Notes under the pieces: model-generated
What the model was told of the DNA's origin: nothing
Databases searched by the model: none
What the model saw: only the letters and a program-made list of their open reading frames with translations
Part shown: positions 1 to 64,000 of the stretch, piece by piece
Layout: each line of letters opens with the position of its first letter
Position numbering within the stretch: position 1 is the stretch's first letter
NCBI RefSeq assembly: GCF_001404985.1
Contig: NZ_JRLF01000011.1
Span: 310,001 to 374,000, forward strand
Reading direction: 5' to 3'
Length of the DNA stretch: 64,000 bases
Source: Flavobacterium aquidurense
Lineage (GTDB): Bacteria; Bacteroidota; Bacteroidia; Flavobacteriales; Flavobacteriaceae
Translations under genes and position numbers: made by a program

Positions 1-92
1 AGAGGTGCACCGCCAATCTTTTTTTCGTTATCAAAAACATCCCAAAGTACTTCTCCGTAGGCTACTGCTTTAAGTTTTTTTATACTATTCAT
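1..92 (-). CDS. PfkB-family sugar kinase, N-terminal fragment (gene runs off the left edge)
   Basis: Only the first 30 or so residues are in the window. They begin MNSIKKLKAVAYGEVLWDVF and continue into an IGGAPL stretch. The GEVLWD and GGAPLN signatures are typical of the start of ribokinase/PfkB-family carbohydrate kinases annotated as fructokinases, which phosphorylate a sugar in the cytoplasm with ATP. The start is the ATG at 92, just after an AT-rich leader. The gene lies downstream of, and on the same strand as, the rhamnose/lactate operon, but a terminator-like hairpin and about 350 bases separate them. Membership of that operon is therefore not supported. Substrate specificity cannot be judged from this fragment. 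Confidence 0.75.
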   Translation of the reverse strand, partial: MNSIKKLKAVAYGEVLWDVFDNEKKIGGAP

Positions 93-344
93 TCTCAACT
101 TTTTAATATTTTGTATATATTCTATATTATAAAGTTAAACTTTTATTTTGTGGGGACCTATATTCTTTGGCATTTACAAACAAAAAAAGAGGAGATTGAA
201 TCTTCTTTAAGTTCTCGCTATAAATTATACTAAGTAAAATTTATAGATAAAAAATAAATTTGCAATTGAGCTACATTGTTCATCAAATGTGTAAATAGAT
301 TGAATAGGTCCAACTTTAGTTCGATGAAAAAATAAATTATAACG

Positions 345-389
345 AAAGGACTTTAGCCAAACTATCATTGTTTTGGCTAAAGCCCTTTT
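345..389 (-). terminator. Hairpin terminator after lutC
   Basis: A 17-base stem, AAAGGACTTTAGCCAAA against its near-exact complement (one mismatch), encloses a 9-base loop. On the minus strand it is followed by an A/T-rich run. Its position after the last gene of the rha-lut operon suggests transcription termination. The same hairpin style also occurs as a dispersed intergenic repeat in this kind of genome, so it could be a repeat serving as a terminator. Confidence 0.6.
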
Positions 390-404
390 CTATAAGACTT
401 TACT

Positions 405-424
405 TCTCCAGCTAAAGCTGGAGA
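405..424. repeat. Short perfect palindromic hairpin
   Basis: TCTCCAGCT and AGCTGGAGA are separated by two bases, giving a 9-bp stem about 20 bases after the lutC stop codon on the minus strand. It may protect the 3' end of the operon mRNA or form part of the termination region with the hairpin at 345-389. Confidence 0.45.
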
Positions 425-445
425 CTATTCGAAAATATATGCGTA

Positions 446-1033
446 TTAATCCAATAAAAAAACAATTAATCCTCTTGCTCCGTGAGCTCCAAGAACCAAT
501 GATTGTTCGATATCAGCTGTTTTTGATGGTCCGGCGATGAATGTACCAAAACCATATTCCTGATTTCCAATTTTTTCATACGCCTGATGCATCGTAGGTA
601 TAATATCTTTTTTATACACTATAATAGCGAGATATTGTGCAATAAATGGCGATACACGCTGTCCTAATAGATCATCTGTAACCCAAAGTGCACTATTTTC
701 GGCTACGCCAAAATGAGCTTTTATAACGTTTAGTTCTACATCCTGTAGCGAATGCGGATCATCGTTGGTCCAGTCTAAAGTTGCAATTTCAGAAAGTTCC
801 GGAATTGTGGTTATCAGGCGTTTATCGAGATTATAATTTGCTTTTATGTATTGAATAATTTCAGCATAATTACCAACTTCTACGGGATCTCCACCAATAT
901 TTTTAAGGACGGTTTTATAAGTTTCAAGTACATCAAATTCCTCTGATCCTAAAACACTTAAATCAGGAAGATCTGTAATCAAAGCAGGTTGGTTTTGCTT
1001 TATTTTTTTTAAGATATCCGCTTTACTACTCAT
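446..1033 (-). CDS. lutC: LutC/YkgG-type LUD-domain protein of the L-lactate oxidation complex
   Basis: A protein of 195 residues starting MSSKADILKKIK. The reading frame extends further upstream, but that part overlaps the end of lutB. The ATG at 1033 gives the usual short overlap of 8 bases with the lutB stop. The C-terminal GPSKTADIEQSLVLGAHGAR matches the hallmark of the LutC/YkgG LUD family. With LutA and LutB it forms the cytoplasmic iron-sulfur complex that oxidises L-lactate to pyruvate. Being last in the rhamnose operon fits a role in using the L-lactate made by RhaEW. Family assignment is strong; the link to rhamnose is inferred from gene order. Confidence 0.9.
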   Translation of the reverse strand: MSSKADILKKIKQNQPALITDLPDLSVLGSEEFDVLETYKTVLKNIGGDPVEVGNYAEIIQYIKANYNLDKRLITTIPELSEIATLDWTNDDPHSLQDVELNVIKAHFGVAENSALWVTDDLLGQRVSPFIAQYLAIIVYKKDIIPTMHQAYEKIGNQEYGFGTFIAGPSKTADIEQSLVLGAHGARGLIVFLLD

Positions 1034-2426
1034 TGTCTTTTGCTTTTGCTTCTCTTGAATTTTTCTTGTACCATTCTCTGAAAGATTCTTGCGGAACGGC
1101 TGGCATTTCACGTTGGTCGTACCATTTGTTCATTTTATTATTGACCAATCCGGGTAAATTTTTCATCACAAACCGACCTGATTTTCCAGCGATATTAAAA
1201 ATGGTTGGGTTTGCCAGAACCGTTGCCATCGTTTTCATTGCAACAGTTTTGGATGTTGGTGTATGTCCTTCTTTTACCAGAACCTGGCGCCATTTGTACA
1301 ACTGATCGTGTATATCAATTTTTACCGGACAAACATTAGTACAAGAACCGCATAGCGTGCTTGCAAATGGTAAGTCGGCATTTTTACTCATATCCAGATT
1401 TGGCGCTAGAATAGAACCAATTGGTCCGGCAACAGCATTGTGATAACTGTGTCCGCCACTTCGTCTGTAAACCGGACAGGTATTCATACATGCGCCACAA
1501 CGAATGCATTTTAGGGAGTTTCTAAAATCTTCTCGTCCTAATTGTGTACTTCTGCCATTATCAACTATGACAATATGAATTTCTTTTCCTTCACGCGGTT
1601 TTTTAAAGTGACTTGAGAAAGTTGTAATGGGTTGTCCTGTTGCGCTTCTGGCTAATAATCTCAGGAAAACTCCTAAATGTTTGCGTTGCGGAATCAGTTT
1701 TTCGAATCCCATGCAGGCAATATGCACATCGGCTAAATGTGCGCCCATATCTGCATTTCCTTCATTGGTACAAACCACAATTTCACCGGTTTCTGCAATG
1801 GCAAAGTTTACTCCGGTTAAGGCTACTTTCCTGGTCAGAAAAGTATTTCTTAAACTCAAACGAGCTGATTCTGTTAGATATTGAGGATCTATATTTCCTT
1901 TTTCTGTACCTAAATGTTCATGGAAGGTTTCGCTGACATCTTCTTTTTTAAGGTGAATCGCCGGTAAAACAATATGACTTGGCGGTTCTTTTCGAAGCTG
2001 AACAATGTATTCTCCTAAATCAGAATCGATTACTTCGATACCTTTTTCAGCCAGATAATCATTTAAATGACATTCTTCTGTAAGCATTGATTTTGATTTA
2101 ACCATTTGCTTTACATCATGTTTTGCCATGATCGAATGTACAATTTCGTTGTGCTCTTTTGCATCTGCTGCCCAATGTACTGTTATGCCGTTTTTTTTGG
2201 CATTTGCTTCAAATTCAATCAAATAATCATGAATATTTGAAAGTACATTATTTTTTATTTTCGAAGCCGTTTCCCGAAGTAATTCCCAATCAGCAATTTG
2301 ATTTGCTGATCTGTCTCGTTTTTCACGAACAAACCAAAGTGTTTCATCGTGCCAGTTTACACGTTCTGTATCTTTGTTAAAACGTGCAGCGGCTTCGCTA
2401 TGTTGTATTGTTTTTTTTGAAGACAT
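1026..2426 (-). CDS. lutB: LutB-type iron-sulfur L-lactate oxidation subunit
   Basis: A 466-residue protein with a LUD domain in roughly the first 290 residues, then a ferredoxin-like double 4Fe-4S region. The cysteines of the first motif are at about 307, 310, 313 and 317 (CIRCGACMNTCPVY) and those of the second at 359, 362 and 366 (CGSCTNVCPVK). The length is normal for LutB/YkgF. It transfers electrons during L-lactate oxidation in the LutABC complex. It lies between lutA and lutC on the same strand, and the stop overlaps the lutC start by a few bases, which indicates translational coupling. Confidence 0.93.
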   Translation of the reverse strand: MSSKKTIQHSEAAARFNKDTERVNWHDETLWFVREKRDRSANQIADWELLRETASKIKNNVLSNIHDYLIEFEANAKKNGITVHWAADAKEHNEIVHSIMAKHDVKQMVKSKSMLTEECHLNDYLAEKGIEVIDSDLGEYIVQLRKEPPSHIVLPAIHLKKEDVSETFHEHLGTEKGNIDPQYLTESARLSLRNTFLTRKVALTGVNFAIAETGEIVVCTNEGNADMGAHLADVHIACMGFEKLIPQRKHLGVFLRLLARSATGQPITTFSSHFKKPREGKEIHIVIVDNGRSTQLGREDFRNSLKCIRCGACMNTCPVYRRSGGHSYHNAVAGPIGSILAPNLDMSKNADLPFASTLCGSCTNVCPVKIDIHDQLYKWRQVLVKEGHTPTSKTVAMKTMATVLANPTIFNIAGKSGRFVMKNLPGLVNNKMNKWYDQREMPAVPQESFREWYKKNSREAKAKDNE

Positions 2427-2442
2427 CTTTTTATCTTGTTTG

Positions 2443-2507
2443 TTTTACCATTAAGACATTACGTAATTTAAGCCCAGTTTTATGAACTTAATTTCTTAAT
2501 GGTAAAA
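2443..2507. repeat. Inverted repeat between lutA and lutB
   Basis: TTTTACCATTAAGA (2443-2456) and TCTTAATGGTAAAA (2494-2507) are perfect 14-base inverted arms around a 37-base centre. It fills most of the 107-base lutA-lutB gap inside an operon. Its sequence and size fit a dispersed intergenic hairpin repeat rather than a terminator, because no T-run follows. Confidence 0.65.
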
Positions 2508-2533
2508 AGAAAATTAAGTCTAATTTAAATCAT

Positions 2534-3274
2534 TTAATTTCCGAGTGAATTTAAAATTTCGGCGATATGGATGGTTTTAATCGGGCTTTTTTGTCTTTTT
2601 AGAATTCCTTCTAAATGCATCAGGCACGACATATCCCCACCAGTGATATAATCGACATGATGGTTTTCATGATCTTTTATCCGGTCTTGTCCCATTTTTA
2701 CAGAAACAGCTTCTTCGGTCACACAAAATGTTCCTCCAAAACCACAGCATTCATCTTTTCTGGTTAGGGAAACCAGATCTAATCCTTTTATATTGTGTAA
2801 TAATTGCTCAGGTTTCGAAAAAAACGGTGCGTTTAATTCTGTCATCTGCGAAAGCTTTAATCCGCGTTGCCCGTGACAACTTACATGCATTCCTACTCTG
2901 TAAGGGAAATTTCCTTCTATAGAATCTATTTTAAGAACATCAGTAATAAATTCTGTTAATTCGAATACTTTCTTTCGCATTTCTGCTGCTAATTCTTCTT
3001 GTTTTTCGTCATGCAAATGTTCTTTTACATGCAAAACACAACTTCCGGACGGACAAACAATATAATCGAATCCGGCAAAATTGGCTATAAAATTAGCATC
3101 ACAGCCTTTGGTTAAATATTGGTATCCGCTATTTGCCATAGGTTGTCCGCAGCAGGTTTGCCCCATTGGAAAATGAACCTCGCAACCTAATTTCTGCAAA
3201 AGTTCATAGGTTGCAATACCTACTTTTGGATAAAACTGGTCGACATAACACGGTATAAATAATCCGATTTTCAT
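2534..3274 (-). CDS. lutA: LutA-type (Fe-S)-binding CCG-domain subunit of L-lactate oxidation
   Basis: A 246-residue protein with two cysteine-rich CCG-type motifs, CCGQPMANSG near residue 40 and CCGFGGTF near residue 175, as expected for the LutA/YkgE/GlpC-like family. The start MKIGLFIPCYVDQFYP is the conserved N-terminus of the family. LutA, LutB and LutC together oxidise L-lactate to pyruvate in the cytoplasm. It follows rhaB after a 182-base spacer containing a hairpin repeat. It is probably co-transcribed with the rhamnose genes, which would feed it L-lactate. Confidence 0.92.
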   Translation of the reverse strand: MKIGLFIPCYVDQFYPKVGIATYELLQKLGCEVHFPMGQTCCGQPMANSGYQYLTKGCDANFIANFAGFDYIVCPSGSCVLHVKEHLHDEKQEELAAEMRKKVFELTEFITDVLKIDSIEGNFPYRVGMHVSCHGQRGLKLSQMTELNAPFFSKPEQLLHNIKGLDLVSLTRKDECCGFGGTFCVTEEAVSVKMGQDRIKDHENHHVDYITGGDMSCLMHLEGILKRQKSPIKTIHIAEILNSLGN

Positions 3275-3299
3275 ATTCTTGGTAATTGTTATAATTTTT

Positions 3300-3373
3300 C
3301 CACGCAGATTTTAAACGATTTAAGCTGATATACGCAGATTATTATCTTTAATTAAATTTGCAAAATCTGCGTG
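3300..3373. repeat. Hairpin repeat (CACGCAGATTTT arms) between rhaB and lutA
   Basis: CACGCAGATTTT near 3301 and AAAATCTGCGTG near 3361 form perfect 12-base inverted arms. Further partial copies of CGCAGATT occur inside and just after the element (to about 3437). The CGCAGATTTT...AATCTGCG style is a typical dispersed intergenic repeat of flavobacteria. It separates rhaB from the lut genes and could partly uncouple their expression. Confidence 0.6.
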
Positions 3374-3456
3374 AAACTAAATCATTTTAATCCTTTAATC
3401 TGTGGCTATTTTTTCTCTCGCAGATTGAGCAGATTTTTTATTTTTAATTTCTATTT

Positions 3457-4818
3457 CTAGTGTTTGTAAAACTTCAAATCGATCAAATCATTCTGGATTG
3501 GTTTAGGGTTCCAGTTTTGATGAATTGCCAATGCTGCACCCAATGCACTTGCCTGCGCCATTGAGGCTGCATACACTTCTACATCAGGATAGGCTTCTGC
3601 CAATAAATTCATGAAAATTGAATTTTTGCTAAAACCTCCATCCACAAAAATCTTTTTTACAGGACTATTATGAACTACTAAATTAGTCGAAAAAAACTGT
3701 TGTTCGACTAAATCGAGCATCAATTGGTGATAGGCGATTTCGTAGCTTTTAAAATTACTCAAATCTCTTTTTTGAAAAGGACATTCTTTGAGAATATCAA
3801 AATCATATTTCTTTGGATAAATAATCTGAAAATTTAGGGCGCGTAAATTCGAGACTATCTTTTTATCAAAATAAATCTCTTTATAAGTATCTACAGGTAC
3901 CTTAAAATGATCTGCTAATCTTTTAGTCTGTACTTCGTGTTCATTGCCTGCAAAAAGACGCGCTGCTTTTACGGGTTTATCTGTGTATTGCATGTAACAC
4001 AAACAATCGTTTTGCAATTCTTCAAAAGTCAATGGTTTTGTATTGAAAGGATTCAGGGAAATACTCCAGGTTCCTGTTGAAAGCAAAACAAAAGGCTCTG
4101 TGAAATTTATCGTATACGGAATAATAGCTGATGAACTGTCGTGTAAACCCACGCCAATGGCTAATCCGTCTTGTTTTTTTATGGTATCTTTTCCGTAATG
4201 AAGCGGTGGAATTTTAGCCGAAATATTTTCGTTTTTGAGCCATTTATGATACTTCATCTTTTTAAAATTCCAAAGATTGGTATGGCATCCAATACTTGTA
4301 ATATCAGAATAAGCTTCATGGGTTAATAGAAAACTCAAATATTGAGGTAAGTGTAAACAATACTGTACCTGTTTGAATAATTCCGGCTTTTCTTCTTTCA
4401 GTCTGTAAATCTGCATTCCTGAATTCAGGCTTCCCAAAACGGGAGAAGCTGTTTTTACTGCAAAAACTTCTTTTCCTTTATATTTTTTATAAAAGTCGTT
4501 TTTTAAATCCTCCGGATAATCTTTAAGATAATTATACAGAGGAGTTAAAACTTTTCCTTCTTTATCAATGTAGACAAAACTAGCACCGTAAGTACTAAAA
4601 TTGATGGCTTTTAAAACATAATCTGTTCCATTTTTTATTTCTGATAATTGTTCGAATATCCAGTTTTTCAGCACTTCGATATCTTCGCAGGGAAAACCAT
4701 CTTCATCGAGAGTTTCATCAAGATTTACTGATTTTTCCCAAACAATTTTATAATTTTCATCAAATAAAAATACCTTCTTGTTTGTTTTACCAATGTCAAA
4801 AATTGCAACTACATTCAT
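3457..4818 (-). CDS. rhaB: L-rhamnulokinase (FGGY family)
   Basis: A 453-residue kinase that phosphorylates L-rhamnulose to L-rhamnulose 1-phosphate in the cytoplasm. The N-terminal FDIGKTNKK is the phosphate-binding start of FGGY kinases. LLSTGTWSISLNPF near the middle matches the ATP-binding region, and VDGGFSKNSIFMNLLA plus ALGAAL near the C-terminus complete the family pattern. It follows rhaI after only 12 bases, so the two are surely co-transcribed. Operon membership with rhaT, rhaEW and rhaI supports rhamnulose over other sugars. Confidence 0.92.
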   Translation of the reverse strand: MNVVAIFDIGKTNKKVFLFDENYKIVWEKSVNLDETLDEDGFPCEDIEVLKNWIFEQLSEIKNGTDYVLKAINFSTYGASFVYIDKEGKVLTPLYNYLKDYPEDLKNDFYKKYKGKEVFAVKTASPVLGSLNSGMQIYRLKEEKPELFKQVQYCLHLPQYLSFLLTHEAYSDITSIGCHTNLWNFKKMKYHKWLKNENISAKIPPLHYGKDTIKKQDGLAIGVGLHDSSSAIIPYTINFTEPFVLLSTGTWSISLNPFNTKPLTFEELQNDCLCYMQYTDKPVKAARLFAGNEHEVQTKRLADHFKVPVDTYKEIYFDKKIVSNLRALNFQIIYPKKYDFDILKECPFQKRDLSNFKSYEIAYHQLMLDLVEQQFFSTNLVVHNSPVKKIFVDGGFSKNSIFMNLLAEAYPDVEVYAASMAQASALGAALAIHQNWNPKPIQNDLIDLKFYKH

Positions 4819-4830
4819 TTATGCTGTTTT

Positions 4831-6105
4831 TTATAAGCCTGTAGCCATCGTTTTTAAACCTCTTTCTCCTATTAGATTTTTTCTAACGGCAAGACTGCGA
4901 TACAATTCAACCGGATTAAGCGCAGCTCCTGAACGTAAACGTGCTTCAGCAACTAATGCACGAACATCTGTACGGAAAGCATCCTGCAGGATTTCCTGTG
5001 CTTTTACTACATCATTTTCTTCCTGTGCAATTTCTAATGCTTTTCTATCTACTAAAAGTGCTTGTGCATACGCAATCATAATAGCTTCTACAGATTGCAA
5101 TAAATCTTCAAGAGGGTCTTTTATGTTGTGCGATGCATCGATCATCCAGCCTAAATCTTTTGCGTGATTCATTCCTCTGGCGTCCATTCCTTCTACCAAT
5201 TCATTAAAAATCAAGAATAACTGATATGGTTTTAAGGCGCCGGCGGTTAAATCATCGTCTCCGTATTTTGAATCATTAAAGTGGAAACCACCTAATTTTT
5301 CTTCCATTAATAATAGAGAAACGATTTGCTCGATATTAGCATTTGGCAAGTGATGTCCTAAATCTACAAGAGTTTGCGCTTTATCGCCTAACTTTTTAAC
5401 ATACGAGTAGGATTGCCCCCAATCTGCCACTGTAGTCGAATAAAAGTTAGGCTCAGCACATTTATATTCTAAAAATAATTTCCAGTTTGAAGGCAATGCA
5501 TCATAGATTTCTTCCAGACTTTCTAATGTATTTTGATATGCTTTTCTAAAGTTTAATTGTCCCGGAAACGAAGATCCGTCTGCTAACCAAATCGTTAATG
5601 ACTCTGATCCCAATTCTATCCCGTGTTGAATAACTTCTATATTGTGTGCGATTGCTTGTTTACGAACGGCTTTGTTTACGTTTTGCAACGATCCAAATTT
5701 ATACGAACCTGCCTGACCTGCCTGATCCTGAAATGTATTCGAGTTCATGGCATCAAATCGTAGATTATGCTGAGCGGCAAGGGTTTTTATTGCTTTATAA
5801 TCTGTTGGGATATCCCACGGAATATGCAGCGAAATTGCTCCTGAAGCATTGTTTAAAGCATGAAGCAAACCAACGTCTTCGATTTTTTCTTCTATAGAAC
5901 GTGGTTCCCCACCTCCTGCAAAACGACCAAATCTTGTTCCTCCGGTTCCTAAAGCCCAGGACGGAATTGCAATTTGAAAATCAATTAATTTTTGAATAAT
6001 CGATTCTGTATCACCAATTTCTGATACTGTAAAAGCAAATTTATTTTGATGTTTTTTTAAGAACTCATCGTTATGAGATTCTATATTGTTTGATCCGATT
6101 AACAT
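4831..6105 (-). CDS. rhaI: L-rhamnose isomerase (RhaI type)
   Basis: A 424-residue TIM-barrel sugar isomerase that converts L-rhamnose to L-rhamnulose. Supporting segments are WALGTGGTRFGRF, LFLEYKCAEPNFYSTTVADW, VDLGHHLPNANIEQIV and GGFHFNDSKYGDDDLTAG, which carry the metal-binding Glu, Asp and His residues of xylose-isomerase-like enzymes of the RhaI family. This type differs from the shorter E. coli RhaA. It lies between rhaEW and rhaB. The 199-base gap to rhaEW contains a strong hairpin (6224-6255). Confidence 0.92.
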   Translation of the reverse strand: MLIGSNNIESHNDEFLKKHQNKFAFTVSEIGDTESIIQKLIDFQIAIPSWALGTGGTRFGRFAGGGEPRSIEEKIEDVGLLHALNNASGAISLHIPWDIPTDYKAIKTLAAQHNLRFDAMNSNTFQDQAGQAGSYKFGSLQNVNKAVRKQAIAHNIEVIQHGIELGSESLTIWLADGSSFPGQLNFRKAYQNTLESLEEIYDALPSNWKLFLEYKCAEPNFYSTTVADWGQSYSYVKKLGDKAQTLVDLGHHLPNANIEQIVSLLLMEEKLGGFHFNDSKYGDDDLTAGALKPYQLFLIFNELVEGMDARGMNHAKDLGWMIDASHNIKDPLEDLLQSVEAIMIAYAQALLVDRKALEIAQEENDVVKAQEILQDAFRTDVRALVAEARLRSGAALNPVELYRSLAVRKNLIGERGLKTMATGL

Positions 6106-6223
6106 ATTATTTATCTTTTAATAGAGATTACAATATATAAATTATATAAATTCATCTCTGGTTTAACGTTACTATTTTATGCTGTTTTGTTTGGTTTTAG
6201 AGGGTTTCTTACTTGCTAAAAAA

Positions 6224-6255
6224 ATCTAACGTCCGAAAGATATCGAACGTTAGAT
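6224..6255. promoter_or_regulatory. Intra-operon hairpin between rhaEW and rhaI
   Basis: ATCTAACGT and ACGTTAGAT are perfect 9-base arms, extended by CG/CG after one mismatch, around an 8-base loop. It lies 49 bases after the rhaEW stop (6305) on the minus strand and about 120 bases before rhaI. No strong T-run follows directly. It could act as an attenuating or mRNA-stabilising element that sets expression of rhaI-rhaB-lutABC relative to rhaT-rhaEW. Confidence 0.55.
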
Positions 6256-6304
6256 CACAAAAAACCACTTTTGCTTTAAACAAACTTATAAAAACTTAAA
6301 CAAT

Positions 6305-8446
6305 CTATCTGTAAAAGCCCATTGATACTCCGCCGTCTACATTCAGGGCGTTTCCTGTTGATTTATCGAGTAAACCACCCACAAATGCAAAACACGCGTT
6401 TGCAATATCATCAGGCAATATAATTTCGTTCAATAACGTACGTTTTGCATAATAAGCCGGTAACTCTTCGACAGTTACGCCATATGCTTTTGCACGACCT
6501 TCTGCCCAACCTCCAGACCAAATGTTTGAATCTGAGATTACTGCATCAGGATTTACAGTGTTTACACGAATTTTATCTGCTCCTAATTCGGCAGCCATTA
6601 AACGTGTTAAATGTGCCTGTGCTGCTTTTGCTGAACCATAACCAGGATTATTTGGACCTGCTACAACGGCATTTTTAGAAACGATATTTACGATGTCCCC
6701 GCCAAAGCCTTGTTTGCGCATTACTTCGATTCCGGCTTTAGAAACAATAAATTGTCCTTTTACCAAAATATCATATAATCTGTCCCATTCTTCGAGTGTG
6801 TGCTCTGCAATAGATTTAGAAATACTGATTCCGGCATTATTCACTATAATATCTGCACCTCCAAAAGCAAGGCTTGCTTCGTCGAATGCTTTTTCTGTAC
6901 TTTTTTCGTCAGTAACATTTAGTAATGTGCTAGAAACGGCATCTTTACCAAATAATTTAATAAACTCAGCAGTAGCTTGTTCCAGGCGTTCTTCGTTGAT
7001 ATCATTAATCACTACGCACGCACCTTCCTGAGCAAATCTTTTGGCAATAGCCTTACCAATTCCTCCTGCAGAACCTGTAATAACAGCAACTCTTCCTGAC
7101 AAGGCTTTTGGTTTTGGCATACGCTGTAGTTTTGCTTCTTCAAGCAGCCAATATTCAATATCAAAAGCTTCCTGATGTGGCAGTGAAGTATATTCTGAAA
7201 CTGCTTCTGCACCTTTCATTACATTTACTGCATTGATATAATATTCTGATGCTAAACGTGCCATTGTTTTATCTTTGGCAAAGGTAAACATACCTACTCC
7301 CGGATATAAAATCACAACTGGATTTGGGTCACGCATCGCTGGCGAATTAGACTTTTTACACGTGTTGTAATAGTCTTTGTACATGGCGCGATATGCCTCA
7401 AAAGCAGGAGTTAATTTTGCTTTGATCGCAGCAACATCTGATAAATCTTCGTCTGGATCAAGGGTTAAAACCAATGGACTTATTTTGGTACGCAAAAAGT
7501 GATCCGGACAAGAAGTTCCTAACGGAGCTAATTTTGACAAATCATTAGAATTAATGAATTCCAAAACTCTTGCATCATCTGTATAATGACCAATCATTTG
7601 ACGCTCTGATGAACAGAAACCTCTTAAAATCGGGGCTACTTTTGCTGCTTTTAATTTACGATCTGCTTCCGGAAGGCTTTCGATTTTTTTACCTCCAAAA
7701 ACAGGACGTTTCTTTCCGTAATTACTTTCTAAATATTCTGCACATTTTTCGATTACTTCAAGCGTATTTACATAACTTTCGTATGCTGTATCTCCCCAGG
7801 TAAACAAACCGTGGGAACCTAACATGATTCCGCGAAGTTTTTTGCCTTTTTTCTCTGCTTCCTGCAAACAGCTTCTTAGCTGTAGACCTAAGTCAAAACC
7901 AGGACGCTGCCATCCTACCCAGCCAATCTCTCCGTCAAATAATTCTTCGGTAATTTTTGCTCCGTCTTTTGCCGCTGCGATTGCAATTGCAGCGTCAGGA
8001 TGGAGGTGATCAATATGTTTAAAGGGTAAAAAACCATGTAAAGGCGTATCTATAGAAGGTGCTTTTGATGCTAAATCGAAAATACAGTGATTGAACAACT
8101 CCACCATTTCATCTTCGAACTCAATTCCTTTATATACATTTTCAAGATTGCGAAGTCTGTCTAAATATAATGCAGCACAACCGGACTTTGTCAGTGTACC
8201 AATATCTCCACCAGAACCTTTAATCCACATCACTTCAGAGCTTGCTCCGGTTAAAGGATCTTTATCAGTAATTTTTACTGATGTGTTTCCTCCACCATAG
8301 TTTGTTAATCTTAAATCAGCTCCTAATAAATTAGATCGATAAATGAAAAGCCCCACTTCATCTCCCGCCAATGCTGCTGCCTTAGCCTCATCCCAAAGAT
8401 AGCTTACATGCTTAAAAGTCATATTATTTATATTTATATTCGACAT
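6305..8446 (-). CDS. rhaEW: Bifunctional rhamnulose-1-phosphate aldolase / L-lactaldehyde dehydrogenase
   Basis: A 713-residue fusion. Residues about 10-420 are a class II aldolase domain with NYGGGNTS (49-56), HIDHLHPD (144-151) and GSHGLFTWGD (210-219), which supply the zinc-binding histidines. Residues about 450-713 are a short-chain dehydrogenase with TGSAGGIG (457-464), NNAG (536-539) and the catalytic YGSAK (603-607). Known RhaEW enzymes split L-rhamnulose 1-phosphate to DHAP and L-lactaldehyde and oxidise the aldehyde to L-lactate with NAD. It follows rhaT by 19 bases. The product L-lactate explains the lut genes in the same operon. A second ATG lies eight codons inside; the outer one was kept. 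Confidence 0.93.
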   Translation of the reverse strand: MSNININNMTFKHVSYLWDEAKAAALAGDEVGLFIYRSNLLGADLRLTNYGGGNTSVKITDKDPLTGASSEVMWIKGSGGDIGTLTKSGCAALYLDRLRNLENVYKGIEFEDEMVELFNHCIFDLASKAPSIDTPLHGFLPFKHIDHLHPDAAIAIAAAKDGAKITEELFDGEIGWVGWQRPGFDLGLQLRSCLQEAEKKGKKLRGIMLGSHGLFTWGDTAYESYVNTLEVIEKCAEYLESNYGKKRPVFGGKKIESLPEADRKLKAAKVAPILRGFCSSERQMIGHYTDDARVLEFINSNDLSKLAPLGTSCPDHFLRTKISPLVLTLDPDEDLSDVAAIKAKLTPAFEAYRAMYKDYYNTCKKSNSPAMRDPNPVVILYPGVGMFTFAKDKTMARLASEYYINAVNVMKGAEAVSEYTSLPHQEAFDIEYWLLEEAKLQRMPKPKALSGRVAVITGSAGGIGKAIAKRFAQEGACVVINDINEERLEQATAEFIKLFGKDAVSSTLLNVTDEKSTEKAFDEASLAFGGADIIVNNAGISISKSIAEHTLEEWDRLYDILVKGQFIVSKAGIEVMRKQGFGGDIVNIVSKNAVVAGPNNPGYGSAKAAQAHLTRLMAAELGADKIRVNTVNPDAVISDSNIWSGGWAEGRAKAYGVTVEELPAYYAKRTLLNEIILPDDIANACFAFVGGLLDKSTGNALNVDGGVSMGFYR

Positions 8447-8465
8447 TGTTGTTATGTTATTTTAT

Positions 8466-9515
8466 TTATAATGAATTTCCAATTCCAACCAAAACAATTG
8501 ACAGCATGATTAATGCAATTCCCCAGGCAAAAGTTCTAATGGTTTTCTTAGAAACTCCCGACCATTCTTTGAGATAAAATCCCCAAAAATTTGCTGTAAG
8601 AATAATGGTTGCCATATGTAAAATCCATGAACTTGCTCCGTTTCCTAATTTGCTTTCTCCCATTCCGTAAAAGAAAAATTGTAAAAACCACATGGTTCCC
8701 GCAATACCAGAAAAAAGTACATTTCTGGCAATTGGCGTATTTTTATTGGTATAATCCGAGAAAGTTTTATTTTTGAAATTAAGGTACATACACCAGATAA
8801 AATTGGTTGTTAAACCTCCCCACATCAAAACGATATAAGTAACATTGTTTTGAAACAATGGGTTACAGCCATAGGTTACAGCTGTTTCTGCCATAGGTTT
8901 TCCGGATTCGATGCCGTAATTAAAAAATGAACTCAAAATACCGGAGATCACGGCTATAATCAGTCCTTTTACCAAACTAAAATCCTTGTCTTTATCTTCG
9001 TGTCCTGTTGCGAAATCTTTTTCTTTTAGAATTCCTGCTTTTCCTGAAATCGCAATACCTATAAGGCAAACCGCAACTCCCGCAAGAACAAGTTGTCCGC
9101 CGGTATTTGATAACATATCACTAAATGAAATCTTGCCCGCAGTAGGATATAAATCATAATAAATAGATGGAACCAAGGCACCAAAAGCAGAACAGAATCC
9201 AAGAATAATAGAGTTCCCTAAAGACATTCCTAAATAACGAACGCCTAAACCGTAAGTTAATCCTCCAACTCCCCAAATTAACCCCATTAAAAAGGTAAAT
9301 GCTTTTATAGATGGAGAAGCAGTTACAATGATTTCAACAAAATTTGGAATCGTTAAATAAGCAGCAATTGGTGGAACTATTAACCAGGAAAAAAATCCTC
9401 CTATGATCCAGTAGCTTTCCCAAGCCCAATCTTTTACTTTCTTAAAAGGCATATAAAAACTACCTGAAGAGAATCCTCCGATAGAATGAAAAATGATTCC
9501 TAATAATGATTCCAT
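8466..9515 (-). CDS. rhaT: L-rhamnose/proton symporter RhaT
   Basis: A 349-residue, very hydrophobic protein with about ten predicted membrane helices, similar in length to E. coli RhaT (344 residues). Recognisable segments include GFSSGSFYMPFKKVKDWAWE at the N-terminus, GLTYGLGVRYLGMSLGNS and MWFLQFFFYGMGESKLG. It imports L-rhamnose with protons across the inner membrane. It is the first gene of the minus-strand rhamnose operon, and its leader carries an operator of the regulon described here (9585-9605). The ATG at 9515 is chosen because it begins the family-typical N-terminus. Confidence 0.92.
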   Translation of the reverse strand: MESLLGIIFHSIGGFSSGSFYMPFKKVKDWAWESYWIIGGFFSWLIVPPIAAYLTIPNFVEIIVTASPSIKAFTFLMGLIWGVGGLTYGLGVRYLGMSLGNSIILGFCSAFGALVPSIYYDLYPTAGKISFSDMLSNTGGQLVLAGVAVCLIGIAISGKAGILKEKDFATGHEDKDKDFSLVKGLIIAVISGILSSFFNYGIESGKPMAETAVTYGCNPLFQNNVTYIVLMWGGLTTNFIWCMYLNFKNKTFSDYTNKNTPIARNVLFSGIAGTMWFLQFFFYGMGESKLGNGASSWILHMATIILTANFWGFYLKEWSGVSKKTIRTFAWGIALIMLSIVLVGIGNSL

Positions 9516-9899
9516 TAATAATTTTGTTTTTGGTTAATTGATAGTTATTTTGGTTTTGTAAAATAATAGAATGTAAAAAAGAAAACTGTCCTGTACTATC
9601 CTTTATACTTTTGTTATTTATGTTAAAACTAAGGATTATTGCAAAGAACAATCTGGTAATATTAGAAATATAGATTTAAAATTTCTATTTTAGCAATCGA
9701 TTTCGTAATTATTATATCCTCAATTTGTCAGAAATAAACAAATCAATAAAAAACATAAAATAAGCCTTATTTAAATGGAACGCTTTTGTGAGAAAAGTAC
9801 CAAACCAATATTTTATATGTTTTTAAATGAAATTTTTGATACAAATTATAGTCAAAATGATCTTGCAGGAGGTTGTAGCATAATTTATAAGCCATAAAA
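9516..9899. other. Divergent control region of rhaT operon and regulator
   Basis: This is a 384-base AT-rich region between divergently read rhaT and the GntR-type regulator. It contains the operator at 9585-9605 with a weak -7 element for rhaT just beyond it (TATTTTAC on the minus strand, 9558-9565). On the regulator side I saw only an isolated CAGGA (9866-9870) without arms. Confidence 0.6.
9585..9605 (-). promoter_or_regulatory. Predicted rhamnose-regulon operator upstream of rhaT
   Basis: Read on the minus strand it contains AAGGATAGTACAGGACAGT: two AGGA boxes exactly 10 bases apart, with an AGTA arm before the second. It matches the operators at the other operons of the locus (23879, 35387, 40232, 40480). 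The proximal box lies about 23 bases before a weak -7 element (TATTTTAC). Confidence 0.65.
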
Positions 9900-10940
9900 A
9901 TGATTAAACTTATTAAAATAGATGAAGATTCAAGGGTTCCTAAATACAAACAAATTGTAGACTCTATCTTGCATAATATTGCCAACGGAAATTTAAAAAT
10001 AAATCAAAAAATTCCCTCGATAAACAGCTTTAGTGAAGAATTTTATATGTCGAGAGATACGGTCGAAAAGGCATATAATATTCTAAAAGAACGAAAAATA
10101 ATATCATCTATCCGCGGAAAAGGATATTATATTACCCGTACAAAGCTGGAGTCTAAAGTAAATGTGTTGTTTGTACTAAACAAACTTAGTGCGTATAAAA
10201 TGAAAACGTACAACTCGTTTATTGACACAATTGGAGCAAATGCACATACAGACCTGCATATTTATCATTGCGATGAAACCCTCTTTTTAAACTTATTAGA
10301 CAAGTTTGAAGGTGCTTATGATTATTATGTAATTACTACACATTTTAAAACCGATGAGTTGAAACACCTGAGTTTTACAGATGAAGTTGCCAAGGCTATC
10401 CAGAGAATTCCGGAAGAGAAACTAATTTTAATGGATAATATTAAATTAGGAATGGAAGGCGAAATCATCAAGATTTATCAGGATTTTGAAAATGATATTT
10501 ATAATGCCTTAAAAGAAGGACTTTCGAAAATAAGCAAATACAAAAAACTAATTTTGATATATCCGGAAAAGGCAGTTTATCCTTATCCGCGCCGAATTTT
10601 ACACGGATTTAAAAAGTTTTGTGTCGAGCATGAAATTAATTTTGAAATCCTGAGCGAAGTTTACGACGATATGATCCTTAAAAAAGGTGATTTGTTTATC
10701 ACGATCGAAGAATCGGATTTGGTGAATTTAATGAAACAAATCAGGGACGAAGAATATGTTCTGGGTAAAGATATTGGCGTAATCTCCTATAATGATACGC
10801 CACTAAAAGAATTGCTTGGAATAACAGTAATGTCTACAGATTTTAACGTAATGGGTGAAACCGTTGCGAGAATGATTTTGAATAAAGAGAAAGGTCAGGT
10901 TAAGGTTCCTTTTAATTTTATTGATCGAAATTCGATTTAG
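9900..10940 (+). CDS. GntR-type regulator with periplasmic-binding-protein-like effector domain (candidate rhamnose regulator)
   Basis: A 346-residue cytoplasmic regulator. Residues 1-80 are a GntR winged helix-turn-helix, with KYKQIVDSI and SRDTVEKAYNILKERKIISS followed by the wing IRGKGYYITR. Residues about 85-346 resemble the LacI-type sugar-binding fold (VNVLFVLNKLSAYKM, VISYNDTPLKELLGITVMSTD). This architecture senses a sugar or its catabolite. It is divergent from the rhaT operon and is the only dedicated DNA-binding regulator of this architecture in the utilisation locus. It is thus the best candidate to bind the shared CAGGA operators. That link is inference; activator or repressor mode cannot be read from sequence. 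Confidence 0.88.
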   Translation: MIKLIKIDEDSRVPKYKQIVDSILHNIANGNLKINQKIPSINSFSEEFYMSRDTVEKAYNILKERKIISSIRGKGYYITRTKLESKVNVLFVLNKLSAYKMKTYNSFIDTIGANAHTDLHIYHCDETLFLNLLDKFEGAYDYYVITTHFKTDELKHLSFTDEVAKAIQRIPEEKLILMDNIKLGMEGEIIKIYQDFENDIYNALKEGLSKISKYKKLILIYPEKAVYPYPRRILHGFKKFCVEHEINFEILSEVYDDMILKKGDLFITIEESDLVNLMKQIRDEEYVLGKDIGVISYNDTPLKELLGITVMSTDFNVMGETVARMILNKEKGQVKVPFNFIDRNSI

Positions 10941-11034
10941 ATTGTAAAGCTCTCTTTTTGTAATTATCTTTGAAACTCAGTATTTATAATCGAAATGGCT
11001 TTATATTTGAGCCTTTAGAAAATTGAAAGTAATT

Positions 11035-11442
11035 ATGGAACAGAAAATACATCAGGGAAGAAACGTAAAACGTTTTAGAGAAATGCTTGGAATCAAACAA
11101 GAAGCATTAGCTTTTGATTTAGGAAATGACTGGAATCAGAAGAAAATTTCTATGTTGGAGCAAAAAGATGTAATTGAAGAAGAGATACTTAATCAAATCT
11201 CGAATTCATTGAAAATTCCTGTTGAAGCGTTTCAGAATTTTGATGAGGAACACGCGGTGAATGTAATTTCTAATACATTTACAGACTTTAAAGATGGAGC
11301 GTCTGCAATTAATATTAATCCAACATTTAATCCTATAAAAGAGGTTTTAAAACTTCACGAAGAAAAAATAGCTTTGTATGAGCGTATGTTGAAAGAAAAA
11401 GAAGAAATGATGACAAGGCTTGAAAAATTAATTAATAAATAA
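11035..11442 (+). CDS. XRE-family helix-turn-helix protein with C-terminal coiled coil
   Basis: A 135-residue protein starting MEQKIHQGRNVKRFREMLGI; an in-frame TTG four codons upstream is a less likely start. Residues about 8-65 are an XRE/Cro-type helix-turn-helix (IKQEALAFDLGNDWNQKKISMLEQ). The last 35 residues are rich in Glu, Lys and Leu and likely form a coiled coil for oligomerisation. The start is 94 bases after the GntR-type regulator on the same strand, with a clear terminator after it (11481-11510). I cannot name a target, and nothing shows a role in rhamnose use beyond position. Confidence 0.8.
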   Translation: MEQKIHQGRNVKRFREMLGIKQEALAFDLGNDWNQKKISMLEQKDVIEEEILNQISNSLKIPVEAFQNFDEEHAVNVISNTFTDFKDGASAININPTFNPIKEVLKLHEEKIALYERMLKEKEEMMTRLEKLINK

Positions 11443-11480
11443 TTTTGCAATAGTCATTTAAGTAAGACATATTCATTCAC

Positions 11481-11510
11481 AAAGAGACTTTCGAGTCTCT
11501 TTTTTGTTTT
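11481..11510 (+). terminator. Rho-independent terminator after the XRE-type gene
   Basis: AAAGAGACT and AGTCTCTTT form a 9-bp stem closed by a TTCG tetraloop, followed by a T-rich run. It lies 39 bases downstream of the stop at 11442. Confidence 0.85.
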
Positions 11511-11584
11511 ATAACATTATTTCACGCGATCAAAAAGATTCACAATTATAAATGTTCAAAATCTTTTTGCTCTGAAAGAGCCTT

Positions 11585-11753
11585 AGCAATAGCATAGTGC
11601 GAAGCGCTATGAATTAAATCAAAATTGAAAGTCGCCCTGAAAGGGCAAAAGCAAATAGACAATTCATAATTAGGCTTTCGCCCTTTCAGGGCTTAAAATA
11701 GAAATCATATTTAATTCATTTTAATTCATAGCGCTTCGCACTATGCTATTGCT
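11585..11753. repeat. 169-bp MITE-like palindromic element with nested hairpins
   Basis: The ends (11585-11615 and 11723-11753) are perfect 31-base inverted repeats that begin AGCAATAGCATAGTGCGAAG. Nested inside are GCCCTGAAAGGGC (near 11634-11646) and its complement GCCCTTTCAGGGC (11680-11692), and an ATTCAT motif occurs in both halves. The whole could fold into one long hairpin. It has no coding capacity and sits between a terminator and the delta-60 gene terminator. It resembles a non-autonomous mobile or REP-like element. No target-site duplication was established. Confidence 0.75.
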
Positions 11754-11866
11754 TTTTAGGCTTTCAGCCTGTTTTTAAAAAATACACAAACTCATGATAA
11801 CCCGATCTATCTGATTTTAAATCTGTTCCTGCAACAGAAATCAGAAAGAAAGCCTTATACAAAAAT

Positions 11867-11901
11867 AAAAAGCCTGAAAAATTAATTTTTCAGGCTTTTT
11901 T
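11867..11901. terminator. Bidirectional terminator of the delta-60 repeat gene
   Basis: A perfect 34-base palindrome centred at 11883/11884, AAAAAGCCTGAAAAATT against its complement, with A/T runs on both sides. It lies 28 bases after the stop codon at 11929 on the minus strand and would work in both directions. Confidence 0.85.
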
Positions 11902-11928
11902 AATGAAAGTTTCAGAACGAATTTCTGT

Positions 11929-14900
11929 CTATTTTTTGATGAATTTCGTGCTTGAATTTCCTTTATCAGAAACAATTTTTATAAAATAATTTCCTGAATT
12001 CAAACCAGAAACATCTATGTTTTCTACGTTTTTGGCATTAGGAATTACTCGTATTAATTGCCCAAGAACATTGTAAATCTGGATTGATGACAATTGAATA
12101 TCTTCTTTTGTAGTGATATTTAAAACATCATTTACAGGGTTTGGATACACAACAAAGTATTGACCAAACGAAAAATCTTTAACTCCAAGCGCTTGTTCTA
12201 TTGTAGTTGTTGGAACATTGGTTGTAATGGCGCTGTTGTAATCAAAAAAGATATTTGCAGAACCTCCAAATGAATCTCCTTCGACTAAGGTTGATTTTGT
12301 TTTGATTTTAAACGCTAAATAACCATCATTATTGGCGTCGTCAAAAGGAAGATTGATATTCTCAAATTTAAAATCTACTTTATTATTATCTGTAATTTCG
12401 GTGGAAAACAAATGACTTCCGCTTAAAGGGTATAAACTATTAATATCATATTTAGTAAGGTCTATTACATCTTTTACAGTAATATTTTGTGCTGCATATG
12501 TCCCTGTGTTTTCAAAACGAATAATGTAATGCACATAATCGCCTATTTTAGTTTTCGAAATTTTATCACCTTCGATACATGTTTTATCATTTGGATCAAA
12601 AGAATTAACGACAACCTGATCAAAAACAAATTTATTATTAGCCGGAGTTTCATCTGTTTGCGATGATGAGATTTCTGCCAGGTATTTTAAGATTGCCCCT
12701 CCATTAACAGGAGGATTTTCCATTGGTGAATTTACATTTAATACAAACGTAATTTCTTTTGTTTCAGTAGGATTTAAATTAGTAAAATTCCATTTTAAGT
12801 TATTCACCAACTGGCTAGAAACAGCAGGATAACTTTCGATAAAGTCTGTAATCGTATCATCAAAATTTAATGATATTGTTCCTGAAAGTGGCTGGTTTCC
12901 TTTATTTGAATATACGATCTTATATTTTGCATCAAAACCTGGTCGCGCCACAGTCAATGGTAAAATACTAACTTCAAGATCAGCATGTACTCCATTTGCA
13001 GTGATACAAAAATCAGATATACGAGGACTTGCCTCTGCAGGAAAATCTACAGTATAACTCGCCGGACTAATATTAAAATAGGAAGGGTTTTCTAATACTG
13101 GCGTTATAGTATGAGTTCCTTTAAGAAATGTCATGGTATAATTTCCTGTTGTATTGGTAATTAAGCTACTCGTGCTTGTTCCTGACTGGATATTCATTTT
13201 TAAATTTTTGAATGGCACATCATTCAAATCACAGCCATTCTTATCTAAATCCAATCTGTTTTGTCCCTGAACAAATTTATAGTCCTGGCCTAATAATCGT
13301 GTTAATCCACCAATAGGTATGCCTTTATATTTTGTAAATCCACCATAATAAAGGAGTTTACCATCTGATTGAGATACAACTTTAGGATTTTGCTCGTCGT
13401 AATTGCTATTCTTACTATATATAAAATTAAATGTATCATCTAAACTACCGTCTAAATTTAATCTAAAGAAAATTACATCTGAACTGTTAATTTTATATCC
13501 TGAAATCAATACTTTATCGTCAAGTTGAATTCCGGCTATACTTAGACCATAATCAGCAGTCGCTGGTGTTACCACATACTTAAAGGTATTATCAGGACTA
13601 CCATCTGGGTTTAATCTTAAAATAGATGGAGATCCATTCCATAGTGTAACTAAAAATTTATTATCTTTTTGTACAACAAAATTTTGCGAGTATTGTGCTA
13701 TTGGAGTATTAAAAACAAAAGTGTTATCCTTAGAACCATCACTATTAAGTCTAACAAACGATACATTATTTTTGAAATATCCGGCAACTAAAATTTTACC
13801 ATCGGGCAGGCTATAGATGTCATTTATAAATATTATCTGGCCTTCACTTGTACCTATCCAACTACTTTTAAAAGTACTATCAAGACTACCATCAGAATTT
13901 AATCGTACCAATCCAGGGCAAGAAACACCTTTGTAGGATGTAAAAGTCCCTCCAACTACTACTTTACCATCAGGCAATAAAATTAGTTTCTCTACGCGAG
14001 AATTAAATCCGGCACCAATTACAAAAGAATTATCTCTGGTTCCATCATAGTTTAATCTCACTATTCTATTAGTAGTAATGCTGTTATAAACTGTAAATTC
14101 TCCGCCTATAACAAACTTTCCATCAGTTTGTGCCACAATTGAGCTAATATTATCAAAGGGAGATGATGAACTTGCAAAACTTTTTAATCCGCCAAATGTT
14201 AAAGATTGATCTTGAGTCCCGTCATTATTTAACCTAATAAAACCTGGATTCGAAATACCATTATAAGCATAAAATTTTCCTGAAACCATAATTTTTTCAT
14301 TAGGAAGAACAGTTACAACGCTTACATTTCCTGAATCAAATCCCACAAACTGATTATTAAAAGTACTGTCTTTCGTTCCGTCACTATTTAAAACCAGAAC
14401 CTTGCCGACTGTTAAACCATTAAATAAATCAAAACTACCCCCTACTAATATTTTTCCACTATCAAATAATGCAAAATCCTGAACAATGTAATTTGCGCCA
14501 GTTCCAATTTTAAATGTAGTATCTTGTGTTCCATCACTATTTAACCTTGTAATATATCTTTGCTTAAGGCTTTCATAAGTAAAAAAACCACTCATAATTA
14601 TTTTACCATCTGGCTGAACAACGATTTTAGTTATTGACGGTGAACCATACACAATAAATTTGTCTGATTTAAAAGTTGTATCAAGACTACAGTCATTATT
14701 TAAGCGGATAATTCGATTCGTGTATATATTATTCTCGTCTTTTAAATTTGCCGTAATTAAAATTTTGCCATCAGGTTGTGAAGCAATATTATAATGTGTG
14801 TAAATTTCTGGAATTTTTGGAGTTATATCAACATCTAAACTACCATTTGCATTTAATCGAACTATTTTTCTGTATGCTTTTCCAGTATCGCTTAAAGCTT

Positions 14901-15528
14901 CTCCGGTGGCAATAATTTTGCCATCAGGTTGTAAACAAAATCTGGAAGAATCAATAAAGAAATTAACATCAGCTTTAAATGTAGTATCTAAACTACCATC
15001 TGAATTTAACCTAATAATTCCTTTTTGAGAACCATAAACTCCTGTTGCTACAATTTTTCCGTCGGGTTGTAGCTCAATATTAGATCTTGTATCAGACCCT
15101 CCATTAATAGTTACCAATGAGCTTAAAGTGAAACTTTTATCCAGACTGCCATCGATATTTAATCTTACTATACTTTTAACATTTTCTTTATTATAAGTAG
15201 TAAAGTATCCTGATACTATTATTTTACCATCAGATTGAATTTCAAAATCTCTTACTGAATTATTAAAACCAGTACCCAGATTAAAACTTTTATCCAGAAT
15301 ATTGTTATCAAGTCTTATTAAAACCGGTTCATCAGAATTTGGCGCACTTTTGAGCAAAATAATTTTACCGTCACGTTGAATTCGGGATTTAAAAACCTCT
15401 TCTCTTACATAATAGTTACCCAACGGCACTTTGAATTCGCTATTGAATGAGGGATCTCTATCAGCAGCGTTTTGCGAATAACCATTAAAAATAAAGAAAA
15501 AAGGAATCAGAAAGTAAAGTTTTTTCAT
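11929..15528 (-). CDS. Delta-60 repeat surface protein with type IX secretion (type A) sorting domain
   Basis: A 1199-residue secreted protein. It starts with a signal peptide (MKKLYFLIPFFFIFNGYSQ). Residues about 25-750 hold roughly 14 delta-60 repeats of about 50 residues, each with a DGKI(I/V)xxG core and an RLNxDGSLDxTF link, which suggests a beta-propeller-like fold. Ig-like/CarboxypepD-type segments and a conserved IIRFENTGTYAAQNITVKDV region follow. The last 75 residues are a type A Por sorting domain (VYPNPVNDVLNITT, NVLGQLI, GNYFIKI, KFIKK). It should be exported by the T9SS and anchored or released at the surface. The repeats are an unlikely glycosidase, so a binding or adhesive role is plausible but unproven. 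Confidence 0.88.
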   Translation of the reverse strand: MKKLYFLIPFFFIFNGYSQNAADRDPSFNSEFKVPLGNYYVREEVFKSRIQRDGKIILLKSAPNSDEPVLIRLDNNILDKSFNLGTGFNNSVRDFEIQSDGKIIVSGYFTTYNKENVKSIVRLNIDGSLDKSFTLSSLVTINGGSDTRSNIELQPDGKIVATGVYGSQKGIIRLNSDGSLDTTFKADVNFFIDSSRFCLQPDGKIIATGEALSDTGKAYRKIVRLNANGSLDVDITPKIPEIYTHYNIASQPDGKILITANLKDENNIYTNRIIRLNNDCSLDTTFKSDKFIVYGSPSITKIVVQPDGKIIMSGFFTYESLKQRYITRLNSDGTQDTTFKIGTGANYIVQDFALFDSGKILVGGSFDLFNGLTVGKVLVLNSDGTKDSTFNNQFVGFDSGNVSVVTVLPNEKIMVSGKFYAYNGISNPGFIRLNNDGTQDQSLTFGGLKSFASSSSPFDNISSIVAQTDGKFVIGGEFTVYNSITTNRIVRLNYDGTRDNSFVIGAGFNSRVEKLILLPDGKVVVGGTFTSYKGVSCPGLVRLNSDGSLDSTFKSSWIGTSEGQIIFINDIYSLPDGKILVAGYFKNNVSFVRLNSDGSKDNTFVFNTPIAQYSQNFVVQKDNKFLVTLWNGSPSILRLNPDGSPDNTFKYVVTPATADYGLSIAGIQLDDKVLISGYKINSSDVIFFRLNLDGSLDDTFNFIYSKNSNYDEQNPKVVSQSDGKLLYYGGFTKYKGIPIGGLTRLLGQDYKFVQGQNRLDLDKNGCDLNDVPFKNLKMNIQSGTSTSSLITNTTGNYTMTFLKGTHTITPVLENPSYFNISPASYTVDFPAEASPRISDFCITANGVHADLEVSILPLTVARPGFDAKYKIVYSNKGNQPLSGTISLNFDDTITDFIESYPAVSSQLVNNLKWNFTNLNPTETKEITFVLNVNSPMENPPVNGGAILKYLAEISSSQTDETPANNKFVFDQVVVNSFDPNDKTCIEGDKISKTKIGDYVHYIIRFENTGTYAAQNITVKDVIDLTKYDINSLYPLSGSHLFSTEITDNNKVDFKFENINLPFDDANNDGYLAFKIKTKSTLVEGDSFGGSANIFFDYNSAITTNVPTTTIEQALGVKDFSFGQYFVVYPNPVNDVLNITTKEDIQLSSIQIYNVLGQLIRVIPNAKNVENIDVSGLNSGNYFIKIVSDKGNSSTKFIKK

Positions 15529-15716
15529 ATTAAATATTTTTGTAAATATATGTTAAATTTTAACATATATAAATTTCTTACTTATATTATTTTAAAAAAA
15601 AATATAGTGTTAAAAAACACATTTACAAAGTAGAAAAACGAACAAAAAAAACGTTCAATTCTCTATTTTAAAATATTAAAAACTCTTTAATCAACATTTA
15701 ATTACTTCACTAAAAT

Positions 15717-17564
15717 CTATCTCTTAGTTACTAAAACAATATTAGGTTTTGGCGCAGGTTTCATCTCTGTTCCCATATAAAAACTGGTATGTGGCGGCTG
15801 ATTATACCCTACATTTTGCCAGGCGATACTTAATCTGTATTGTGGATCGTGCATTAAAGTATATTGCCTAATTTGTGTGGGAATTGTGGTTGAATAAATC
15901 CTTAACTCAGTATTATCCTCAGATCTCAATATTAATTCTTCGCGCCAGTCTCCCAGAATATCTGCAGAAAGTGCCGGTGTCGATTTTGTACCATTATTAG
16001 ATGCTGCTCCCGTTGCGGTAAACAATCTGCCTTGATTGTATTTATCGATATAATTAGAATTGAGTAATTCTCTGGAAGAATCCCCATCCCAATAAATTAA
16101 AAAATTTGTAGAAGTTGGCGCTTTCCCAATTTCATTTCCTTTCATATCATGCAAATACGGAGAACCTGACCACCAGCATTGCGCACCTTTTCTTGTTGGA
16201 TCAATATTGTCAGCCACACCGCGACCTACATCTTCGTTTAGGGAACCAGTAAATAAAACTTTTCCGTCGGATGCCGAAAATAAAGTTACACCAGGACCGG
16301 TAGTTCCGTTTTCAATTTCATGGATTCCAAAAACTTCCAGGCCCGGAACATCAAGATCCAGATCAGAAACATGCAAAGCATCGCCGTGTCTAAAACCAGT
16401 TGTATATAATCCTTTTCCGTTATCGTCAACACACATCGATCCGTAAATGATTTCATCTTTTCCGTCGTTATCAACATCTGCAACCGTTAGTCCGTGATTT
16501 CCCATTCCTGAATAGGGATTATCTGCATCTTTACTATCAAAAACCCATCTCGAAGTGAGTTTATTATTTTTAAAATCCCAGGCTGCCAAAACTGTTCTTC
16601 CATAATATCCCCTGCACATTACTACACTGGGATGAACGCCGTCTAAATATGCAATACAAGCTGTAAAACGATCAATTCTGTTTCCTTTAGTGTCATTTCC
16701 ACCGCTTCCGCCCCTTCCGCCCCAACCTGCAAGATCGCCACGTTCCGGAATATATGCTGTTGTCGTGATTAGGGTTCCTGTTCTTCCGTTGAAAACCGAA
16801 AGATATTCAGGACCTTTCAGTATTTTACCATAAGTAGCAGAATCCGGATCTACATCGCGCCAGTCTTTTAGAACGTCGCCAACTACATTATTCTGACTGT
16901 CTGTTGTTCCGTCAGCAGTTTTACAGACAAATTCCGAAATTCCGTCGCCATCTAAATCATATACCATAAACTGGGTATAATGTGCGCCTTCGCGAATGTT
17001 TTTCCCCAGGTTTATCTGCCACAAAAATGTCCCGTCCAGAGTATACGCCTGAAATATAGGCGGATCTGTGATTCCTCTAAAAGAATTATCCAGACTCTTT
17101 CCAGTCATATGCACAATCAAATCATACCTCCCGTCACCATCTAAATCTCCAACCGAAAGATCATTGGGAATATATCCTGCAACTGGTTTGAGTTTAATCG
17201 ATAAATAATCTTTATCCGGACTTTGGGCAGGAAGCGTAAAGCTTCCTTTAGCATCTGTTTCTTTTCCTTTTAAAACTGTTTTTACAAACCAGGTATTTTC
17301 TTCCTGACCATTTGCTTTGGTATCAATAAAATTTGTAGCTCCTGCAATAGGTTTATCATTTAATTTGATGGCTTTTTTCGTACCGCTTTTTCGATATAAA
17401 TTAAAAGCAAGTTCATCAGAATCTGTTCCTAAAACTCGCCATCCCACAAAAAACTGACCTTTCTCTTTTATCGCAATTATGCCTCGATCTAAGTTTTCCA
17501 TTTGCCTTTGCGCAAACGAAAGCAAACTTGAAAAAAGAAATAATAGTAAAATTTTATTTTTCAT
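15717..17564 (-). CDS. Rhamnogalacturonan lyase, polysaccharide lyase family 11
   Basis: A 615-residue protein with signal peptide MKNKILLLFLFSSLLSFAQ. Family PL11 features are the N-terminal RQMENLDRGIIAIKEKGQFF and GWRVLGTDS and the propeller blades with calcium-binding loops (DLDGDGRYDLIVHMTG, DLDGDGISEFVCKTADGTTD, DVDNDGKDEIIYGSM). The C-terminal QYRLSIAWQNVGYNQPPHTS is also typical. PL11 enzymes cleave the Rha-GalA backbone of rhamnogalacturonan-I by beta-elimination and leave unsaturated ends for GH105. The absence of a sorting domain suggests a periplasmic location. It is the last gene of the operon 23688-15717, after a 267-base spacer with a hairpin repeat. Confidence 0.94.
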   Translation of the reverse strand: MKNKILLLFLFSSLLSFAQRQMENLDRGIIAIKEKGQFFVGWRVLGTDSDELAFNLYRKSGTKKAIKLNDKPIAGATNFIDTKANGQEENTWFVKTVLKGKETDAKGSFTLPAQSPDKDYLSIKLKPVAGYIPNDLSVGDLDGDGRYDLIVHMTGKSLDNSFRGITDPPIFQAYTLDGTFLWQINLGKNIREGAHYTQFMVYDLDGDGISEFVCKTADGTTDSQNNVVGDVLKDWRDVDPDSATYGKILKGPEYLSVFNGRTGTLITTTAYIPERGDLAGWGGRGGSGGNDTKGNRIDRFTACIAYLDGVHPSVVMCRGYYGRTVLAAWDFKNNKLTSRWVFDSKDADNPYSGMGNHGLTVADVDNDGKDEIIYGSMCVDDNGKGLYTTGFRHGDALHVSDLDLDVPGLEVFGIHEIENGTTGPGVTLFSASDGKVLFTGSLNEDVGRGVADNIDPTRKGAQCWWSGSPYLHDMKGNEIGKAPTSTNFLIYWDGDSSRELLNSNYIDKYNQGRLFTATGAASNNGTKSTPALSADILGDWREELILRSEDNTELRIYSTTIPTQIRQYTLMHDPQYRLSIAWQNVGYNQPPHTSFYMGTEMKPAPKPNIVLVTKR

Positions 17565-17661
17565 AATTGGTGAGTTTATCGTTATTTATGACCCACGATT
17601 GGGCGGGTTTTGGCTGATTTATGCTGTTTTTTTTATCTCGCGCAAGGTCGCGAAGTTTTTC

Positions 17662-17781
17662 AAGTGTAGTTTGTCATTTCGACGGAGGAGAAATCACACA
17701 AGAAATTCTGTATAGAATATCGCTAATCTTTGTCGGGTTACGAATGCGATTTCTCGTTCCTCGAAATGGCAAACTACACTT
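17662..17781. repeat. Dispersed hairpin element of the TTGTCATTTCGA...GAGAAATC type
   Basis: The 34-base arms (17662-17695 and 17748-17781) are inverted with about five mismatches. The left arm contains TTTGTCATTTCGACGGAGGA, and the right reads GATTTCTCGTTCCTCGAAAT. The spacer contains AGAAATTCTGTATAGAAT. The same core occurs at 33668-33772, at 61034-61138 and many times at 57300-59570. It sits between the glycosidase-like gene and the PL11 gene within one probable operon. Confidence 0.8.
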
Positions 17782-17831
17782 AAATAAAAACTTAGCAACT
17801 CAAAATCTTAGTAACTTAGCAACTCTAAAAA

Positions 17832-19961
17832 TTAAAACATCTTCGCAAATCCTTCGCTTTGTACTTTCCAAGTTCCGTCTTTTGGGAAACCCGGATTTTG
17901 TTCTGTGGTTCCGTCCCATCCGGCGCACATCATGGCAACGGCAGTTAACAATCCTCCATTTCCCGGAAGGTATAATGTCAATCTTTCTGCCTGATAATTA
18001 TGTCCGTTTTTTAAGTAGGTATTAGTCGTTACATTCATAAACAAGGCATCAATAGCTTTTTCCGGCATTTGTAAACGTGCCGCAGACATCGCCGTCATCG
18101 GGAAATCCCATCCCCAGGTTTTATCCCACGACCACGTTTTCCAGACCAGATCGAAGGTGTTTTTCATGATTTTTTTATCTAAAAGAGATGTTTCAGGAAG
18201 CATCCCAAAAGTTCCTAATACAGATGGATGATCTGTTTTGAATTCCGGATTGGTATAGGAATCTTTGGCACTTTCAGTCGCCAGATAAACCTGATCTAAT
18301 ATTGGCGATGGAGATAATTTAGCCAAAACAAGTTCCCATTTTTCAGGCACTTTCTGGTTTAATTTTTTCTTCCAATCGATTGCCGTTTTCAAAGCCCAAT
18401 TCCAATACGCTAATTCATAGGTTGGGTTAAAAGTTTCCATTGCCTTAAAACGTTCCTGCGCCGGAATAACGCCGGGACCTAAAACATATCGATCGTTTTT
18501 GCTGTCGTAATTGGCAAATGAAGCCATAAAATTTGCTGTTTCAAAAACACGCTCACTATATAAATTTAGCGTTGCTGTTGTTGGTTTTGCACGATACATC
18601 AATTCTGCATATGTAATAAAATGGGGCTGTTGCCAAAGCAAAAATGAACCTACAGATGACGGACTTTCGTTACCGTCAGGATCGGTCATTTTTTGCCATC
18701 TTGCACCTTCAAAACCTTGTCTTTGGGCTATATTTTTAGCTTTATCAAAAACTTTCTGATACCATGGAAGGCTTTTTTCCAGTAATTCAGGTCGGTTCCA
18801 GAGTGCAAAATGTACGCCGTGCCACCAATGCATTTCCAGATGCGGTTTTCCGTACCAACTGTTATAGGTTAAACCTGTTTCCTGAGGCGGAACTTTTCCT
18901 GTGCATTGTACTTTTGTTAAATATTGCGACAAGATTACTCTTCGCTCTAATTCTTTGGCACGCGGATCTGTACTACCTGAAAAATCTACTGCTGCACCAC
19001 TTTTCCAGAATTGCTCCCAGCCTTTTACACTGCTGTTTTCGATATCTGCAAAAGATACATTTGTTATTGCTTTTTTATTGGCTACAGCAAAAAGACAACT
19101 TAATTCTAATGTATTTGCATTAGAGGATTCAATCACAAAATAATGATCTGAAGTCTTTTTAATCTGTGCATTTCCTTTCCATTTTAAATTTACATCATAT
19201 GAAATACTGTCCATTGCATGCGTAACAATGGCTTCGGTTTTTGACTTTTCTACGAGGGTACTTTTATAATCTTGCTTTCCTTCCCATTTTGTCCCCATGT
19301 CTGCCCAATCGCCTGTTGGAAACGGAATTCTCAAGCTTATTTTTAAGCGTTTTTGCTGCAATAAATCCGATTTTACTTTCACGCCAATCGCATCTTTTTC
19401 CTGATGCGAAACCGTAAGAACGGTTACGGGAATTCCTTCTACCTCAAAATAACTTTCAATTTCACCTGTCCATAAATTCAATTTTTGAGAAATGGCTTTA
19501 ATGTCTTCAGGCTTTGCTGCTTTTCCGTCCTTCTTTATAATTTCAAAACCTAAATTTCCTAATTGCAATAAATGAGGATTCTGGCGGAACCAGTTTACAG
19601 CTTCGACTTTTCTCGCAGGTTCTTTGATCTGAACCGTGTATGAAATGTCCCTGCCATATTGCTTATAATCCCTCAGCGTTTCTGAAAACTTATAATTATT
19701 GGTGTTTTTATAACTATCCCAACCCCACTCTGATTGTGTCCCTAACGGAATCCCGTTTTCGTATTTTTTAGGGAATGTCTGTAATCCCGTAGCATCAACA
19801 GTAAAAGCAAAAGCACCATTACCAACGGTAAGCGAAGCTAAAGTATCCATAGCCGTAATTTGAACATTATGCCTTGTTACCAACGCTTTTCGATCAATTT
19901 TTTGTTGCGCCGATAATGAAATCGAGAATAGTGATATAATTATTAATAGATGTTTTTTCAT
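17832..19961 (-). CDS. Secreted glycosidase-like protein of probable (alpha/alpha)6 fold, family not assigned
   Basis: A 709-residue protein with signal peptide MKKHLLIIISLFSISLSAQ. The N-terminal half looks like a beta-sandwich (VQITAMDTLASLTVGNGAFAF). The second half, from about residue 340, has (alpha/alpha)6-barrel-like segments such as KPHLEMHWWHGVHFALWNRP, GARWQKMTDPDGNESPSSVG and FLLWQQPHFITYAELMYR, resembling GH65/GH95-type catalytic domains with acidic residues. I do not recognise a characterised family. Context, between a PL11 lyase and a DUF4450 protein, argues for action on rhamnogalacturonan oligosaccharides. A heptamer tandem repeat ends a few bases upstream of its start codon. 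Confidence 0.7.
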   Translation of the reverse strand: MKKHLLIIISLFSISLSAQQKIDRKALVTRHNVQITAMDTLASLTVGNGAFAFTVDATGLQTFPKKYENGIPLGTQSEWGWDSYKNTNNYKFSETLRDYKQYGRDISYTVQIKEPARKVEAVNWFRQNPHLLQLGNLGFEIIKKDGKAAKPEDIKAISQKLNLWTGEIESYFEVEGIPVTVLTVSHQEKDAIGVKVKSDLLQQKRLKISLRIPFPTGDWADMGTKWEGKQDYKSTLVEKSKTEAIVTHAMDSISYDVNLKWKGNAQIKKTSDHYFVIESSNANTLELSCLFAVANKKAITNVSFADIENSSVKGWEQFWKSGAAVDFSGSTDPRAKELERRVILSQYLTKVQCTGKVPPQETGLTYNSWYGKPHLEMHWWHGVHFALWNRPELLEKSLPWYQKVFDKAKNIAQRQGFEGARWQKMTDPDGNESPSSVGSFLLWQQPHFITYAELMYRAKPTTATLNLYSERVFETANFMASFANYDSKNDRYVLGPGVIPAQERFKAMETFNPTYELAYWNWALKTAIDWKKKLNQKVPEKWELVLAKLSPSPILDQVYLATESAKDSYTNPEFKTDHPSVLGTFGMLPETSLLDKKIMKNTFDLVWKTWSWDKTWGWDFPMTAMSAARLQMPEKAIDALFMNVTTNTYLKNGHNYQAERLTLYLPGNGGLLTAVAMMCAGWDGTTEQNPGFPKDGTWKVQSEGFAKMF

Positions 19962-19967
19962 TTGGTT

Positions 19968-20099
19968 AGGTTTCAGGTTTCAGGTTTCAGGTTTCAGGTT
20001 TCAGGTTTCAGGTTTCAGGTTTCAGGTTTCAGGTTTCAGGTTTCAGGTTTCAGGTTTCAGGTTTCAGGTTTCAGGTTTCAGGTTTCAGGTTTCAGGTTT
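19968..20099. repeat. Heptanucleotide tandem repeat (AGGTTTC), about 19 copies
   Basis: 132 bases of uninterrupted AGGTTTC units on the plus strand. On the minus strand the array ends six bases before the ATG of the glycosidase-like gene at 19961, so it takes up its translation initiation region. Copy-number change would move upstream signals by 7 bp per unit without changing the reading frame of the protein. Two more copies of the unit are found in the spacer near 26785-26797. Confidence 0.95.
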
Positions 20100-20106
20100 G
20101 TATATC

Positions 20107-20178
20107 GTCCCTACGGGACTCTGAAATGAGGGAAATTGATTTATTTTTTTGCTACCAATATTTAGCTCCTAACGGAGT
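20107..20178. repeat. Paired small hairpins, dispersed-repeat style
   Basis: GTCCCTACGGGAC (20108-20120) and GCTCCTAACGGAGT (near 20165-20178) are small hairpins separated by an AT-rich GAAATTGATTT...GCTACCAATATT stretch. The arrangement resembles a short repeat common in flavobacterial intergenic DNA. That comparison is from memory and not checked here. Confidence 0.45.
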
Positions 20179-20200
20179 ATTTTACCTCATTTTTTCTATT

Positions 20201-20282
20201 CTCTTTCTTCTTTATTCTTTCTTCTTTATTCTTTCTTCTTTATTCTTTCTTCTTTATTCTTTCTTCTTTCTTCTTTATTCTC
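20201..20282. repeat. Imperfect 14-base tandem repeat overlapping a stop codon
   Basis: About five units of TTCTTTCTTCTTTA, the last with a 7-base internal expansion. On the minus strand the TAA stop of the DUF4450 gene (20275-20277) is inside the last unit (GAATAAAGAAGAA). With the heptamer array and two hairpins, this makes nearly all of the 313-base spacer at 19962-20274 repetitive. Confidence 0.85.
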
Positions 20283-23200
20283 TCACCAACGTAACACTCA
20301 TCAAACCAATCACTACATCATTGGCAATAGTCTTTAAAGTCAGGCTTTTTAATATCTTGTTTTTATCTAATGGTAAATCTAATATAGTTCCTGCGCCGCC
20401 ATCGACTCCATAATTTGTGAATCCTTTTATGGATTTAAAATCCTTAAAATCTCTTGTTATTTCTCCTGTTTTAAAATAAACCCTTGGTGGTTTTGGAGCA
20501 TTTGTTGTAAAGGCCAAACCGTCAATAAAATAATCTTGCTCGATTGGCCACCAGTTTTCGGGATTTTTCAAAGGCAGAATTTCAGATGTTCCATCGGTGT
20601 AATTTACAGTAATTTCTCCATTTGTGATTCGGCTTTGCATTGGGTTTGTAGTTCCGGCAAGCATGAAATACGCATGCGACGCTTTTCCGTTTAACGGAAT
20701 TGTAATACTCTCGGGGAAATTATCCCACATTGATGTGAAGATGATATTCTTCTGGTTTTCATCAAAAGGTGTTTGAAACGGAATCCCGTTTGGCGTTGAA
20801 ATTTGTCCGTTTGTTTTTGCTTTTTTGCGCAATCCTTTATCATCTATTTTTACGGTAACGTTTGGATAACACCAATTTCCAATACCTTGTTTTGGCAATT
20901 GTAAAGTTACTGCCTGTGGTCTTGGCGACAAATATTCATAATTAAAAATATCAGTCACTTTTGAATTGAAAAATGAGGTAAGCGAAATTTTTTCTGTACG
21001 CTTTGATTTATCCAATGCAACATCCCAGTTTGTAACTATTGCAGCAGATTCATTTACCGGTTTTACGTTTACATGAATAGGTTTCCACCAGGATACTTCA
21101 CCTTGCTTCAATTCTATAAAAAAGAGTTTGTTACCTGCCAAATTCACTTTTGCCCTGAGCGAATGATCTGTTTTCGAAATTTCACTCAAAACATTTTGCG
21201 GATCATATATGGATATGATTTTAGCTTTAGACGTTTTTAGCTCAAGGCTTTCATTTACTGTATAATTTTCTTTTAATTTTATAGCTTCTGCAAGATCTCC
21301 TTTCCATTTAATTTTTATTTCATAAACCATATTGTAGGGAACCTCGATACTTATTTTTGGATTTCCTATATTCTCCGGAACCACTTTCCAGGAAACTGAT
21401 TTTCCGTTAACGGTAATACTTTCTACCGCTTCATAAGAAGAATTTAAAACTAGATGCAAATTCATTTTAGCCAAGAATTGGTTTTTAATGACGTATTTTG
21501 CTGAATTATTTTCTCTTTTAAAGTCAATTGAAATATCCGGGATTTCTAAAGAAGCCTGATTCCATTTTTCTGGAAAACCGGGTTTAATTGTTAAAACTCC
21601 CGCCAATGCATCAGGCTGAATACCAAAAAGACCTTCTACCAATGTTCTCGAAGCCATACCAATTGGGTCGGCAAAATCACGATACAATTCGCCACGCATC
21701 GCATCCTGATACAAAAGCTGCTCAAAACCTCCCGGTGAAGCACCTAAATACATACTTTCGACCAGAGCACTTTCCCACATTTTAAACGCTTTTTCTGATT
21801 GTCCGCCTTGCCAGAATGCCAGTGAAGTATGCAATTGTTCTGCTAATGCCACATTATTCGTCGACCATGTATAAGGCTGCCAATTTGTGGTACTAATTAC
21901 ATAAAGATCTTTTTTATCCAGTCCTTCTGCCAAAATGGGAATATGCGGGATCTGATTATTAACGTAATCCAACATTTGATAACTCTCGAAAGGGTTTGAT
22001 AATTCTGAATCTATCGTGTGGTAAATACTCCAAATCCCTGGTGTATCATGCAATAATCTGTTTCCTAAAGCATCTTTATATTCGGCAAAGATTCCTTTAT
22101 TGGCGACCCAAAGCTGATTGTTTGCTGCTTTTAGAATTTTGTCTGCTTCTGTACTAAATGGGTTCTGATCCTGTTGAATTTTCTTCGCAATTTGCGCCAT
22201 TGTTTTATTCGCATAATAATTATAAGCTGAAGAATGAATGACTCCGCCTCCACTGTATTGCAAGGCGTCACTGGCCCAAATTGAGGCATATGCATCATAT
22301 AATCCGTCGCTATCAGGATCAAAATTTCTCTTTTCCCAATTTAAATGTCTCTGGATTACAGGCCACATTTCTTTTATGAATGCTGTATCTCCTGTCCATT
22401 TAAAATGCCGCAGCATTTGATCTATAAAAACCAAATTCATATCATAATGATGCGCTACAGTATTCTTGTTTGGGCTTCGGCTAATATAACCACTGCTGAA
22501 CATCGAAGTTCCCATTTCTTCTTTTTGGCGCGCTAAATTTCTTTCCTGATCCAATACAATCGGACCATTTTCAGGACTTGTAACCTGCGAATTGCTATAA
22601 CTTGTAAAATGCGTTTTTGCACGATCATGCCAACCCAAAGGATCAGCGGTGTAAGCACCTCGCCAGGCATTAAGATACATTCGCCAGGCAATAGCACCAT
22701 GAAGATAAGCAGGACTTTCCCAAATTCCGTCAGCCGCTATCGCAAGTGCAGATCCTAATGTATTGACGTAAGGATCAGGAGTTGAAACTTTGACTCTATT
22801 GGCTAAAAATTGCGTTTGCTGCACTGACTTTTCATACAATTGAGTGATACTTTTTTGACTGTAATTTGTTTTTGAATCTTCTGTCAAAAACAGCCAATAA
22901 TCCCCTTTTTCAGAAACAGATTTTATTTTTCCTGTAATAAGACTCAGCGATTCTGGATTCGAATTATAAAGTTCTAATGGCTTATTTTGCATTTTTGCAT
23001 TGGCCAAACGAGTTGCTGATTCCGGGAAAAATCCGGTTAGATTTTTATTGTTTCCTGTTTTTTGTTTATTGCTTTCAGAACCGTATTCTAATAAAAAAGA
23101 TTGCTCTTTGATAGTATATTTATTATTGATACAATATTCTGGCTGTAAATAAAAAACCGATTCGGGATCAGCACCAATATCTCCGTCGCGACTAAACTTT

Positions 23201-23688
23201 TTTCCGGTTGCGCCACCAAAAGCCCAAATTAAACTGGTGCTTTTAGAAACGTTTTTACCGTATATTTTTACAATAAAACCTTCACTTTCTTTTAAGGCAA
23301 CTACATCTACAAACAATTTTCCGTTTCCTAAAATGGGGTCTTCAATGGTATACTGCATTGTGCCTAAAACATAACGTGTATCAATTTTTAAAGCTTCAGT
23401 AATCCATTTGCTGTCTTTCCCGTTTGTTAAACCAAGTTTGAAATTGCCTCCCATTCCTGGCATATACATTGCAAATTCAGGCAAATCACCAGTTTCAGCC
23501 CTAAATCCGGTATTAGAACCGTATAAGGCGCGATTGAATTTTCGAATACCATTTTTTAAAACAAAACTATTTCCGTCAGGCACATAATGCATTTTACGCA
23601 ACGCCTTATTTTCCTGTCCAAATGTTGTGACTGAACACAATAGAAACAAGCAGGTAAAAGTTTGAATAAAGTGCCTTTTAATTTTCAT
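20275..23688 (-). CDS. DUF4450-type large secreted protein, probable (alpha/alpha)6 glycosidase
   Basis: A 1137-residue protein with a signal peptide ending CSVTTFGQ. The N-terminal MHYVPDGNSFVLKNGIRKFNRALYG is typical of DUF4450 proteins. The middle (about 330-720) has an (alpha/alpha)6-toroid look: IAWRMYLNAWRGAYTADPLGW, MRHFKWTGDTAFIKEMWPV, DGLYDAYASIWASDALQYSG and PGGFEQLLYQDAMRGELYRD. The C-terminus is beta-rich. DUF4450 proteins are found in rhamnogalacturonan loci of Bacteroidota, but I know of no firm activity. It heads the operon with the glycosidase-like and PL11 genes, and its promoter region carries the shared operator. Confidence 0.8.
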   Translation of the reverse strand: MKIKRHFIQTFTCLFLLCSVTTFGQENKALRKMHYVPDGNSFVLKNGIRKFNRALYGSNTGFRAETGDLPEFAMYMPGMGGNFKLGLTNGKDSKWITEALKIDTRYVLGTMQYTIEDPILGNGKLFVDVVALKESEGFIVKIYGKNVSKSTSLIWAFGGATGKKFSRDGDIGADPESVFYLQPEYCINNKYTIKEQSFLLEYGSESNKQKTGNNKNLTGFFPESATRLANAKMQNKPLELYNSNPESLSLITGKIKSVSEKGDYWLFLTEDSKTNYSQKSITQLYEKSVQQTQFLANRVKVSTPDPYVNTLGSALAIAADGIWESPAYLHGAIAWRMYLNAWRGAYTADPLGWHDRAKTHFTSYSNSQVTSPENGPIVLDQERNLARQKEEMGTSMFSSGYISRSPNKNTVAHHYDMNLVFIDQMLRHFKWTGDTAFIKEMWPVIQRHLNWEKRNFDPDSDGLYDAYASIWASDALQYSGGGVIHSSAYNYYANKTMAQIAKKIQQDQNPFSTEADKILKAANNQLWVANKGIFAEYKDALGNRLLHDTPGIWSIYHTIDSELSNPFESYQMLDYVNNQIPHIPILAEGLDKKDLYVISTTNWQPYTWSTNNVALAEQLHTSLAFWQGGQSEKAFKMWESALVESMYLGASPGGFEQLLYQDAMRGELYRDFADPIGMASRTLVEGLFGIQPDALAGVLTIKPGFPEKWNQASLEIPDISIDFKRENNSAKYVIKNQFLAKMNLHLVLNSSYEAVESITVNGKSVSWKVVPENIGNPKISIEVPYNMVYEIKIKWKGDLAEAIKLKENYTVNESLELKTSKAKIISIYDPQNVLSEISKTDHSLRAKVNLAGNKLFFIELKQGEVSWWKPIHVNVKPVNESAAIVTNWDVALDKSKRTEKISLTSFFNSKVTDIFNYEYLSPRPQAVTLQLPKQGIGNWCYPNVTVKIDDKGLRKKAKTNGQISTPNGIPFQTPFDENQKNIIFTSMWDNFPESITIPLNGKASHAYFMLAGTTNPMQSRITNGEITVNYTDGTSEILPLKNPENWWPIEQDYFIDGLAFTTNAPKPPRVYFKTGEITRDFKDFKSIKGFTNYGVDGGAGTILDLPLDKNKILKSLTLKTIANDVVIGLMSVTLVRE

Positions 23689-23810
23689 ATCGCTTTAAAA
23701 ATGAATTATTCCTGAATTTATTAGACATATCAAAAACATCGATTTTATACTATTTTGTACTATTTATGTCAATCTTTCAATATAGATGCAATTTCTTTGT
23801 TTTTTAGTGG

Positions 23811-23832
23811 TATAGTATCCTGTACCTACCTG
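23811..23832 (-). promoter_or_regulatory. Predicted rhamnose-regulon operator, DUF4450 side
   Basis: The minus strand reads CAGGTAGGTACAGGATACTA. CAGGT and CAGGA boxes are exactly 10 bases apart, with the TACTA arm after the second. A degenerate third copy (TACTATTTTGTACTATTT, 23749-23766) lies nearer the DUF4450 start. No good -7 element was found at the standard distance here. Confidence 0.6.
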
Positions 23833-23878
23833 ATTTTTGATAAAAACATAATTTATAATTTTTCAATATTTTAACATC

Positions 23879-23919
23879 ATAGTACAGGATACTATATAAA
23901 AACAGAACTCATAGCTTTG
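23879..23919 (+). promoter_or_regulatory. Perfect palindromic operator plus -7 element of the GH2 operon
   Basis: ATAGTA-CAGGA-TACTAT (23879-23895) is a perfect 6-base inverted repeat around CAGGA. TAGCTTTG at 23912-23919 fits the Bacteroidota -7 consensus TAnnTTTG, 22 bases after CAGGA. The start codon follows at 23939. This is the cleanest copy of the operator in the window. Confidence 0.75.
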
Positions 23920-23938
23920 AAATAACATCAAATTAACT

Positions 23939-26785
23939 ATGCGGTCAAAAAAAATAATTCATATAAGCATACTCCTTCTTTTGTTTATTTATAAAAGCAA
24001 TGCGCAACAAACTGATAAGGTTTATCTGTCAGGAAAAGATTTTGAGTATCCTGTGCAATGGGATTTTTATTGTACAGGCGGAAAAAATAGTAAAATATGG
24101 TCTAAAATAAATGTTCCCTCACAATGGGAACTGGAAGGCTTTGGCGAATATACCTATGGGCGATGGTATAAAGAACTAAACCAAAAAGAACCAAGTAAAG
24201 AGGAAGGTTTTTATAAATATGAATTCAATGTTCCTGCACATTATAAAGACAAGGATGTTCTCATTGCATTTGGTGGCGCCATGACGGATACCGAAGTCAA
24301 AATAAACGGAAAATTAGCAGGAGCGATTCATCAGGGTGGTTTTTATGAATTTAAATATGATATTTCGTCTTTATTAAAATTTGGTTCTGTTAATATTTTA
24401 GAAGTTCATGTCTGGAAACATTCGGCAAATAAGTCCGTAAATGCGGCAGAACGAAGAGCCGATTGGTGGTTGTTTGGCGGTATCTATCGTCCGGTTTGGC
24501 TTGAAGTTTCTCCTAAATCACACATTCAGAATATCGCTGTAAATCCCAAAATGGATGGTTCTTTGACGGTTGATCTTCATTTAAAAAACATTCAGAAGAA
24601 CAGCACTTTAGAAGTTTTATTAAAAGGAACAAAAGGAGAAAATTTTCAAACCTTTACTTTTCCTGTAAAGGCAAAAAATAACACAGAAACCATTGCAGCT
24701 CAATGGAAAGATATAAAACCATGGAATCCTGAAAACCCTAATTTATATGATTTAGAATTGACTTTAAAACAAAACGGAACTACAATTCATGAATACCATA
24801 AGAGAATTGGGTTTAAAACTTTGGAATTTAAAAAACAAGACGGAATTTATGTTAATGGTACTAAAATTATCATGAAAGGAATTAATCGTCATTCATTTTG
24901 GCCTGAAGGCGGACGAAGTACCAGCAAACGAATCAGCAAAATGGATGTTGAATTAATAAAAGACATGAACATGAATGCCGTTCGCGGACATTATCCGCCA
25001 GACAATCACTTTTTAGAGGCTTGTGATTCATTGGGGCTTTTTGTTTTGAATGAATTGGCGGGCTGGCAAAACTCCTATGATACTGAAACCGGAACTAAAT
25101 TAGTGACAGAAATGGTAACTCGTGATGTCAATCATCCTTCAGTAATTATTTGGGACAATGGTAATGAAGGCGGTTGGAATTATGATGTCGATAAAGTTTT
25201 TTCCGAAAATGATCCGCAAAAAAGAATTGTGATTCATCCGTGGGCAGATTTTAATGGCTGGGACACGCATCATTATCCAACTTATCTAACGGGAATGCAT
25301 CGATTTAATGCAGGCGAAAACGTATTTTTTCCTACTGAGTTTATGCACGGAACCTATGATAACGGACACGGAGCGGCTCTCGAAGATTTCTGGAATCGCT
25401 ATAAACAAAGTCCTTTATTTGCGGGAGGTTTTATGTGGGCGATGCTCGATGAAGCCGTAAAACGATCAGATTGGACGGGCGATGTAAAATTTGATTCTAA
25501 AGGTTCGCTTGCAGCAGATGGAATTCTTGGACCTCATCGCGAAAGAGAAGGAAGTTATTATACGGTAAAGGAAGTCTGGGCGCCAATTCAGTTTCTGCCA
25601 AAGCAAGTTACAGATGGTTTTGACGGATCATTTTTAATCTCAAATGATTATCTTTTTAGTAATCTGAATTCCTGTAAAATGGAATTCAAAGTGATAAAAG
25701 CGGCTAAAAATATTCTTTATACAAATGAAATTGCAAAAGAGATAAGCTCCGGCACAATTGAGATTCCGGATATTGATCCGGGAGAAACACGAAAAATTAA
25801 ATTTAATATTCCGTCTAATTTTTATGAAGGGGATATTTTGTCTATTTCTGCTTTCGATCAGTTCAATAAAGAAATTTATACCTGGACATGGCCCATTCAT
25901 AAAGCAAAATTTTATGCTGAAAAATTCTTAACAATTCAGGATACAAAAGCAAAAGCGCTGGTTACAAAAACAGACAATGAAATTATTTTAAAAGGAAATG
26001 ATGTTTCTGTGACTTTTGATGCATTAACTGGAGAAATTACAACGGTTAAAAATGCGACTTCAATTATTCCGCTAAAAAATGGACCGCGTCCAATTGGGAT
26101 GAAAGCGAAACTAAAAGACATTCAGATTTCGCAAGAAGGTGACAAAGCCGTTTGTAAAGTCAATTATTCAGGTGGATTATCTGCCATAAAATGGATTATG
26201 GAACCAGACGGAAGGTTTAAAATGGAATTACTTGCGCTAAAAAATGCGTCAGGAGGCAGCGGTTTTGACGGTGCTTTTTTTGAAGATAAAATCAATGCTT
26301 TCGGAATCACATTCAGTTTTCCTGAAAAGGAAGTTACCGGAATAAAATGGTTTGGAAGAGGCCCCTACCATGTTTGGAAAAATCGAATTAAAGGTACTAC
26401 TTACGGCTTTTGGGAGAAAGAGTATAACAACACGATAACGGGTGAAAGTTTTGAGAATCTTATTTATCCGGAGTTTAAAGGCTATCATGCCAATTTATTG
26501 GGAGCGAATCTAAAAGCAGGAAATTCATCTTTTAAAGTTTTTAGCGAATCTGATAATTTATTCCTTAGACTATTTACACCGGATCTGCCTAAAAATGCTT
26601 TCCCGGGAAGTTATCCGCAACCGGACTTTCCGGAGGGAGATATTTCGTTTATGTATGAAATTCCGGCAATGAGAGATTTTAAACCCTTAGAACAACAAGG
26701 ACCGCAAAGCCAGCCAACTAATATTCGTATCAAAAGTGGTGATGACGGGATTATGATGAATTTATGGTTTGATTTTAGAAACTAG
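23939..26785 (+). CDS. Glycoside hydrolase family 2 (beta-galactosidase-like)
   Basis: A 948-residue secreted enzyme with signal peptide ending YKSNAQ. Domain order is typical for GH2: a jelly-roll sugar-binding domain (WDFYCTGG, VNVPSQWELEGFGEYTYG-like start), an Ig-like domain, a TIM barrel with IYVNGTKIIMKGINRHSFWP, the acid/base segment IIWDNGNEGGWN and the probable nucleophile region FFPTEFMHG, then C-terminal beta domains. GH2 enzymes in rhamnogalacturonan loci remove galactosyl or other beta-linked side groups. The exact substrate is inferred. It is the first gene of a plus-strand operon with the acetylesterase. Confidence 0.88.
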   Translation: MRSKKIIHISILLLLFIYKSNAQQTDKVYLSGKDFEYPVQWDFYCTGGKNSKIWSKINVPSQWELEGFGEYTYGRWYKELNQKEPSKEEGFYKYEFNVPAHYKDKDVLIAFGGAMTDTEVKINGKLAGAIHQGGFYEFKYDISSLLKFGSVNILEVHVWKHSANKSVNAAERRADWWLFGGIYRPVWLEVSPKSHIQNIAVNPKMDGSLTVDLHLKNIQKNSTLEVLLKGTKGENFQTFTFPVKAKNNTETIAAQWKDIKPWNPENPNLYDLELTLKQNGTTIHEYHKRIGFKTLEFKKQDGIYVNGTKIIMKGINRHSFWPEGGRSTSKRISKMDVELIKDMNMNAVRGHYPPDNHFLEACDSLGLFVLNELAGWQNSYDTETGTKLVTEMVTRDVNHPSVIIWDNGNEGGWNYDVDKVFSENDPQKRIVIHPWADFNGWDTHHYPTYLTGMHRFNAGENVFFPTEFMHGTYDNGHGAALEDFWNRYKQSPLFAGGFMWAMLDEAVKRSDWTGDVKFDSKGSLAADGILGPHREREGSYYTVKEVWAPIQFLPKQVTDGFDGSFLISNDYLFSNLNSCKMEFKVIKAAKNILYTNEIAKEISSGTIEIPDIDPGETRKIKFNIPSNFYEGDILSISAFDQFNKEIYTWTWPIHKAKFYAEKFLTIQDTKAKALVTKTDNEIILKGNDVSVTFDALTGEITTVKNATSIIPLKNGPRPIGMKAKLKDIQISQEGDKAVCKVNYSGGLSAIKWIMEPDGRFKMELLALKNASGGSGFDGAFFEDKINAFGITFSFPEKEVTGIKWFGRGPYHVWKNRIKGTTYGFWEKEYNNTITGESFENLIYPEFKGYHANLLGANLKAGNSSFKVFSESDNLFLRLFTPDLPKNAFPGSYPQPDFPEGDISFMYEIPAMRDFKPLEQQGPQSQPTNIRIKSGDDGIMMNLWFDFRN

Positions 26786-26812
26786 AGGTTTCAGGTTAGC
26801 TTTGACAAAGCT
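26785..26812. repeat. Two AGGTTTC-type units and a small hairpin
   Basis: AGGTTTCAGGTTAGC, just after the GH2 stop, repeats the heptamer unit of 19968-20099. AGCTTTG and CAAAGCT (26798-26812) then form a 7-bp hairpin with a one-base loop. The rest of the 110-base gap to the next gene is made of ACATTTT/ACAATTC-like imperfect repeats. Confidence 0.55.
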
Positions 26813-26895
26813 TCATAATTGTTTTTACAATTCACATTTTACATTTTCACATTTTCATATTCTACAATTCACAATTCACAACTAATAATTCAATA

Positions 26896-28395
26896 ATGAA
26901 ATCAATTAAAATACTTCTAACCATTTTATTAGTCTTCGTATTCTTCAGTTTCACATTAAAACAAGAGAATAAACCAACCGTTTTTATAGTGGGTGATTCT
27001 ACTGTAAAAAATGGCAAAGGCGATGGCACGGGTGGGCTTTGGGGTTGGGGAGATTATATTGGGCAGTTTTTAGATACGACAAAAGTTACGATCGAAAATC
27101 ACGCTTTAGGCGGAACAAGCAGCAGGACATTTCAGGATAAAGAGTTGTGGAATGTCGTTTTGAATAAACTAAAAAAAGCCGATTATGTCCTGATTCAGTT
27201 TGGACATAATGACGACGGACCAATAAATGATAGCCTTCGCGCTCGAGGAACGATTAAAGGAATAGGAAATGAAACTCAGGAAATCGATAATATTCTGACC
27301 AAAAAACACGAAACTGTTCATAGTTACGGCTGGTATATTCAGAAAATTATTCGTGAAGCAAAATCAAAAGGAGCAATTGTAATTGTTTGTTCACCAATAC
27401 CAAGAAACGACTGGAAAGACGGCAAAGTGCCTCGTAACAATCAATCGTACGGATTATGGGCGAAACAAATTGCGGAGAAGGAAAAAGTAAGTTTTATTGA
27501 TTTAAATAATAAAATGGCACTTGAAATGGAAAAACTGGGCGAGGAAAAAGTGACTGGAACTTATTTCTATAAAAAAGACCATACACATACGTCAGCAAAA
27601 GGAGCTGTTCTTTCGGCTTCGGTTATTATCGATCAGTTGAAAGAAAGCACGAACGCTTTAAAAAACTATATTTTAAAGGATCCAAAAATCGTTTTTCCTG
27701 CCAGAAAAAAAGTTTTTTTGATTGGCGATTCTACAATGGCAAATAACAATGATGCAAACGCTATAGGCTGGGGAGTTGAATTTCCCGCTTATTGTGATAC
27801 AACAAGAATTGAAGTACTAAATAAAGCCCGAGGTGGCCGAAGCAGCAGAACTTTTGATCATGAAGGTCTTTGGGATGAAGTTAAAAATCAGTTGCAATCA
27901 GGGGATTTTATCCTGATTCAGTTTGGGCATAACGATGCCGGAGCAATTGATAAAGAAAAATTTAGAGGTTCTCTTAAAGGAATTGGTGAGGAAACCCAGG
28001 AAGTAACTCTCGCAGACGGCTCAAAAGAAATCGTACATACTTTTGGGTGGTATATGACAAAATTTATCCGTGAAGCTAAAGAAAAAGGTGCAATACCAAT
28101 TGTTTTAAGCCAAACTCCAAGAAACGAATGGCCAAATGATAAGGTCGAACGCCGAAATGAGACTTATGGAAAATGGTCTAAAGAAATTGCTGATAGAGAA
28201 AAAGTCTTATATATCGATCTAAATGAAATTGTAGCCTTAAAATATGAAGCTTTAGGAAAAGAAAAAGTGAAACAGTTTTTCCCAAAAGACCACACACATA
28301 CGGGTTTAGAAGGCGCAAATCTAAATGCGTTAACAGTTGCAGAAAGTATTAAAAAATTAAAAGACTGCAGTCTTAAAGATTATATTTTATTGTGA
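26896..28395 (+). CDS. Two-domain SGNH rhamnogalacturonan acetylesterase (CE12-like)
   Basis: A 499-residue secreted esterase built from two complete SGNH hydrolase domains. Domain 1 has GDST (33-36, catalytic Ser35), ALGGTSSRTF, QFGHND (101-106) and DHTH (228-231). Domain 2 has GDST (277-280, Ser279), ARGGRSSRTF, QFGHND and a second DHTH near residue 470. Both catalytic sets appear intact. Such enzymes remove acetyl groups from GalA of the rhamnogalacturonan-I backbone and open it to lyases. The start MKSIKILLTILLVFVFFSF is a signal peptide. It is co-oriented with GH2, 110 bases downstream. Confidence 0.9.
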   Translation: MKSIKILLTILLVFVFFSFTLKQENKPTVFIVGDSTVKNGKGDGTGGLWGWGDYIGQFLDTTKVTIENHALGGTSSRTFQDKELWNVVLNKLKKADYVLIQFGHNDDGPINDSLRARGTIKGIGNETQEIDNILTKKHETVHSYGWYIQKIIREAKSKGAIVIVCSPIPRNDWKDGKVPRNNQSYGLWAKQIAEKEKVSFIDLNNKMALEMEKLGEEKVTGTYFYKKDHTHTSAKGAVLSASVIIDQLKESTNALKNYILKDPKIVFPARKKVFLIGDSTMANNNDANAIGWGVEFPAYCDTTRIEVLNKARGGRSSRTFDHEGLWDEVKNQLQSGDFILIQFGHNDAGAIDKEKFRGSLKGIGEETQEVTLADGSKEIVHTFGWYMTKFIREAKEKGAIPIVLSQTPRNEWPNDKVERRNETYGKWSKEIADREKVLYIDLNEIVALKYEALGKEKVKQFFPKDHTHTGLEGANLNALTVAESIKKLKDCSLKDYILL

Positions 28396-28684
28396 GTGGT
28401 GGATTGTGAGAAGTTAGAAGAGAGAAAAAAGAGAATAGATGCAAGAGGCAAGAGTAAAGAGTATAGAATATAGAAAATAGATACAAGAAGAAAGAAATTA
28501 GATTGTAGAAATAGAAAATATAATTTAAGCAGATAGAAGTACAATTAGAATGATAAGCAAAAACAAATACTCAACACTAAGTCTAACTTCGATTCTCTTG
28601 CCTCTTGCTTCTAACATCTTTACTCTATTCTCTATATTCTATACTCTTTTCTATTCCTTCTTCTAACAAAAAACTTTTGCCCAT
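28396..28684. repeat. Low-complexity purine/pyrimidine inverted-repeat region
   Basis: 28408-28480 is purine-rich (GTTAGAAG, GAGAATAG, GCAAGAGGCAAGAG, AGAGTATAGAATATAG). 28595-28668 holds reverse complements of the same words (CTCTTGCCTCTTGC, CTATATTCTATACTCT, CTTCTAAC). The arms could pair over about 60 bases with gaps. No ORF is credible. It separates the acetylesterase from the convergent Hc1-like gene. Confidence 0.65.
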
Positions 28685-28722
28685 AAAAAAACCTCGTTTA
28701 ATTGCTTAAACGAGGTTTTATT
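28685..28722. terminator. Bidirectional terminator
   Basis: AAAACCTCGTTTAA and TTAAACGAGGTTTT form a perfect 14-bp stem with a TTGC loop, with A-run and T-rich flanks. It serves the Hc1-like gene ending at 28736 and can also stop transcripts from the acetylesterase operon. Confidence 0.85.
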
Positions 28723-28735
28723 TTGGATAAACGTA

Positions 28736-28912
28736 TTATTTTTTTGATTCTTCGATAGAAACTTTTCTAAACTCTTTTAAAAGTTTTTCAATTTCTAAAG
28801 TAGCTTTACGAGCTCTTGGTCCAGCAGCTTTTACACCTTTTTCTGTTAAAGATTCAGCTTCTGCTCTAAATGTGTCAATTTCGGCGTTGATTTTTACTAA
28901 TAGATCTTTCAT
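28736..28912 (-). CDS. Histone H1-like Hc1-type small protein
   Basis: A 58-residue protein starting MKDLLVKINAEIDTF. The frame has an upstream ATG at 28939, but family members start at MKDLL. The Lys/Glu-rich helical sequence GPRARKATLEIEKLLKEFRK matches the Hc1/histone H1-like family widespread in Bacteroidota. These proteins are thought to bind DNA, although the family role is poorly known. It is a single-gene unit with its own terminator and looks like a housekeeping gene that splits the polysaccharide locus. Confidence 0.82.
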   Translation of the reverse strand: MKDLLVKINAEIDTFRAEAESLTEKGVKAAGPRARKATLEIEKLLKEFRKVSIEESKK

Positions 28913-29229
28913 GCTTATAATTATTAAATTAAGCCGCAAAAATAAAAGTTTGATTGATAGTTACAACATATTTGACGTTAAAATTATAACTGTTTTTTGT
29001 GCTTCTATTTAACATTAAATTTACCTCACTTTTTTTAGCGCACACCAGTACAATCAACCCATTACTAATCAGTGACTTATTTTCATTTTTATAAAACAGG
29101 ATGCTTTTGTAAGTCGTAAGAGGGGTATAAAATAATTTAGATTTTCTTTAAAAAAATATCAGAAACCGTTTATAATTTTAACTTTTGAGCTTCAAAACAG
29201 CTTAAACAAAATGAGAAATTGCGGAAAAA

Positions 29230-30561
29230 TTACTCAACAAGCTGCTTATTCACGAAAACATTCTTAAAAGTAACATCCTTTATTATGGTTTTATCAATGT
29301 TTGTTTTTACAGCTTCTATCTTTAAATTCTCAAAAGTAAAATTCGACAAACGCACATTTGGATCATTCTCTACTCCGTAAAAAGTTTCGCATTTAAGCTC
29401 TATATTTTTCAGGGTGACATGATCTCCATAAGACAAAGGAACATCCGGACGGCCCTTTAAATCAAAAAATTGTTTCCAGGCAAAAATAGCCAGACACGTT
29501 TTTGCTTCTCCTTTTATATCTTCTACCCTAATGTATTCGTATCGTTGTGGTGTATCCGGCCTCATTTTTAACCATAATAATCTCGAAGCGCCGTCGATTT
29601 TACAATTTCTCATAATCACATTTTTATTATGAATAGATTCGCTGCCGTTTGTCAAGGACGAATGGCAGAAACCAAAAGTGCAATCTTCGATAATGATATT
29701 CGTATTAGGTCCGTTATTTTTATCCTGGTCTGCATACGGTCCTTTTCCTCCTTTTAAGGCAATCGCATCATCATTGACCGACATATAGCAGCCTTTTACC
29801 AAAAAATTAGTGCAGACATCAATATCAATAGCATCTGTACTTGGCGCTTTTACACCTTCGTGCGGTGAAAAAATATAAAGATCCAGTAGTTTTACATTAT
29901 TACATTTATAGAAATGATTGGTCCAAAAACCGGAATTTATTAGTTTTACGTCCTGAAGCTGAACGTTATTGGAGTTCTGGATAAAAACCAGTCTTGGTCT
30001 GGATACTTCCAGATTGGTGCATTTTGGATTTTCTTTACGGCGCTCCCAAAAAGCTTCCCAATATTTTTTACCATTTCCATTTATGGTTCCTTTTCCTGAA
30101 ATCGAAAAATGATCAACTCCATATGCGTTGACCAATGCGGGAAAATAATCCAGATTCTGTCCTTCCATTCTTGATGGCATTATTGGGAAATCAGCAATAT
30201 TATCAGACCCTTTTAATACGCCTCCTTCAGAAACATACAAAGCCGTTTTAGGTTTAAAAAATAGTGCGCCACTCAGGAAAACTCCTTTTGGCACTACTAT
30301 AACTCCTCCTCCGTTTGCTGCGGCTTTATCGATCACTTTCTGAATCGCCACGGTCTGAATTTTGGTACTGTCTTTTCCAACTCCAAAATCTGTTATGGTA
30401 TATTTTTTTCCAAGATTCTTCAATTGAATTTTAGAATAATCCTTAAACCAATTGGTGATTTCACTACCATCCGGGAATTTATCATTACTGTAATTCTGTG
30501 CACATATTGGTTGTGTGAGCGCAATAATGCAAATTATAAATTTGAATATGTTTTTCATTTT
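29230..30561 (-). CDS. Glycoside hydrolase family 28 (polygalacturonase-like)
   Basis: A 443-residue protein from MKNIFKFIICIIALTQPICA (a signal peptide); the frame starts six codons earlier with a less typical leader. It is a right-handed beta-helix protein with ITDFGVGKDSTKIQTVAIQ at the start and the GH28 active-site pattern STDAIDID, NDDAIALKGG, CHSSLTNGSES and WLKMRPDT. Bacteroidota GH28s in such loci hydrolyse GalA linkages of homogalacturonan or rhamnogalacturonan oligosaccharides. It is the last gene of the operon 35335-29230. A half copy of the dispersed hairpin element lies in the 99-base gap before it. Confidence 0.9.
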   Translation of the reverse strand, partial: KMKNIFKFIICIIALTQPICAQNYSNDKFPDGSEITNWFKDYSKIQLKNLGKKYTITDFGVGKDSTKIQTVAIQKVIDKAAANGGGVIVVPKGVFLSGALFFKPKTALYVSEGGVLKGSDNIADFPIMPSRMEGQNLDYFPALVNAYGVDHFSISGKGTINGNGKKYWEAFWERRKENPKCTNLEVSRPRLVFIQNSNNVQLQDVKLINSGFWTNHFYKCNNVKLLDLYIFSPHEGVKAPSTDAIDIDVCTNFLVKGCYMSVNDDAIALKGGKGPYADQDKNNGPNTNIIIEDCTFGFCHSSLTNGSESIHNKNVIMRNCKIDGASRLLWLKMRPDTPQRYEYIRVEDIKGEAKTCLAIFAWKQFFDLKGRPDVPLSYGDHVTLKNIELKCETFYGVENDPNVRLSNFTFENLKIEAVKTNIDKTIIKDVTFKNVFVNKQLVE

Positions 30562-30607
30562 GGTTTGGTTAGTGTTCATTATTTTTATTCTAATGCTTTT
30601 TGTGCAA

Positions 30608-30660
30608 TCTTTGTCGAGTTTCTAGCGTGATCTTGTTCATCGAGAGGACAAACTTGACGA
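30608..30660. repeat. Degenerate half copy of the dispersed hairpin element
   Basis: On the minus strand, GTCCTCTCGATGAACAAGAT followed by CACGCTAGAAACTC corresponds to one arm and part of the spacer of the element at 33668-33772 (ATCACACTAGAAACTC). The other arm is missing. It lies between the DUF4861 stop and the GH28 start. Confidence 0.5.
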
Positions 30661-31950
30661 TTATTTTACCTCAACCTTAATTTTTGCCGAAAGCTGTTTG
30701 GCTAAAGTGGTGACATAATTAGTAAAATAGACAGAGTCTTTAAAATTTTTATCTGCACTTAATTCCCAGCCGGCAATTGGGTAATAACTAACTTGCTGAT
30801 TATTTTTTACAGCGAGTTTTATTAAATATGAATCTGTAAGTTGTCCTGTTTTTGGTGCTTCTATATAGCCTTTATATACATTTTTAGGTACAATTACGGC
30901 AGTACCCAAAATCCACTGGCGTTCGTAGGTCAGTTTATCATGTTGTATAAAACACACAAAATCTCCGGCATCAATTACCTGCAATGGATTTTTATTATTT
31001 AAATTAGAAAGTGTCACTAAAAACATTTCGTTTCCTTTTAAGCCATCTATAGAAACAGTATTTTTATAACCGTACATTCCCGGCCAGATTGAGGATGTTT
31101 CCTGCGCCTGATATTTATTTCCTGATGCTTCCCAATTTTGGTAGGTATAACTTAAAACGGAATTTACAGGCCCTTCACTCACAATTTTAAAGGTCGTTTT
31201 TTCAATATTATTTAGTGTGTCACTTGCAATGATTCCGAGTCTGTTGATTTTATTATCGACCAATAAGGCAAAACCTCCAAGTCCGGCAGAATTCCCAACA
31301 GGAAAAATATCTCTTCCCCAATCGTACATCACATGATAATTATCCTCAACAGCACCTTTACTGTTAATTCCAACATCTTCGGGTGTGATAGCAGGAATCT
31401 TTTTTCCGAAAACATCTTTTGAATTTCTTCCGTCTAAATAGTGCCTGAAACCAACTTTATCATTTTCCCAGGTTGGTCCATCGGTTTGGTATTTTTGATA
31501 CCCCAGTTTTTTATGTACCTGATTTGCCATCAGGATTTCTTGTGTACCAGGATGAACAGGCAGGTTTTTAGCTTCTCTTTTTCCAAATCTCACACTTGTT
31601 TTGATTGGGAATTTAGGATCTGGCTGAGACCATTTTAAGGTTATTTTCTTTTCTTCTTTTGGAGAAAAATCCGTTACAAGAAAAAGTTCATCCCATTTTC
31701 CGTCTCCATCTAAATCATTGACTTGTGCAGGAATTGTATCGTTTTTGTACACCAAAACAGGATACGTTCCTGAATCTCCACTTAATGAAATTTGGTTTCT
31801 TTTGATCGAAATCGCTTTTTGAGGCAACTCTATATTAGAAGTATTTTTTAAAACAATGGTATTTCCTGTTGATTTTTTCTGGGCATTACAGCTTGCAAAA
31901 ATCAATATTGATAATGCAATGGGCGTGTAAAATTTGATTGTATTTTTCAT
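30661..31950 (-). CDS. DUF4861-domain lipoprotein
   Basis: A 429-residue protein with a lipoprotein signal (ALSILIFASC, lipidation Cys at about residue 21). After a short N-terminal domain (LSGDSGTYPVLVYKNDTIPAQVNDLDGDGKWDELFLV) it has the DUF4861 body, with YLDGRNSKDVFGKK and NYHVMYDWGRDIFPVGNSAGLGGF. DUF4861 proteins occur with uronate-releasing enzymes in pectin and algal polysaccharide loci. I know of no established reaction. It lies between rhaM (38-base gap) and GH28 in the same operon and is likely attached to the periplasmic or outer-membrane face. Confidence 0.82.
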   Translation of the reverse strand: MKNTIKFYTPIALSILIFASCNAQKKSTGNTIVLKNTSNIELPQKAISIKRNQISLSGDSGTYPVLVYKNDTIPAQVNDLDGDGKWDELFLVTDFSPKEEKKITLKWSQPDPKFPIKTSVRFGKREAKNLPVHPGTQEILMANQVHKKLGYQKYQTDGPTWENDKVGFRHYLDGRNSKDVFGKKIPAITPEDVGINSKGAVEDNYHVMYDWGRDIFPVGNSAGLGGFALLVDNKINRLGIIASDTLNNIEKTTFKIVSEGPVNSVLSYTYQNWEASGNKYQAQETSSIWPGMYGYKNTVSIDGLKGNEMFLVTLSNLNNKNPLQVIDAGDFVCFIQHDKLTYERQWILGTAVIVPKNVYKGYIEAPKTGQLTDSYLIKLAVKNNQQVSYYPIAGWELSADKNFKDSVYFTNYVTTLAKQLSAKIKVEVK

Positions 31951-31988
31951 TATTGTATTTATTTTATATCAAAAAACAATTTAATCAT

Positions 31989-32318
31989 TTAATCTAAATG
32001 AAAAACTTCTTTTAACGGATTTGTTATCGGCGAATGATCCGGATTTGTTTCCATAATATCAGCCATATAATTCCACCATTTTTTCACAATAGGATGATTG
32101 GGCAAATAAGCCGAATCAAAATCTTTACTCAATTTTTGAACCGCAAACAGTGTTAATGTTTTTTCATCCAGGAAAATAGAATAATCCTGAATTCCGGTAT
32201 CTGAAAGTAATGCCTGCAATTCCGGCCAAATTTGATCATGCCGCACTTTATATTCCGCTTCAAAACCAGGTTTTAGTTTCATAGTAAAGGCATTTCGAAT
32301 GGTGTTATTATTTTCCAT
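31989..32318 (-). CDS. rhaM: L-rhamnose mutarotase
   Basis: A 109-residue cytoplasmic enzyme that interconverts alpha- and beta-L-rhamnose. It aligns well with E. coli RhaM: RNAFTMKLKPGFEAEYKVRH (His27 at the catalytic His position), WPELQALL, WWNYMADIMETNPDHSPITNPLKEVFHL. It is transcribed with the depolymerising enzymes instead of the rha operon, which links sugar release and catabolism. Confidence 0.95.
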   Translation of the reverse strand: MENNNTIRNAFTMKLKPGFEAEYKVRHDQIWPELQALLSDTGIQDYSIFLDEKTLTLFAVQKLSKDFDSAYLPNHPIVKKWWNYMADIMETNPDHSPITNPLKEVFHLD

Positions 32319-32422
32319 TTTTCAAATGAATTCATTTATTGTTGTGTTAACACATAACCATCTATGTTTTGTAGGGTCTAAAAAAGACATTTCGCTTTCT
32401 TGAATTTCCATAGCTTTGTCCC

Positions 32423-32460
32423 TTTGCAACTTTGTAACTTTGTAACTTTGTAACTTTGCT
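32423..32460. repeat. Octanucleotide tandem repeat (AACTTTGT)
   Basis: Four units, one with GC in place of GT, in the 148-base gap between the propeller glycosidase-like gene and rhaM. Read on the minus strand it is (ACAAAGTT)n, just after the stop of the upstream gene. Confidence 0.85.
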
Positions 32461-32466
32461 CCTATT

Positions 32467-33537
32467 TTAAACTATTTTAAAAATAAATGCCGAAGCAGTT
32501 TCAAATTTCCCACCTTGAGATGCGGTGAATAAATAGGTTGCTTTTCCGTTTTGAAACAACAATTGCGGGCGTTCCACACGACCGTATCTATTGAGATGTT
32601 TAGGCGCTTCCGGCTGCTTAATATATTTACTTAAAGGCTGATATGCAATTTGAGGAGCACTCCAGTGTTTTCCATCTTCAGAGTCCATATACAATCCGTA
32701 ATCGATCCCAAAAACGCCCATATCTCTTGCCAGCATTTTAAATTTCTTGTCTTCATACCATACAAAAGCATCTTCACATTGTTTGTTGTCTCCTAATTTT
32801 GAGAAATCAATCACAGGATTGTTTTCATATTTTTCATATGGTCCGTGAAGGGATTTTGATATTGCGAGCCCGTATTTTCTGTTTCCTTTTACAGGAAATT
32901 TTGGATGTTCATAATTCTCCGTATCCAATGATTTGTAATACAGCCAATATTCTCCGTTTGGATGTTTTAAAAAAGACGGATTTGTGGTTAAAAGATCGTC
33001 CCAAGAGCCTTCTTTTCCGGGAAGCAGCAACGGTTTATCCGGTCTTTCCCAAGGTCCGTAAAGAGAATCTGAAGTCGCTAAACCAATACGTTTTGTATTC
33101 ATTTTTCCGTTAGAATTTCCCATAAAAAACAAGGCATATTTTCCATCCACAAAATGGATACTCGGATTATGGCAAGTCGTTGCATCCCAATATCCTTCAC
33201 CTCTCGGAGCCAAAATAGTGCTTACATATTCATAAGGTCCTTCAGGTGAACCGGCTACGGCATGTGCAATTTCAGAACTGTTGATCCAGCCGCTCATTCC
33301 TTTTGCTTTTGGCCATCTGGAAAAAAATACGTGTATTTTGCCGTCAGGACCTTCAATTGGACTGTTGCACCAAACATAATAATCTTCAAATTCTAAGGCA
33401 CGTCCAACTGGCCGAAGTCTTTTTTCGAAATCAGAAAGCTTAGGATCATCCGATAAAGTACCGGCTCCCACCGAAAATGGAAGACACAGCGCCATAACTG
33501 CCAGAGAATTTCCGATTATAAATTGCCTTCTATTCAT
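32467..33537 (-). CDS. Five-bladed beta-propeller glycosidase-like protein (GH43/GH117-type fold)
   Basis: A 356-residue protein. The N-terminus MNRRQFIIGNSLAVMALCLP has a twin-arginine-like motif followed by a hydrophobic stretch, which suggests Tat export. The body has the repeating blades of five-bladed glycosidases: YVWCNSPIEGPDGKIHVFFS, DATTCHNPSIHFVDGKYALF, DDLLTTNPSFLKHPNGEYWL and CEDAFVWYEDKKFKMLARD. The acidic residues in these blades may form the active site. The substrate is unknown. It lies between the acetylesterase and rhaM in one operon. Confidence 0.75.
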   Translation of the reverse strand: MNRRQFIIGNSLAVMALCLPFSVGAGTLSDDPKLSDFEKRLRPVGRALEFEDYYVWCNSPIEGPDGKIHVFFSRWPKAKGMSGWINSSEIAHAVAGSPEGPYEYVSTILAPRGEGYWDATTCHNPSIHFVDGKYALFFMGNSNGKMNTKRIGLATSDSLYGPWERPDKPLLLPGKEGSWDDLLTTNPSFLKHPNGEYWLYYKSLDTENYEHPKFPVKGNRKYGLAISKSLHGPYEKYENNPVIDFSKLGDNKQCEDAFVWYEDKKFKMLARDMGVFGIDYGLYMDSEDGKHWSAPQIAYQPLSKYIKQPEAPKHLNRYGRVERPQLLFQNGKATYLFTASQGGKFETASAFIFKIV

Positions 33538-33667
33538 TTTAGTTTTTATTCGAATTAAGATTTATTTGAACATAACTGTGTTTTTTTTACCACAGATTAT
33601 AGGATTAAAAAAGATTAAAATAAAATTAATCTCGCAAAGGCGCTAAGACGCAAAGTTTAAACACAAT

Positions 33668-33772
33668 ATTGTCATCCTGACGGAGGAAGGATCACACTAG
33701 AAACTCCGCAAACAAAATCACCAATCTTTGTAGAATTACTTGTGTGATCTCTCGTTCCTCGAGATGACAAAA
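33668..33772. repeat. Dispersed hairpin element of the TTGTCATCCTGA...GAGATGACAA type
   Basis: Left arm ATTGTCATCCTGACGGAGGA (from 33668) and right arm CTCTCGTTCCTCGAGATGAC (to about 33772) are inverted, with GATCACAC and GTGTGATC continuing the pairing inward. The spacer is about 45 bases. It sits between two genes of one operon, beside a short CGCAAAGGCGCTAAGACGC stretch at about 33635. Confidence 0.78.
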
Positions 33773-33805
33773 TTGAGGTTAAAAAAATCACAACGCTTCA
33801 ACTTA

Positions 33806-35335
33806 CTACTTCTCTGTTTTAATTTCCCAATCATCTGTTCTAAAAGGTGAAGCGGGTAAATTTTCGTTATTGAATAAATTAGGTTCCGGAATGGCTTTCC
33901 AGGCAAAACGAACGGCTATAGGTTCTTTTACTTTTGCAGAAGAAACTACAATCGTTTTTCCGTCAATTTTGGCATCAGCAGGATAAAAAACCTGATCGTT
34001 TCCGGCTATTTCAAATTCTTTTAAAACTTCTCCGTTTTTTTTCAGACCTGATTCTGCAGAATCAAAAAACAATTGTGCTTTTTGTTTTTTAATTTTCATA
34101 TGATTAAAAATGGGTCCGGAATATACTAATTCATTTTCTCCATAAGTTTTAGCACGTGCAATCAGGGCAAGTCTGTAACCAACGGTTTGTTTGTCAATTG
34201 GATGAATATTTTGAGCATCTCCTATGTCTGTCGTTACAACCATCCCGCTGTTTGGGATTGTTTTTAAAGCCATTAATTGTGCTTCTCGTATTTCAGGATT
34301 TTGTCCTTTATGAGGTGTTATCTGAACGTAATAAAACGGAAAATCACCTTGCTTCCATTCTTGTCTCCAGCTTTTTACCATAGCGGGAAATAGCGTTCTG
34401 TACAAATAGGCTTTTCCGGAATTGCTTTCTCCCTGATACCAAATTGCTCCTTTTATGGTATAATTTACAATTGGGTGCAGCATTGCGTTATACAATACAT
34501 ACGACGTTTTGTTGGGTTCTTTTTTAGGCTTTTTCAATTGCCCTTTTGGCGCATTTTCAGCACTTGCAATTCGTTCGTTTATCAGGCTTAAATAATAGGC
34601 TTCGAGTTTTTCCTGATGTAATTTTTCATTTTTTGCATCTTCCTGAAGAATCGGTAAAAAGGTAACCTCATCTTCCAAAACTTGTTGCGCTGTCCAGGCT
34701 TCTGCTTTTGTTCCTCCCCATGAAGTTGAGATTAAACCTATTGGCACATTTAATTTTTGATATAAATCTCTTCCAAAGAAATAGGCTACGGCAGAAAACG
34801 TCTGAATACTTTGTGGTGTACATACTTTCCAGCTTCCTGTAACATCTTCAAGTGGTGTTGGTGAAGCATTCAACGCAACGGTAAACAATCTGATATTTGG
34901 GAAGGAAGCATTTTTTACTTCTTCTTCATAGTTTTTAACGCCTGTTTTCCAGGTCTTATCTTCTCTTCCCACAGGAAAAAACATATTCGACTGACCGGAA
35001 CAAAGCCAGACTTCGCCAATTAAAATATTTTTTAGTGTGATGGTGTTTGAAGCATCGATGGTAATGTCGTAAGCTTTTTGACTTCCATTTGGAGTATTCA
35101 CTTCGGTTTTCCAGTTTCCATTGGCATCGGCAATAATTTCAACCGGAAGATTTTCCCATCCTAACCTGATTGTGATTTTTTCGCCAGGAGACGCCCATCC
35201 CCATAAATTAACTTTGGCATTTTGCTGTAAAACCATATTATCACCTACTAAAGCGGGTAATTTTACCTGTGCAGATATAGAATGGCAGGCACTTAAAACA
35301 AATAAAAATAAGAGAAGTCTTTTGATGTAAATCAT
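33806..35335 (-). CDS. Secreted sialate O-acetylesterase-type (SASA) esterase
   Basis: A 509-residue protein with a signal peptide ending CHSISAQ. Family features are VGDNMVLQQNAKVNLWGWASPG at the start, the nucleophile segment WLCSGQSNMFFPVG, SWGGTKAEAW, WYQGESNS and the C-terminal catalytic TDIGDAQNIHPIDKQ. Such esterases remove acetyl groups from polysaccharides; in a pectin locus the likely targets are acetylated GalA or side-chain sugars. It is the first gene of the operon down to GH28 and has the shared operator at 35387. Confidence 0.9.
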   Translation of the reverse strand: MIYIKRLLLFLFVLSACHSISAQVKLPALVGDNMVLQQNAKVNLWGWASPGEKITIRLGWENLPVEIIADANGNWKTEVNTPNGSQKAYDITIDASNTITLKNILIGEVWLCSGQSNMFFPVGREDKTWKTGVKNYEEEVKNASFPNIRLFTVALNASPTPLEDVTGSWKVCTPQSIQTFSAVAYFFGRDLYQKLNVPIGLISTSWGGTKAEAWTAQQVLEDEVTFLPILQEDAKNEKLHQEKLEAYYLSLINERIASAENAPKGQLKKPKKEPNKTSYVLYNAMLHPIVNYTIKGAIWYQGESNSGKAYLYRTLFPAMVKSWRQEWKQGDFPFYYVQITPHKGQNPEIREAQLMALKTIPNSGMVVTTDIGDAQNIHPIDKQTVGYRLALIARAKTYGENELVYSGPIFNHMKIKKQKAQLFFDSAESGLKKNGEVLKEFEIAGNDQVFYPADAKIDGKTIVVSSAKVKEPIAVRFAWKAIPEPNLFNNENLPASPFRTDDWEIKTEK

Positions 35336-35362
35336 TGGAGTTATTTTTAGGTACTAAAACTT

Positions 35363-35407
35363 TAAATTTAAAATAATTAAACCTTAAAAGCATCCTGTGC
35401 TTTCCTG
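35363..35407 (-). promoter_or_regulatory. Operator and -7 element of the acetylesterase operon
   Basis: On the minus strand, AAAGCA-CAGGA-TGCTTT (35387-35403) is a perfect 6-base inverted repeat around CAGGA, with another CAGGA 10 bases upstream (35403-35407). The -7-like TAAATTTA (35363-35370) lies 22 bases after the proximal CAGGA, the same distance as at GH2, SusC and GH106. Confidence 0.72.
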
Positions 35408-35430
35408 TTTGTTTTTGAATTAAAAATGAA

Positions 35431-35462
35431 AGAGAAGCCGTCTAAAAAAGACAGCTCCTCTC
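35431..35462 (-). terminator. Probable terminator after susD
   Basis: On the minus strand, GAGAGGAGCTGTCT and AGACGGCTTCTCT form an imperfect stem with a TTTTTT loop, preceded by T-runs. It separates the susCD transcript from the acetylesterase promoter. Confidence 0.5.
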
Positions 35463-35496
35463 AAAAAAACAAAAAAAAACTTGGGGGCAATTTTAA

Positions 35497-37023
35497 TTAG
35501 TCGTACCCAGGATTTTGATCGTAAAGTCCCGGAACTGCTAATATTTCTGATAACGGAATTGGGTATAATAATGAATTATTCTCAATAGTCCTGATCTTTC
35601 CTTCGGTATCTTCTGCGGCTTTCCAGTCATTCATGATGGTCACTGCTTTACCGGACCTGATTAAATCAAACCATCTTGTTCCTTCTGAGAAAAATTCTTT
35701 TCTTCTTTCTGTAAACAATTGATCTAAGGTAATATTTGCAGCATTTGCAGCAACTCCTGCTCTTGTTCTTACTTTGTTTACAATGTCATCAACCTCAGCC
35801 TGAGAACCGCCTCCACCGTGAAGTGTACATTCGGCCATCATCATCAGGACATCTGTATATCGTGTAACCATAAAGTCTACACCCCAGTCTTCACGACCGT
35901 TTCCGTATCTTGCAGGGTCGATATATTTTTTAAAAACAGGTAAAGTATAACTTCCTTTATAAGTACCGGTTGCAACCGTATAACTGGTCGCAATACCGGA
36001 AATCTTTCTTTTATCAGTTGCAGCAAACAGATTTAGAAAACCTGTTGAAATTGGTCGTGCTTCCAAAGCTCCCTGTGCTGATAAATTTACTGAAGCAAAA
36101 TAAGGTTCATACCCTAACTCGACCATAAAATTTCCTCCTACTGCTAGCGGAAGACTTTGTGTATACGGAATCGTTAATACATTTTCTTTATTAGTAAGTC
36201 CTTCTACTTTAAAAATAGCATCGTAATCTGTACCCAAAGCATATAATCCGCTGGTTTTAATGTCATTTAATTGTTGGTATGCTTTGTCCCATTCATTCAG
36301 TCCAAGTGTTGCACCGTCAATTCCGTATGTTGGGCTTGAACGTGTCATGTAAACAAGGCCTAATAATGCTTTTGCTCCGTATTTAGTAACTCTGCCGTAA
36401 TTTGCAGCATCGTATGTTGGAAGAAGGTCCGGAATCGCCAATTCCAGGTCTGAAATGATTAATTTGTAAACATCGATAACGGGAGTTCTTTTTATTTTGG
36501 CAGCTTCAGGAGCTGTCATTGTTTTATCGATTAAAGGAACTCTTCCAAACCATCTTACCAGATCAAAATAACAAAATGCTCTTAGAAAACGGGCTTCTGC
36601 AACCATCGCGGCTTTATCAGCAGGACTGGTAAAAATCTGATCCCCTTTTTCGGCTATTTTTTCTAGTAACTGGTTTGCTTTATTAATGGCATTATAGTTA
36701 CTGGTATAAGCTTCTTTTATATAAGTATTAGAACTTATAGAAGTGTAAAAACTATTGATTCCTTCCCAATCTCTTGACGCTTGTGTAGTTGCCATCAAAT
36801 TGTCTGACCTGGTTTCGCTTAAATTCAAAACCCTGTTTGCATATCCATAAGTTCCTGCTCCGTGAAAAGCAACAGAATAAGTAGCATTTCTTGCCTGAAT
36901 AAAATCTCCGGGCGTAGCATAAAAATTCTCAATCGTTCCCTGAGATAACGGCAACTGAGTCAATTCGTCCTCACAAGAGGTAAGAGCGAATAGTACTGCT
37001 AGTAAATAAATATATTTTTTCAT
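35497..37023 (-). CDS. SusD/RagB-family outer-membrane glycan-binding lipoprotein
   Basis: A 508-residue lipoprotein (LAVLFALTSC, lipidation Cys at about residue 17). It has SusD features: AEARFLRAFCYFDLVRWFGRVPL, TPR-like helices and the C-terminal ERRKEFFSEGTRWFDLIR with LYPIPLSEI. It caps the SusC transporter on the cell surface and captures oligosaccharides, here probably rhamnogalacturonan fragments. It is six bases downstream of the SusC stop and co-transcribed with it. Confidence 0.95.
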   Translation of the reverse strand: MKKYIYLLAVLFALTSCEDELTQLPLSQGTIENFYATPGDFIQARNATYSVAFHGAGTYGYANRVLNLSETRSDNLMATTQASRDWEGINSFYTSISSNTYIKEAYTSNYNAINKANQLLEKIAEKGDQIFTSPADKAAMVAEARFLRAFCYFDLVRWFGRVPLIDKTMTAPEAAKIKRTPVIDVYKLIISDLELAIPDLLPTYDAANYGRVTKYGAKALLGLVYMTRSSPTYGIDGATLGLNEWDKAYQQLNDIKTSGLYALGTDYDAIFKVEGLTNKENVLTIPYTQSLPLAVGGNFMVELGYEPYFASVNLSAQGALEARPISTGFLNLFAATDKRKISGIATSYTVATGTYKGSYTLPVFKKYIDPARYGNGREDWGVDFMVTRYTDVLMMMAECTLHGGGGSQAEVDDIVNKVRTRAGVAANAANITLDQLFTERRKEFFSEGTRWFDLIRSGKAVTIMNDWKAAEDTEGKIRTIENNSLLYPIPLSEILAVPGLYDQNPGYD

Positions 37024-37029
37024 TTTATT

Positions 37030-40000
37030 TTAATTAAAATTAATGTTAAGTCCTATCACTAAAGATTTTGCCAAAGGTGCTCCTCCATAATCTACCGGTA
37101 CTGAAAAATCACTGTTAGAACTTGCTGATGTATTTACAGCTTCCGGGTTAAAACCAACTTTATATTTGTTCCAGTAGAACCAGTTTTCGCCTGTTACATA
37201 TAATCTCATATTATCGATTCTGCTTAATCCTTTAATGGCTTCTTTTAAGTTATATCCTATTGAGATACTTCTAATGCTGACATAATCTGATTTATACAAC
37301 CAGTCTGAATTTGCCTGATATCCAAAAGATGTTCTCCAGTTTCCTCTTACTGCAGGATCTACATTTAATGAATTTTCTACAGATCCCATTCCGGTACGGT
37401 CAATGGCTCTTCCTGTTAATCCGTATACTGTTCCGCCGTTTTGTCCCTGAACCAACACATTCAGATCAAGGGCTTTATATTTAAAACTATTGGTGATTCC
37501 CCACGTATATTTAGGTGTTGGATTTCCTAAATCCACACGGTCGTCAGAGTTGATTTTTTTATCTCCGTTCTGGTCAATATATCTCGGATCTCCTAATACA
37601 AGTTTATTTCCTCCAATTGTTGTTCCTCCTTTATCAATATCAGCCTGGGTAACGACACCATTTTGTTGTAAACCAAAGATGGTATACATTGGCTTTCCTA
37701 CTTCTAATTTTATAAAAGGCACGCCACCGTCGTATGCATTACTTATTTCAATTTTAGACTGATCAGGACCTAAAGCCAGAACTTTGTTTTCGTTGTGGCT
37801 GATATTTGCAGATGTTCTCCATTCAAAACTTGGCGTTTTAATATTCAGGGAGTTCACCTCAAATTCAATTCCCTGATTTTGCACTTCTCCAACATTGGTA
37901 AGATAGCTTTGAAATCCTGTTGCAGCAACAATAGGAACTCTTAACAGTAATTCGCTATTGTTTTTTCTATAGACCTCTACAGTTCCTGAAATTCTGTTTT
38001 TCAGAATTCCAAAATCCAAACCTAAATCTACACTTCGTGATTCTTCCCAGTGCAATGAAGGATTTGGTATTGACGCAGCTCCCTGTCCTATTGCAGCTGC
38101 ACCGCCAATAGAGTAATTGTATGTTGCCAGAGTTGCATAAGAGGCATAACTGCCAATGTTATTACTACCGTTAATTCCTGTACTGGCACGTAGTTTTAAA
38201 TCACTAAGCCAGTCTACATTTTTCATGAATTCTTCTTGTTTTATTCTCCATCCTAATGATAATGAAGGGAAAACACCCCATTGTCTGTCAGTTCCAAATT
38301 TTGAAGAACCATCGCGTCTGATACTGGCAGATATCAAATATCTTTCTTTGTAATTGTATTGTAATCTGGCAAAATAAGAAAGTAAGGTGCTTTTTTCAGC
38401 ATTGGTAGAACCAAGTGATCCCGTTGGGAGTGTTTCTACAGTTGAACTGTTGTAAAGCGCCCCGGATGACAACGTAGATTTCATAATTTCGTAAGAACTG
38501 AAGGATTGTCCTAAAAGCAGATTAATATTATGATTTCCAATAGATTTATCATAATTAAGTGTGTTTTCATTTACCAAATTCTGTCTTCTATAGGTATTAT
38601 AAGCCCCTCTAATACTTGCCTGAACATCATTTGGCGTATAACTTTCATTCGTATTATCTGAGTTATCAAAATTAATGGTACTTTTAAAAGTAAAATCTTT
38701 TGCAAATTGATAACTCGCATAAGTAGAAATCAAAGTCCTGTACATCGAATTTTTCCCTGTTCTGGCCAATGCATTCAGCATATTTGTTGTGCTGCTTCCC
38801 CAGGCATATCTTGTTGTATATTTTTCTCCGGCAGCATTCGAAGCACTTTCAAAAACCGGTGTTGCCGTAAGTGCTTTAAACAAAGTATTATCTTTTCCTT
38901 CTACTCCGGGATCATTTTTTATAGAATAAGAAGGTGCGATATTAATCCCCATTTTAAAACTTTCTGACAATTTAACGTCAACATTTGCTCTCGCAGAAAA
39001 CAAAGTATAATCAGTACCAATAATATATCCTGTATTTTTTTGATAATTGGCAGATACATAGTAATTCACAACATCAGTCGCTCCTGATGCAGACAATTGA
39101 TAGTTACTAAACTCTCCTGTACGGAAAACTTTATCCTGCCAGTCGATATAATCTAATCCCGGATGTCCCGGAATATCCCATCTTTCATCATACAAATACG
39201 TATAATATCTGGTGTTGGCTGTGTTAAGGGGTGCAGTTGGATTTTTTGCATTATAAGCTGCAATTCTTTCTGCATTGTTCTGAGTTGCAGATGCTCCTGC
39301 AATACCTGAACCTACCCATTGTGCATCAATCATGGTTTTAGCCCTGTCAATCCATCCCTGAGAAGAAAGCATATCGACCCTGTTGGCCTCTTTATTAACT
39401 CCGCCATAGGTATTGAAAGTGAATTTTGGTTTTCCTTTTTTCCCTTTCTTGGTTGTAATTAAAACCACTCCGTTTGACGCCCTTGATCCATAAATAGAAG
39501 CTGCAGCCGCATCTTTTAATACTTCTATAGAAGCCACATCATTAGGGTTCATATTATCTAGCGGACTTCCGTTTGAAAAAGCACCATTGCTGTTCGATCC
39601 TTCAGTATAAATAGGAAACCCGTCTATAACATACAAAGGCTCATTTCCTGCAGTAATAGAACCCGCTCCTCTAATTTCTATACTAAAAGGCTGCCCCGGT
39701 AATCCTGTAGTTTGTTTGACACGAACTCCTGCTACCTGCCCAATTAATCCCTGATCAATTCTTGAAATAGGTCTTTCGGTAAAATTTTCTGTCTTGATTC
39801 CGGATATTGCTCCTGTGGTTAGTTTTTTCTTTTGGGTTCCGTAACCAATCACCACGACCTCGTTTAAGTTCGCGCTCTCTGCATCTAAGGAAACCGAATA
39901 GGTATTTGCGGTACCTATTTTTACTTCTTTCTTTATAAATCCCACAAACGAAAAAACTAATGTTTCTCCTTCAGAAGCTTTAAGACTAAATTTTCCGTCA

Positions 40001-40173
40001 AAATCAGTACTCGCTCCACGATTGGTTCCTTTAACAATTACGTTAACTCCCGGGATCGAGAGTTTAGCCGGATCAGTAACTGTTCCTGTAACCGTTTTTT
40101 CTTGCGCATAACCTGATGCATGCAGTAATGCAAAAAAGGCCATAATCAGCAAAAGATTAAGTTTGTTTTTCAT
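37030..40173 (-). CDS. SusC/RagA-family TonB-dependent outer-membrane transporter
   Basis: A 1047-residue protein. Signal peptide ends ASGYAQ, then a carboxypeptidase-regulatory-like domain (VTGTVTDPAKLSIPGVNVIV), the SusC box LNEVVVIGYGTQKKK, a plug domain (RIDQGLIGQVAGVRV, SIEVLKDAAAASIYGSRASNG) and a long beta-barrel ending SLVIGLNINFN. It imports oligosaccharides across the outer membrane with TonB energy. The substrate is inferred from the neighbouring rhamnogalacturonan enzymes. Its promoter carries the shared operator and a good TAAATTTG -7 element. Confidence 0.96.
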   Translation of the reverse strand: MKNKLNLLLIMAFFALLHASGYAQEKTVTGTVTDPAKLSIPGVNVIVKGTNRGASTDFDGKFSLKASEGETLVFSFVGFIKKEVKIGTANTYSVSLDAESANLNEVVVIGYGTQKKKLTTGAISGIKTENFTERPISRIDQGLIGQVAGVRVKQTTGLPGQPFSIEIRGAGSITAGNEPLYVIDGFPIYTEGSNSNGAFSNGSPLDNMNPNDVASIEVLKDAAAASIYGSRASNGVVLITTKKGKKGKPKFTFNTYGGVNKEANRVDMLSSQGWIDRAKTMIDAQWVGSGIAGASATQNNAERIAAYNAKNPTAPLNTANTRYYTYLYDERWDIPGHPGLDYIDWQDKVFRTGEFSNYQLSASGATDVVNYYVSANYQKNTGYIIGTDYTLFSARANVDVKLSESFKMGINIAPSYSIKNDPGVEGKDNTLFKALTATPVFESASNAAGEKYTTRYAWGSSTTNMLNALARTGKNSMYRTLISTYASYQFAKDFTFKSTINFDNSDNTNESYTPNDVQASIRGAYNTYRRQNLVNENTLNYDKSIGNHNINLLLGQSFSSYEIMKSTLSSGALYNSSTVETLPTGSLGSTNAEKSTLLSYFARLQYNYKERYLISASIRRDGSSKFGTDRQWGVFPSLSLGWRIKQEEFMKNVDWLSDLKLRASTGINGSNNIGSYASYATLATYNYSIGGAAAIGQGAASIPNPSLHWEESRSVDLGLDFGILKNRISGTVEVYRKNNSELLLRVPIVAATGFQSYLTNVGEVQNQGIEFEVNSLNIKTPSFEWRTSANISHNENKVLALGPDQSKIEISNAYDGGVPFIKLEVGKPMYTIFGLQQNGVVTQADIDKGGTTIGGNKLVLGDPRYIDQNGDKKINSDDRVDLGNPTPKYTWGITNSFKYKALDLNVLVQGQNGGTVYGLTGRAIDRTGMGSVENSLNVDPAVRGNWRTSFGYQANSDWLYKSDYVSIRSISIGYNLKEAIKGLSRIDNMRLYVTGENWFYWNKYKVGFNPEAVNTSASSNSDFSVPVDYGGAPLAKSLVIGLNINFN

Positions 40174-40207
40174 AAAAGTTAAATTTTGGTTAGTTTAATA
40201 GTAATTC

Positions 40208-40256
40208 CAAATTTATCCAGAAGTACTATTCGCAGTATCCTGTAGTATCCTGCTAG
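40208..40256 (-). promoter_or_regulatory. Operator and -7 element of susCD
   Basis: On the minus strand, CAGGATACTACAGGATACT contains two CAGGATACT boxes exactly 10 bases apart. TAAATTTG (40208-40215) is a perfect TAnnTTTG -7 element, 22 bases after the proximal CAGGA. An AGTACT palindrome (40222-40227) lies between them. Confidence 0.75.
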
Positions 40257-40479
40257 ATTTCAATGTTTTATGAAATTTTTTATGTTTATTTTAACAAAAA
40301 ACACACACAACTGCCTGATTTACAAACCTTAATTAATTGAGAAATTAATAAATATGATATCAAAAATTTTATTAAAATATTTTTTAGCATTTAATATTTA
40401 TTTATATAAAAAAATACGAATTACCAAACAAGTAAAGGATTTTAGTAAATATTTCATTTTTAATAACATTTATTAAAAA

Positions 40480-40524
40480 CAGGATGCTACAGGATAGCAT
40501 TTTAATGTACTACTCCTACTTTTA
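40480..40524 (+). promoter_or_regulatory. Operator and -7 element of the GH106-GH105 operon
   Basis: CAGGA boxes at 40480 and 40490 are 10 bases apart. The proximal one is the centre of a perfect TGCTA-CAGGA-TAGCA palindrome. TACTTTTA (40517-40524) fits the -7 consensus except for the last base and begins 22 bases after CAGGA. The start codon is at 40616. Confidence 0.72.
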
Positions 40525-40615
40525 CTTTATTACAAAAGAATAAAAATGACACTTGCTAAATTTTTAACGCTGTGAAGCTTTAATTTTAGCAACCTCTAAA
40601 ACCTTTGAATAGATA

Positions 40616-43417
40616 ATGAAAATAACCAGATCAAACCTCTTTATTATTGTATTCTTTTGCTGTGCTTTTAGTTCTTTTGCTCAGGAAACAACACTTTCTC
40701 CCTGGCCAAAATCTACTAATATAAACCAGCCCTGGACACGCTGGTGGTGGATGGGAAGTGCTGTAGACAAACCTAATCTCAAAAAAAGCCTCATCGATTT
40801 TCATAAAGCAGGAATTGGAGGCGTAGAAATAACTCCGATTTATGGCGTAAAAGGAGAAGAAAATAATTTTATAGAATATCTGTCTCCAAAATGGATGGAA
40901 ATGTTAGATTATACAATACATATTGCTGACAGCCTAAACATGAAGGTAGACATGGTTTTAGGAACCGGATGGCCTTACGGTGGCTCGCAGGTTACTTTGC
41001 CATATGCTGCAACAAAACTAATAGTAGAAAAATATCCGCTTAAAAAAAATGAAACCTTCAATAGAAATATTGTTCCCGACAGCAGTAAAGAAAAAACACC
41101 TGCAGATTTATTATATGTTGTAGCATACGGAAATGATGGCGGTTATATAAATTTAACAAGTGAGTTAAAAAAAAATAAAGTAAAAACACAAGACAAAGGA
41201 ATTGAAGGAAATCATGTTGGATTACCCAATCTGTCTGAACCCAATAAACTAAACTGGAAAGCCCGTAAAACAGATTATACAATCTATGCCGTGTTTAGCG
41301 GGAAAACCGGACAGCAGGTAAAAAGAGCCGCCCCGGGAGGAAAAGGATATACATTAGATCATTATTCTGAAGAAGCCCTAAATGCATATTTGGTTCCGTT
41401 TAACGCAGCTTTTAAAGGTAGTGAAGGAAAGATTCGTGCCATTTTTAATGATAGTTTTGAAGTTTACGGAACGGATTTTACACCTGACTTTTTTGAAGAA
41501 TTCAAAACCAGAAGAGGATATGATCTAAAAAAAGAATTACCTCTTTTATTAAATGAAACCGATACTGAAACAAGCAATAGAATCAGAAGCGATTATCGCG
41601 AAACTATTGCCGATTTATTATTGAACAAGTTTGATCAATCATGGACAAAATGGGCGCATTCTAAAAACTTTAAAACCAAACTTCAGGCACACGGATCACC
41701 GGGAAACCTTATCGATTTATATGCATCTGCCGATATCCCTGAATGCGAAACTTTTGGTTCGATGCCATTTGATATTCCGGGTTTCAGACGTGAAAAAGAA
41801 GACATTCGTGAAGGAGATGCGGATCCGGTTATGCTGAAATTTTCCTCATCTGCGGCTCATATATCAGGTAAAAACCTCGTTTCTTCTGAAACTTTTACCT
41901 GGCTCAGAGAACATTTTAAAACAGCTTTATCACAATGTAAACCTGAAGCCGAAGACTTAATGCTAAACGGCGTTAATCATATTTTTCTTCATGGTTCTAC
42001 TTATTCTCCAACCCGCGCAGCTTGGCCGGGATGGCAATTTTATGCCGCAGTAAATTTTAATAGCAACAATAGCATTTGGGAAGATGCGCCTGCCCTGTTT
42101 TCATATATCGCCAACTGCCAGTCGCTATTGCAGCAAGGAAAATCTGATAATGAAATTCTGTTATATTGGCCCATTTATGATGTTTGGGACCAATACCTGA
42201 AAGGGAGTTTATTTGTACAATTCAAAATTCACTCTTTATCTGAATGGCTTTATGGAACATCCTTTTATGATACCACCAGAAGTTTAATGAAGAAAGGATA
42301 TGGAGTCGATTTTATCTCTGATAATTTTATAGCCGAAGCTAAAGTTGTAAACGGAAATATTGTGTTGCCTGGCGGAACTTTTAAATCTTTAATTATTCCG
42401 GACTGCAAAAAAATGCCACTTGCCACTTTGCAAAAATTAATCGAATTAAAAAAAGAAGGTGCTGTTATACTCTTTGAAGGCTTACCGGAATCTGTTCCGG
42501 GTTTTAATGATTATAAAAAACAAGAACAAAAACTTCAATCAGCCTTATCTCAAAATAAAGAGAGCATAAAACCAACTTCTGATGTTTTTAAGGCTTTAGA
42601 GAATGCTCAGATTTTTCCGGAAAGTCTTGTGAAAACTGGATTAAAATTTACAAGAAGGAATATTGATGGCGAGAAAATATATTATCTGGTCAATCATACA
42701 CCCAAAACAATTGATGCATTTATCCCGCTTCAGGTTGGTAACAAGGAAGTTGTTATTTTCGACCCTTTAACCAGGGCATATGGCAATGCTGTCGTTACTA
42801 AAAATAGTCTTACAACATCTGTCAAGCTAAAAATAGAACCCGGACAATCTTATTTTTTAAAGACAGAAAATAAAGCATCACAAAAAAAATGGAATTATTA
42901 TGAACCTGTTGATAATCCTGTTTCCTTAACTGGAAAATGGAATATTACTTTTGATAAAGGCGGACCAAAATTACCCGAAAACGCCACTGTTTCCAGTTTA
43001 GGATCATGGACAAAATTAAGTCCTGAAGCAGAAGCTTTTTCAGGAACTGCAACTTATACTTTAAATTTTGACAACCCAAATTCAAAAATAGACCATTGGG
43101 TTTTAAATCTGGGTGATGTTCGGGAAAGTGCAAAAGTATGGCTCAATGATCAATTTATTGGCACAGCATGGTCTGTACCTTATACACTGCAAATTGAAAA
43201 ACTAAAGCCCGGAACAAATAATATTAAAATTCAGGTTACCAATTTATCTGCCAATAGAATTAGGGATAAAGAGTTGAAAGGAGAAGAATGGAAGATTTTC
43301 TACGAAATAAATATGGTTGATAAGGATTATAAAAAATTCGATGCCACAAAATGGAATCCTGCTCCTTCAGGATTGTTAGGCCCTGTTACTCTTACACCTT
43401 TAAAAAAACAAAACTAA
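40616..43417 (+). CDS. Alpha-L-rhamnosidase, glycoside hydrolase family 106
   Basis: A 933-residue secreted enzyme with signal peptide ending FSSFAQ. GH106 features: the N-terminal TRWWWMGSAVDKPNLKKSLI and DFHKAGIGGVEITPIYGV, the barrel segments MVLGTGWPYGGSQVT and HGSPGNLIDLYASADIPECE, then the C-terminal jelly-roll (YTLNFDNPN, VLNLGDVRESAKVWLNDQFI). GH106 enzymes release terminal alpha-L-rhamnose from rhamnogalacturonan oligosaccharides, here after GH105 has exposed it. It heads a two-gene operon with GH105 (23-base gap). Confidence 0.94.
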   Translation: MKITRSNLFIIVFFCCAFSSFAQETTLSPWPKSTNINQPWTRWWWMGSAVDKPNLKKSLIDFHKAGIGGVEITPIYGVKGEENNFIEYLSPKWMEMLDYTIHIADSLNMKVDMVLGTGWPYGGSQVTLPYAATKLIVEKYPLKKNETFNRNIVPDSSKEKTPADLLYVVAYGNDGGYINLTSELKKNKVKTQDKGIEGNHVGLPNLSEPNKLNWKARKTDYTIYAVFSGKTGQQVKRAAPGGKGYTLDHYSEEALNAYLVPFNAAFKGSEGKIRAIFNDSFEVYGTDFTPDFFEEFKTRRGYDLKKELPLLLNETDTETSNRIRSDYRETIADLLLNKFDQSWTKWAHSKNFKTKLQAHGSPGNLIDLYASADIPECETFGSMPFDIPGFRREKEDIREGDADPVMLKFSSSAAHISGKNLVSSETFTWLREHFKTALSQCKPEAEDLMLNGVNHIFLHGSTYSPTRAAWPGWQFYAAVNFNSNNSIWEDAPALFSYIANCQSLLQQGKSDNEILLYWPIYDVWDQYLKGSLFVQFKIHSLSEWLYGTSFYDTTRSLMKKGYGVDFISDNFIAEAKVVNGNIVLPGGTFKSLIIPDCKKMPLATLQKLIELKKEGAVILFEGLPESVPGFNDYKKQEQKLQSALSQNKESIKPTSDVFKALENAQIFPESLVKTGLKFTRRNIDGEKIYYLVNHTPKTIDAFIPLQVGNKEVVIFDPLTRAYGNAVVTKNSLTTSVKLKIEPGQSYFLKTENKASQKKWNYYEPVDNPVSLTGKWNITFDKGGPKLPENATVSSLGSWTKLSPEAEAFSGTATYTLNFDNPNSKIDHWVLNLGDVRESAKVWLNDQFIGTAWSVPYTLQIEKLKPGTNNIKIQVTNLSANRIRDKELKGEEWKIFYEINMVDKDYKKFDATKWNPAPSGLLGPVTLTPLKKQN

Positions 43418-43440
43418 TTATTAAATAACCAGTATTAAAA

Positions 43441-44565
43441 ATGAAGAGATTACTTTTATTTTTCGCTATATATCTTACACATAATTATTCAGCAAGCGCA
43501 CAGCAGCCATTTGATAAAAAACTGGTGCTCAAACAAATGATTCTTGCCAATGATTATTTTATGCAAAAATGGCCGGACACTGGCAAAACAATTATTACGA
43601 ATAAAGAACGCCCCAGTAATATATGGACACGAGGTGTTTATTATGAAGGATTAATGGCATTGCATGAAATTTATCCAAAGGATGTATATTATGATTATGC
43701 CTATTCATGGTCAGAATTTCATAAATGGGGATTTAATAGCGGTAACACAACCCGGAACGCAGACAACTATTGTGCGGCACAAACCTATATCGATTTGTAT
43801 AATCTGGAACCTGATCCTAAAAAGCTAAAAAATACAAAAGCCAATATAAATATGCTTTTAAATACACCTCAACTAGACGATTGGTCCTGGATTGATGCCA
43901 TACAAATGGGAATGCCGGTTTTTGCCAAGTTAGGAGTTCTGGAAAACGATAACCGTTATTTCGAGAAAATGTACCAAATGTATATGTACTCCAGAAATAA
44001 ACATGGAGATCACGGCCTTTTTAATCCTAAAGATGGCTTATGGTGGCGTGATGCTGATTTTGATCCTCCGTACAAGGAACCTAATGGTGAGGATTGCTAT
44101 TGGAGCCGCGGGAACGGATGGGTCATTGCTGCACTTGCAAAAGTGCTTACTATTATTCCTGAAAATGCACCGCACAGAGCACAATATGTAAAAGATCTAA
44201 AAGCAATGGCAGCAGCATTAGTTCCTGTTCAAAGGGCTGATGGTTTCTGGAATGTAAGCTTACATGATCCTGCTAATTTTGGAGAAAAAGAAACCTCAGG
44301 AACTGCATTATTTGTCTACGGAATGGCCTACGGAATAAATAGTGGAATTTTGAAAAAAGAAACCTATTTACCTGTCATTCAAAAGGCATGGAATGCCGTG
44401 ACAACTGAAAGTTTGCACAGCAATGGTTTTTTGGGCTATCTGCAATCAACAGGAAAAGAACCTAAAGATGGCCAACCTTTATCATATGATAAAATTCCGG
44501 ATTTTGAAGACTACGGATTAGGTTGTTTTTTATTAGCAGGTTCAGAAATCTATAAAATGAAATAG
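43441..44565 (+). CDS. Unsaturated rhamnogalacturonyl hydrolase, glycoside hydrolase family 105
   Basis: A 374-residue (alpha/alpha)6-barrel enzyme with signal peptide ending NYSASAQ. It matches YteR/YesR-type GH105: WTRGVYYEGLMALHEI, DDWSWIDAIQMGMPVFAKLG (Asp152 at the catalytic position), WWRDADF, YWSRGNGWVIAALAKVL and ETSGTALFVYGMAYGI. It hydrates the 4,5-unsaturated uronyl residue left by the PL11 lyase and releases it from rhamnose, giving GH106 its substrate. It is the last gene of the utilisation locus and is followed by a strong terminator. Confidence 0.94.
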   Translation: MKRLLLFFAIYLTHNYSASAQQPFDKKLVLKQMILANDYFMQKWPDTGKTIITNKERPSNIWTRGVYYEGLMALHEIYPKDVYYDYAYSWSEFHKWGFNSGNTTRNADNYCAAQTYIDLYNLEPDPKKLKNTKANINMLLNTPQLDDWSWIDAIQMGMPVFAKLGVLENDNRYFEKMYQMYMYSRNKHGDHGLFNPKDGLWWRDADFDPPYKEPNGEDCYWSRGNGWVIAALAKVLTIIPENAPHRAQYVKDLKAMAAALVPVQRADGFWNVSLHDPANFGEKETSGTALFVYGMAYGINSGILKKETYLPVIQKAWNAVTTESLHSNGFLGYLQSTGKEPKDGQPLSYDKIPDFEDYGLGCFLLAGSEIYKMK

Positions 44566-44600
44566 CTGTTTTTAAGCAATAACATTTAGCTTAAAAAAAC

Positions 44601-44644
44601 AAAAAAAGTAGAATATACGAGCAACAGTATATTCTACTTTTTTT
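44601..44644. terminator. Bidirectional terminator after GH105
   Basis: AAAAAAAGTAGAATATAC and its exact complement form an 18-bp stem with an 8-base loop and a T-run. It lies 36 bases after the GH105 stop and can also stop the convergent gene ending at 44680. Confidence 0.88.
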
Positions 44645-44679
44645 GTTTTTATAAATCATGATTTTGATTTTTAAATCTA

Positions 44680-45153
44680 TTACATCATGAAAAATAAAGA
44701 TTTATAAAAATTATTAAATTGTGTAGAAATAATATTCGGATTTGGTAAACTCATATTTGATGCTGGTAATCCTGAATCTGATGTAGTATTAAAATAGTGT
44801 TTCAATTCTGACATTAACTCACTTCTTGTTTTAGAACAGTCTAACAGGATTAAACTTTTAATTTCTTCTAAAAAAAATAAGTTATCATACAATTGTTTAT
44901 TAAACAGGCACAACAAAACATTTGAGCCTTTTTTTTCTAATTTCAAAAACTGCATGAGTTCAAATTTATCATAAATAACAAATATAGAACGATCAAACTG
45001 TTCTGATTTGTTTTCGTCTTCAGAATCAGACATAAATGAACTTTCAAAAAAATCAAATTCTGTCTTGAAATTTCTTTTAAACATTTTTAAAAAAAATCCT
45101 CTATCATCACGCACTAAAATTCTTTCCTTTTTCATTTCTAACCCTTTATACAT
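44680..45153 (-). CDS. Receiver-like small protein of unknown function
   Basis: A 157-residue protein (an internal ATG at 45135 is an alternative start). The sequence suggests a degenerate response-regulator receiver: ILVRDDRGFFLKMFKR resembles the first strand and acidic pocket, SIFVIYDKFELMQFL and NVLLCLFNKQ the middle strands, and SLILLDCSKTRSELMSELKHYF the last strand and helix. I see no clear phosphorylatable Asp or switch Lys in canonical context. There is no output domain. It might be a pseudo-receiver, but this is a weak structural impression. It is a single gene, with a 166-base gap upstream. Confidence 0.6.
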   Translation of the reverse strand: MYKGLEMKKERILVRDDRGFFLKMFKRNFKTEFDFFESSFMSDSEDENKSEQFDRSIFVIYDKFELMQFLKLEKKGSNVLLCLFNKQLYDNLFFLEEIKSLILLDCSKTRSELMSELKHYFNTTSDSGLPASNMSLPNPNIISTQFNNFYKSLFFMM

Positions 45154-45319
45154 TTCAAATTAAATACTTTGCTGTCATTTATAAGTCATAAAAAGATCAA
45201 TCATCATTCGATACAAACCAAGCTCTTTAAACAACTTTGCAAAGATAATCTGAGTTAAATCGTACAAAGTAGCACAATACGTTATAAAAAGAATAGAATA
45301 AGGTTTTTTTTAGTTGCAC

Positions 45320-45862
45320 TTAGATTTTAGTAACATGGGTTACATTATTTTCTACAAAATCAATTAATTCATGAATGTTTCTACCATTATTGGCTTTATT
45401 AGAAATTGAAATAATATAACCATTTCGATCTCTGACATATAAAAAGAAAAAGTCCTTAGTAAGAATTGCATTTTCTATCTGACTCCATTTATAAACAAAT
45501 TCACCTAAAGGGGAATGGACACATATACGGGAATTAGTAAAATTGAATTTATACTTTTTACTGAACCTGTTATATTTTAAGAGCTTTTTACTAAACTGAA
45601 AAATAGTTTTGCTTATTACGTTCACAAAAGAATACTGAAATAGAAAAAATAATATAATCAGGATGAGATTGCGTAGCAGCCAAGTTACCAGATCAGTATC
45701 ATTATTTAAATAAAAAAAATCGAAGAATATAGCTAAGAATAAAACAATTCCAAGAAATACGGTTACTTTTTCTTTATAGAGATTTTTAAAATACATTTTA
45801 TTCAGCTTACGTATTTCAGCTATATTTAATTCAAACTCTAATAAAAAGCCGGAAGTATTCAT
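45320..45862 (-). CDS. Membrane protein with YcxB-like C-terminal domain
   Basis: A 180-residue protein. Two membrane helices at about residues 33-53 (VFLGIVLFLAIFFDFFYL) and 63-85 (LLRNLILIILFFLFQYSFV) are followed by a soluble domain, with FTNSRICVHSPLGEFVYKWSQIENAILTKDFFFLYV and a C-terminal helix. The W-x-x-I spacing and beta pattern match the YcxB-like domain of unknown function. It is co-oriented with the receiver-like gene, 166 bases before it, and divergent from the histidine kinase. Confidence 0.7.
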   Translation of the reverse strand: MNTSGFLLEFELNIAEIRKLNKMYFKNLYKEKVTVFLGIVLFLAIFFDFFYLNNDTDLVTWLLRNLILIILFFLFQYSFVNVISKTIFQFSKKLLKYNRFSKKYKFNFTNSRICVHSPLGEFVYKWSQIENAILTKDFFFLYVRDRNGYIISISNKANNGRNIHELIDFVENNVTHVTKI

Positions 45863-46305
45863 ATGTTTTTGGAAGGCATTAAAAAGTTGTGGATATTTTT
45901 TGATCTGCAGCAGTTGTTATTTCTGTTTCCAGAAGTATTCAACTTTAAAACAATGACAAAACTATCCTATAACTACACCTCAATAAGACCTTATTAAGTC
46001 ATAATAATATCAAAATAGGACTTTTAACAAGGCTATTTACTTTTCTTCCAAAAAATGTTTTCGCGAAAAAAATATCTGAAATCAAAACAAAACTGATTCT
46101 TACAAATTTAGAAATATTTATAGTTCAAAAATAAATAGAAAATAACCTAAATAAGACATTATAATATCATAATAAGACTTAAAAACATACTCTATTTAGT
46201 TTGTTTTCAAATAGTTAAATAAAAATACAAATAATATTCTCAACTAAAATATTTAAATTACTTTTGAATTCAATTTAAAATCATTATAAATAATTTCCTA
46301 CAAAA
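45863..46305. other. Divergent intergenic region with AATAAGAC repeats
   Basis: A 443-base AT-rich region between the YcxB-like gene and the histidine kinase. It has two related blocks: 45982-46022 (AATAAGACCTTATTAAGTC, ATAATAATATCAAAATAGGA) and 46149-46181 (AATAAGACATTATAATATC, ATAATAAGACTTAA). The shared AATAAGAC and ATAATAT words could be a regulator's direct-repeat sites. No gene is seen. Confidence 0.5.
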
Positions 46306-47397
46306 ATGAATTTAGTTCCTACAGAAATTAAACTTAAAGAAAGAGTTAAGGAATTAACCTGTCTATATGAAATATCAAAAACAATATCCAGATCAAACGG
46401 TATAGAAAAAGAAGTTCTGGAAAAAATAATTATAAGTACTAAAAAAGCCTGGAGATATAATAAAAAAGCTTCTGTAGAAATACAAGTCCCGGATTATTCT
46501 TTATGGATATTAAAACCCGATCAACAAACTGTTTTTCAAATTAGTAACATAATTGTCTCAAAAACTATTGTTGGCTTTATTAAAGTGCATTATCCTGAAA
46601 GCGACTATAATAGTCATGACTTTTTACAAGAAGAGCAAACACTATTAGACACTATTGCTTATGAAATTGGCAATTATATAGAAAAATTTAAAAACCTTGA
46701 AAAAAAACAGCTCCTGATGCGAACTGTAGAAAGAATCGACAGATTATCAAGTCTGGGAGAAATGACTGCAGGAATAGCACATGAACTTAATACTCCGCTA
46801 GGAAATATATTGGGTTATGCTGAATTAATCAAGAGCAATAATACTAATCCTGAAATTAACGATGATATTTCTACTGTCATAAGTTCTGTTATTTATGCCC
46901 GTGAAATTGTAAAAAAGCTCATGTATTTTTCTCGTGAAATGCCGCAGCAATTACAATTACAGGAAATTAAACCCATTGTGACTTTTGTTTTATCATTTCT
47001 TAAACAAAACCTACAGGCAAAAAAAATTAAAAGCGAACTGATATTTAAGAATGACAGCATTGTGGCAAGAGTTGATTCTGTACAGCTTACCCAGGTATTT
47101 TTTAATATTATCATTAACGCCATACATGCTTCTCCTGATGAAAGCACCATAAAAATAACTATCGAAAATGATGCAAAAAATCTCTCTGTAACAATTGCTG
47201 ATCAGGGAACAGGAATTCCTGATGCAATCAAACAAAAGGTGTTTGAACCCTTTTTTACAACAAAACCAAATAAAGACAGCTGCGGACTTGGACTTAGCGT
47301 AGTTCACGGAATTATAAAAAACCATAACGGAGAAATAAACCTGCTAAACAACACACCAAACGGAACCATTTTTATAATAAAAATCCCCTTAAATTAA
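46306..47397 (+). CDS. Soluble sensor histidine kinase
   Basis: A 363-residue kinase without membrane helices. Residues 1-135 form a GAF-like sensory region (LYEISKTISRSNGIEKEVLEKII). The HisKA domain carries His159 in GEMTAGIAHELNTPLGNILG, and the ATPase has the N box FFNIIINAIHAS, G1 DQGTGIPD, F box FEPFFTTKP and G2 GLGLSVVHGII. It should autophosphorylate and pass phosphate to the NtrC-type regulator encoded six bases downstream. Its signal is cytoplasmic or comes through a partner protein; it is not determined. Confidence 0.92.
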   Translation: MNLVPTEIKLKERVKELTCLYEISKTISRSNGIEKEVLEKIIISTKKAWRYNKKASVEIQVPDYSLWILKPDQQTVFQISNIIVSKTIVGFIKVHYPESDYNSHDFLQEEQTLLDTIAYEIGNYIEKFKNLEKKQLLMRTVERIDRLSSLGEMTAGIAHELNTPLGNILGYAELIKSNNTNPEINDDISTVISSVIYAREIVKKLMYFSREMPQQLQLQEIKPIVTFVLSFLKQNLQAKKIKSELIFKNDSIVARVDSVQLTQVFFNIIINAIHASPDESTIKITIENDAKNLSVTIADQGTGIPDAIKQKVFEPFFTTKPNKDSCGLGLSVVHGIIKNHNGEINLLNNTPNGTIFIIKIPLN

Positions 47398-47402
47398 ATA
47401 AA

Positions 47403-48728
47403 ATGAGTCTAATGAAACAAAAAATATTAATAGTAGATGATAATTACGACATGCTCAATTTGATTCAGCGTCATTTAAAATCATTTAATTACCATTCATA
47501 TCGTGCCTCTTCTGTAAGTGAAGCTATCGATGTGCTTAAATATACTGATATCGATTTATTGATCACAGACCTAAATATGCCTGAAATTAATGGCATCGAA
47601 TTATTAAAATATGCAGAAGAACATTATCCTTTAATTCCAAAATTGGTGATTACAGGAGTTAATTCTGTTGATAATGCTGTTACAGCATTAAAATCAGGCG
47701 CGTTAGAATATTTGCACAAACCATTTACGAGCAATGAACTTGAAAAAGCAATTGATGAATTATTGGCAAAAACTAACTTAAGACATTTAATAACTACAGC
47801 TGATTCTTTAATCCTTAACGATGACTATTTGGGCATTGTAGGTAGTTCTAAACAGTTAAAAAAAGTAGTAGAAATAATTGAACGTGTAAAAGATAATAAA
47901 GTAAATGTATTAATAGAAGGCGAAAGCGGAACCGGAAAAGAACTGGTAGCCCAAGCCATTCATTATAAAGGATCTTTTGCCGGTATGCCTTTTATATCTG
48001 TAAATTGTGGTGCAATGCCAGAAAATTTAGTCGAATCTGAACTTTTTGGATATGTAAAAGGCGCCTTTACAGGTGCCACAGAGTCTAAAATTGGCCTTTT
48101 TCAGGCAGCATCAGGCGGAACGATTTTTTTAGACGAAATTGGTACAGCATCACTAGCCGTTCAAACCAGACTTCTAAGGGTTTTGCAAGAAAAAGAAATA
48201 ACAAAAATAGGCTCACGAAATGCTGAAAAAATAAATGTCCGTATTATATGTGCTACCAATTGCGATTTGCACCAAATGGTTATTGAAGGTACTTTCCGCG
48301 AAGATTTGTATTACAGAATAAATGTTGTGAATATAAAAACAACTCCTTTAAGAGATAAAAAAGAAGATCTGGTATTATTGATAAACAATTTTATAAAAAA
48401 ATATTCAATTGAGTATAACAAGCCCACTGTAACTATTCATGAAAAAGTAATCGAAATACTAATGCGGTATTCCTGGCCCGGAAATGTCAGGGAACTTGAA
48501 AACATCATTCAACGTATGATTATAATGTGTGATGATGTTATCAATATTCAGCACGTTCCCGATGCATTAAAATATCATGTACCGGCAGAAAAAATTCTTT
48601 TTAAATCTTTAAAAGAATATGAAAAAGAACAAATTATAAAAGTACTAACTGCGGTAAGTAACAATAAAACTCAGGCAGCCAAAATCCTGCAAATAGACCG
48701 AAAAACCCTTAATCATAAATTATCCTAA
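47403..48728 (+). CDS. NtrC-type sigma-54-dependent response regulator
   Basis: A 441-residue regulator with three domains. The receiver has Asp12, Asp13, the phosphorylation site Asp56 (LLITDLNMPEINGIELL) and Lys106. The AAA+ domain has Walker A GESGTGKE (173-180), the sigma-54 contact loop GAFTGA (220-225) and Walker B TIFLDEIG. A Fis-type helix-turn-helix ends the protein (NNKTQAAKILQIDRKTLNHKL). The intact GAFTGA shows that it activates RNA polymerase with sigma-54. It is in an operon with the kinase. A sigma-54 promoter lies about 125 bases downstream of its stop, so a direct local target is likely. Confidence 0.94.
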   Translation: MSLMKQKILIVDDNYDMLNLIQRHLKSFNYHSYRASSVSEAIDVLKYTDIDLLITDLNMPEINGIELLKYAEEHYPLIPKLVITGVNSVDNAVTALKSGALEYLHKPFTSNELEKAIDELLAKTNLRHLITTADSLILNDDYLGIVGSSKQLKKVVEIIERVKDNKVNVLIEGESGTGKELVAQAIHYKGSFAGMPFISVNCGAMPENLVESELFGYVKGAFTGATESKIGLFQAASGGTIFLDEIGTASLAVQTRLLRVLQEKEITKIGSRNAEKINVRIICATNCDLHQMVIEGTFREDLYYRINVVNIKTTPLRDKKEDLVLLINNFIKKYSIEYNKPTVTIHEKVIEILMRYSWPGNVRELENIIQRMIIMCDDVINIQHVPDALKYHVPAEKILFKSLKEYEKEQIIKVLTAVSNNKTQAAKILQIDRKTLNHKLS

Positions 48729-48853
48729 AGCAAGTCAAAACAGCGTAATTTTTACTCATCAGGAATTATTTTCCCCAGATATAAATAATTAGAATAAAAC
48801 GTATCGAAACTTAATCGAATGAATCCTAATTAGTTAATTCCAGAGGAATCAAT

Positions 48854-48870
48854 CAGGCATATCTTTTGCC
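48854..48870 (+). promoter_or_regulatory. Predicted sigma-54 (-24/-12) promoter
   Basis: CAGGCATATCTTTTGCC has GG at 48856-48857 and GC at 48868-48869, exactly 10 bases apart, in the TGGCA-N7-TTGC arrangement. It is about 90 bases before the GreA/Rnk-like start and downstream of a sigma-54 activator gene. The palindrome ATTCCAGAGGAAT lies just upstream (48838-48850). Confidence 0.65.
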
Positions 48871-48958
48871 TAATGGGATAGTTATTAAAATTGCTCATAG
48901 CTAAATAATTTAATGGTATTAGGACTAATTTTTTAAAATGTTTAAAAAGTAAATTACT

Positions 48959-49342
48959 ATGAAACATAATGAACTTATTATCGAAGAAAACGAATTTGAA
49001 TTATTGAAAAAAATAATCAATTCTCCACAGAAAAAGACTGACAATGTATACAAGCAGTCGGTCAGACGACTGGAAAAAGAACTTAAATCAGCCAAAATAC
49101 TTAAAAACGAAGAAATGCCAGCTGATATCGTTCGAATCAATTCGAATATAACAGTAAAAATAGAACCCAATTTAATTCGGGATTTTAAAATTGTATTTCC
49201 CGAGAAAAGTAATATCAGCCAAAATAAATTATCAATTCTTTCCCCAATGGGATTAGCCTTATACGGCTATTGTGTCAATGACGAAATATCCTGGCAATTT
49301 CCCTCAGGAATAAATAAGCTTAAAATTTTAAAAGTAAAATAA
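48959..49342 (+). CDS. GreA/GreB- or Rnk-like RNA polymerase-binding protein
   Basis: A 127-residue protein. The N-terminal part is a helical region (EENEFELLKKIINSPQKK, QSVRRLEKELKSAKIL), and the C-terminal domain LSILSPMGLALYGYCVNDEI, then WQFPSGINKLKIL, matches the GreA/GreB/Rnk C-terminal fold that docks on RNA polymerase. The coiled coil is short, so it is more like Rnk than a full transcript-cleavage factor. A sigma-54-type promoter precedes it. Confidence 0.8.
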   Translation: MKHNELIIEENEFELLKKIINSPQKKTDNVYKQSVRRLEKELKSAKILKNEEMPADIVRINSNITVKIEPNLIRDFKIVFPEKSNISQNKLSILSPMGLALYGYCVNDEISWQFPSGINKLKILKVK

Positions 49343-49389
49343 CAACAACCAATATCCATAAATAATAAATACCGCAAACTGCTATAACC

Positions 49390-50370
49390 GTGAAAATAAT
49401 AGAACACTCATATGGTGCTGACTTGGATTGGGTAAAGCCCTTTGCCAATAAACTTGGAGGAAAAGTAAAAGGGAATTTTATAATAGTACCTGAAGATACT
49501 TTTAAAGGTACAAGGTATTTTCTTGATTGTGGAGATGATATTGTTGCTTATTATGTTGATGTTATGAATAATAAGGATGTCAATTTAGTTCAGAAAAACA
49601 CAAAAAAAGATTTTATTGGTATCTACTACAATATTACTGAAGGTGATGTTAAATATTCCAGTGACAGCTTTGTATTAAATGTAGGACGATGGAAATATAA
49701 CTTATTAGTTATTGACAGTGCACTCGATACAAATTACAAGATTAAGGCCGGAAGCAGGTCGCATGCATTTTGCATTTTTATGAAAAAAACCAGAATGGCA
49801 TATTTTGCCAAAAAGAACAACATTAACTTTAAGAATCTAAACAAAATTACGGATTCCTCTAAGAACACCATTATTCGCTTTGACAGAATGAGTGATGAAA
49901 GTTATCATTTAATAGAGGAGCTGCAAAGGTTTAAACCAGGTGGCCCCATATACGATTTAAACATCAGGGCAACAGTTCATTTGTTGCTTTCTAACTTTTT
50001 TAAAAAGATGTCTGCCACAAGGATCATAATACAAACCGTAAATAAATTAGATCTGGAGAGGATAATAGAGACTCAAATGTTTTTAATTAATAATATTGAA
50101 GAATCTTTTCCTTCTATAGAAACTATGGCATTAAAGGCAAATATGTCTGAATCTAAATTCAAAAATTTGTTTAAAAAAATAACCGGAAAAACACCAAATA
50201 CTTTTTTTATGGAAAATAAATTAATGGAAGCTAAAAGACTACTGGAAGAAAATCAATTTTCGGTATCACAAATTTCAGATAGACTGAGTTTTACAAACAA
50301 CTCTTATTTTGCTTCAAAATTTAAGGCCCATTTTGGGTTATCACCAAAAACATTTGTAAATCAATTATAA
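49390..50370 (+). CDS. AraC-family regulator, first of three related genes (GTG start)
   Basis: A 326-residue cytoplasmic regulator. The first 225 residues form an uncharacterised sensory region beginning MKIIEHSYGADLDWVKPFAN. The last 100 are a double helix-turn-helix of the AraC type (SIETMALKANMSESKFKNLF, MEAKRLLEENQFSVSQISDR, NNSYFASKFKAHFGLSPKTF). The start is GTG at 49390; the conserved N-terminus in its paralogue supports this. It follows the Rnk-like gene by 47 bases and may share its sigma-54 promoter. Ligand and targets are unknown. Confidence 0.85.
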   Translation: MKIIEHSYGADLDWVKPFANKLGGKVKGNFIIVPEDTFKGTRYFLDCGDDIVAYYVDVMNNKDVNLVQKNTKKDFIGIYYNITEGDVKYSSDSFVLNVGRWKYNLLVIDSALDTNYKIKAGSRSHAFCIFMKKTRMAYFAKKNNINFKNLNKITDSSKNTIIRFDRMSDESYHLIEELQRFKPGGPIYDLNIRATVHLLLSNFFKKMSATRIIIQTVNKLDLERIIETQMFLINNIEESFPSIETMALKANMSESKFKNLFKKITGKTPNTFFMENKLMEAKRLLEENQFSVSQISDRLSFTNNSYFASKFKAHFGLSPKTFVNQL

Positions 50371-50534
50371 AAAAATGCCTGAGTAAAAACAAAAAAATGC
50401 TCTGATAGCGCAAGAAGTTCTCATCAATTTCAATATTTCGAAAATAAAAACTTTCACAAACAAAAGTAAAAACAACTAATAATCAATATTTTAACTAAAA
50501 AAAATTAACTTTATACGACCAAAAACAAATTATC

Positions 50535-51515
50535 TTGAAAACAATTGAACATTCCTACGGAACGAATTTAGATTGGGTAGAGCCACTTGCAAAACAAATG
50601 GACGGAAAAGTTAAAAATAATTTTATAGTTGTACCAGAAGACAAATACCCAGGAATTAGGTATGTGCTGGATTGCGGAGACGGGATTGTAGCGTATTATG
50701 TTGATGTGCATAATGAAATACCACATCGATTAATTCAAAAAAATAAGACAAATGATTTTGTATGTCTTTATTACAATTTAACAGAAGGCAAAGCAAAATA
50801 TTCATACAATAATGTTGTACAGGATTTAGGACGATGGCAATACAATCTAATTGTCATGGATAGTTCACTTGATACAGATTATCTGGTTGAGCCCAATAGC
50901 AAAACTTTTGTTCTTTGCATATTTATCAAGAAAAAAGTAATTGAAGAATTTGCAAAAAAGAATAATATCAATTTTAGGGATATTGATAAAATAACTGATT
51001 CATCAAAAAATACGATTATACGTTTTGACCGTATGAGTAATGAGAGTTTCCATATATTGGCTGATTTAAGAAAACTGAAAGTAGGCGGTCCTGTATTCGA
51101 TTTAAATCTTAATGGAACCGTGCAGTTATTGCTTTCTAATTATTTAAAAAAAATGGCTACGCACAGGATTATCCTGCAAACCGTAAATGAGTATGATGTA
51201 GCCAATATTGTAGCGAGCCAAATGTTTTTGATTAGTAACATCGAAAGTCATTTTCCGAGTATTCAGTTAATGGCAAGAAATGCCAATATGTCTGAATCTA
51301 AATTTAAAAATTTGTTTAAAAAAATTACGGGAATTACACCCAATGCCTTTTTTATGGATAATAAATTACTATTGGCAAAAGAGCTTCTGGAAGAAAATAA
51401 ACTGACTATATCACAGGTTTCAGATCGGTTTAATTTTACCAATAACTCTTATTTTGCTTCTAAATTCAAAGAGCATTTTGGGGTTTCGCCTAAAGCATTC
51501 CTTAATCAATTATAA
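50535..51515 (+). CDS. AraC-family regulator, second of three related genes (TTG start)
   Basis: A 326-residue protein of equal length and obviously homologous over its whole length to the preceding gene (MKTIEHSYGTNLDWVEPLAK; KITDSSKNTIIRFDRMS is identical in both). The AraC double helix-turn-helix is in the last 100 residues. The start is TTG at 50535, aligned with the GTG of its neighbour. It has its own 164-base upstream gap. It is a tandem duplicate that has diverged mostly in the N-terminal sensory part. Confidence 0.85.
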   Translation: MKTIEHSYGTNLDWVEPLAKQMDGKVKNNFIVVPEDKYPGIRYVLDCGDGIVAYYVDVHNEIPHRLIQKNKTNDFVCLYYNLTEGKAKYSYNNVVQDLGRWQYNLIVMDSSLDTDYLVEPNSKTFVLCIFIKKKVIEEFAKKNNINFRDIDKITDSSKNTIIRFDRMSNESFHILADLRKLKVGGPVFDLNLNGTVQLLLSNYLKKMATHRIILQTVNEYDVANIVASQMFLISNIESHFPSIQLMARNANMSESKFKNLFKKITGITPNAFFMDNKLLLAKELLEENKLTISQVSDRFNFTNNSYFASKFKEHFGVSPKAFLNQL

Positions 51516-51589
51516 AAAAATGCCATTATCCTGTTAATTGTAAATTGTAGATAATGTATAACGTTCATTAAAGTGAGTACCCAAAAAAT

Positions 51590-52615
51590 ATGAAAAAATT
51601 TACACATTTTTATTCTTTAACCCCGGAATGGCAATATCAATTAGCCAAAGAAATGGGTGGAGAACTTATTGATAATAAAATAATAGTCCTTCCGGAAAAT
51701 CTTGGTGAAGGACATTCCTTTTTCACTCAAATAACACCTGGGATTTCTGCTTTATTTATGGATTTTGTTCTTACGACCCCCATAAAAATGAACAGGCTTA
51801 AATCTGATAATGAACTTTATATCTTTCATTTTGATTTAAGTGATCATCCCAGTATAATAAAAATTGACAATATCGATTACAAAATTGGCTCTTCTATCAA
51901 TTTAGGTTTAGCCGTGATAAGCAATGCTATAGAAAGCTCGTTTAAGCCCGCGATAAACGAAAGAACCATAGCATTACGATTACTTGTAGATAAGAAACTA
52001 CTTAACGAATTTATAAAAAATCATCCTACGGAAGAATATGCAAAACGTAAAATCAAAATAGATAAAAACGTTCCTTATTATTATGACAATATTGACAGCA
52101 ATAGTTTGCTTTTAATCCAGTCCTTAAAGAGCAAATCAGTTTTTGACGCCTCTTTTGATCCTTATCTTAAAGGAATTTCATTAAAACTATTGGGCAATTT
52201 CTTAAATCGTTACACAGATTCGGTTGCTGTAAAAAATGAGATTACCGAAGTTGAAACTGAGGCCATAAATAAAACAAAAACATATCTTTTAGATCACTTA
52301 TACAATCCATTTCCTTCTGTACCGTTTCTATCAAAAATGGCTGGGATGTCGCCCTCAAAGTATAAAATGTTATTTAAAAAAGAATTCAACAGCACCCCTA
52401 ATAATTTCTTTGTACAAGAAAAAATGCTTCTGGCGACCAAACTTTTACAAAGCGGGGATTATAATACACTAACTGAGATAATTTACGAATTAAACTATTC
52501 TAAATTAAGTTATTTCTGCACCAAGTATTATGATCTGTTTCATAGAAAACCTTCTGAAGATTTTGTAAAAAAAAATCGGGTAATCAAAAAACCTGAAGTC
52601 TACATAAAAATCTAA
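51590..52615 (+). CDS. AraC-family regulator, third and divergent member
   Basis: A 341-residue regulator with an ATG start (MKKFTHFYSLTPEWQYQLAK). Its N-terminus keeps the pattern of the two preceding proteins (x-W-x-x-x-LAKEMGG, IIVLPENLGEGHSFF) but is otherwise distant. The AraC domain is at the C-terminus (LSKMAGMSPSKYKMLFKKEF, TEIIYELNYSKLSYFCTKYY), with a degenerate second helix. It ends the run of regulators, 74 bases after the second, and is followed by a terminator. Confidence 0.83.
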   Translation: MKKFTHFYSLTPEWQYQLAKEMGGELIDNKIIVLPENLGEGHSFFTQITPGISALFMDFVLTTPIKMNRLKSDNELYIFHFDLSDHPSIIKIDNIDYKIGSSINLGLAVISNAIESSFKPAINERTIALRLLVDKKLLNEFIKNHPTEEYAKRKIKIDKNVPYYYDNIDSNSLLLIQSLKSKSVFDASFDPYLKGISLKLLGNFLNRYTDSVAVKNEITEVETEAINKTKTYLLDHLYNPFPSVPFLSKMAGMSPSKYKMLFKKEFNSTPNNFFVQEKMLLATKLLQSGDYNTLTEIIYELNYSKLSYFCTKYYDLFHRKPSEDFVKKNRVIKKPEVYIKI

Positions 52616-52621
52616 TTTTGT

Positions 52622-52659
52622 CAAAAAAAAACCTGCACTAAAACTGCAGGTTTTTTTAT
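52622..52659 (+). terminator. Terminator after the third AraC-type gene
   Basis: AAAAAACCTGCA and TGCAGGTTTTTT form a 12-14 bp stem around a 7-base loop with a T-run, 10 bases after the stop at 52615. Confidence 0.88.
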
Positions 52660-52775
52660 GATAAGGTCACTCTATTTTAGCTATTGTATAACACAATTTT
52701 AGTAAATCACATTATAATAGATTTTTAGCATTGCTAAAATCTGTAATAGATGGCAGATTCATTTAAAATCAATAA

Positions 52776-52810
52776 AAAACGGAATACCTTTTGAGATATC
52801 CCGTTTTTAA
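52776..52810 (-). terminator. Terminator of the OmpA/PorP operon
   Basis: On the minus strand, AAAAACGGGATATC and GGTATTCCGTTTTT form an imperfect stem with a T-run. It lies 24 bases after the OmpA-family stop at 52834. Confidence 0.78.
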
Positions 52811-52833
52811 TTTGAATTAATAATTAATTTTAT

Positions 52834-54801
52834 TTATTTTTTATTATTAGAGTGTATGATAAACTCAGAACGTCTGTTTACCTGATGTTCTTTGTCAGAA
52901 CATTTTACGCCATCCGTACATCTGTTCAACAGTTCAGATTCACCAAATCCTTTGCCTGTAATTCTATTGGCACGAATTCCTTTGCTTTTTATGTATTGAA
53001 CAGTTGCTTGCGCCCTTCTTTCAGAAAGTTTAAGATTATAAGCACTGCTTCCCTGACTATCTGTATGTGATCTTACATCAATTGTAAAAGTTGGATAATC
53101 TTTTAAAACCTGTACTACCTTATTCATTTCTTTTAGAGATACCTTTTTAATTTTTGTTCCGTTCAGATCAAAGTAAATAGGTAATAAACCAAGTTTTTTA
53201 GTCAAATCATCATTATCACTTAATGATTTATCGCCATCTACTATGAATTTATCAGCATTTGGATCTACTTTTAGCCCTTTATTAAGAGAAACCAAGCTGT
53301 TTTCTATAGATTTAGGTACTATATCTTCTGCTACTAAATATCCATCTTTGCTATATTTTAATGTATAAGGTCCACCTTCTGGAAGTTTAAGAATAAATTC
53401 ACCGGCATTATCCGTAAAATATTTCCCTACTTCTTTATTATTTTCATCATATGCAGTAATTTCTACTTTTGGTAAAGCATCATCAGTTATGCTATCCACT
53501 ATTTTTCCTATAACAGTAAATTCATGTTTGATTTCTTTTACGGGCTCTAATTCTTTTAAGCTGTAAATTTGATCATCTTTCGTTCTGTTAGAAGAGAAAA
53601 AACCTTTTTTATTATCAGAATTGATAACAAAAGCAAAATCATCATCTCTGGAATTAATGGGTTCACCAACATTTACAATCCAATAACCATTTTCTTTCTC
53701 AACTGCAGCAAATACATCAAGTCCGCCAAGTCCCGGCTGGCCATCTGATGAAAAATAGAGTTGTCCTGATTTCGTCACAAAAGGAAACGTTTCTCTTCCG
53801 TAAGTATTTATAGAAGAGCCCATATTTTTGACTTCACCAAAAGTACCATCGCTTTTCAATTCGACTTCATATAAATCTGTTTGTCCTAAAGATCCCGGTC
53901 TGTCAGATGCAAAAATCATACTCTTGCCATCAGGTCGTAAAGCGGGATGAGCATTTGAATAAGAATCACTATTTATAGACAAATCTTCTATTTTATCCCA
54001 AACCCCATTAACCATAGTAGCCCTGTAGATTCTTAAACGATTTGTTTTTGTATCGTCTTCCCCAAATTTATTTCCAAGAAAATTACTTCTTGTAAAATAC
54101 ATTTGAGTTCCGTCATTTGTTATTACAGGTGTAGATTGATGAAATACAGAATTAATTTTACCTGTTAATTTTTTTGGATTTATTAAATCCCCTTCTGGAG
54201 TAATTGTTGCTTCATAAAGTTTGAAATAAGGTTTTCCTGACCATCTGTCTTTATATTTTGCTGTAACATTTGTGTCACGTGCAGAAGTAAAAATTACCTG
54301 GTCTTCTTTATAGAATGCCGCACCATAATCCGGCAGTTTAGAATTTGCTTTAACTAGTTTTATAGAATACCTGCTGGATTCTTTCTGAATATTTTTTAAA
54401 TAATCGGTACCTGAATTTAAAGACTCTTTACCTATTTTACTATTCAGTTGCTTAATGATTTTAGAAGCGTCATCATAACGTCCGCTTGATTTTAAGGATT
54501 GTCCATATCTAAATAACTGATCATTGGTAAAAGAATATTCATCTTTTAGTTTTCCAATATAATCATATGCCTTTAAGGCATTTTTATAATCTCCATTAAA
54601 GTAATAAGAATCACCCAGCATTGCGTATACAGCCGAAGAACTAAATTCTTTTTCGCGTAAAACCTCATATAAATTACCGGCATTTACAGATGCATATGCT
54701 TTTTGATCGAATTCTTTTTCGGCTTTATTTACTAATTTGGTTTGCGAATAGGAACTATGCATACCAAATAAAACTATCCAAATTAAAAAATATTTTTTCA
54801 T
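52834..54801 (-). CDS. OmpA-family protein with TPR, PD40 and CarboxypepD-type domains
   Basis: A 655-residue outer-membrane-associated protein from MKKYFLIWIVLFGMHSSYSQ (signal peptide); the frame has an ATG six codons earlier. Order: TPR-like helices (about 20-130), PD40 propeller repeats (STPVITNDGTQMYFTRS, NAHPALRPDGKSMIFASDRPG, ETFPFVTKSGQLYFSSDGQPG), a carboxypeptidase-like Ig domain, then a C-terminal OmpA peptidoglycan-binding domain (TIDVRSHTDSQGSSAYNLKL, RITGKGFGESELLNRC). Such proteins accompany PorP/SprF-like proteins in type IX secretion modules and anchor them to peptidoglycan. Confidence 0.9.
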   Translation of the reverse strand: MKKYFLIWIVLFGMHSSYSQTKLVNKAEKEFDQKAYASVNAGNLYEVLREKEFSSSAVYAMLGDSYYFNGDYKNALKAYDYIGKLKDEYSFTNDQLFRYGQSLKSSGRYDDASKIIKQLNSKIGKESLNSGTDYLKNIQKESSRYSIKLVKANSKLPDYGAAFYKEDQVIFTSARDTNVTAKYKDRWSGKPYFKLYEATITPEGDLINPKKLTGKINSVFHQSTPVITNDGTQMYFTRSNFLGNKFGEDDTKTNRLRIYRATMVNGVWDKIEDLSINSDSYSNAHPALRPDGKSMIFASDRPGSLGQTDLYEVELKSDGTFGEVKNMGSSINTYGRETFPFVTKSGQLYFSSDGQPGLGGLDVFAAVEKENGYWIVNVGEPINSRDDDFAFVINSDNKKGFFSSNRTKDDQIYSLKELEPVKEIKHEFTVIGKIVDSITDDALPKVEITAYDENNKEVGKYFTDNAGEFILKLPEGGPYTLKYSKDGYLVAEDIVPKSIENSLVSLNKGLKVDPNADKFIVDGDKSLSDNDDLTKKLGLLPIYFDLNGTKIKKVSLKEMNKVVQVLKDYPTFTIDVRSHTDSQGSSAYNLKLSERRAQATVQYIKSKGIRANRITGKGFGESELLNRCTDGVKCSDKEHQVNRRSEFIIHSNNKK

Positions 54802-54822
54802 AAGTAGTTGTTGAATCATTAA

Positions 54823-55737
54823 TTAAAAAAATCTTGGATTAATCAATTGTTTATTTGATTTGGTAAAGAGATCAAATCTTAAAAAGATCTCATGAGAACC
54901 TGAGTTATAATGAGATAACTTGGTTGTTTCATAATCATAACCGTATCCTACTTGTATGGCATCACTTATCTGAAAACCAGCCATTGCACTAACACCGGCA
55001 TCCCAGCGATATGCACCACCCAGAATGAATTTATTATTAATTAAAAAATTAGTAGACAAATCGAAAGAAACGGGAGCTCCCGCAACTACTTTTGCTAAAA
55101 TCGCAGGTTTAAATCTCAAGTACGGATTAATATCAAATACATATCCGGCAATACCATAAAAATGTGATTTTGTAGAGTAAACAGATGCAGCTACATCATC
55201 ATAAAAATTTGTTTTTAACAATTTAGGAACTGAAACCCCAACATACCAATTGTAAGTATGAAAATAAACTCCTGCCCCAATATTTGGTGAAAACTGCGAT
55301 TCTTTTCCAGTCATATATATATCTGGATTTTCGATATTTAATCTTGTGTAATCCACTTCAAAATTGTCGAAACCGGCTGCAATACCAAAAGATACTTTCA
55401 AGTCAGATGCTGTTTCAATTGTATAGGCATAATTAAGCATTAGTCCCGCAGTTTTTGTTGGCCCAATTTGATCACTCACAATATTTAATCCTATACCATT
55501 ACCATGATACCCAAGAGGGCTTTGTATTGAAAAATTTATTGTTTTAGGAGCACCATCTAAACCTACCCATTGCGTTCTGTATAGACCCATTGCACTCACT
55601 ACTTCTCTTGATCCTGTATATCCGGGATTAAATGTCATAGTATTGTACATATATTGTGTGTATTGGGATTCCTGCTGGGCCGAGGCTTCAAAAATTCCCA
55701 ACAGCAATACTGTTATTATATAAAATATTTTTTTCAT
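54823..55737 (-). CDS. PorP/SprF-family type IX secretion membrane protein
   Basis: A 304-residue outer-membrane beta-barrel-like protein with signal peptide ending FEASAQ. The N-terminal QESQYTQYMYNTMTFNPGYTGSREV and the motif GLYRTQWVGLDGAPKTINFS are the hallmark of the PorP/SprF family. The gene lies between a type B sorting-domain protein and an OmpA-PD40 protein, the normal order for dedicated SprF-type partners that help export or attach a type B cargo. Confidence 0.93.
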   Translation of the reverse strand: MKKIFYIITVLLLGIFEASAQQESQYTQYMYNTMTFNPGYTGSREVVSAMGLYRTQWVGLDGAPKTINFSIQSPLGYHGNGIGLNIVSDQIGPTKTAGLMLNYAYTIETASDLKVSFGIAAGFDNFEVDYTRLNIENPDIYMTGKESQFSPNIGAGVYFHTYNWYVGVSVPKLLKTNFYDDVAASVYSTKSHFYGIAGYVFDINPYLRFKPAILAKVVAGAPVSFDLSTNFLINNKFILGGAYRWDAGVSAMAGFQISDAIQVGYGYDYETTKLSHYNSGSHEIFLRFDLFTKSNKQLINPRFF

Positions 55738-55773
55738 TAGTTCTACTTATTTTTATCTCTTAAATTTATTTTT

Positions 55774-57135
55774 CTACTGATTATTTATATATAAATAACC
55801 TGATTTCTCGACTCCATTACCGTTGTTATTATATCGTAAAATATAGAAGTATGTTCCCGTAGGTAGTTTTTCTCCTCTTTTTACAGTCGAACGTCCGTCA
55901 GAATATCCGCGAAACATAACATCAGTTTCATTATATGATTTAGCATCATAAACTTTTACTCCCCAACGGTTATAAATTTCAACTGTGTTGTCAGGAAAAT
56001 TATCTATTCCCTTAATATGGAAACTATCGTTGATCCCGTCATCATTTGGTGAAATAGCGTTATAGACGATAACATCTGCGCGATCATCATCTTTTTTGTT
56101 TACAATAGCGATAGTAAAAATTCCGTAACCTTTTACCTCACCCATTACCAGTCCTGAGTAAGATTTATTAGTCGCATCTTCTGATTTTCCTCCTTCATTA
56201 ATCCATCTTTCTTCTCTCACGTCCCAGCGTACAATTGCCAGTTCTGTGTCCGGAAGTAGATTAAAAAATTCAGATGGTGTCGTTTTAGAATCTGTAGTAA
56301 GACTTAATACAATATGATCGGTTCCATCTGTTTGGGTAATTCTCCATTGTTCTGCATTGTTAATTGTCAGGATAGATTTATCATCTTTTTCACTCTGTGG
56401 ATATAAGTCAAAAGTTTTTTGAAAAAAATACTGAGAGGTATAACTATTATCCCCGGATGAAGCAGATAAGGAAGGTCTGAAATATAAATTATTGCCAACC
56501 GGATATTCAAATTTACTGTCTCCTGTTTTTTCAACTATTCCGTCTACGAAACTAATTTCTCCTGCATTTGAGTAAGTAGCATTAGTGTCAAAAATTACTC
56601 TTCCGTTATTAAGGGCATTTATGATTCCTAACTGAAAATCACTGTTATTCCCAATTTTAATAGCCGTTTTAAGATCAAATGGGGTTATGTCATTACGGTT
56701 ATTAAACTCTACATTCTGGAAATTTGAAATTTTACTACCTGTAATAAGTTGTTTGGGAGCAAGAACCCTGGGTGTATCATGAAAATAGGTAACCCCGTTA
56801 CTTCTTACTGAAAATTTACTTTTTATAATGGTGTCATTCGTAAAACCTACAAAACCATCGTTATTCCAGTTTTTGTAAATATAAAACTCCCCGTCATTAT
56901 TCAATTTTCCGGTATTTTCATTTTCAAAATCAAAAAAAGCAGCTAATTGTGTACTATCTTTTATTTTTAAAATTCCCTTATTAACCACTACCGAATCTGA
57001 TTGTTTTACCTGTGACTGTACACCCTGGCTGAGCAGCAAAAACATCAGGTAGCTTAATATCTTACCCGGCCCTTTGCCGTACGGCAAAGCTGACTCTAAA
57101 TTATTTATTACTTTATATAAGTCATTTTTTTTCAT
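55774..57135 (-). CDS. Type IX secretion cargo with gliding-motility type B C-terminal domain
   Basis: A 453-residue protein with a hydrophobic segment at residues 26-40 (LSYLMFLLLSQGVQSQ), a likely signal peptide after a long n-region. The body is beta-rich. The last 90 residues are a gliding-motility-associated type B sorting domain (VYNAISPNDDGINDSFHIKG, VEIYNRWGVKVYDAKSY, LPTGTYFYILRY, KSGYLYI). It is the first gene of the three-gene module with PorP/SprF and OmpA. It is small for a type B cargo and likely forms a surface structure or adhesin. Confidence 0.88.
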   Translation of the reverse strand: MKKNDLYKVINNLESALPYGKGPGKILSYLMFLLLSQGVQSQVKQSDSVVVNKGILKIKDSTQLAAFFDFENENTGKLNNDGEFYIYKNWNNDGFVGFTNDTIIKSKFSVRSNGVTYFHDTPRVLAPKQLITGSKISNFQNVEFNNRNDITPFDLKTAIKIGNNSDFQLGIINALNNGRVIFDTNATYSNAGEISFVDGIVEKTGDSKFEYPVGNNLYFRPSLSASSGDNSYTSQYFFQKTFDLYPQSEKDDKSILTINNAEQWRITQTDGTDHIVLSLTTDSKTTPSEFFNLLPDTELAIVRWDVREERWINEGGKSEDATNKSYSGLVMGEVKGYGIFTIAIVNKKDDDRADVIVYNAISPNDDGINDSFHIKGIDNFPDNTVEIYNRWGVKVYDAKSYNETDVMFRGYSDGRSTVKRGEKLPTGTYFYILRYNNNGNGVEKSGYLYINNQ

Positions 57136-57299
57136 ACATTCTGTTTATATAGATTACACAATTGCACTTCAATTTTACGTTGCAAAAGTAAAACCATATA
57201 AAAACCTTTTCTCCCCTTAAAAGTTATTGGTATATTAAAATAGGGTCAAATGATGATGTGTGTTTTGTATCAAAACTTTATAAAAAGATACTTGATAAT

Positions 57300-57720
57300 C
57301 CTATCTTATCAGGAATGAAGACACAAGCTGTAACAAACTGGCGAAGCAATCTTAGTAAGTAGCTCGACAACGATTGGAAACTGCTTTTATGGGAATGGAT
57401 TGTGTTATAAACGTTGCGGATCATTGTTGCGGAGATTCTTCGTTCCTCAGAAGGACAAGACTGTGTGGGAAAGGATTGTGTTATAAGTTTTGTGGATAAT
57501 CTTTACTACGAACTGTAATCCCAATATTTGTCATTCTGAGGAACGAAGACACGAGCGATAGCGAACTGGCGAAGCAATCTTAGTTAGTAGCTCGACAACG
57601 ATTGGAAACTGCTTTTATGGGAATGGATTGTGTTATAAACGTTGCGGATCATTGTTGTGGGGATTCTTCGTTCCTCTGAATGACAAGACTGTGTGGGAAA
57701 GGATTGTGTATAATTTTACA
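57300..57720. repeat. Left block of the GAACGAAGA repeat array
   Basis: About 420 bases of repeat units with no credible gene. Each unit combines TTTGTCATTCTGAGGAACGA, GCGAACTGGCGAAGCAATCT, TAGTAGCTCGACAACGATTG, TTTTATGGGAATGGATTGTG and an inverted copy of the first word (GATTCTTCGTTCCTCAGAAG). Two near-complete units lie before the GIY-YIG gene. Region 57136-57299, to the left, shows no repeat or gene and probably holds the promoter of the type B cargo gene. Confidence 0.88.
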
Positions 57721-57749
57721 ACAAGCTGTAACGATAATTTTTCCTGTTT

Positions 57750-58070
57750 TTATTCAAACAAACTGTCCAGAAAGTTCAAATCAGGGTTTATTACTTTTAT
57801 TAATGCTATTTTTTTTGCTCTTGTCCAGCCTTTTATTTCTTTTTCTCTAGCAATTGCTTCTTGAATCCAGGTGAACTTTTCGTAATAAAGTAAAAATTCA
57901 ACATTATATCTCGACGCAAAAGTTTTATTTCCTAATAAGATATTTTTTTTATGTTGTTTTAGTCTAATACTTAGACTATTAGTCACTCCTGTATACAGGA
58001 CAGTTTTTACTTTGTTTGTAATGATATAAATATAATAAGTATGAAATCCTTCGTAAATTAGCATTATCAA
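57750..58070 (-). CDS. Single-domain GIY-YIG endonuclease
   Basis: A 106-residue protein that is essentially one GIY-YIG nuclease domain: TYYIYIITNK and VLYTGVTNSL (catalytic Tyr residues), Arg36 with His40 in RLKQHK, and Glu76 in AIAREKEIKGWTRAKK. All expected catalytic positions appear present. Family members are often annotated as excinuclease C-like or UPF0213-like; their substrate is not known to me. The gene is embedded in the repeat array at 57300-59570 with repeat units on both sides. A start at the ATG two codons inside (58064) is equally possible. Confidence 0.88.
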   Translation of the reverse strand: MIMLIYEGFHTYYIYIITNKVKTVLYTGVTNSLSIRLKQHKKNILLGNKTFASRYNVEFLLYYEKFTWIQEAIAREKEIKGWTRAKKIALIKVINPDLNFLDSLFE

Positions 58071-58112
58071 ATGCAGTCTTTTTCTTTCTTATTTAATAGT
58101 CTACTTAAAAAT

Positions 58113-59575
58113 ATTTTGAGATTGTTTTATAAGTGTTGTGGATAATCGTTGTTGGGATTCTTCGTTCCCCAGAAGGACAAGACTGTGTGGGAAAAGGAAT
58201 GTGTTATAAGCTTTCCGGATCATTGTTGTTGGGATTCTTCGTTAGTAGCTCGACAACAATTGGGAATACTTTTATGGAAAAGGAATGTGTTATAAGCTTT
58301 CCGGATCATTGTTGCGGGGATTCTTCGTTAGTAGCTCGACAACAATTGGGAATACTTTTATGGGAATGGCTTGTGTTACATGCTTTCCGTATCATTGTTG
58401 CGGGGATTCTTCGTTCCTCAGAAGGACAAAACTATCTGGGGAAAGGAATGTGTTGTAAGCTTTGCGGATAATCGTTACTACGAACTGTAACCCCAATATT
58501 TGTCATTCTGAGGGACGAAGACACGAGCGATAGCGAACTGGCGAAGCAATCTTAGTAAATAGCTCGACAACGATTGGGAATACTTTTATGGAAAAGGATT
58601 GTGTTTGCATACTTATCGGATAATCGTTGTGGGGATTCTTCGTTCCTCACAAGGACAAGATTATGTGTAGAGAAGATTGTGTTATAAGCTTTCCGGATCA
58701 TTGTTGCGGGGATTCTTCGTTCCTCACAAGGACAAAACTGTGTGGGAAAAGGATTGTGTTATAAGTTTTGTGGATAATCGTTAATACGAACTGTAATCCC
58801 AATATTTGTCATTCTGAGGGACGAAGAATCTTCGTTAGTAGCTCGACAACGATTGGGAATACTTTTATGGAAAAGGATTGTGTTATAAGTTTTGCGGGTA
58901 ATTGTTGCGGGGATTCTTCGTTCCTCAGAAGGACAAGACTGTGTGGGAAAAGGATTGTGTTATAAGCTTTGCGGATCATTGTTGTGGGGATTCTTCGTTC
59001 CTCAGAAGGACAATACTGTGTGGAAAAAGGATTGTGTTATAAGTTTTGTGGATAATCGTTAATACGAACTGTAACCCCAATATTTGTCATTCTGAGGGAC
59101 GAAGACACGAGCGATAGCGAACTGGCGAAGCAATCTTCGTTAGTAGCTCGACAACGATTGGGAATACTTTTATGGGAATGGATTGTGATACAAACTTTGT
59201 GGATCATTGTTGTGGGGATTCTTCGTTCCTCAGAAGGACAAAACTGTGTGGAAAAAGGCTTGTGTTACATGCTTTGCGTGTAATTGTTACTACGAACTGT
59301 AACCCCAATATTTGTCATTCTGAGGAACGAAGAATCTTCGTTAGTAGCTCGACAACGATTGGGAATACTTTTATGGGAATGGATTGTGTTTGCATACTTT
59401 GCGGATAATCGTTGTGGGGATTCTTCGTTCCTCAGAAGGACAAGACTGTGTGGGAAAAGGGTTGTCTTACATACTTTGTGGATTATTATTGCTGGGATTC
59501 TTCGTTCCTCAGAAGGACAATACTGTGTGAAGAAAGGGGTGTTCTATATGCTTTGCGGATAATTAAATAGTAATA
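58113..59575. repeat. Right block of the GAACGAAGA repeat array
   Basis: About 1.46 kb of repeats. I count around nine copies of GGGATTCTTCGTTCC in it, four forward TTTGTCATTCTGAGG copies and six TAGCTCGACAAC copies. Units vary in length and some are composite (GATTCTTCGTTAGTAGCTCG joins two words). All open frames in it translate the repeat and are not considered genes. Confidence 0.9.
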
Positions 59576-59577
59576 AC

Positions 59578-59610
59578 AAAAAAAGACAGTCTTTTCAAAC
59601 TGTCTTTTTA
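59578..59610 (-). terminator. Terminator of the thioredoxin-like gene
   Basis: AAAAAGACAGT and ACTGTCTTTTT form an 11-bp stem with a short loop and T-run on the minus strand, immediately after the stop at 59618. It marks the right boundary of the repeat array. Confidence 0.85.
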
Positions 59611-59617
59611 AATATCG

Positions 59618-60913
59618 TTATAAAATACCTGCTTCAATTAATGTTGCGTAGCGTCCTGTGATTTTGCCGTTTGCATCGATTACAAAAAATGTGGGAGTAC
59701 CAATGACTCCGTAATTGATAAAGTTTTCTCCCTTGAATCCCTTAAAATCACATAACTGCTCTTTCCATGGAAATTTGTGATCATGATCCTGTCCGGCATT
59801 GGTACTAAGATCTGCAGCAACAGAAATTACTTCGTATCCTTTTTCCTGAACTATTGAATAATTGCCTATTAATTGGTGTATCTCATTCTCACAACTATTA
59901 CAGCCCGATTCGTAAAAGAATAATAATGTTTTATTTGTGATTGTTTTTTTGCTAGTTGCAGTTTTTAAAACGGGAGCAATAGCACCACTGTTTAAATTAT
60001 TCATGGCACTTAACAAATTATTGCCCGGTTTTTCTGCCCTGCCGGATTGTGATACATATTGACCCAGTGCTCCTACCATATCATCTTTGACAGCTTTGGC
60101 AAGCAAGCCTACTATTTTATCAGCAAAAGCGGTATAGACTTTATTGCTTTTTATTCTGGATAATATGGCTTTGGTATCTTCTAATAATACGGTATCGTCT
60201 TTTATTGCGTATTGCTGCATATTGAACCAGTTTATGATTACCGGGCTCCATAAATTACTCGTATAAAGGGCATCTATATCGAGCTTGTCTTTTATAAAAG
60301 GTCTGAATTCTTTTAGTAACTCTTCTTGTGTCATATCCGGTGAACTGCCAATACCCATTAAAAAACCTGCCATTTCGCGTACACGAGCAGCATACAACGG
60401 ACTGTTTTTTACTACTGCATGTTCTGCAGCAAAATCCAGGTTTAGTTGTATTTTTTCTTTCGTAAAAGCAGTATATAAAGCATCTTCTTTGTCATAAACC
60501 TCTAACCCTGATTTGACTAAGGCAATTTTTTCCAGTATTTTTTTCTGGTTCAGGCTGCCTTTCAAAAAATCATTTTCTGGTGAACCCGTAAATTTCATAT
60601 TCTCAATTGTAGGCTGTGCATCTGTAAAATTTACTGCAAAATTTTCATTCTTTATAATAAAATCTATACCTACAGATTTGTCTATCAAAAGTTGAGCAAA
60701 ACCTTTGTAGCCTTTTTGTGATGCCGGAAGTGTCAATATAACAGTTCCTGAAGCATTAAGTTTACCCCTTGCAATGGTATCTTTTGTATCTCCTTGTGTT
60801 AAAGCATAGGTATATTCTTTTCCTGCAAAATTTGGTAAGGACACTTTTACGGTCTGCGCCTGTAGTGCTGCTATACTAAAAATAGCTATGGCACTTATTA
60901 GTGTTTTTTTCAT
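59618..60913 (-). CDS. TlpA-like thioredoxin-fold lipid/periplasm protein with DUF4369-like N-terminus
   Basis: A 431-residue exported protein with signal peptide MKKTLISAIAIFSIAALQAQ. The N-terminal 100 residues resemble the DUF4369 beta domain seen before thioredoxin domains in Bacteroidota. A helical middle follows. The C-terminal thioredoxin fold has the redox motif CNSC (LLFFYESGCNSCENEIHQL) and the cis-Pro segment GVIGTPTFFVIDANG. It probably acts as a periplasmic thiol oxidoreductase. No partner is evident. It is a single-gene unit next to the repeat array. Confidence 0.85.
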   Translation of the reverse strand: MKKTLISAIAIFSIAALQAQTVKVSLPNFAGKEYTYALTQGDTKDTIARGKLNASGTVILTLPASQKGYKGFAQLLIDKSVGIDFIIKNENFAVNFTDAQPTIENMKFTGSPENDFLKGSLNQKKILEKIALVKSGLEVYDKEDALYTAFTKEKIQLNLDFAAEHAVVKNSPLYAARVREMAGFLMGIGSSPDMTQEELLKEFRPFIKDKLDIDALYTSNLWSPVIINWFNMQQYAIKDDTVLLEDTKAILSRIKSNKVYTAFADKIVGLLAKAVKDDMVGALGQYVSQSGRAEKPGNNLLSAMNNLNSGAIAPVLKTATSKKTITNKTLLFFYESGCNSCENEIHQLIGNYSIVQEKGYEVISVAADLSTNAGQDHDHKFPWKEQLCDFKGFKGENFINYGVIGTPTFFVIDANGKITGRYATLIEAGIL

Positions 60914-61488
60914 ATTTTTTATATTGTTTGCAATTGTTATGTTTTGTTTTTTGTTATGTTTTTTGCTATGTTATGTTTTACTATCTTTTTGTTTTGTTTT
61001 TCTTTCGAGTTTCTCACAAAGTAACCACAATCATTGTCATCCCGAGGAACGAGGGATCTCCTTAAGAAACTAACCCAAAGTATTTTTCATTTAATTGTCG
61101 AGCTACTTGCGGAGATCCCTCGTTCCTCGGGATGACAAGATTGCGTGCCTTTCCTTGCGATGACAAAACTGTATCTTTATTACTCGCGATTACAATGATT
61201 GTAGATAAAACTTACAGCATAAACCTTTATCAAAGTTCCTTACACTCTTGATTCATTACCTCAATTCTTGCTTTATCTTATGTACAAATTTTAAAAGCTT
61301 AGTTAAATTTATACTATTTTTACTATTAAAACAAACTAACTTTTAAACACCATACGCTTCTCATCTCTGCTTTAGGGCAGGAAATGAAAAGCGCATGGCT
61401 AAATATTCTATATGTTATTAGGAAGAGTTTTTATCTTTTCTCCTTGATCTTTTTAAAACAAAATCATTAATTTATTATACGTTTTATA
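60914..61488. other. Intergenic region with hairpin elements
   Basis: 575 bases without a credible gene. It has a T-rich GTTATGTTTT repeat stretch (60938-61005), a perfect hairpin element (61034-61138), a CCATACGCTTCTCAT / ATGAAAAGCGCATGG imperfect inverted repeat with a CTGCTTTAGGGCAG inner hairpin (61349-61399), and otherwise AT-rich DNA. Confidence 0.6.
61034..61138. repeat. Perfect hairpin copy of the dispersed TTGTCATCCCGAGGAACGA element
   Basis: The 28-base arms (61034-61061 and 61111-61138) are exact inverted repeats beginning TTGTCATCCCGAGGAACGAG, around a 49-base spacer that contains TTGTCGAGCTACTTGC. The spacer word TCGAGCTAC also occurs, inverted, in the array at 57300-59570 (TAGCTCGACAA), so the element and the array are related. 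Confidence 0.9.
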
Positions 61489-64000
61489 TTAGTTTTCCTC
61501 GATACAACGTATAGGATGAGCAACATTGGCGATTATATTTGAATATATTCCCGACCTTCCTGTACTTGGAGTAAAAATTACTAAAGGAGTTACATAATAA
61601 GTACCTGTATTGGCTCCCGAAATATTTGCTGGCCAATAATTCGCCTGCTGTCCATAACCACCCCAATACTGACCTGATTTCATACCACTATATGGAAGAT
61701 ACATAGATTGCCCAACTAATGTACCTCCTGGATAACCACTTACATTAACTAAAGTATTAAAACTAGCTATTCCTTGCCAATCTTTTCCACCAGGCACACG
61801 ATATCCGGATGGACAAGGATCGTCAGCTGATTTGGTAACACCATCACCCCATGCATAAGGGGATCCAGCAGTAGGTGAAGTTCCTTTAACACTTTCAGGT
61901 CCGTATACAGTTGCAAATGGAGTTTTTTTACCATATTCGTAGTAAGCCCCTACTAAACCTGGTGCAGGAGCAAAAGGATCAAGAGACTGATCAGCTCCTA
62001 AATTATGGCACATAAAGTTTTTCCATACTGTTGCGCTAATCATTGCACCACAGCAAATACAATCTTTTATCTTGGCAGTCAATTTTACCTGTAAATCTTT
62101 ACCTGTACCATCGGCTTTGTCATTATAAACCGCATATATAGTCACTGCTAAGGCAGTTGCTTCGGTTTTACCATAGGCAGCACCTGTACCAGTTGTACCA
62201 TTTGGGCTGCTTAAAGTGTTTTTGTACACCATTGTAGCCGTAACTGCCCCTGATATATTCATAGCAGATTCACTCGCTGTACTGCTAAACGATTTTACAA
62301 TAACTCCAGACACTGACTCTACATATCTAAAACGTACTTTACTTACTGTCCCTATAGGCGTAAAAGTATAGGTTTGAGTATTGGTAGCTATAAGATTAAA
62401 ATCTGATTTATTAGTAATACGGGTCGTTAATTTTCCGCATGTAGCGTTATCATTGCTTTCTGCAATGTCAAAACATGTCTTACCACCCAATGTTCCTGTA
62501 CCTGCCGGAAGTGTATCCGGATTAACCTGAGTCATAATTGTAAATACGGTTGAAGTTGCATTAAGGTTGCCCACACAACCATTAGTAACTACACAATATA
62601 CATAAGATGTGCCTTCACCAGCTGGTTTGTAAGACAAACTTGCCGAAGTAGCACCGCTTATTATAGCACCTTCTGAGGTACTACCTGTTGTATTACTGTA
62701 CCATTGATAAGTAGGATTTACCCCCCCAATAACAGATACTGATACCTGAGCACTTGCCCCGGAAGTAATCGTTTGCTCTGTTGCAGCTTGTGCTATAATA
62801 GAAGGTGTAGGACATACATTGTTTACCACAATTTTATGGGGCAAAGCTGCAGAGTTACCACAAGCATTGACAGCAGTAGCTTTGATTTCTACCTCCAGAT
62901 TATCTGCTCCGGTTGCCGGAAGCTGTATCGAAACATTTGCTCCTGAACCAATTACGGTTGCACCATTACTTGCTGTCCAGGTATAGGAAACTGCAGGGCC
63001 AAATTCTATACTGGTCTGTAGGGTTACTTTGGCACCAAAAGTAGCCGTAGCCGGTTTAGATACCCATGACAGAACCGGTAAACTCGAAACATTAGGGCTA
63101 ATTGTTTTAGTTGCCATAGTACTTGAACATCCTGTTGCATTGGTAACACTTGCTGTGTATACCACACCTGGTGTTGTTACGGTAATCGTTGGTGTAGTTT
63201 CTGCCATCTTAACACCGTCTTTGTACCACGCATAAGTGTAAGTTCCTGCTGTCTGCGGTACAATGGTAAGATCTGTAGTACCATCGCAAAGCACATTATT
63301 ACCGGTAATGTCCGGCTGTGCAGGTGCTCCTGAATCGTTAACTGGTATTGCTGTTTCGCCTACTTCTTTAGAACAAAGTAATCCTGCATTATCTATTGCT
63401 TCCAATCTCAACAAAACAGAAGTTTGATCAGATGGTATTATAAACGGATTCGAAGTAATAGCCACTGAGCCATTGTACCATACATAGGTTACACCTGATC
63501 TTTTGTTGGCAACACTTAAATCTAAACTACCGCCTTTACAAAATACAGTAAAACTATTTAATGCTTTACCATTTACTAATGCATCGCTATCACTAATAGC
63601 TACCTGATTTGTAGTTGTGCTTCTTGATACAATAACACTATTTGAAGCTTTAGAGTAACAGTTTCCTTCCTGGATTGCGGCAAACCATATTCCTTCATCT
63701 CCGGCAGCATTTAAACTAATTGTAGTACCTGATTTTTCCTGTACTCCGTTATGAAACCAAACCACATTTGCTGTAACTCCTAATGCTGTAAGTTTAACCG
63801 CATTGTTACCACAAATAACACCATTGTTTGTAGACAAAATTGATATAGCTCCCGCTGCTGCAGTGCCTGATTCCGTTACATTGCGTTCGTTGGCTGTATT
63901 ACTGTTACAACCAATTGCACCCATAGATACATTGTATTTTCCTTTTTGAGTTGCAATAAAATAAGAAACTCCACGCGCTACCTCGATCCCGTTACGGGTC
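61489..64000 (-). CDS. Large surface protein with Ig-like/PKD repeats and FISUMP C-terminal domain, N-terminus outside the window
   Basis: The open frame continues without a stop to the right edge (836 residues visible); the ATG at 63924 is internal. Ig-like or PKD-type domains of about 90 residues follow one another (VTYVWYNGSVAITSNPF, TYTYAWYKDGVKMAETTPTI, VSYTWTASNGATVIGSGANV, NPTYQWYSNTTGSTSEGAII). Near the C-terminus, ISATVWKNFMCHNLGADQS, YAWGDGVTKSADDPCPSGYRVP and HPIRCIEEN are the FISUMP (Fibrobacter major paralogous) signature. Such proteins are secreted and cell-surface exposed. No sorting domain is at the end. Confidence 0.85.
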   Translation of the reverse strand, partial: TRNGIEVARGVSYFIATQKGKYNVSMGAIGCNSNTANERNVTESGTAAAGAISILSTNNGVICGNNAVKLTALGVTANVVWFHNGVQEKSGTTISLNAAGDEGIWFAAIQEGNCYSKASNSVIVSRSTTTNQVAISDSDALVNGKALNSFTVFCKGGSLDLSVANKRSGVTYVWYNGSVAITSNPFIIPSDQTSVLLRLEAIDNAGLLCSKEVGETAIPVNDSGAPAQPDITGNNVLCDGTTDLTIVPQTAGTYTYAWYKDGVKMAETTPTITVTTPGVVYTASVTNATGCSSTMATKTISPNVSSLPVLSWVSKPATATFGAKVTLQTSIEFGPAVSYTWTASNGATVIGSGANVSIQLPATGADNLEVEIKATAVNACGNSAALPHKIVVNNVCPTPSIIAQAATEQTITSGASAQVSVSVIGGVNPTYQWYSNTTGSTSEGAIISGATSASLSYKPAGEGTSYVYCVVTNGCVGNLNATSTVFTIMTQVNPDTLPAGTGTLGGKTCFDIAESNDNATCGKLTTRITNKSDFNLIATNTQTYTFTPIGTVSKVRFRYVESVSGVIVKSFSSTASESAMNISGAVTATMVYKNTLSSPNGTTGTGAAYGKTEATALAVTIYAVYNDKADGTGKDLQVKLTAKIKDCICCGAMISATVWKNFMCHNLGADQSLDPFAPAPGLVGAYYEYGKKTPFATVYGPESVKGTSPTAGSPYAWGDGVTKSADDPCPSGYRVPGGKDWQGIASFNTLVNVSGYPGGTLVGQSMYLPYSGMKSGQYWGGYGQQANYWPANISGANTGTYYVTPLVIFTPSTGRSGIYSNIIANVAHPIRCIEEN

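Follow-up and report, generated by a model that had tools for sequence, protein, structure and literature searches.

The window analysed here, a stretch of 64,000 nucleotides from Flavobacterium aquidurense, carries a small gene for a GIY-YIG nuclease inside an array of inverted repeat units (Table 1). The gene is intact, as the original prediction had claimed: the open reading frame (57750-58070, minus strand) is unbroken and its product matches the Pfam family PF01541 with an E-value of 1.1e-16 (61 bits; cut-off 22.6). An alternative in-frame ATG at 58064 is the probable start and would give a product of 104 aa. The nuclease gene has two neighbours, one encoding a CHU_C type IX secretion domain and the other thioredoxin-like.

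An alignment with 21 chosen relatives shows that Y15, Y26, R36, H40, E76 and N95 are unchanged; by analogy with I-TevI, these conserved residues are probably the catalytic ones. With its PF01541 match and the conserved Tyr, Tyr, Arg, Glu and Asn, the protein belongs to the GIY-YIG superfamily. Group I intron endonuclease was considered as a more specific identity and rejected, the NCBIfam model TIGR01453 scoring only 19.6 bits against a cut-off of 56. UPF0213/YhbQ-type proteins are alike in size and domain, but the similarity is not significant. The search of solved structures returned no significant PDB match, and up to E = 1 only the UPF0213 entries 1zg2 (0.18) and 1ywl (0.36) were found.

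Table 1 Nuclease gene, repeat array and related elements (positions are those of the window)
Feature	Position	Strand	Remarks
GIY-YIG nuclease CDS	57753..58070	-	106 aa from TTG; PF01541 match; stop codon 57750-57752
Repeat array	57306..59583		Tandemly amplified, partly decayed; 5 intact left ends, 11 right ends
Array left ends (intact)	57528, 58500, 58806, 59084, 59312	+	Core matches
Array right ends, first six	57439, 57667, 58161, 58410, 58639, 58716	-	Core matches
Array right ends, other five	58917, 58994, 59222, 59424, 59501	-	Core matches
Hairpin repeat upstream of the nuclease gene	58156..58180	-	Reads into the gene; TTGTCCTTCTGGGGAACGAAGAATC on the gene strand
Short element on the downstream side of the gene	57528..57686		Left end 57528 (+), right end 57686 (-); nested insertion inside
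Gene-bearing unit, ~650 bp	57528..58180	-	From the upstream hairpin (58180) to the outermost downstream inverted end (57528)
One full array dimer	59312..59443		Forms one long hairpin when folded as a single strand, z = -9.8
Separate complete 105 bp non-coding element	61034..61138		Stem ATCCC/GGGAT, a type of the same family; close to the reported stretch but outside it

The gene had been described as lying inside about 2 kb of repeats whose core occurs in both orientations, and this holds. The core TTGTCATTCTGAGGAACGAA, allowing up to three mismatches, matches the window 18 times, and 16 of the copies fall within 57439-59520 (5 on the plus strand, 11 on the minus strand), while 100 shuffles give an expectation of 0. 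Overlapping repeat families span the whole array, and the core copies are the ends of units in tandem. No Rfam model matched the window at its gathering threshold. The borders given for the gene-bearing unit are our own reading and may be compared with a 526 bp unit elsewhere in the genome. As an example of the arrangement, the locus is sound in its facts but imperfect in its form, since the array is partly decayed and that other unit is cleaner.

A genome-wide list of core copies, at the same tolerance of three mismatches, contains 110 matches and none for a reversed control pattern. The clean unit (L001, C16:49743-50268) consists of one gene inside one inverted pair, with TTGTCATTCCGAGGAACGAG at 49743 (+) and the identical 20-mer at 50249 (-). 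Its gene (C16:49904-50131), a homologue of the window gene, is the best PF01541 match of the genome. Six PF01541 matches were found in this genome, two of them of the window type, and both of these have the repeat on either side. The TGTC hairpin is absent within 1.5 kb of the remaining four GIY-YIG genes; no TGTC repeats surround the gene of an 84 aa GIY-YIG protein (L003).

Away from these genes, the repeat forms short elements. Among 22 plus/minus core pairs noted, we retrieved the 20 with a start-to-start distance of 70-85 bases. These non-coding elements measure 101-105 bp in 19 of the 20 cases and 90 bp in one, a length that is partly preselected, as the two omitted pairs would be longer, at about 165 and 194 bp. 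A unit of ~101-105 bp is independently supported, because a short element of genome G006, used as a query, matched many other sites in 16 relatives and the matches end sharply at the element borders. The flanks of the 20 elements appear unrelated by eye. The five stem bases are identical at both ends in 17 of them, though the types vary among copies.

The repeat hairpin consists of TTGTC, a 5 bp stem of the form AT-NNN / NNN-AT, a GA...GA collar and a loop that is usually GNA. A pattern with no pairing requirement, applied to all loci in hand, yielded 74 distinct hairpins, and their stems covary. The three-base variable arms are fully complementary in 83.8% of the hairpins, compared with 16% after shuffling (maximum 31%). 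This count is not fully independent, because the set contains the loci that first drew attention to the motif. With each arm pair counted once, 8 of 19 are complementary, where shuffling gives 1.9 on average (maximum 6). In 36 of 42 cases a G-C or C-G pair closes the five-base loop, and GNA forms its middle in 35 of 42. In DNA, sheared G.A pairs in tandem and GNA loops are known for their unusual stability. By nearest-neighbour energies, in a folding program that gives no credit for G.A pairs or GNA loops, single 26-nt hairpins were no more stable than their shuffles (z of 0.29 and 0.48), and two whole dimers folded far better than theirs (z of -11.9 and -9.8).

The same arrangement recurs around related genes. 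From the genome collection we took the 80 best-matching relatives, picked by protein similarity alone; they come from Flavobacterium, Maribacter, Chryseobacterium, Pedobacter, Hymenobacter, Dysgonomonas and others, with close relatives over-represented. The 400 bp upstream of each gene was aligned with the reverse complement of the 400 bp downstream, and the inverted-repeat score was compared with 419 random placements: 57 of the 80 loci exceeded their 95th percentile and 48 their 99th. Hairpins, defined by GTCA, a 5 bp stem with at most one mismatch and a GA...GA collar, occur within 500 bp of the gene at 1.89 per kb upstream (plus strand) and 2.17 per kb downstream (minus strand), compared with 0.014 and 0.037 per kb at distances above 3 kb. 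An outward inverted hairpin pair is present at 45 of the 80 loci and at 2 of 1323 random placements. At least one TGTC hairpin lies within 450 bp of the gene at 75 loci, against 57 of 1306 random placements; at the other five, no hairpin of the stated definition was found nearby. The original prediction would have been undermined if GIY-YIG genes of this family lay elsewhere at a distance from the repeats, and the opposite was found, in these relatives and in 13 of 23 loci of a plasmid set. We regard the association of gene and repeat as practically certain. The suspected link between nuclease and repeat is real and broad.

Stem type follows protein clade, paralogues of one genome included. 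On a tree of 82 proteins, 8 of whose rows are unlabelled, the stem type changes 19 times, compared with 43 times when labels are shuffled, and none of 200 shuffles was as low. The window gene is among the unlabelled rows because its nearest hairpins are decayed. Because host relatedness could yield part of the tree signal, paralogues within one genome weigh more. Nine genomes, identified by contig accession, have two loci each, and the stem types differ in eight of them and are the same in one (L096/L115). Six genomes are split between TTCC and TTTC (L061/L079, L062/L064, L058/L065, L045/L069, L046/L055 and L039/L066); the TTTC genes all belong to one clade, and the TTCC genes are divided between two others. 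The GIY-YIG gene and the repeat very probably form a functional pair.

Gene presence and repeat number were compared across 249 congeneric genomes, which are not phylogenetically independent. A degenerate hairpin pattern is present in 188 of them, compared with 4 for its reversed control. In the 97 genomes that have a close homologue (E <= 1e-28) the median is 11 repeats, and in the other 152 it is 1.5; with any homologue (E <= 1e-8, n = 174) the median is 6, and without one (n = 75) it is 1. Repeat number grows with genome size (Spearman 0.60), and the partial rank correlation between gene and repeat number after genome size is 0.31 at both E cuts. Repeats are less common where the gene is missing, with exceptions, and the expectation that gene-less genomes are poor in repeats holds for the median but not for each genome. 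Nine of the 75 gene-less genomes hold at least 10 repeats (82 in G232, 63 in G206), and 11 of the 97 with a close homologue hold at most one. Among genomes above 5 Mb, the three gene-less ones have a median of 63 and the 35 with a close homologue a median of 45. Recent gene loss would explain the gene-less genomes with 10 or more repeats and is our candidate explanation for them.

The growth of repeat number with genome size is also compatible with hitchhiking or ascertainment, in which repeats and small orphan genes both gather in variable intergenic regions. However, hairpin density, about 2 per kb at the gene, drops to about 0.02 per kb a few kb away, and the pairing is type-specific inside single genomes. 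Moreover, the other GIY-YIG genes of the same genome are without repeats, and the pairing recurs in other phyla. Hitchhiking is already largely refuted by these observations, and we give it hardly any weight.

The evidence from outside the Bacteroidota comes from a tblastn search of a plasmid collection with the window protein. It returned 32 records, of which 23 were examined, the other 9 being kin of these; the set is mostly alpha-proteobacterial and includes one bacteroidote, Spirosoma, among the 23. Hairpins were defined here as CGTCAT/TGTCAT, at least five pairs, then C. Copies lie within 500 bp of the gene at 13 of the 23 loci, as CGTC/TGTC palindromes (N. gonorrhoeae, Planktothrix, Spirosoma, four Shinella, S. 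meliloti, Aeromonas, Neorhizobium, a Rhizobium, A. lipoferum and Photobacterium). For the first 16 loci, the density is 2.6 per kb near the gene (42 in 16 kb) and 0.24 far from it (27 in 112 kb, Photobacterium accounting for 12). The N. gonorrhoeae homologue, which is presumably Ssn, is 40% identical to the window protein over 82 residues and has 11 CGTC palindromes within 500 bp. The other 10 loci have no hairpin of the stated definition. Six of these 10 loci (two Sinorhizobium, N. aromaticivorans and three Sphingobium) have an inverted repeat in common between their flanks, scoring 29-32 where 244 random placements give a 95th percentile of 17 and a 99th of 32. These six inverted repeats contain a palindrome with a variant tag, spotted post hoc, for example CGTCACCCCGGGCTTGACCCGGGGTCC. 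Four of the 10 loci, the R. tumorigenes group, are without any inverted repeat.

Short palindromic TGTC/CGTC repeats are abundant in many bacteria, and one of the species concerned, G. forsetii, is a flavobacterium. In a 2013 survey (PMC3733652), a CGTC/TGTC superfamily of REPs is characterized by a CGTC/TGTC (also CCTC) tag, an AT-starting stem of 8-9 bp, a loop of 4-5 nt and a mostly head-to-head dimeric arrangement. The species given there for CGTC REPs are the Neisseriae, where they are equated with dRS3, S. meliloti, A. lipoferum, N. aromaticivorans and G. forsetii, and the survey leaves the maker and mover of the repeats open (PMC3733652). Palindromes of the plasmid set such as CGTCATTCCCGCGCAGGCGGGAATCC match these CGTC REPs (PMC3733652), and most proteobacterial loci have a stem of 8-10 bp. 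The Flavobacterium repeat has the superfamily tag, an unpaired CGTC/TGTC followed by an AT-starting stem, but not the 8-9 bp stem and 4-5 nt loop: it has five Watson-Crick pairs and a GA...GA collar, with the loop closed by one or two pairs. It also differs from the CGTC REPs of the survey (PMC3733652) in that the repeat-flanked gene is a GIY-YIG gene.

Among the best-ranked matches in the open-licence PMC literature, we found no paper connecting GIY-YIG proteins with such repeats. However, Ssn of Neisseria is reportedly a GIY-YIG single-strand nuclease paired with a repeat, NTS, in a study said to have appeared in Nat Commun in 2025. Ssn is said to nick its hairpin when this is single-stranded, and the pair reportedly modulates transformation in Neisseria meningitidis. 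Judged by this pair, the statement in the original prediction that no link between this nuclease type and such repeats had been described is probably wrong. Both systems have a small GIY-YIG-only protein and a repeated hairpin as cognate site near the gene. A many-copy cognate repeat near the gene, which we take to be the defining trait of the Ssn family, is present here. The present system differs from Ssn/NTS in its Bacteroidota clade, its GA-collared and mostly GNA-loop hairpins, its dimers of ~101-105 bp and its gene-bearing units. The link of GIY-YIG and repeat is thus reportedly already known, and the system is not of a new kind. Set against the same literature matches, four points appear to be new: the identification with the TGTC/CGTC REP superfamily, a pairing that holds across the Bacteroidota, paralogues with matched types and the data on presence and absence. 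Part of this may be contained in the Ssn work.

The likeness to REP-associated transposase systems that was initially suspected is supported, as dispersed dimers, a flanked nuclease gene and matched types were all found, and in this sense the system works like REPINs. On the basis of three abstracts (PMC3116915, PMC2817692, PMC8266576) and general background, RAYT/REPIN systems likewise have a nuclease gene between inverted hairpins, many non-autonomous dimers and a repeat type paired with a protein clade. The locus is not a RAYT, which is defined by a repeat-flanked Y1 gene; the catalytic domain here is GIY-YIG and not a Y1/HUH tyrosine transposase. GIY-YIG enzymes are not known to form a covalent intermediate.

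The repeats might instead be ordinary REP-like elements that are moved by a Y1 (RAYT/IS200-like) or other transposase, with the GIY-YIG gene as a passenger. Y1_Tnp is found at four places of the genome (five matches), and one of them, C1:59834, has a TGTC dimer some 250-350 bp upstream; the search covered the Y1_Tnp family. However, none of the four places is bracketed by TGTC hairpins, three are without any within 1.5 kb, and C1:59834 is bracketed by its own, different palindromes of the GCGCGGATTTGCAATCCGTGC type. On these grounds we rejected a RAYT as the main mover. A passenger gene is also hard to reconcile with a stem type that tracks the GIY-YIG clade. Moreover, the 2013 survey reports no dedicated transposase and, apart from a few fortuitous cases, none with CGTC repeats at its flanks (PMC3733652). 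We consider movement by a transposase of this kind quite improbable.

Presence and absence of the elements at orthologous sites are clear and may reflect either gain or loss; the flanks there are mostly 80-97% identical. At site A (query L061:9300-11300 against the 249 genomes), a gene block with one to four tandem downstream dimers occurs in at least six genomes. The left side of this block has no hairpin. Among the best 14 unfilled sites, the flanking genes practically abut in 11, and 3 have some tens of unrelated bases. By match coordinates, G223, G143 and G076 have the gene on the opposite side of the same neighbour gene. At site B (query L072:9200-11000; 12 genomes fetched), G110 and G065 have the gene unit, G239 a short dimer, G158 two TGTC hairpins with the gene match absent and G080 a remnant, AAATGACAAGATTGTGG. 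G232 and G130 have both flanks and lack the element. In G101, G224, G205, G118 and G209, where only the left flank aligned, no element was seen in the 300 bp inspected. Match coordinates also place the site B gene in at least G131, G229, G105, G072, G015, G124 and G176, and with G006 it occupies this site in at least ten genomes. Because the gene is at the same place in so many genomes, the gene-bearing unit looks mainly inherited, with losses, rather than jumping, and this slightly lowers the likelihood of nuclease-driven spread.

Short elements and other sites gave similar data. One short-element site (L283) has the full element in G006, G110, G131 and G086, an element with a different stem type in G080 and, in G158, G232 and G239, shorter versions with the element ends preserved. 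At the site syntenic to the window array, G267 has the same neighbours, and the 355 bp between the matches contain neither the gene nor a TGTC hairpin. A neighbour-side stretch of this site in G136 contains ATCCC-type repeats. Four relatives lack the gene at the site syntenic to the C16 unit, but are too diverged there to give exact ends. No clean empty site was seen at L284 or L281, the latter judged from search matches. No target-site duplication was seen in the 20 short elements of the window's own genome, inspected by eye, or at sites A and B; a 2-nt flank overlap at site A, suggested by BLAST coordinates, was not borne out as a duplication by alignment. Candidate excision scars, short palindromes such as TTGTCATTCC/TCGGAATGACAA, are real at single sites. 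As evidence of the cut position such scars were rejected, since the 83 short palindromes are in no clear excess over controls of 67 and 31.

These data bear on what we rank as the main rival, namely that the pair has another job. The nuclease would act on the repeats without moving them, by limiting or shaping incoming single-stranded DNA or by resolving hairpins at forks, and the repeats would spread by recombination and slippage. Several observations agree with it: the shortened elements at orthologous sites retain their ends, tandem dimer number varies at one site (site A), and the gene unit looks inherited. The short palindromes at L044, L286 and L267 appear to have their breakpoint at the repeated stem arm, as expected from slippage, and the reported effect of Ssn/NTS on Neisseria meningitidis transformation points the same way. 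However, this explanation alone accounts neither for sharp-ended units of near-constant length at many unrelated sites nor for gene-bearing units at different loci in different species. We consider it unlikely, though less so than the transposase alternative.

Together, our results support a mobile or repeat-maintaining system as a real possibility, as originally proposed, since the repeats do accompany the gene elsewhere and are scarcer in genomes that lack it. The reading that we favour, with some confidence, is that the whole is a REP/REPIN-like system in which an Ssn-type GIY-YIG enzyme would have the hairpin as substrate and be used in trans by the dimers. That the nuclease drives the spread of the repeats is suggested by their distributions, and on this point we are evenly divided.

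We then propose a model for such a system. The flanking hairpin would be the recognition site of the nuclease. Gene-bearing units of ~0.5-0.7 kb, with the gene between inverted hairpins, would supply the enzyme, and gene-less dimers of ~101-105 bp would depend on it in trans and occupy intergenic sites, much as REPINs rely on RAYT. When the repeat becomes single-stranded, at a replication fork or during repair or DNA uptake, it would fold, and the nuclease, whose cleavage of the hairpin we infer, would nick it. Repair or replication from the nick could then lead to dimers being excised, copied, multiplied or deleted, and arrays would expand or contract.

It is tempting to speculate, although we lean slightly against it, that GIY-YIG nucleases of this kind are the general partner of the whole CGTC/TGTC REP superfamily in Bacteroidota, Proteobacteria and Cyanobacteria. 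They would then constitute a second, independent REP/REPIN system, in which a non-covalent nuclease cuts a GA-collared mini-hairpin and replicates dimers, and the protein clade sets self and non-self types. A type-matched nuclease partner makes the origin of these repeats testable with one protein of ~105 residues and an oligonucleotide, and many natural enzyme-hairpin pairs are on offer for single-strand-specific cutting. If the proposal is true, a REP/REPIN-like economy of one enzyme gene and many hairpin dependants would have arisen with a different catalytic fold.

The same five stem bases stand at both ends in 17 of the 20 short elements of the F. aquidurense genome (non-coding hairpin dimers L213-L232), while the stems differ between copies. 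Thus, the two arms of a short element seem to evolve in concert. Some left-end hairpins of the window array carry another short repeat, ~CACGAGCGATAGCGAACTGGCGAAGC, inserted within them, and the hairpins of loci L078 and L247 are broken up by strings resembling it. Remnants reduced to the element ends, such as TTGTCATTCC/TCGGAATGACAA, also occur and resemble excision or slippage scars; compared with control palindromes, remnants of this type show no clear excess.

Positions of nested repeats, end-only remnants and associated genes
Feature	Locus	Position	Remark
Nested repeat (~CACGAGCGATAGCGAACTGGCGAAGC)	window	57548-57575	inside left-end hairpin
Nested repeat	window	58520-58547	inside left-end hairpin
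Nested repeat	window	59104-59131	inside left-end hairpin
End-only remnant	L285		
End-only remnant	L286		
End-only remnant	L287		
End-only remnant	L243	~1660	
End-only remnant	L091	13549	
End-only remnant	L044	14430	
End-only remnant	L267	4325	
Y1 transposase gene	L300	C1 ~59834	own genome
GIY-YIG gene	L266	3992-4276	Planktothrix agardhii

A Y1 transposase gene of the F. aquidurense genome (L300) is bracketed by its own palindromes of GCGCGGATTTGCAATCCGTGC type, unlike the TGTC hairpins, and thus two REP-like systems may coexist in this genome.

In Planktothrix agardhii, the GIY-YIG gene with TGTC repeats has an MmeI-type restriction enzyme on one side and drmA, a DISARM gene, on the other. Two plasmid-labelled source records, Neisseria gonorrhoeae NZ_CP119140 (L265; 2.17 Mb) and Aeromonas caviae NZ_AP026896 (L271; 4.9 Mb), are chromosome-sized and are probably mislabelled chromosomes. 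At six plasmid-collection loci (L268, L302, L278, L279, L307 and L308), variant-tag palindromes (CTCATTCCTGTG, CGTCGCCCCGTG and CGTCACCCCGGG) lie in inverted repeats adjoining the GIY-YIG gene. It is possible that these palindromes represent further REP types with a nuclease of their own.
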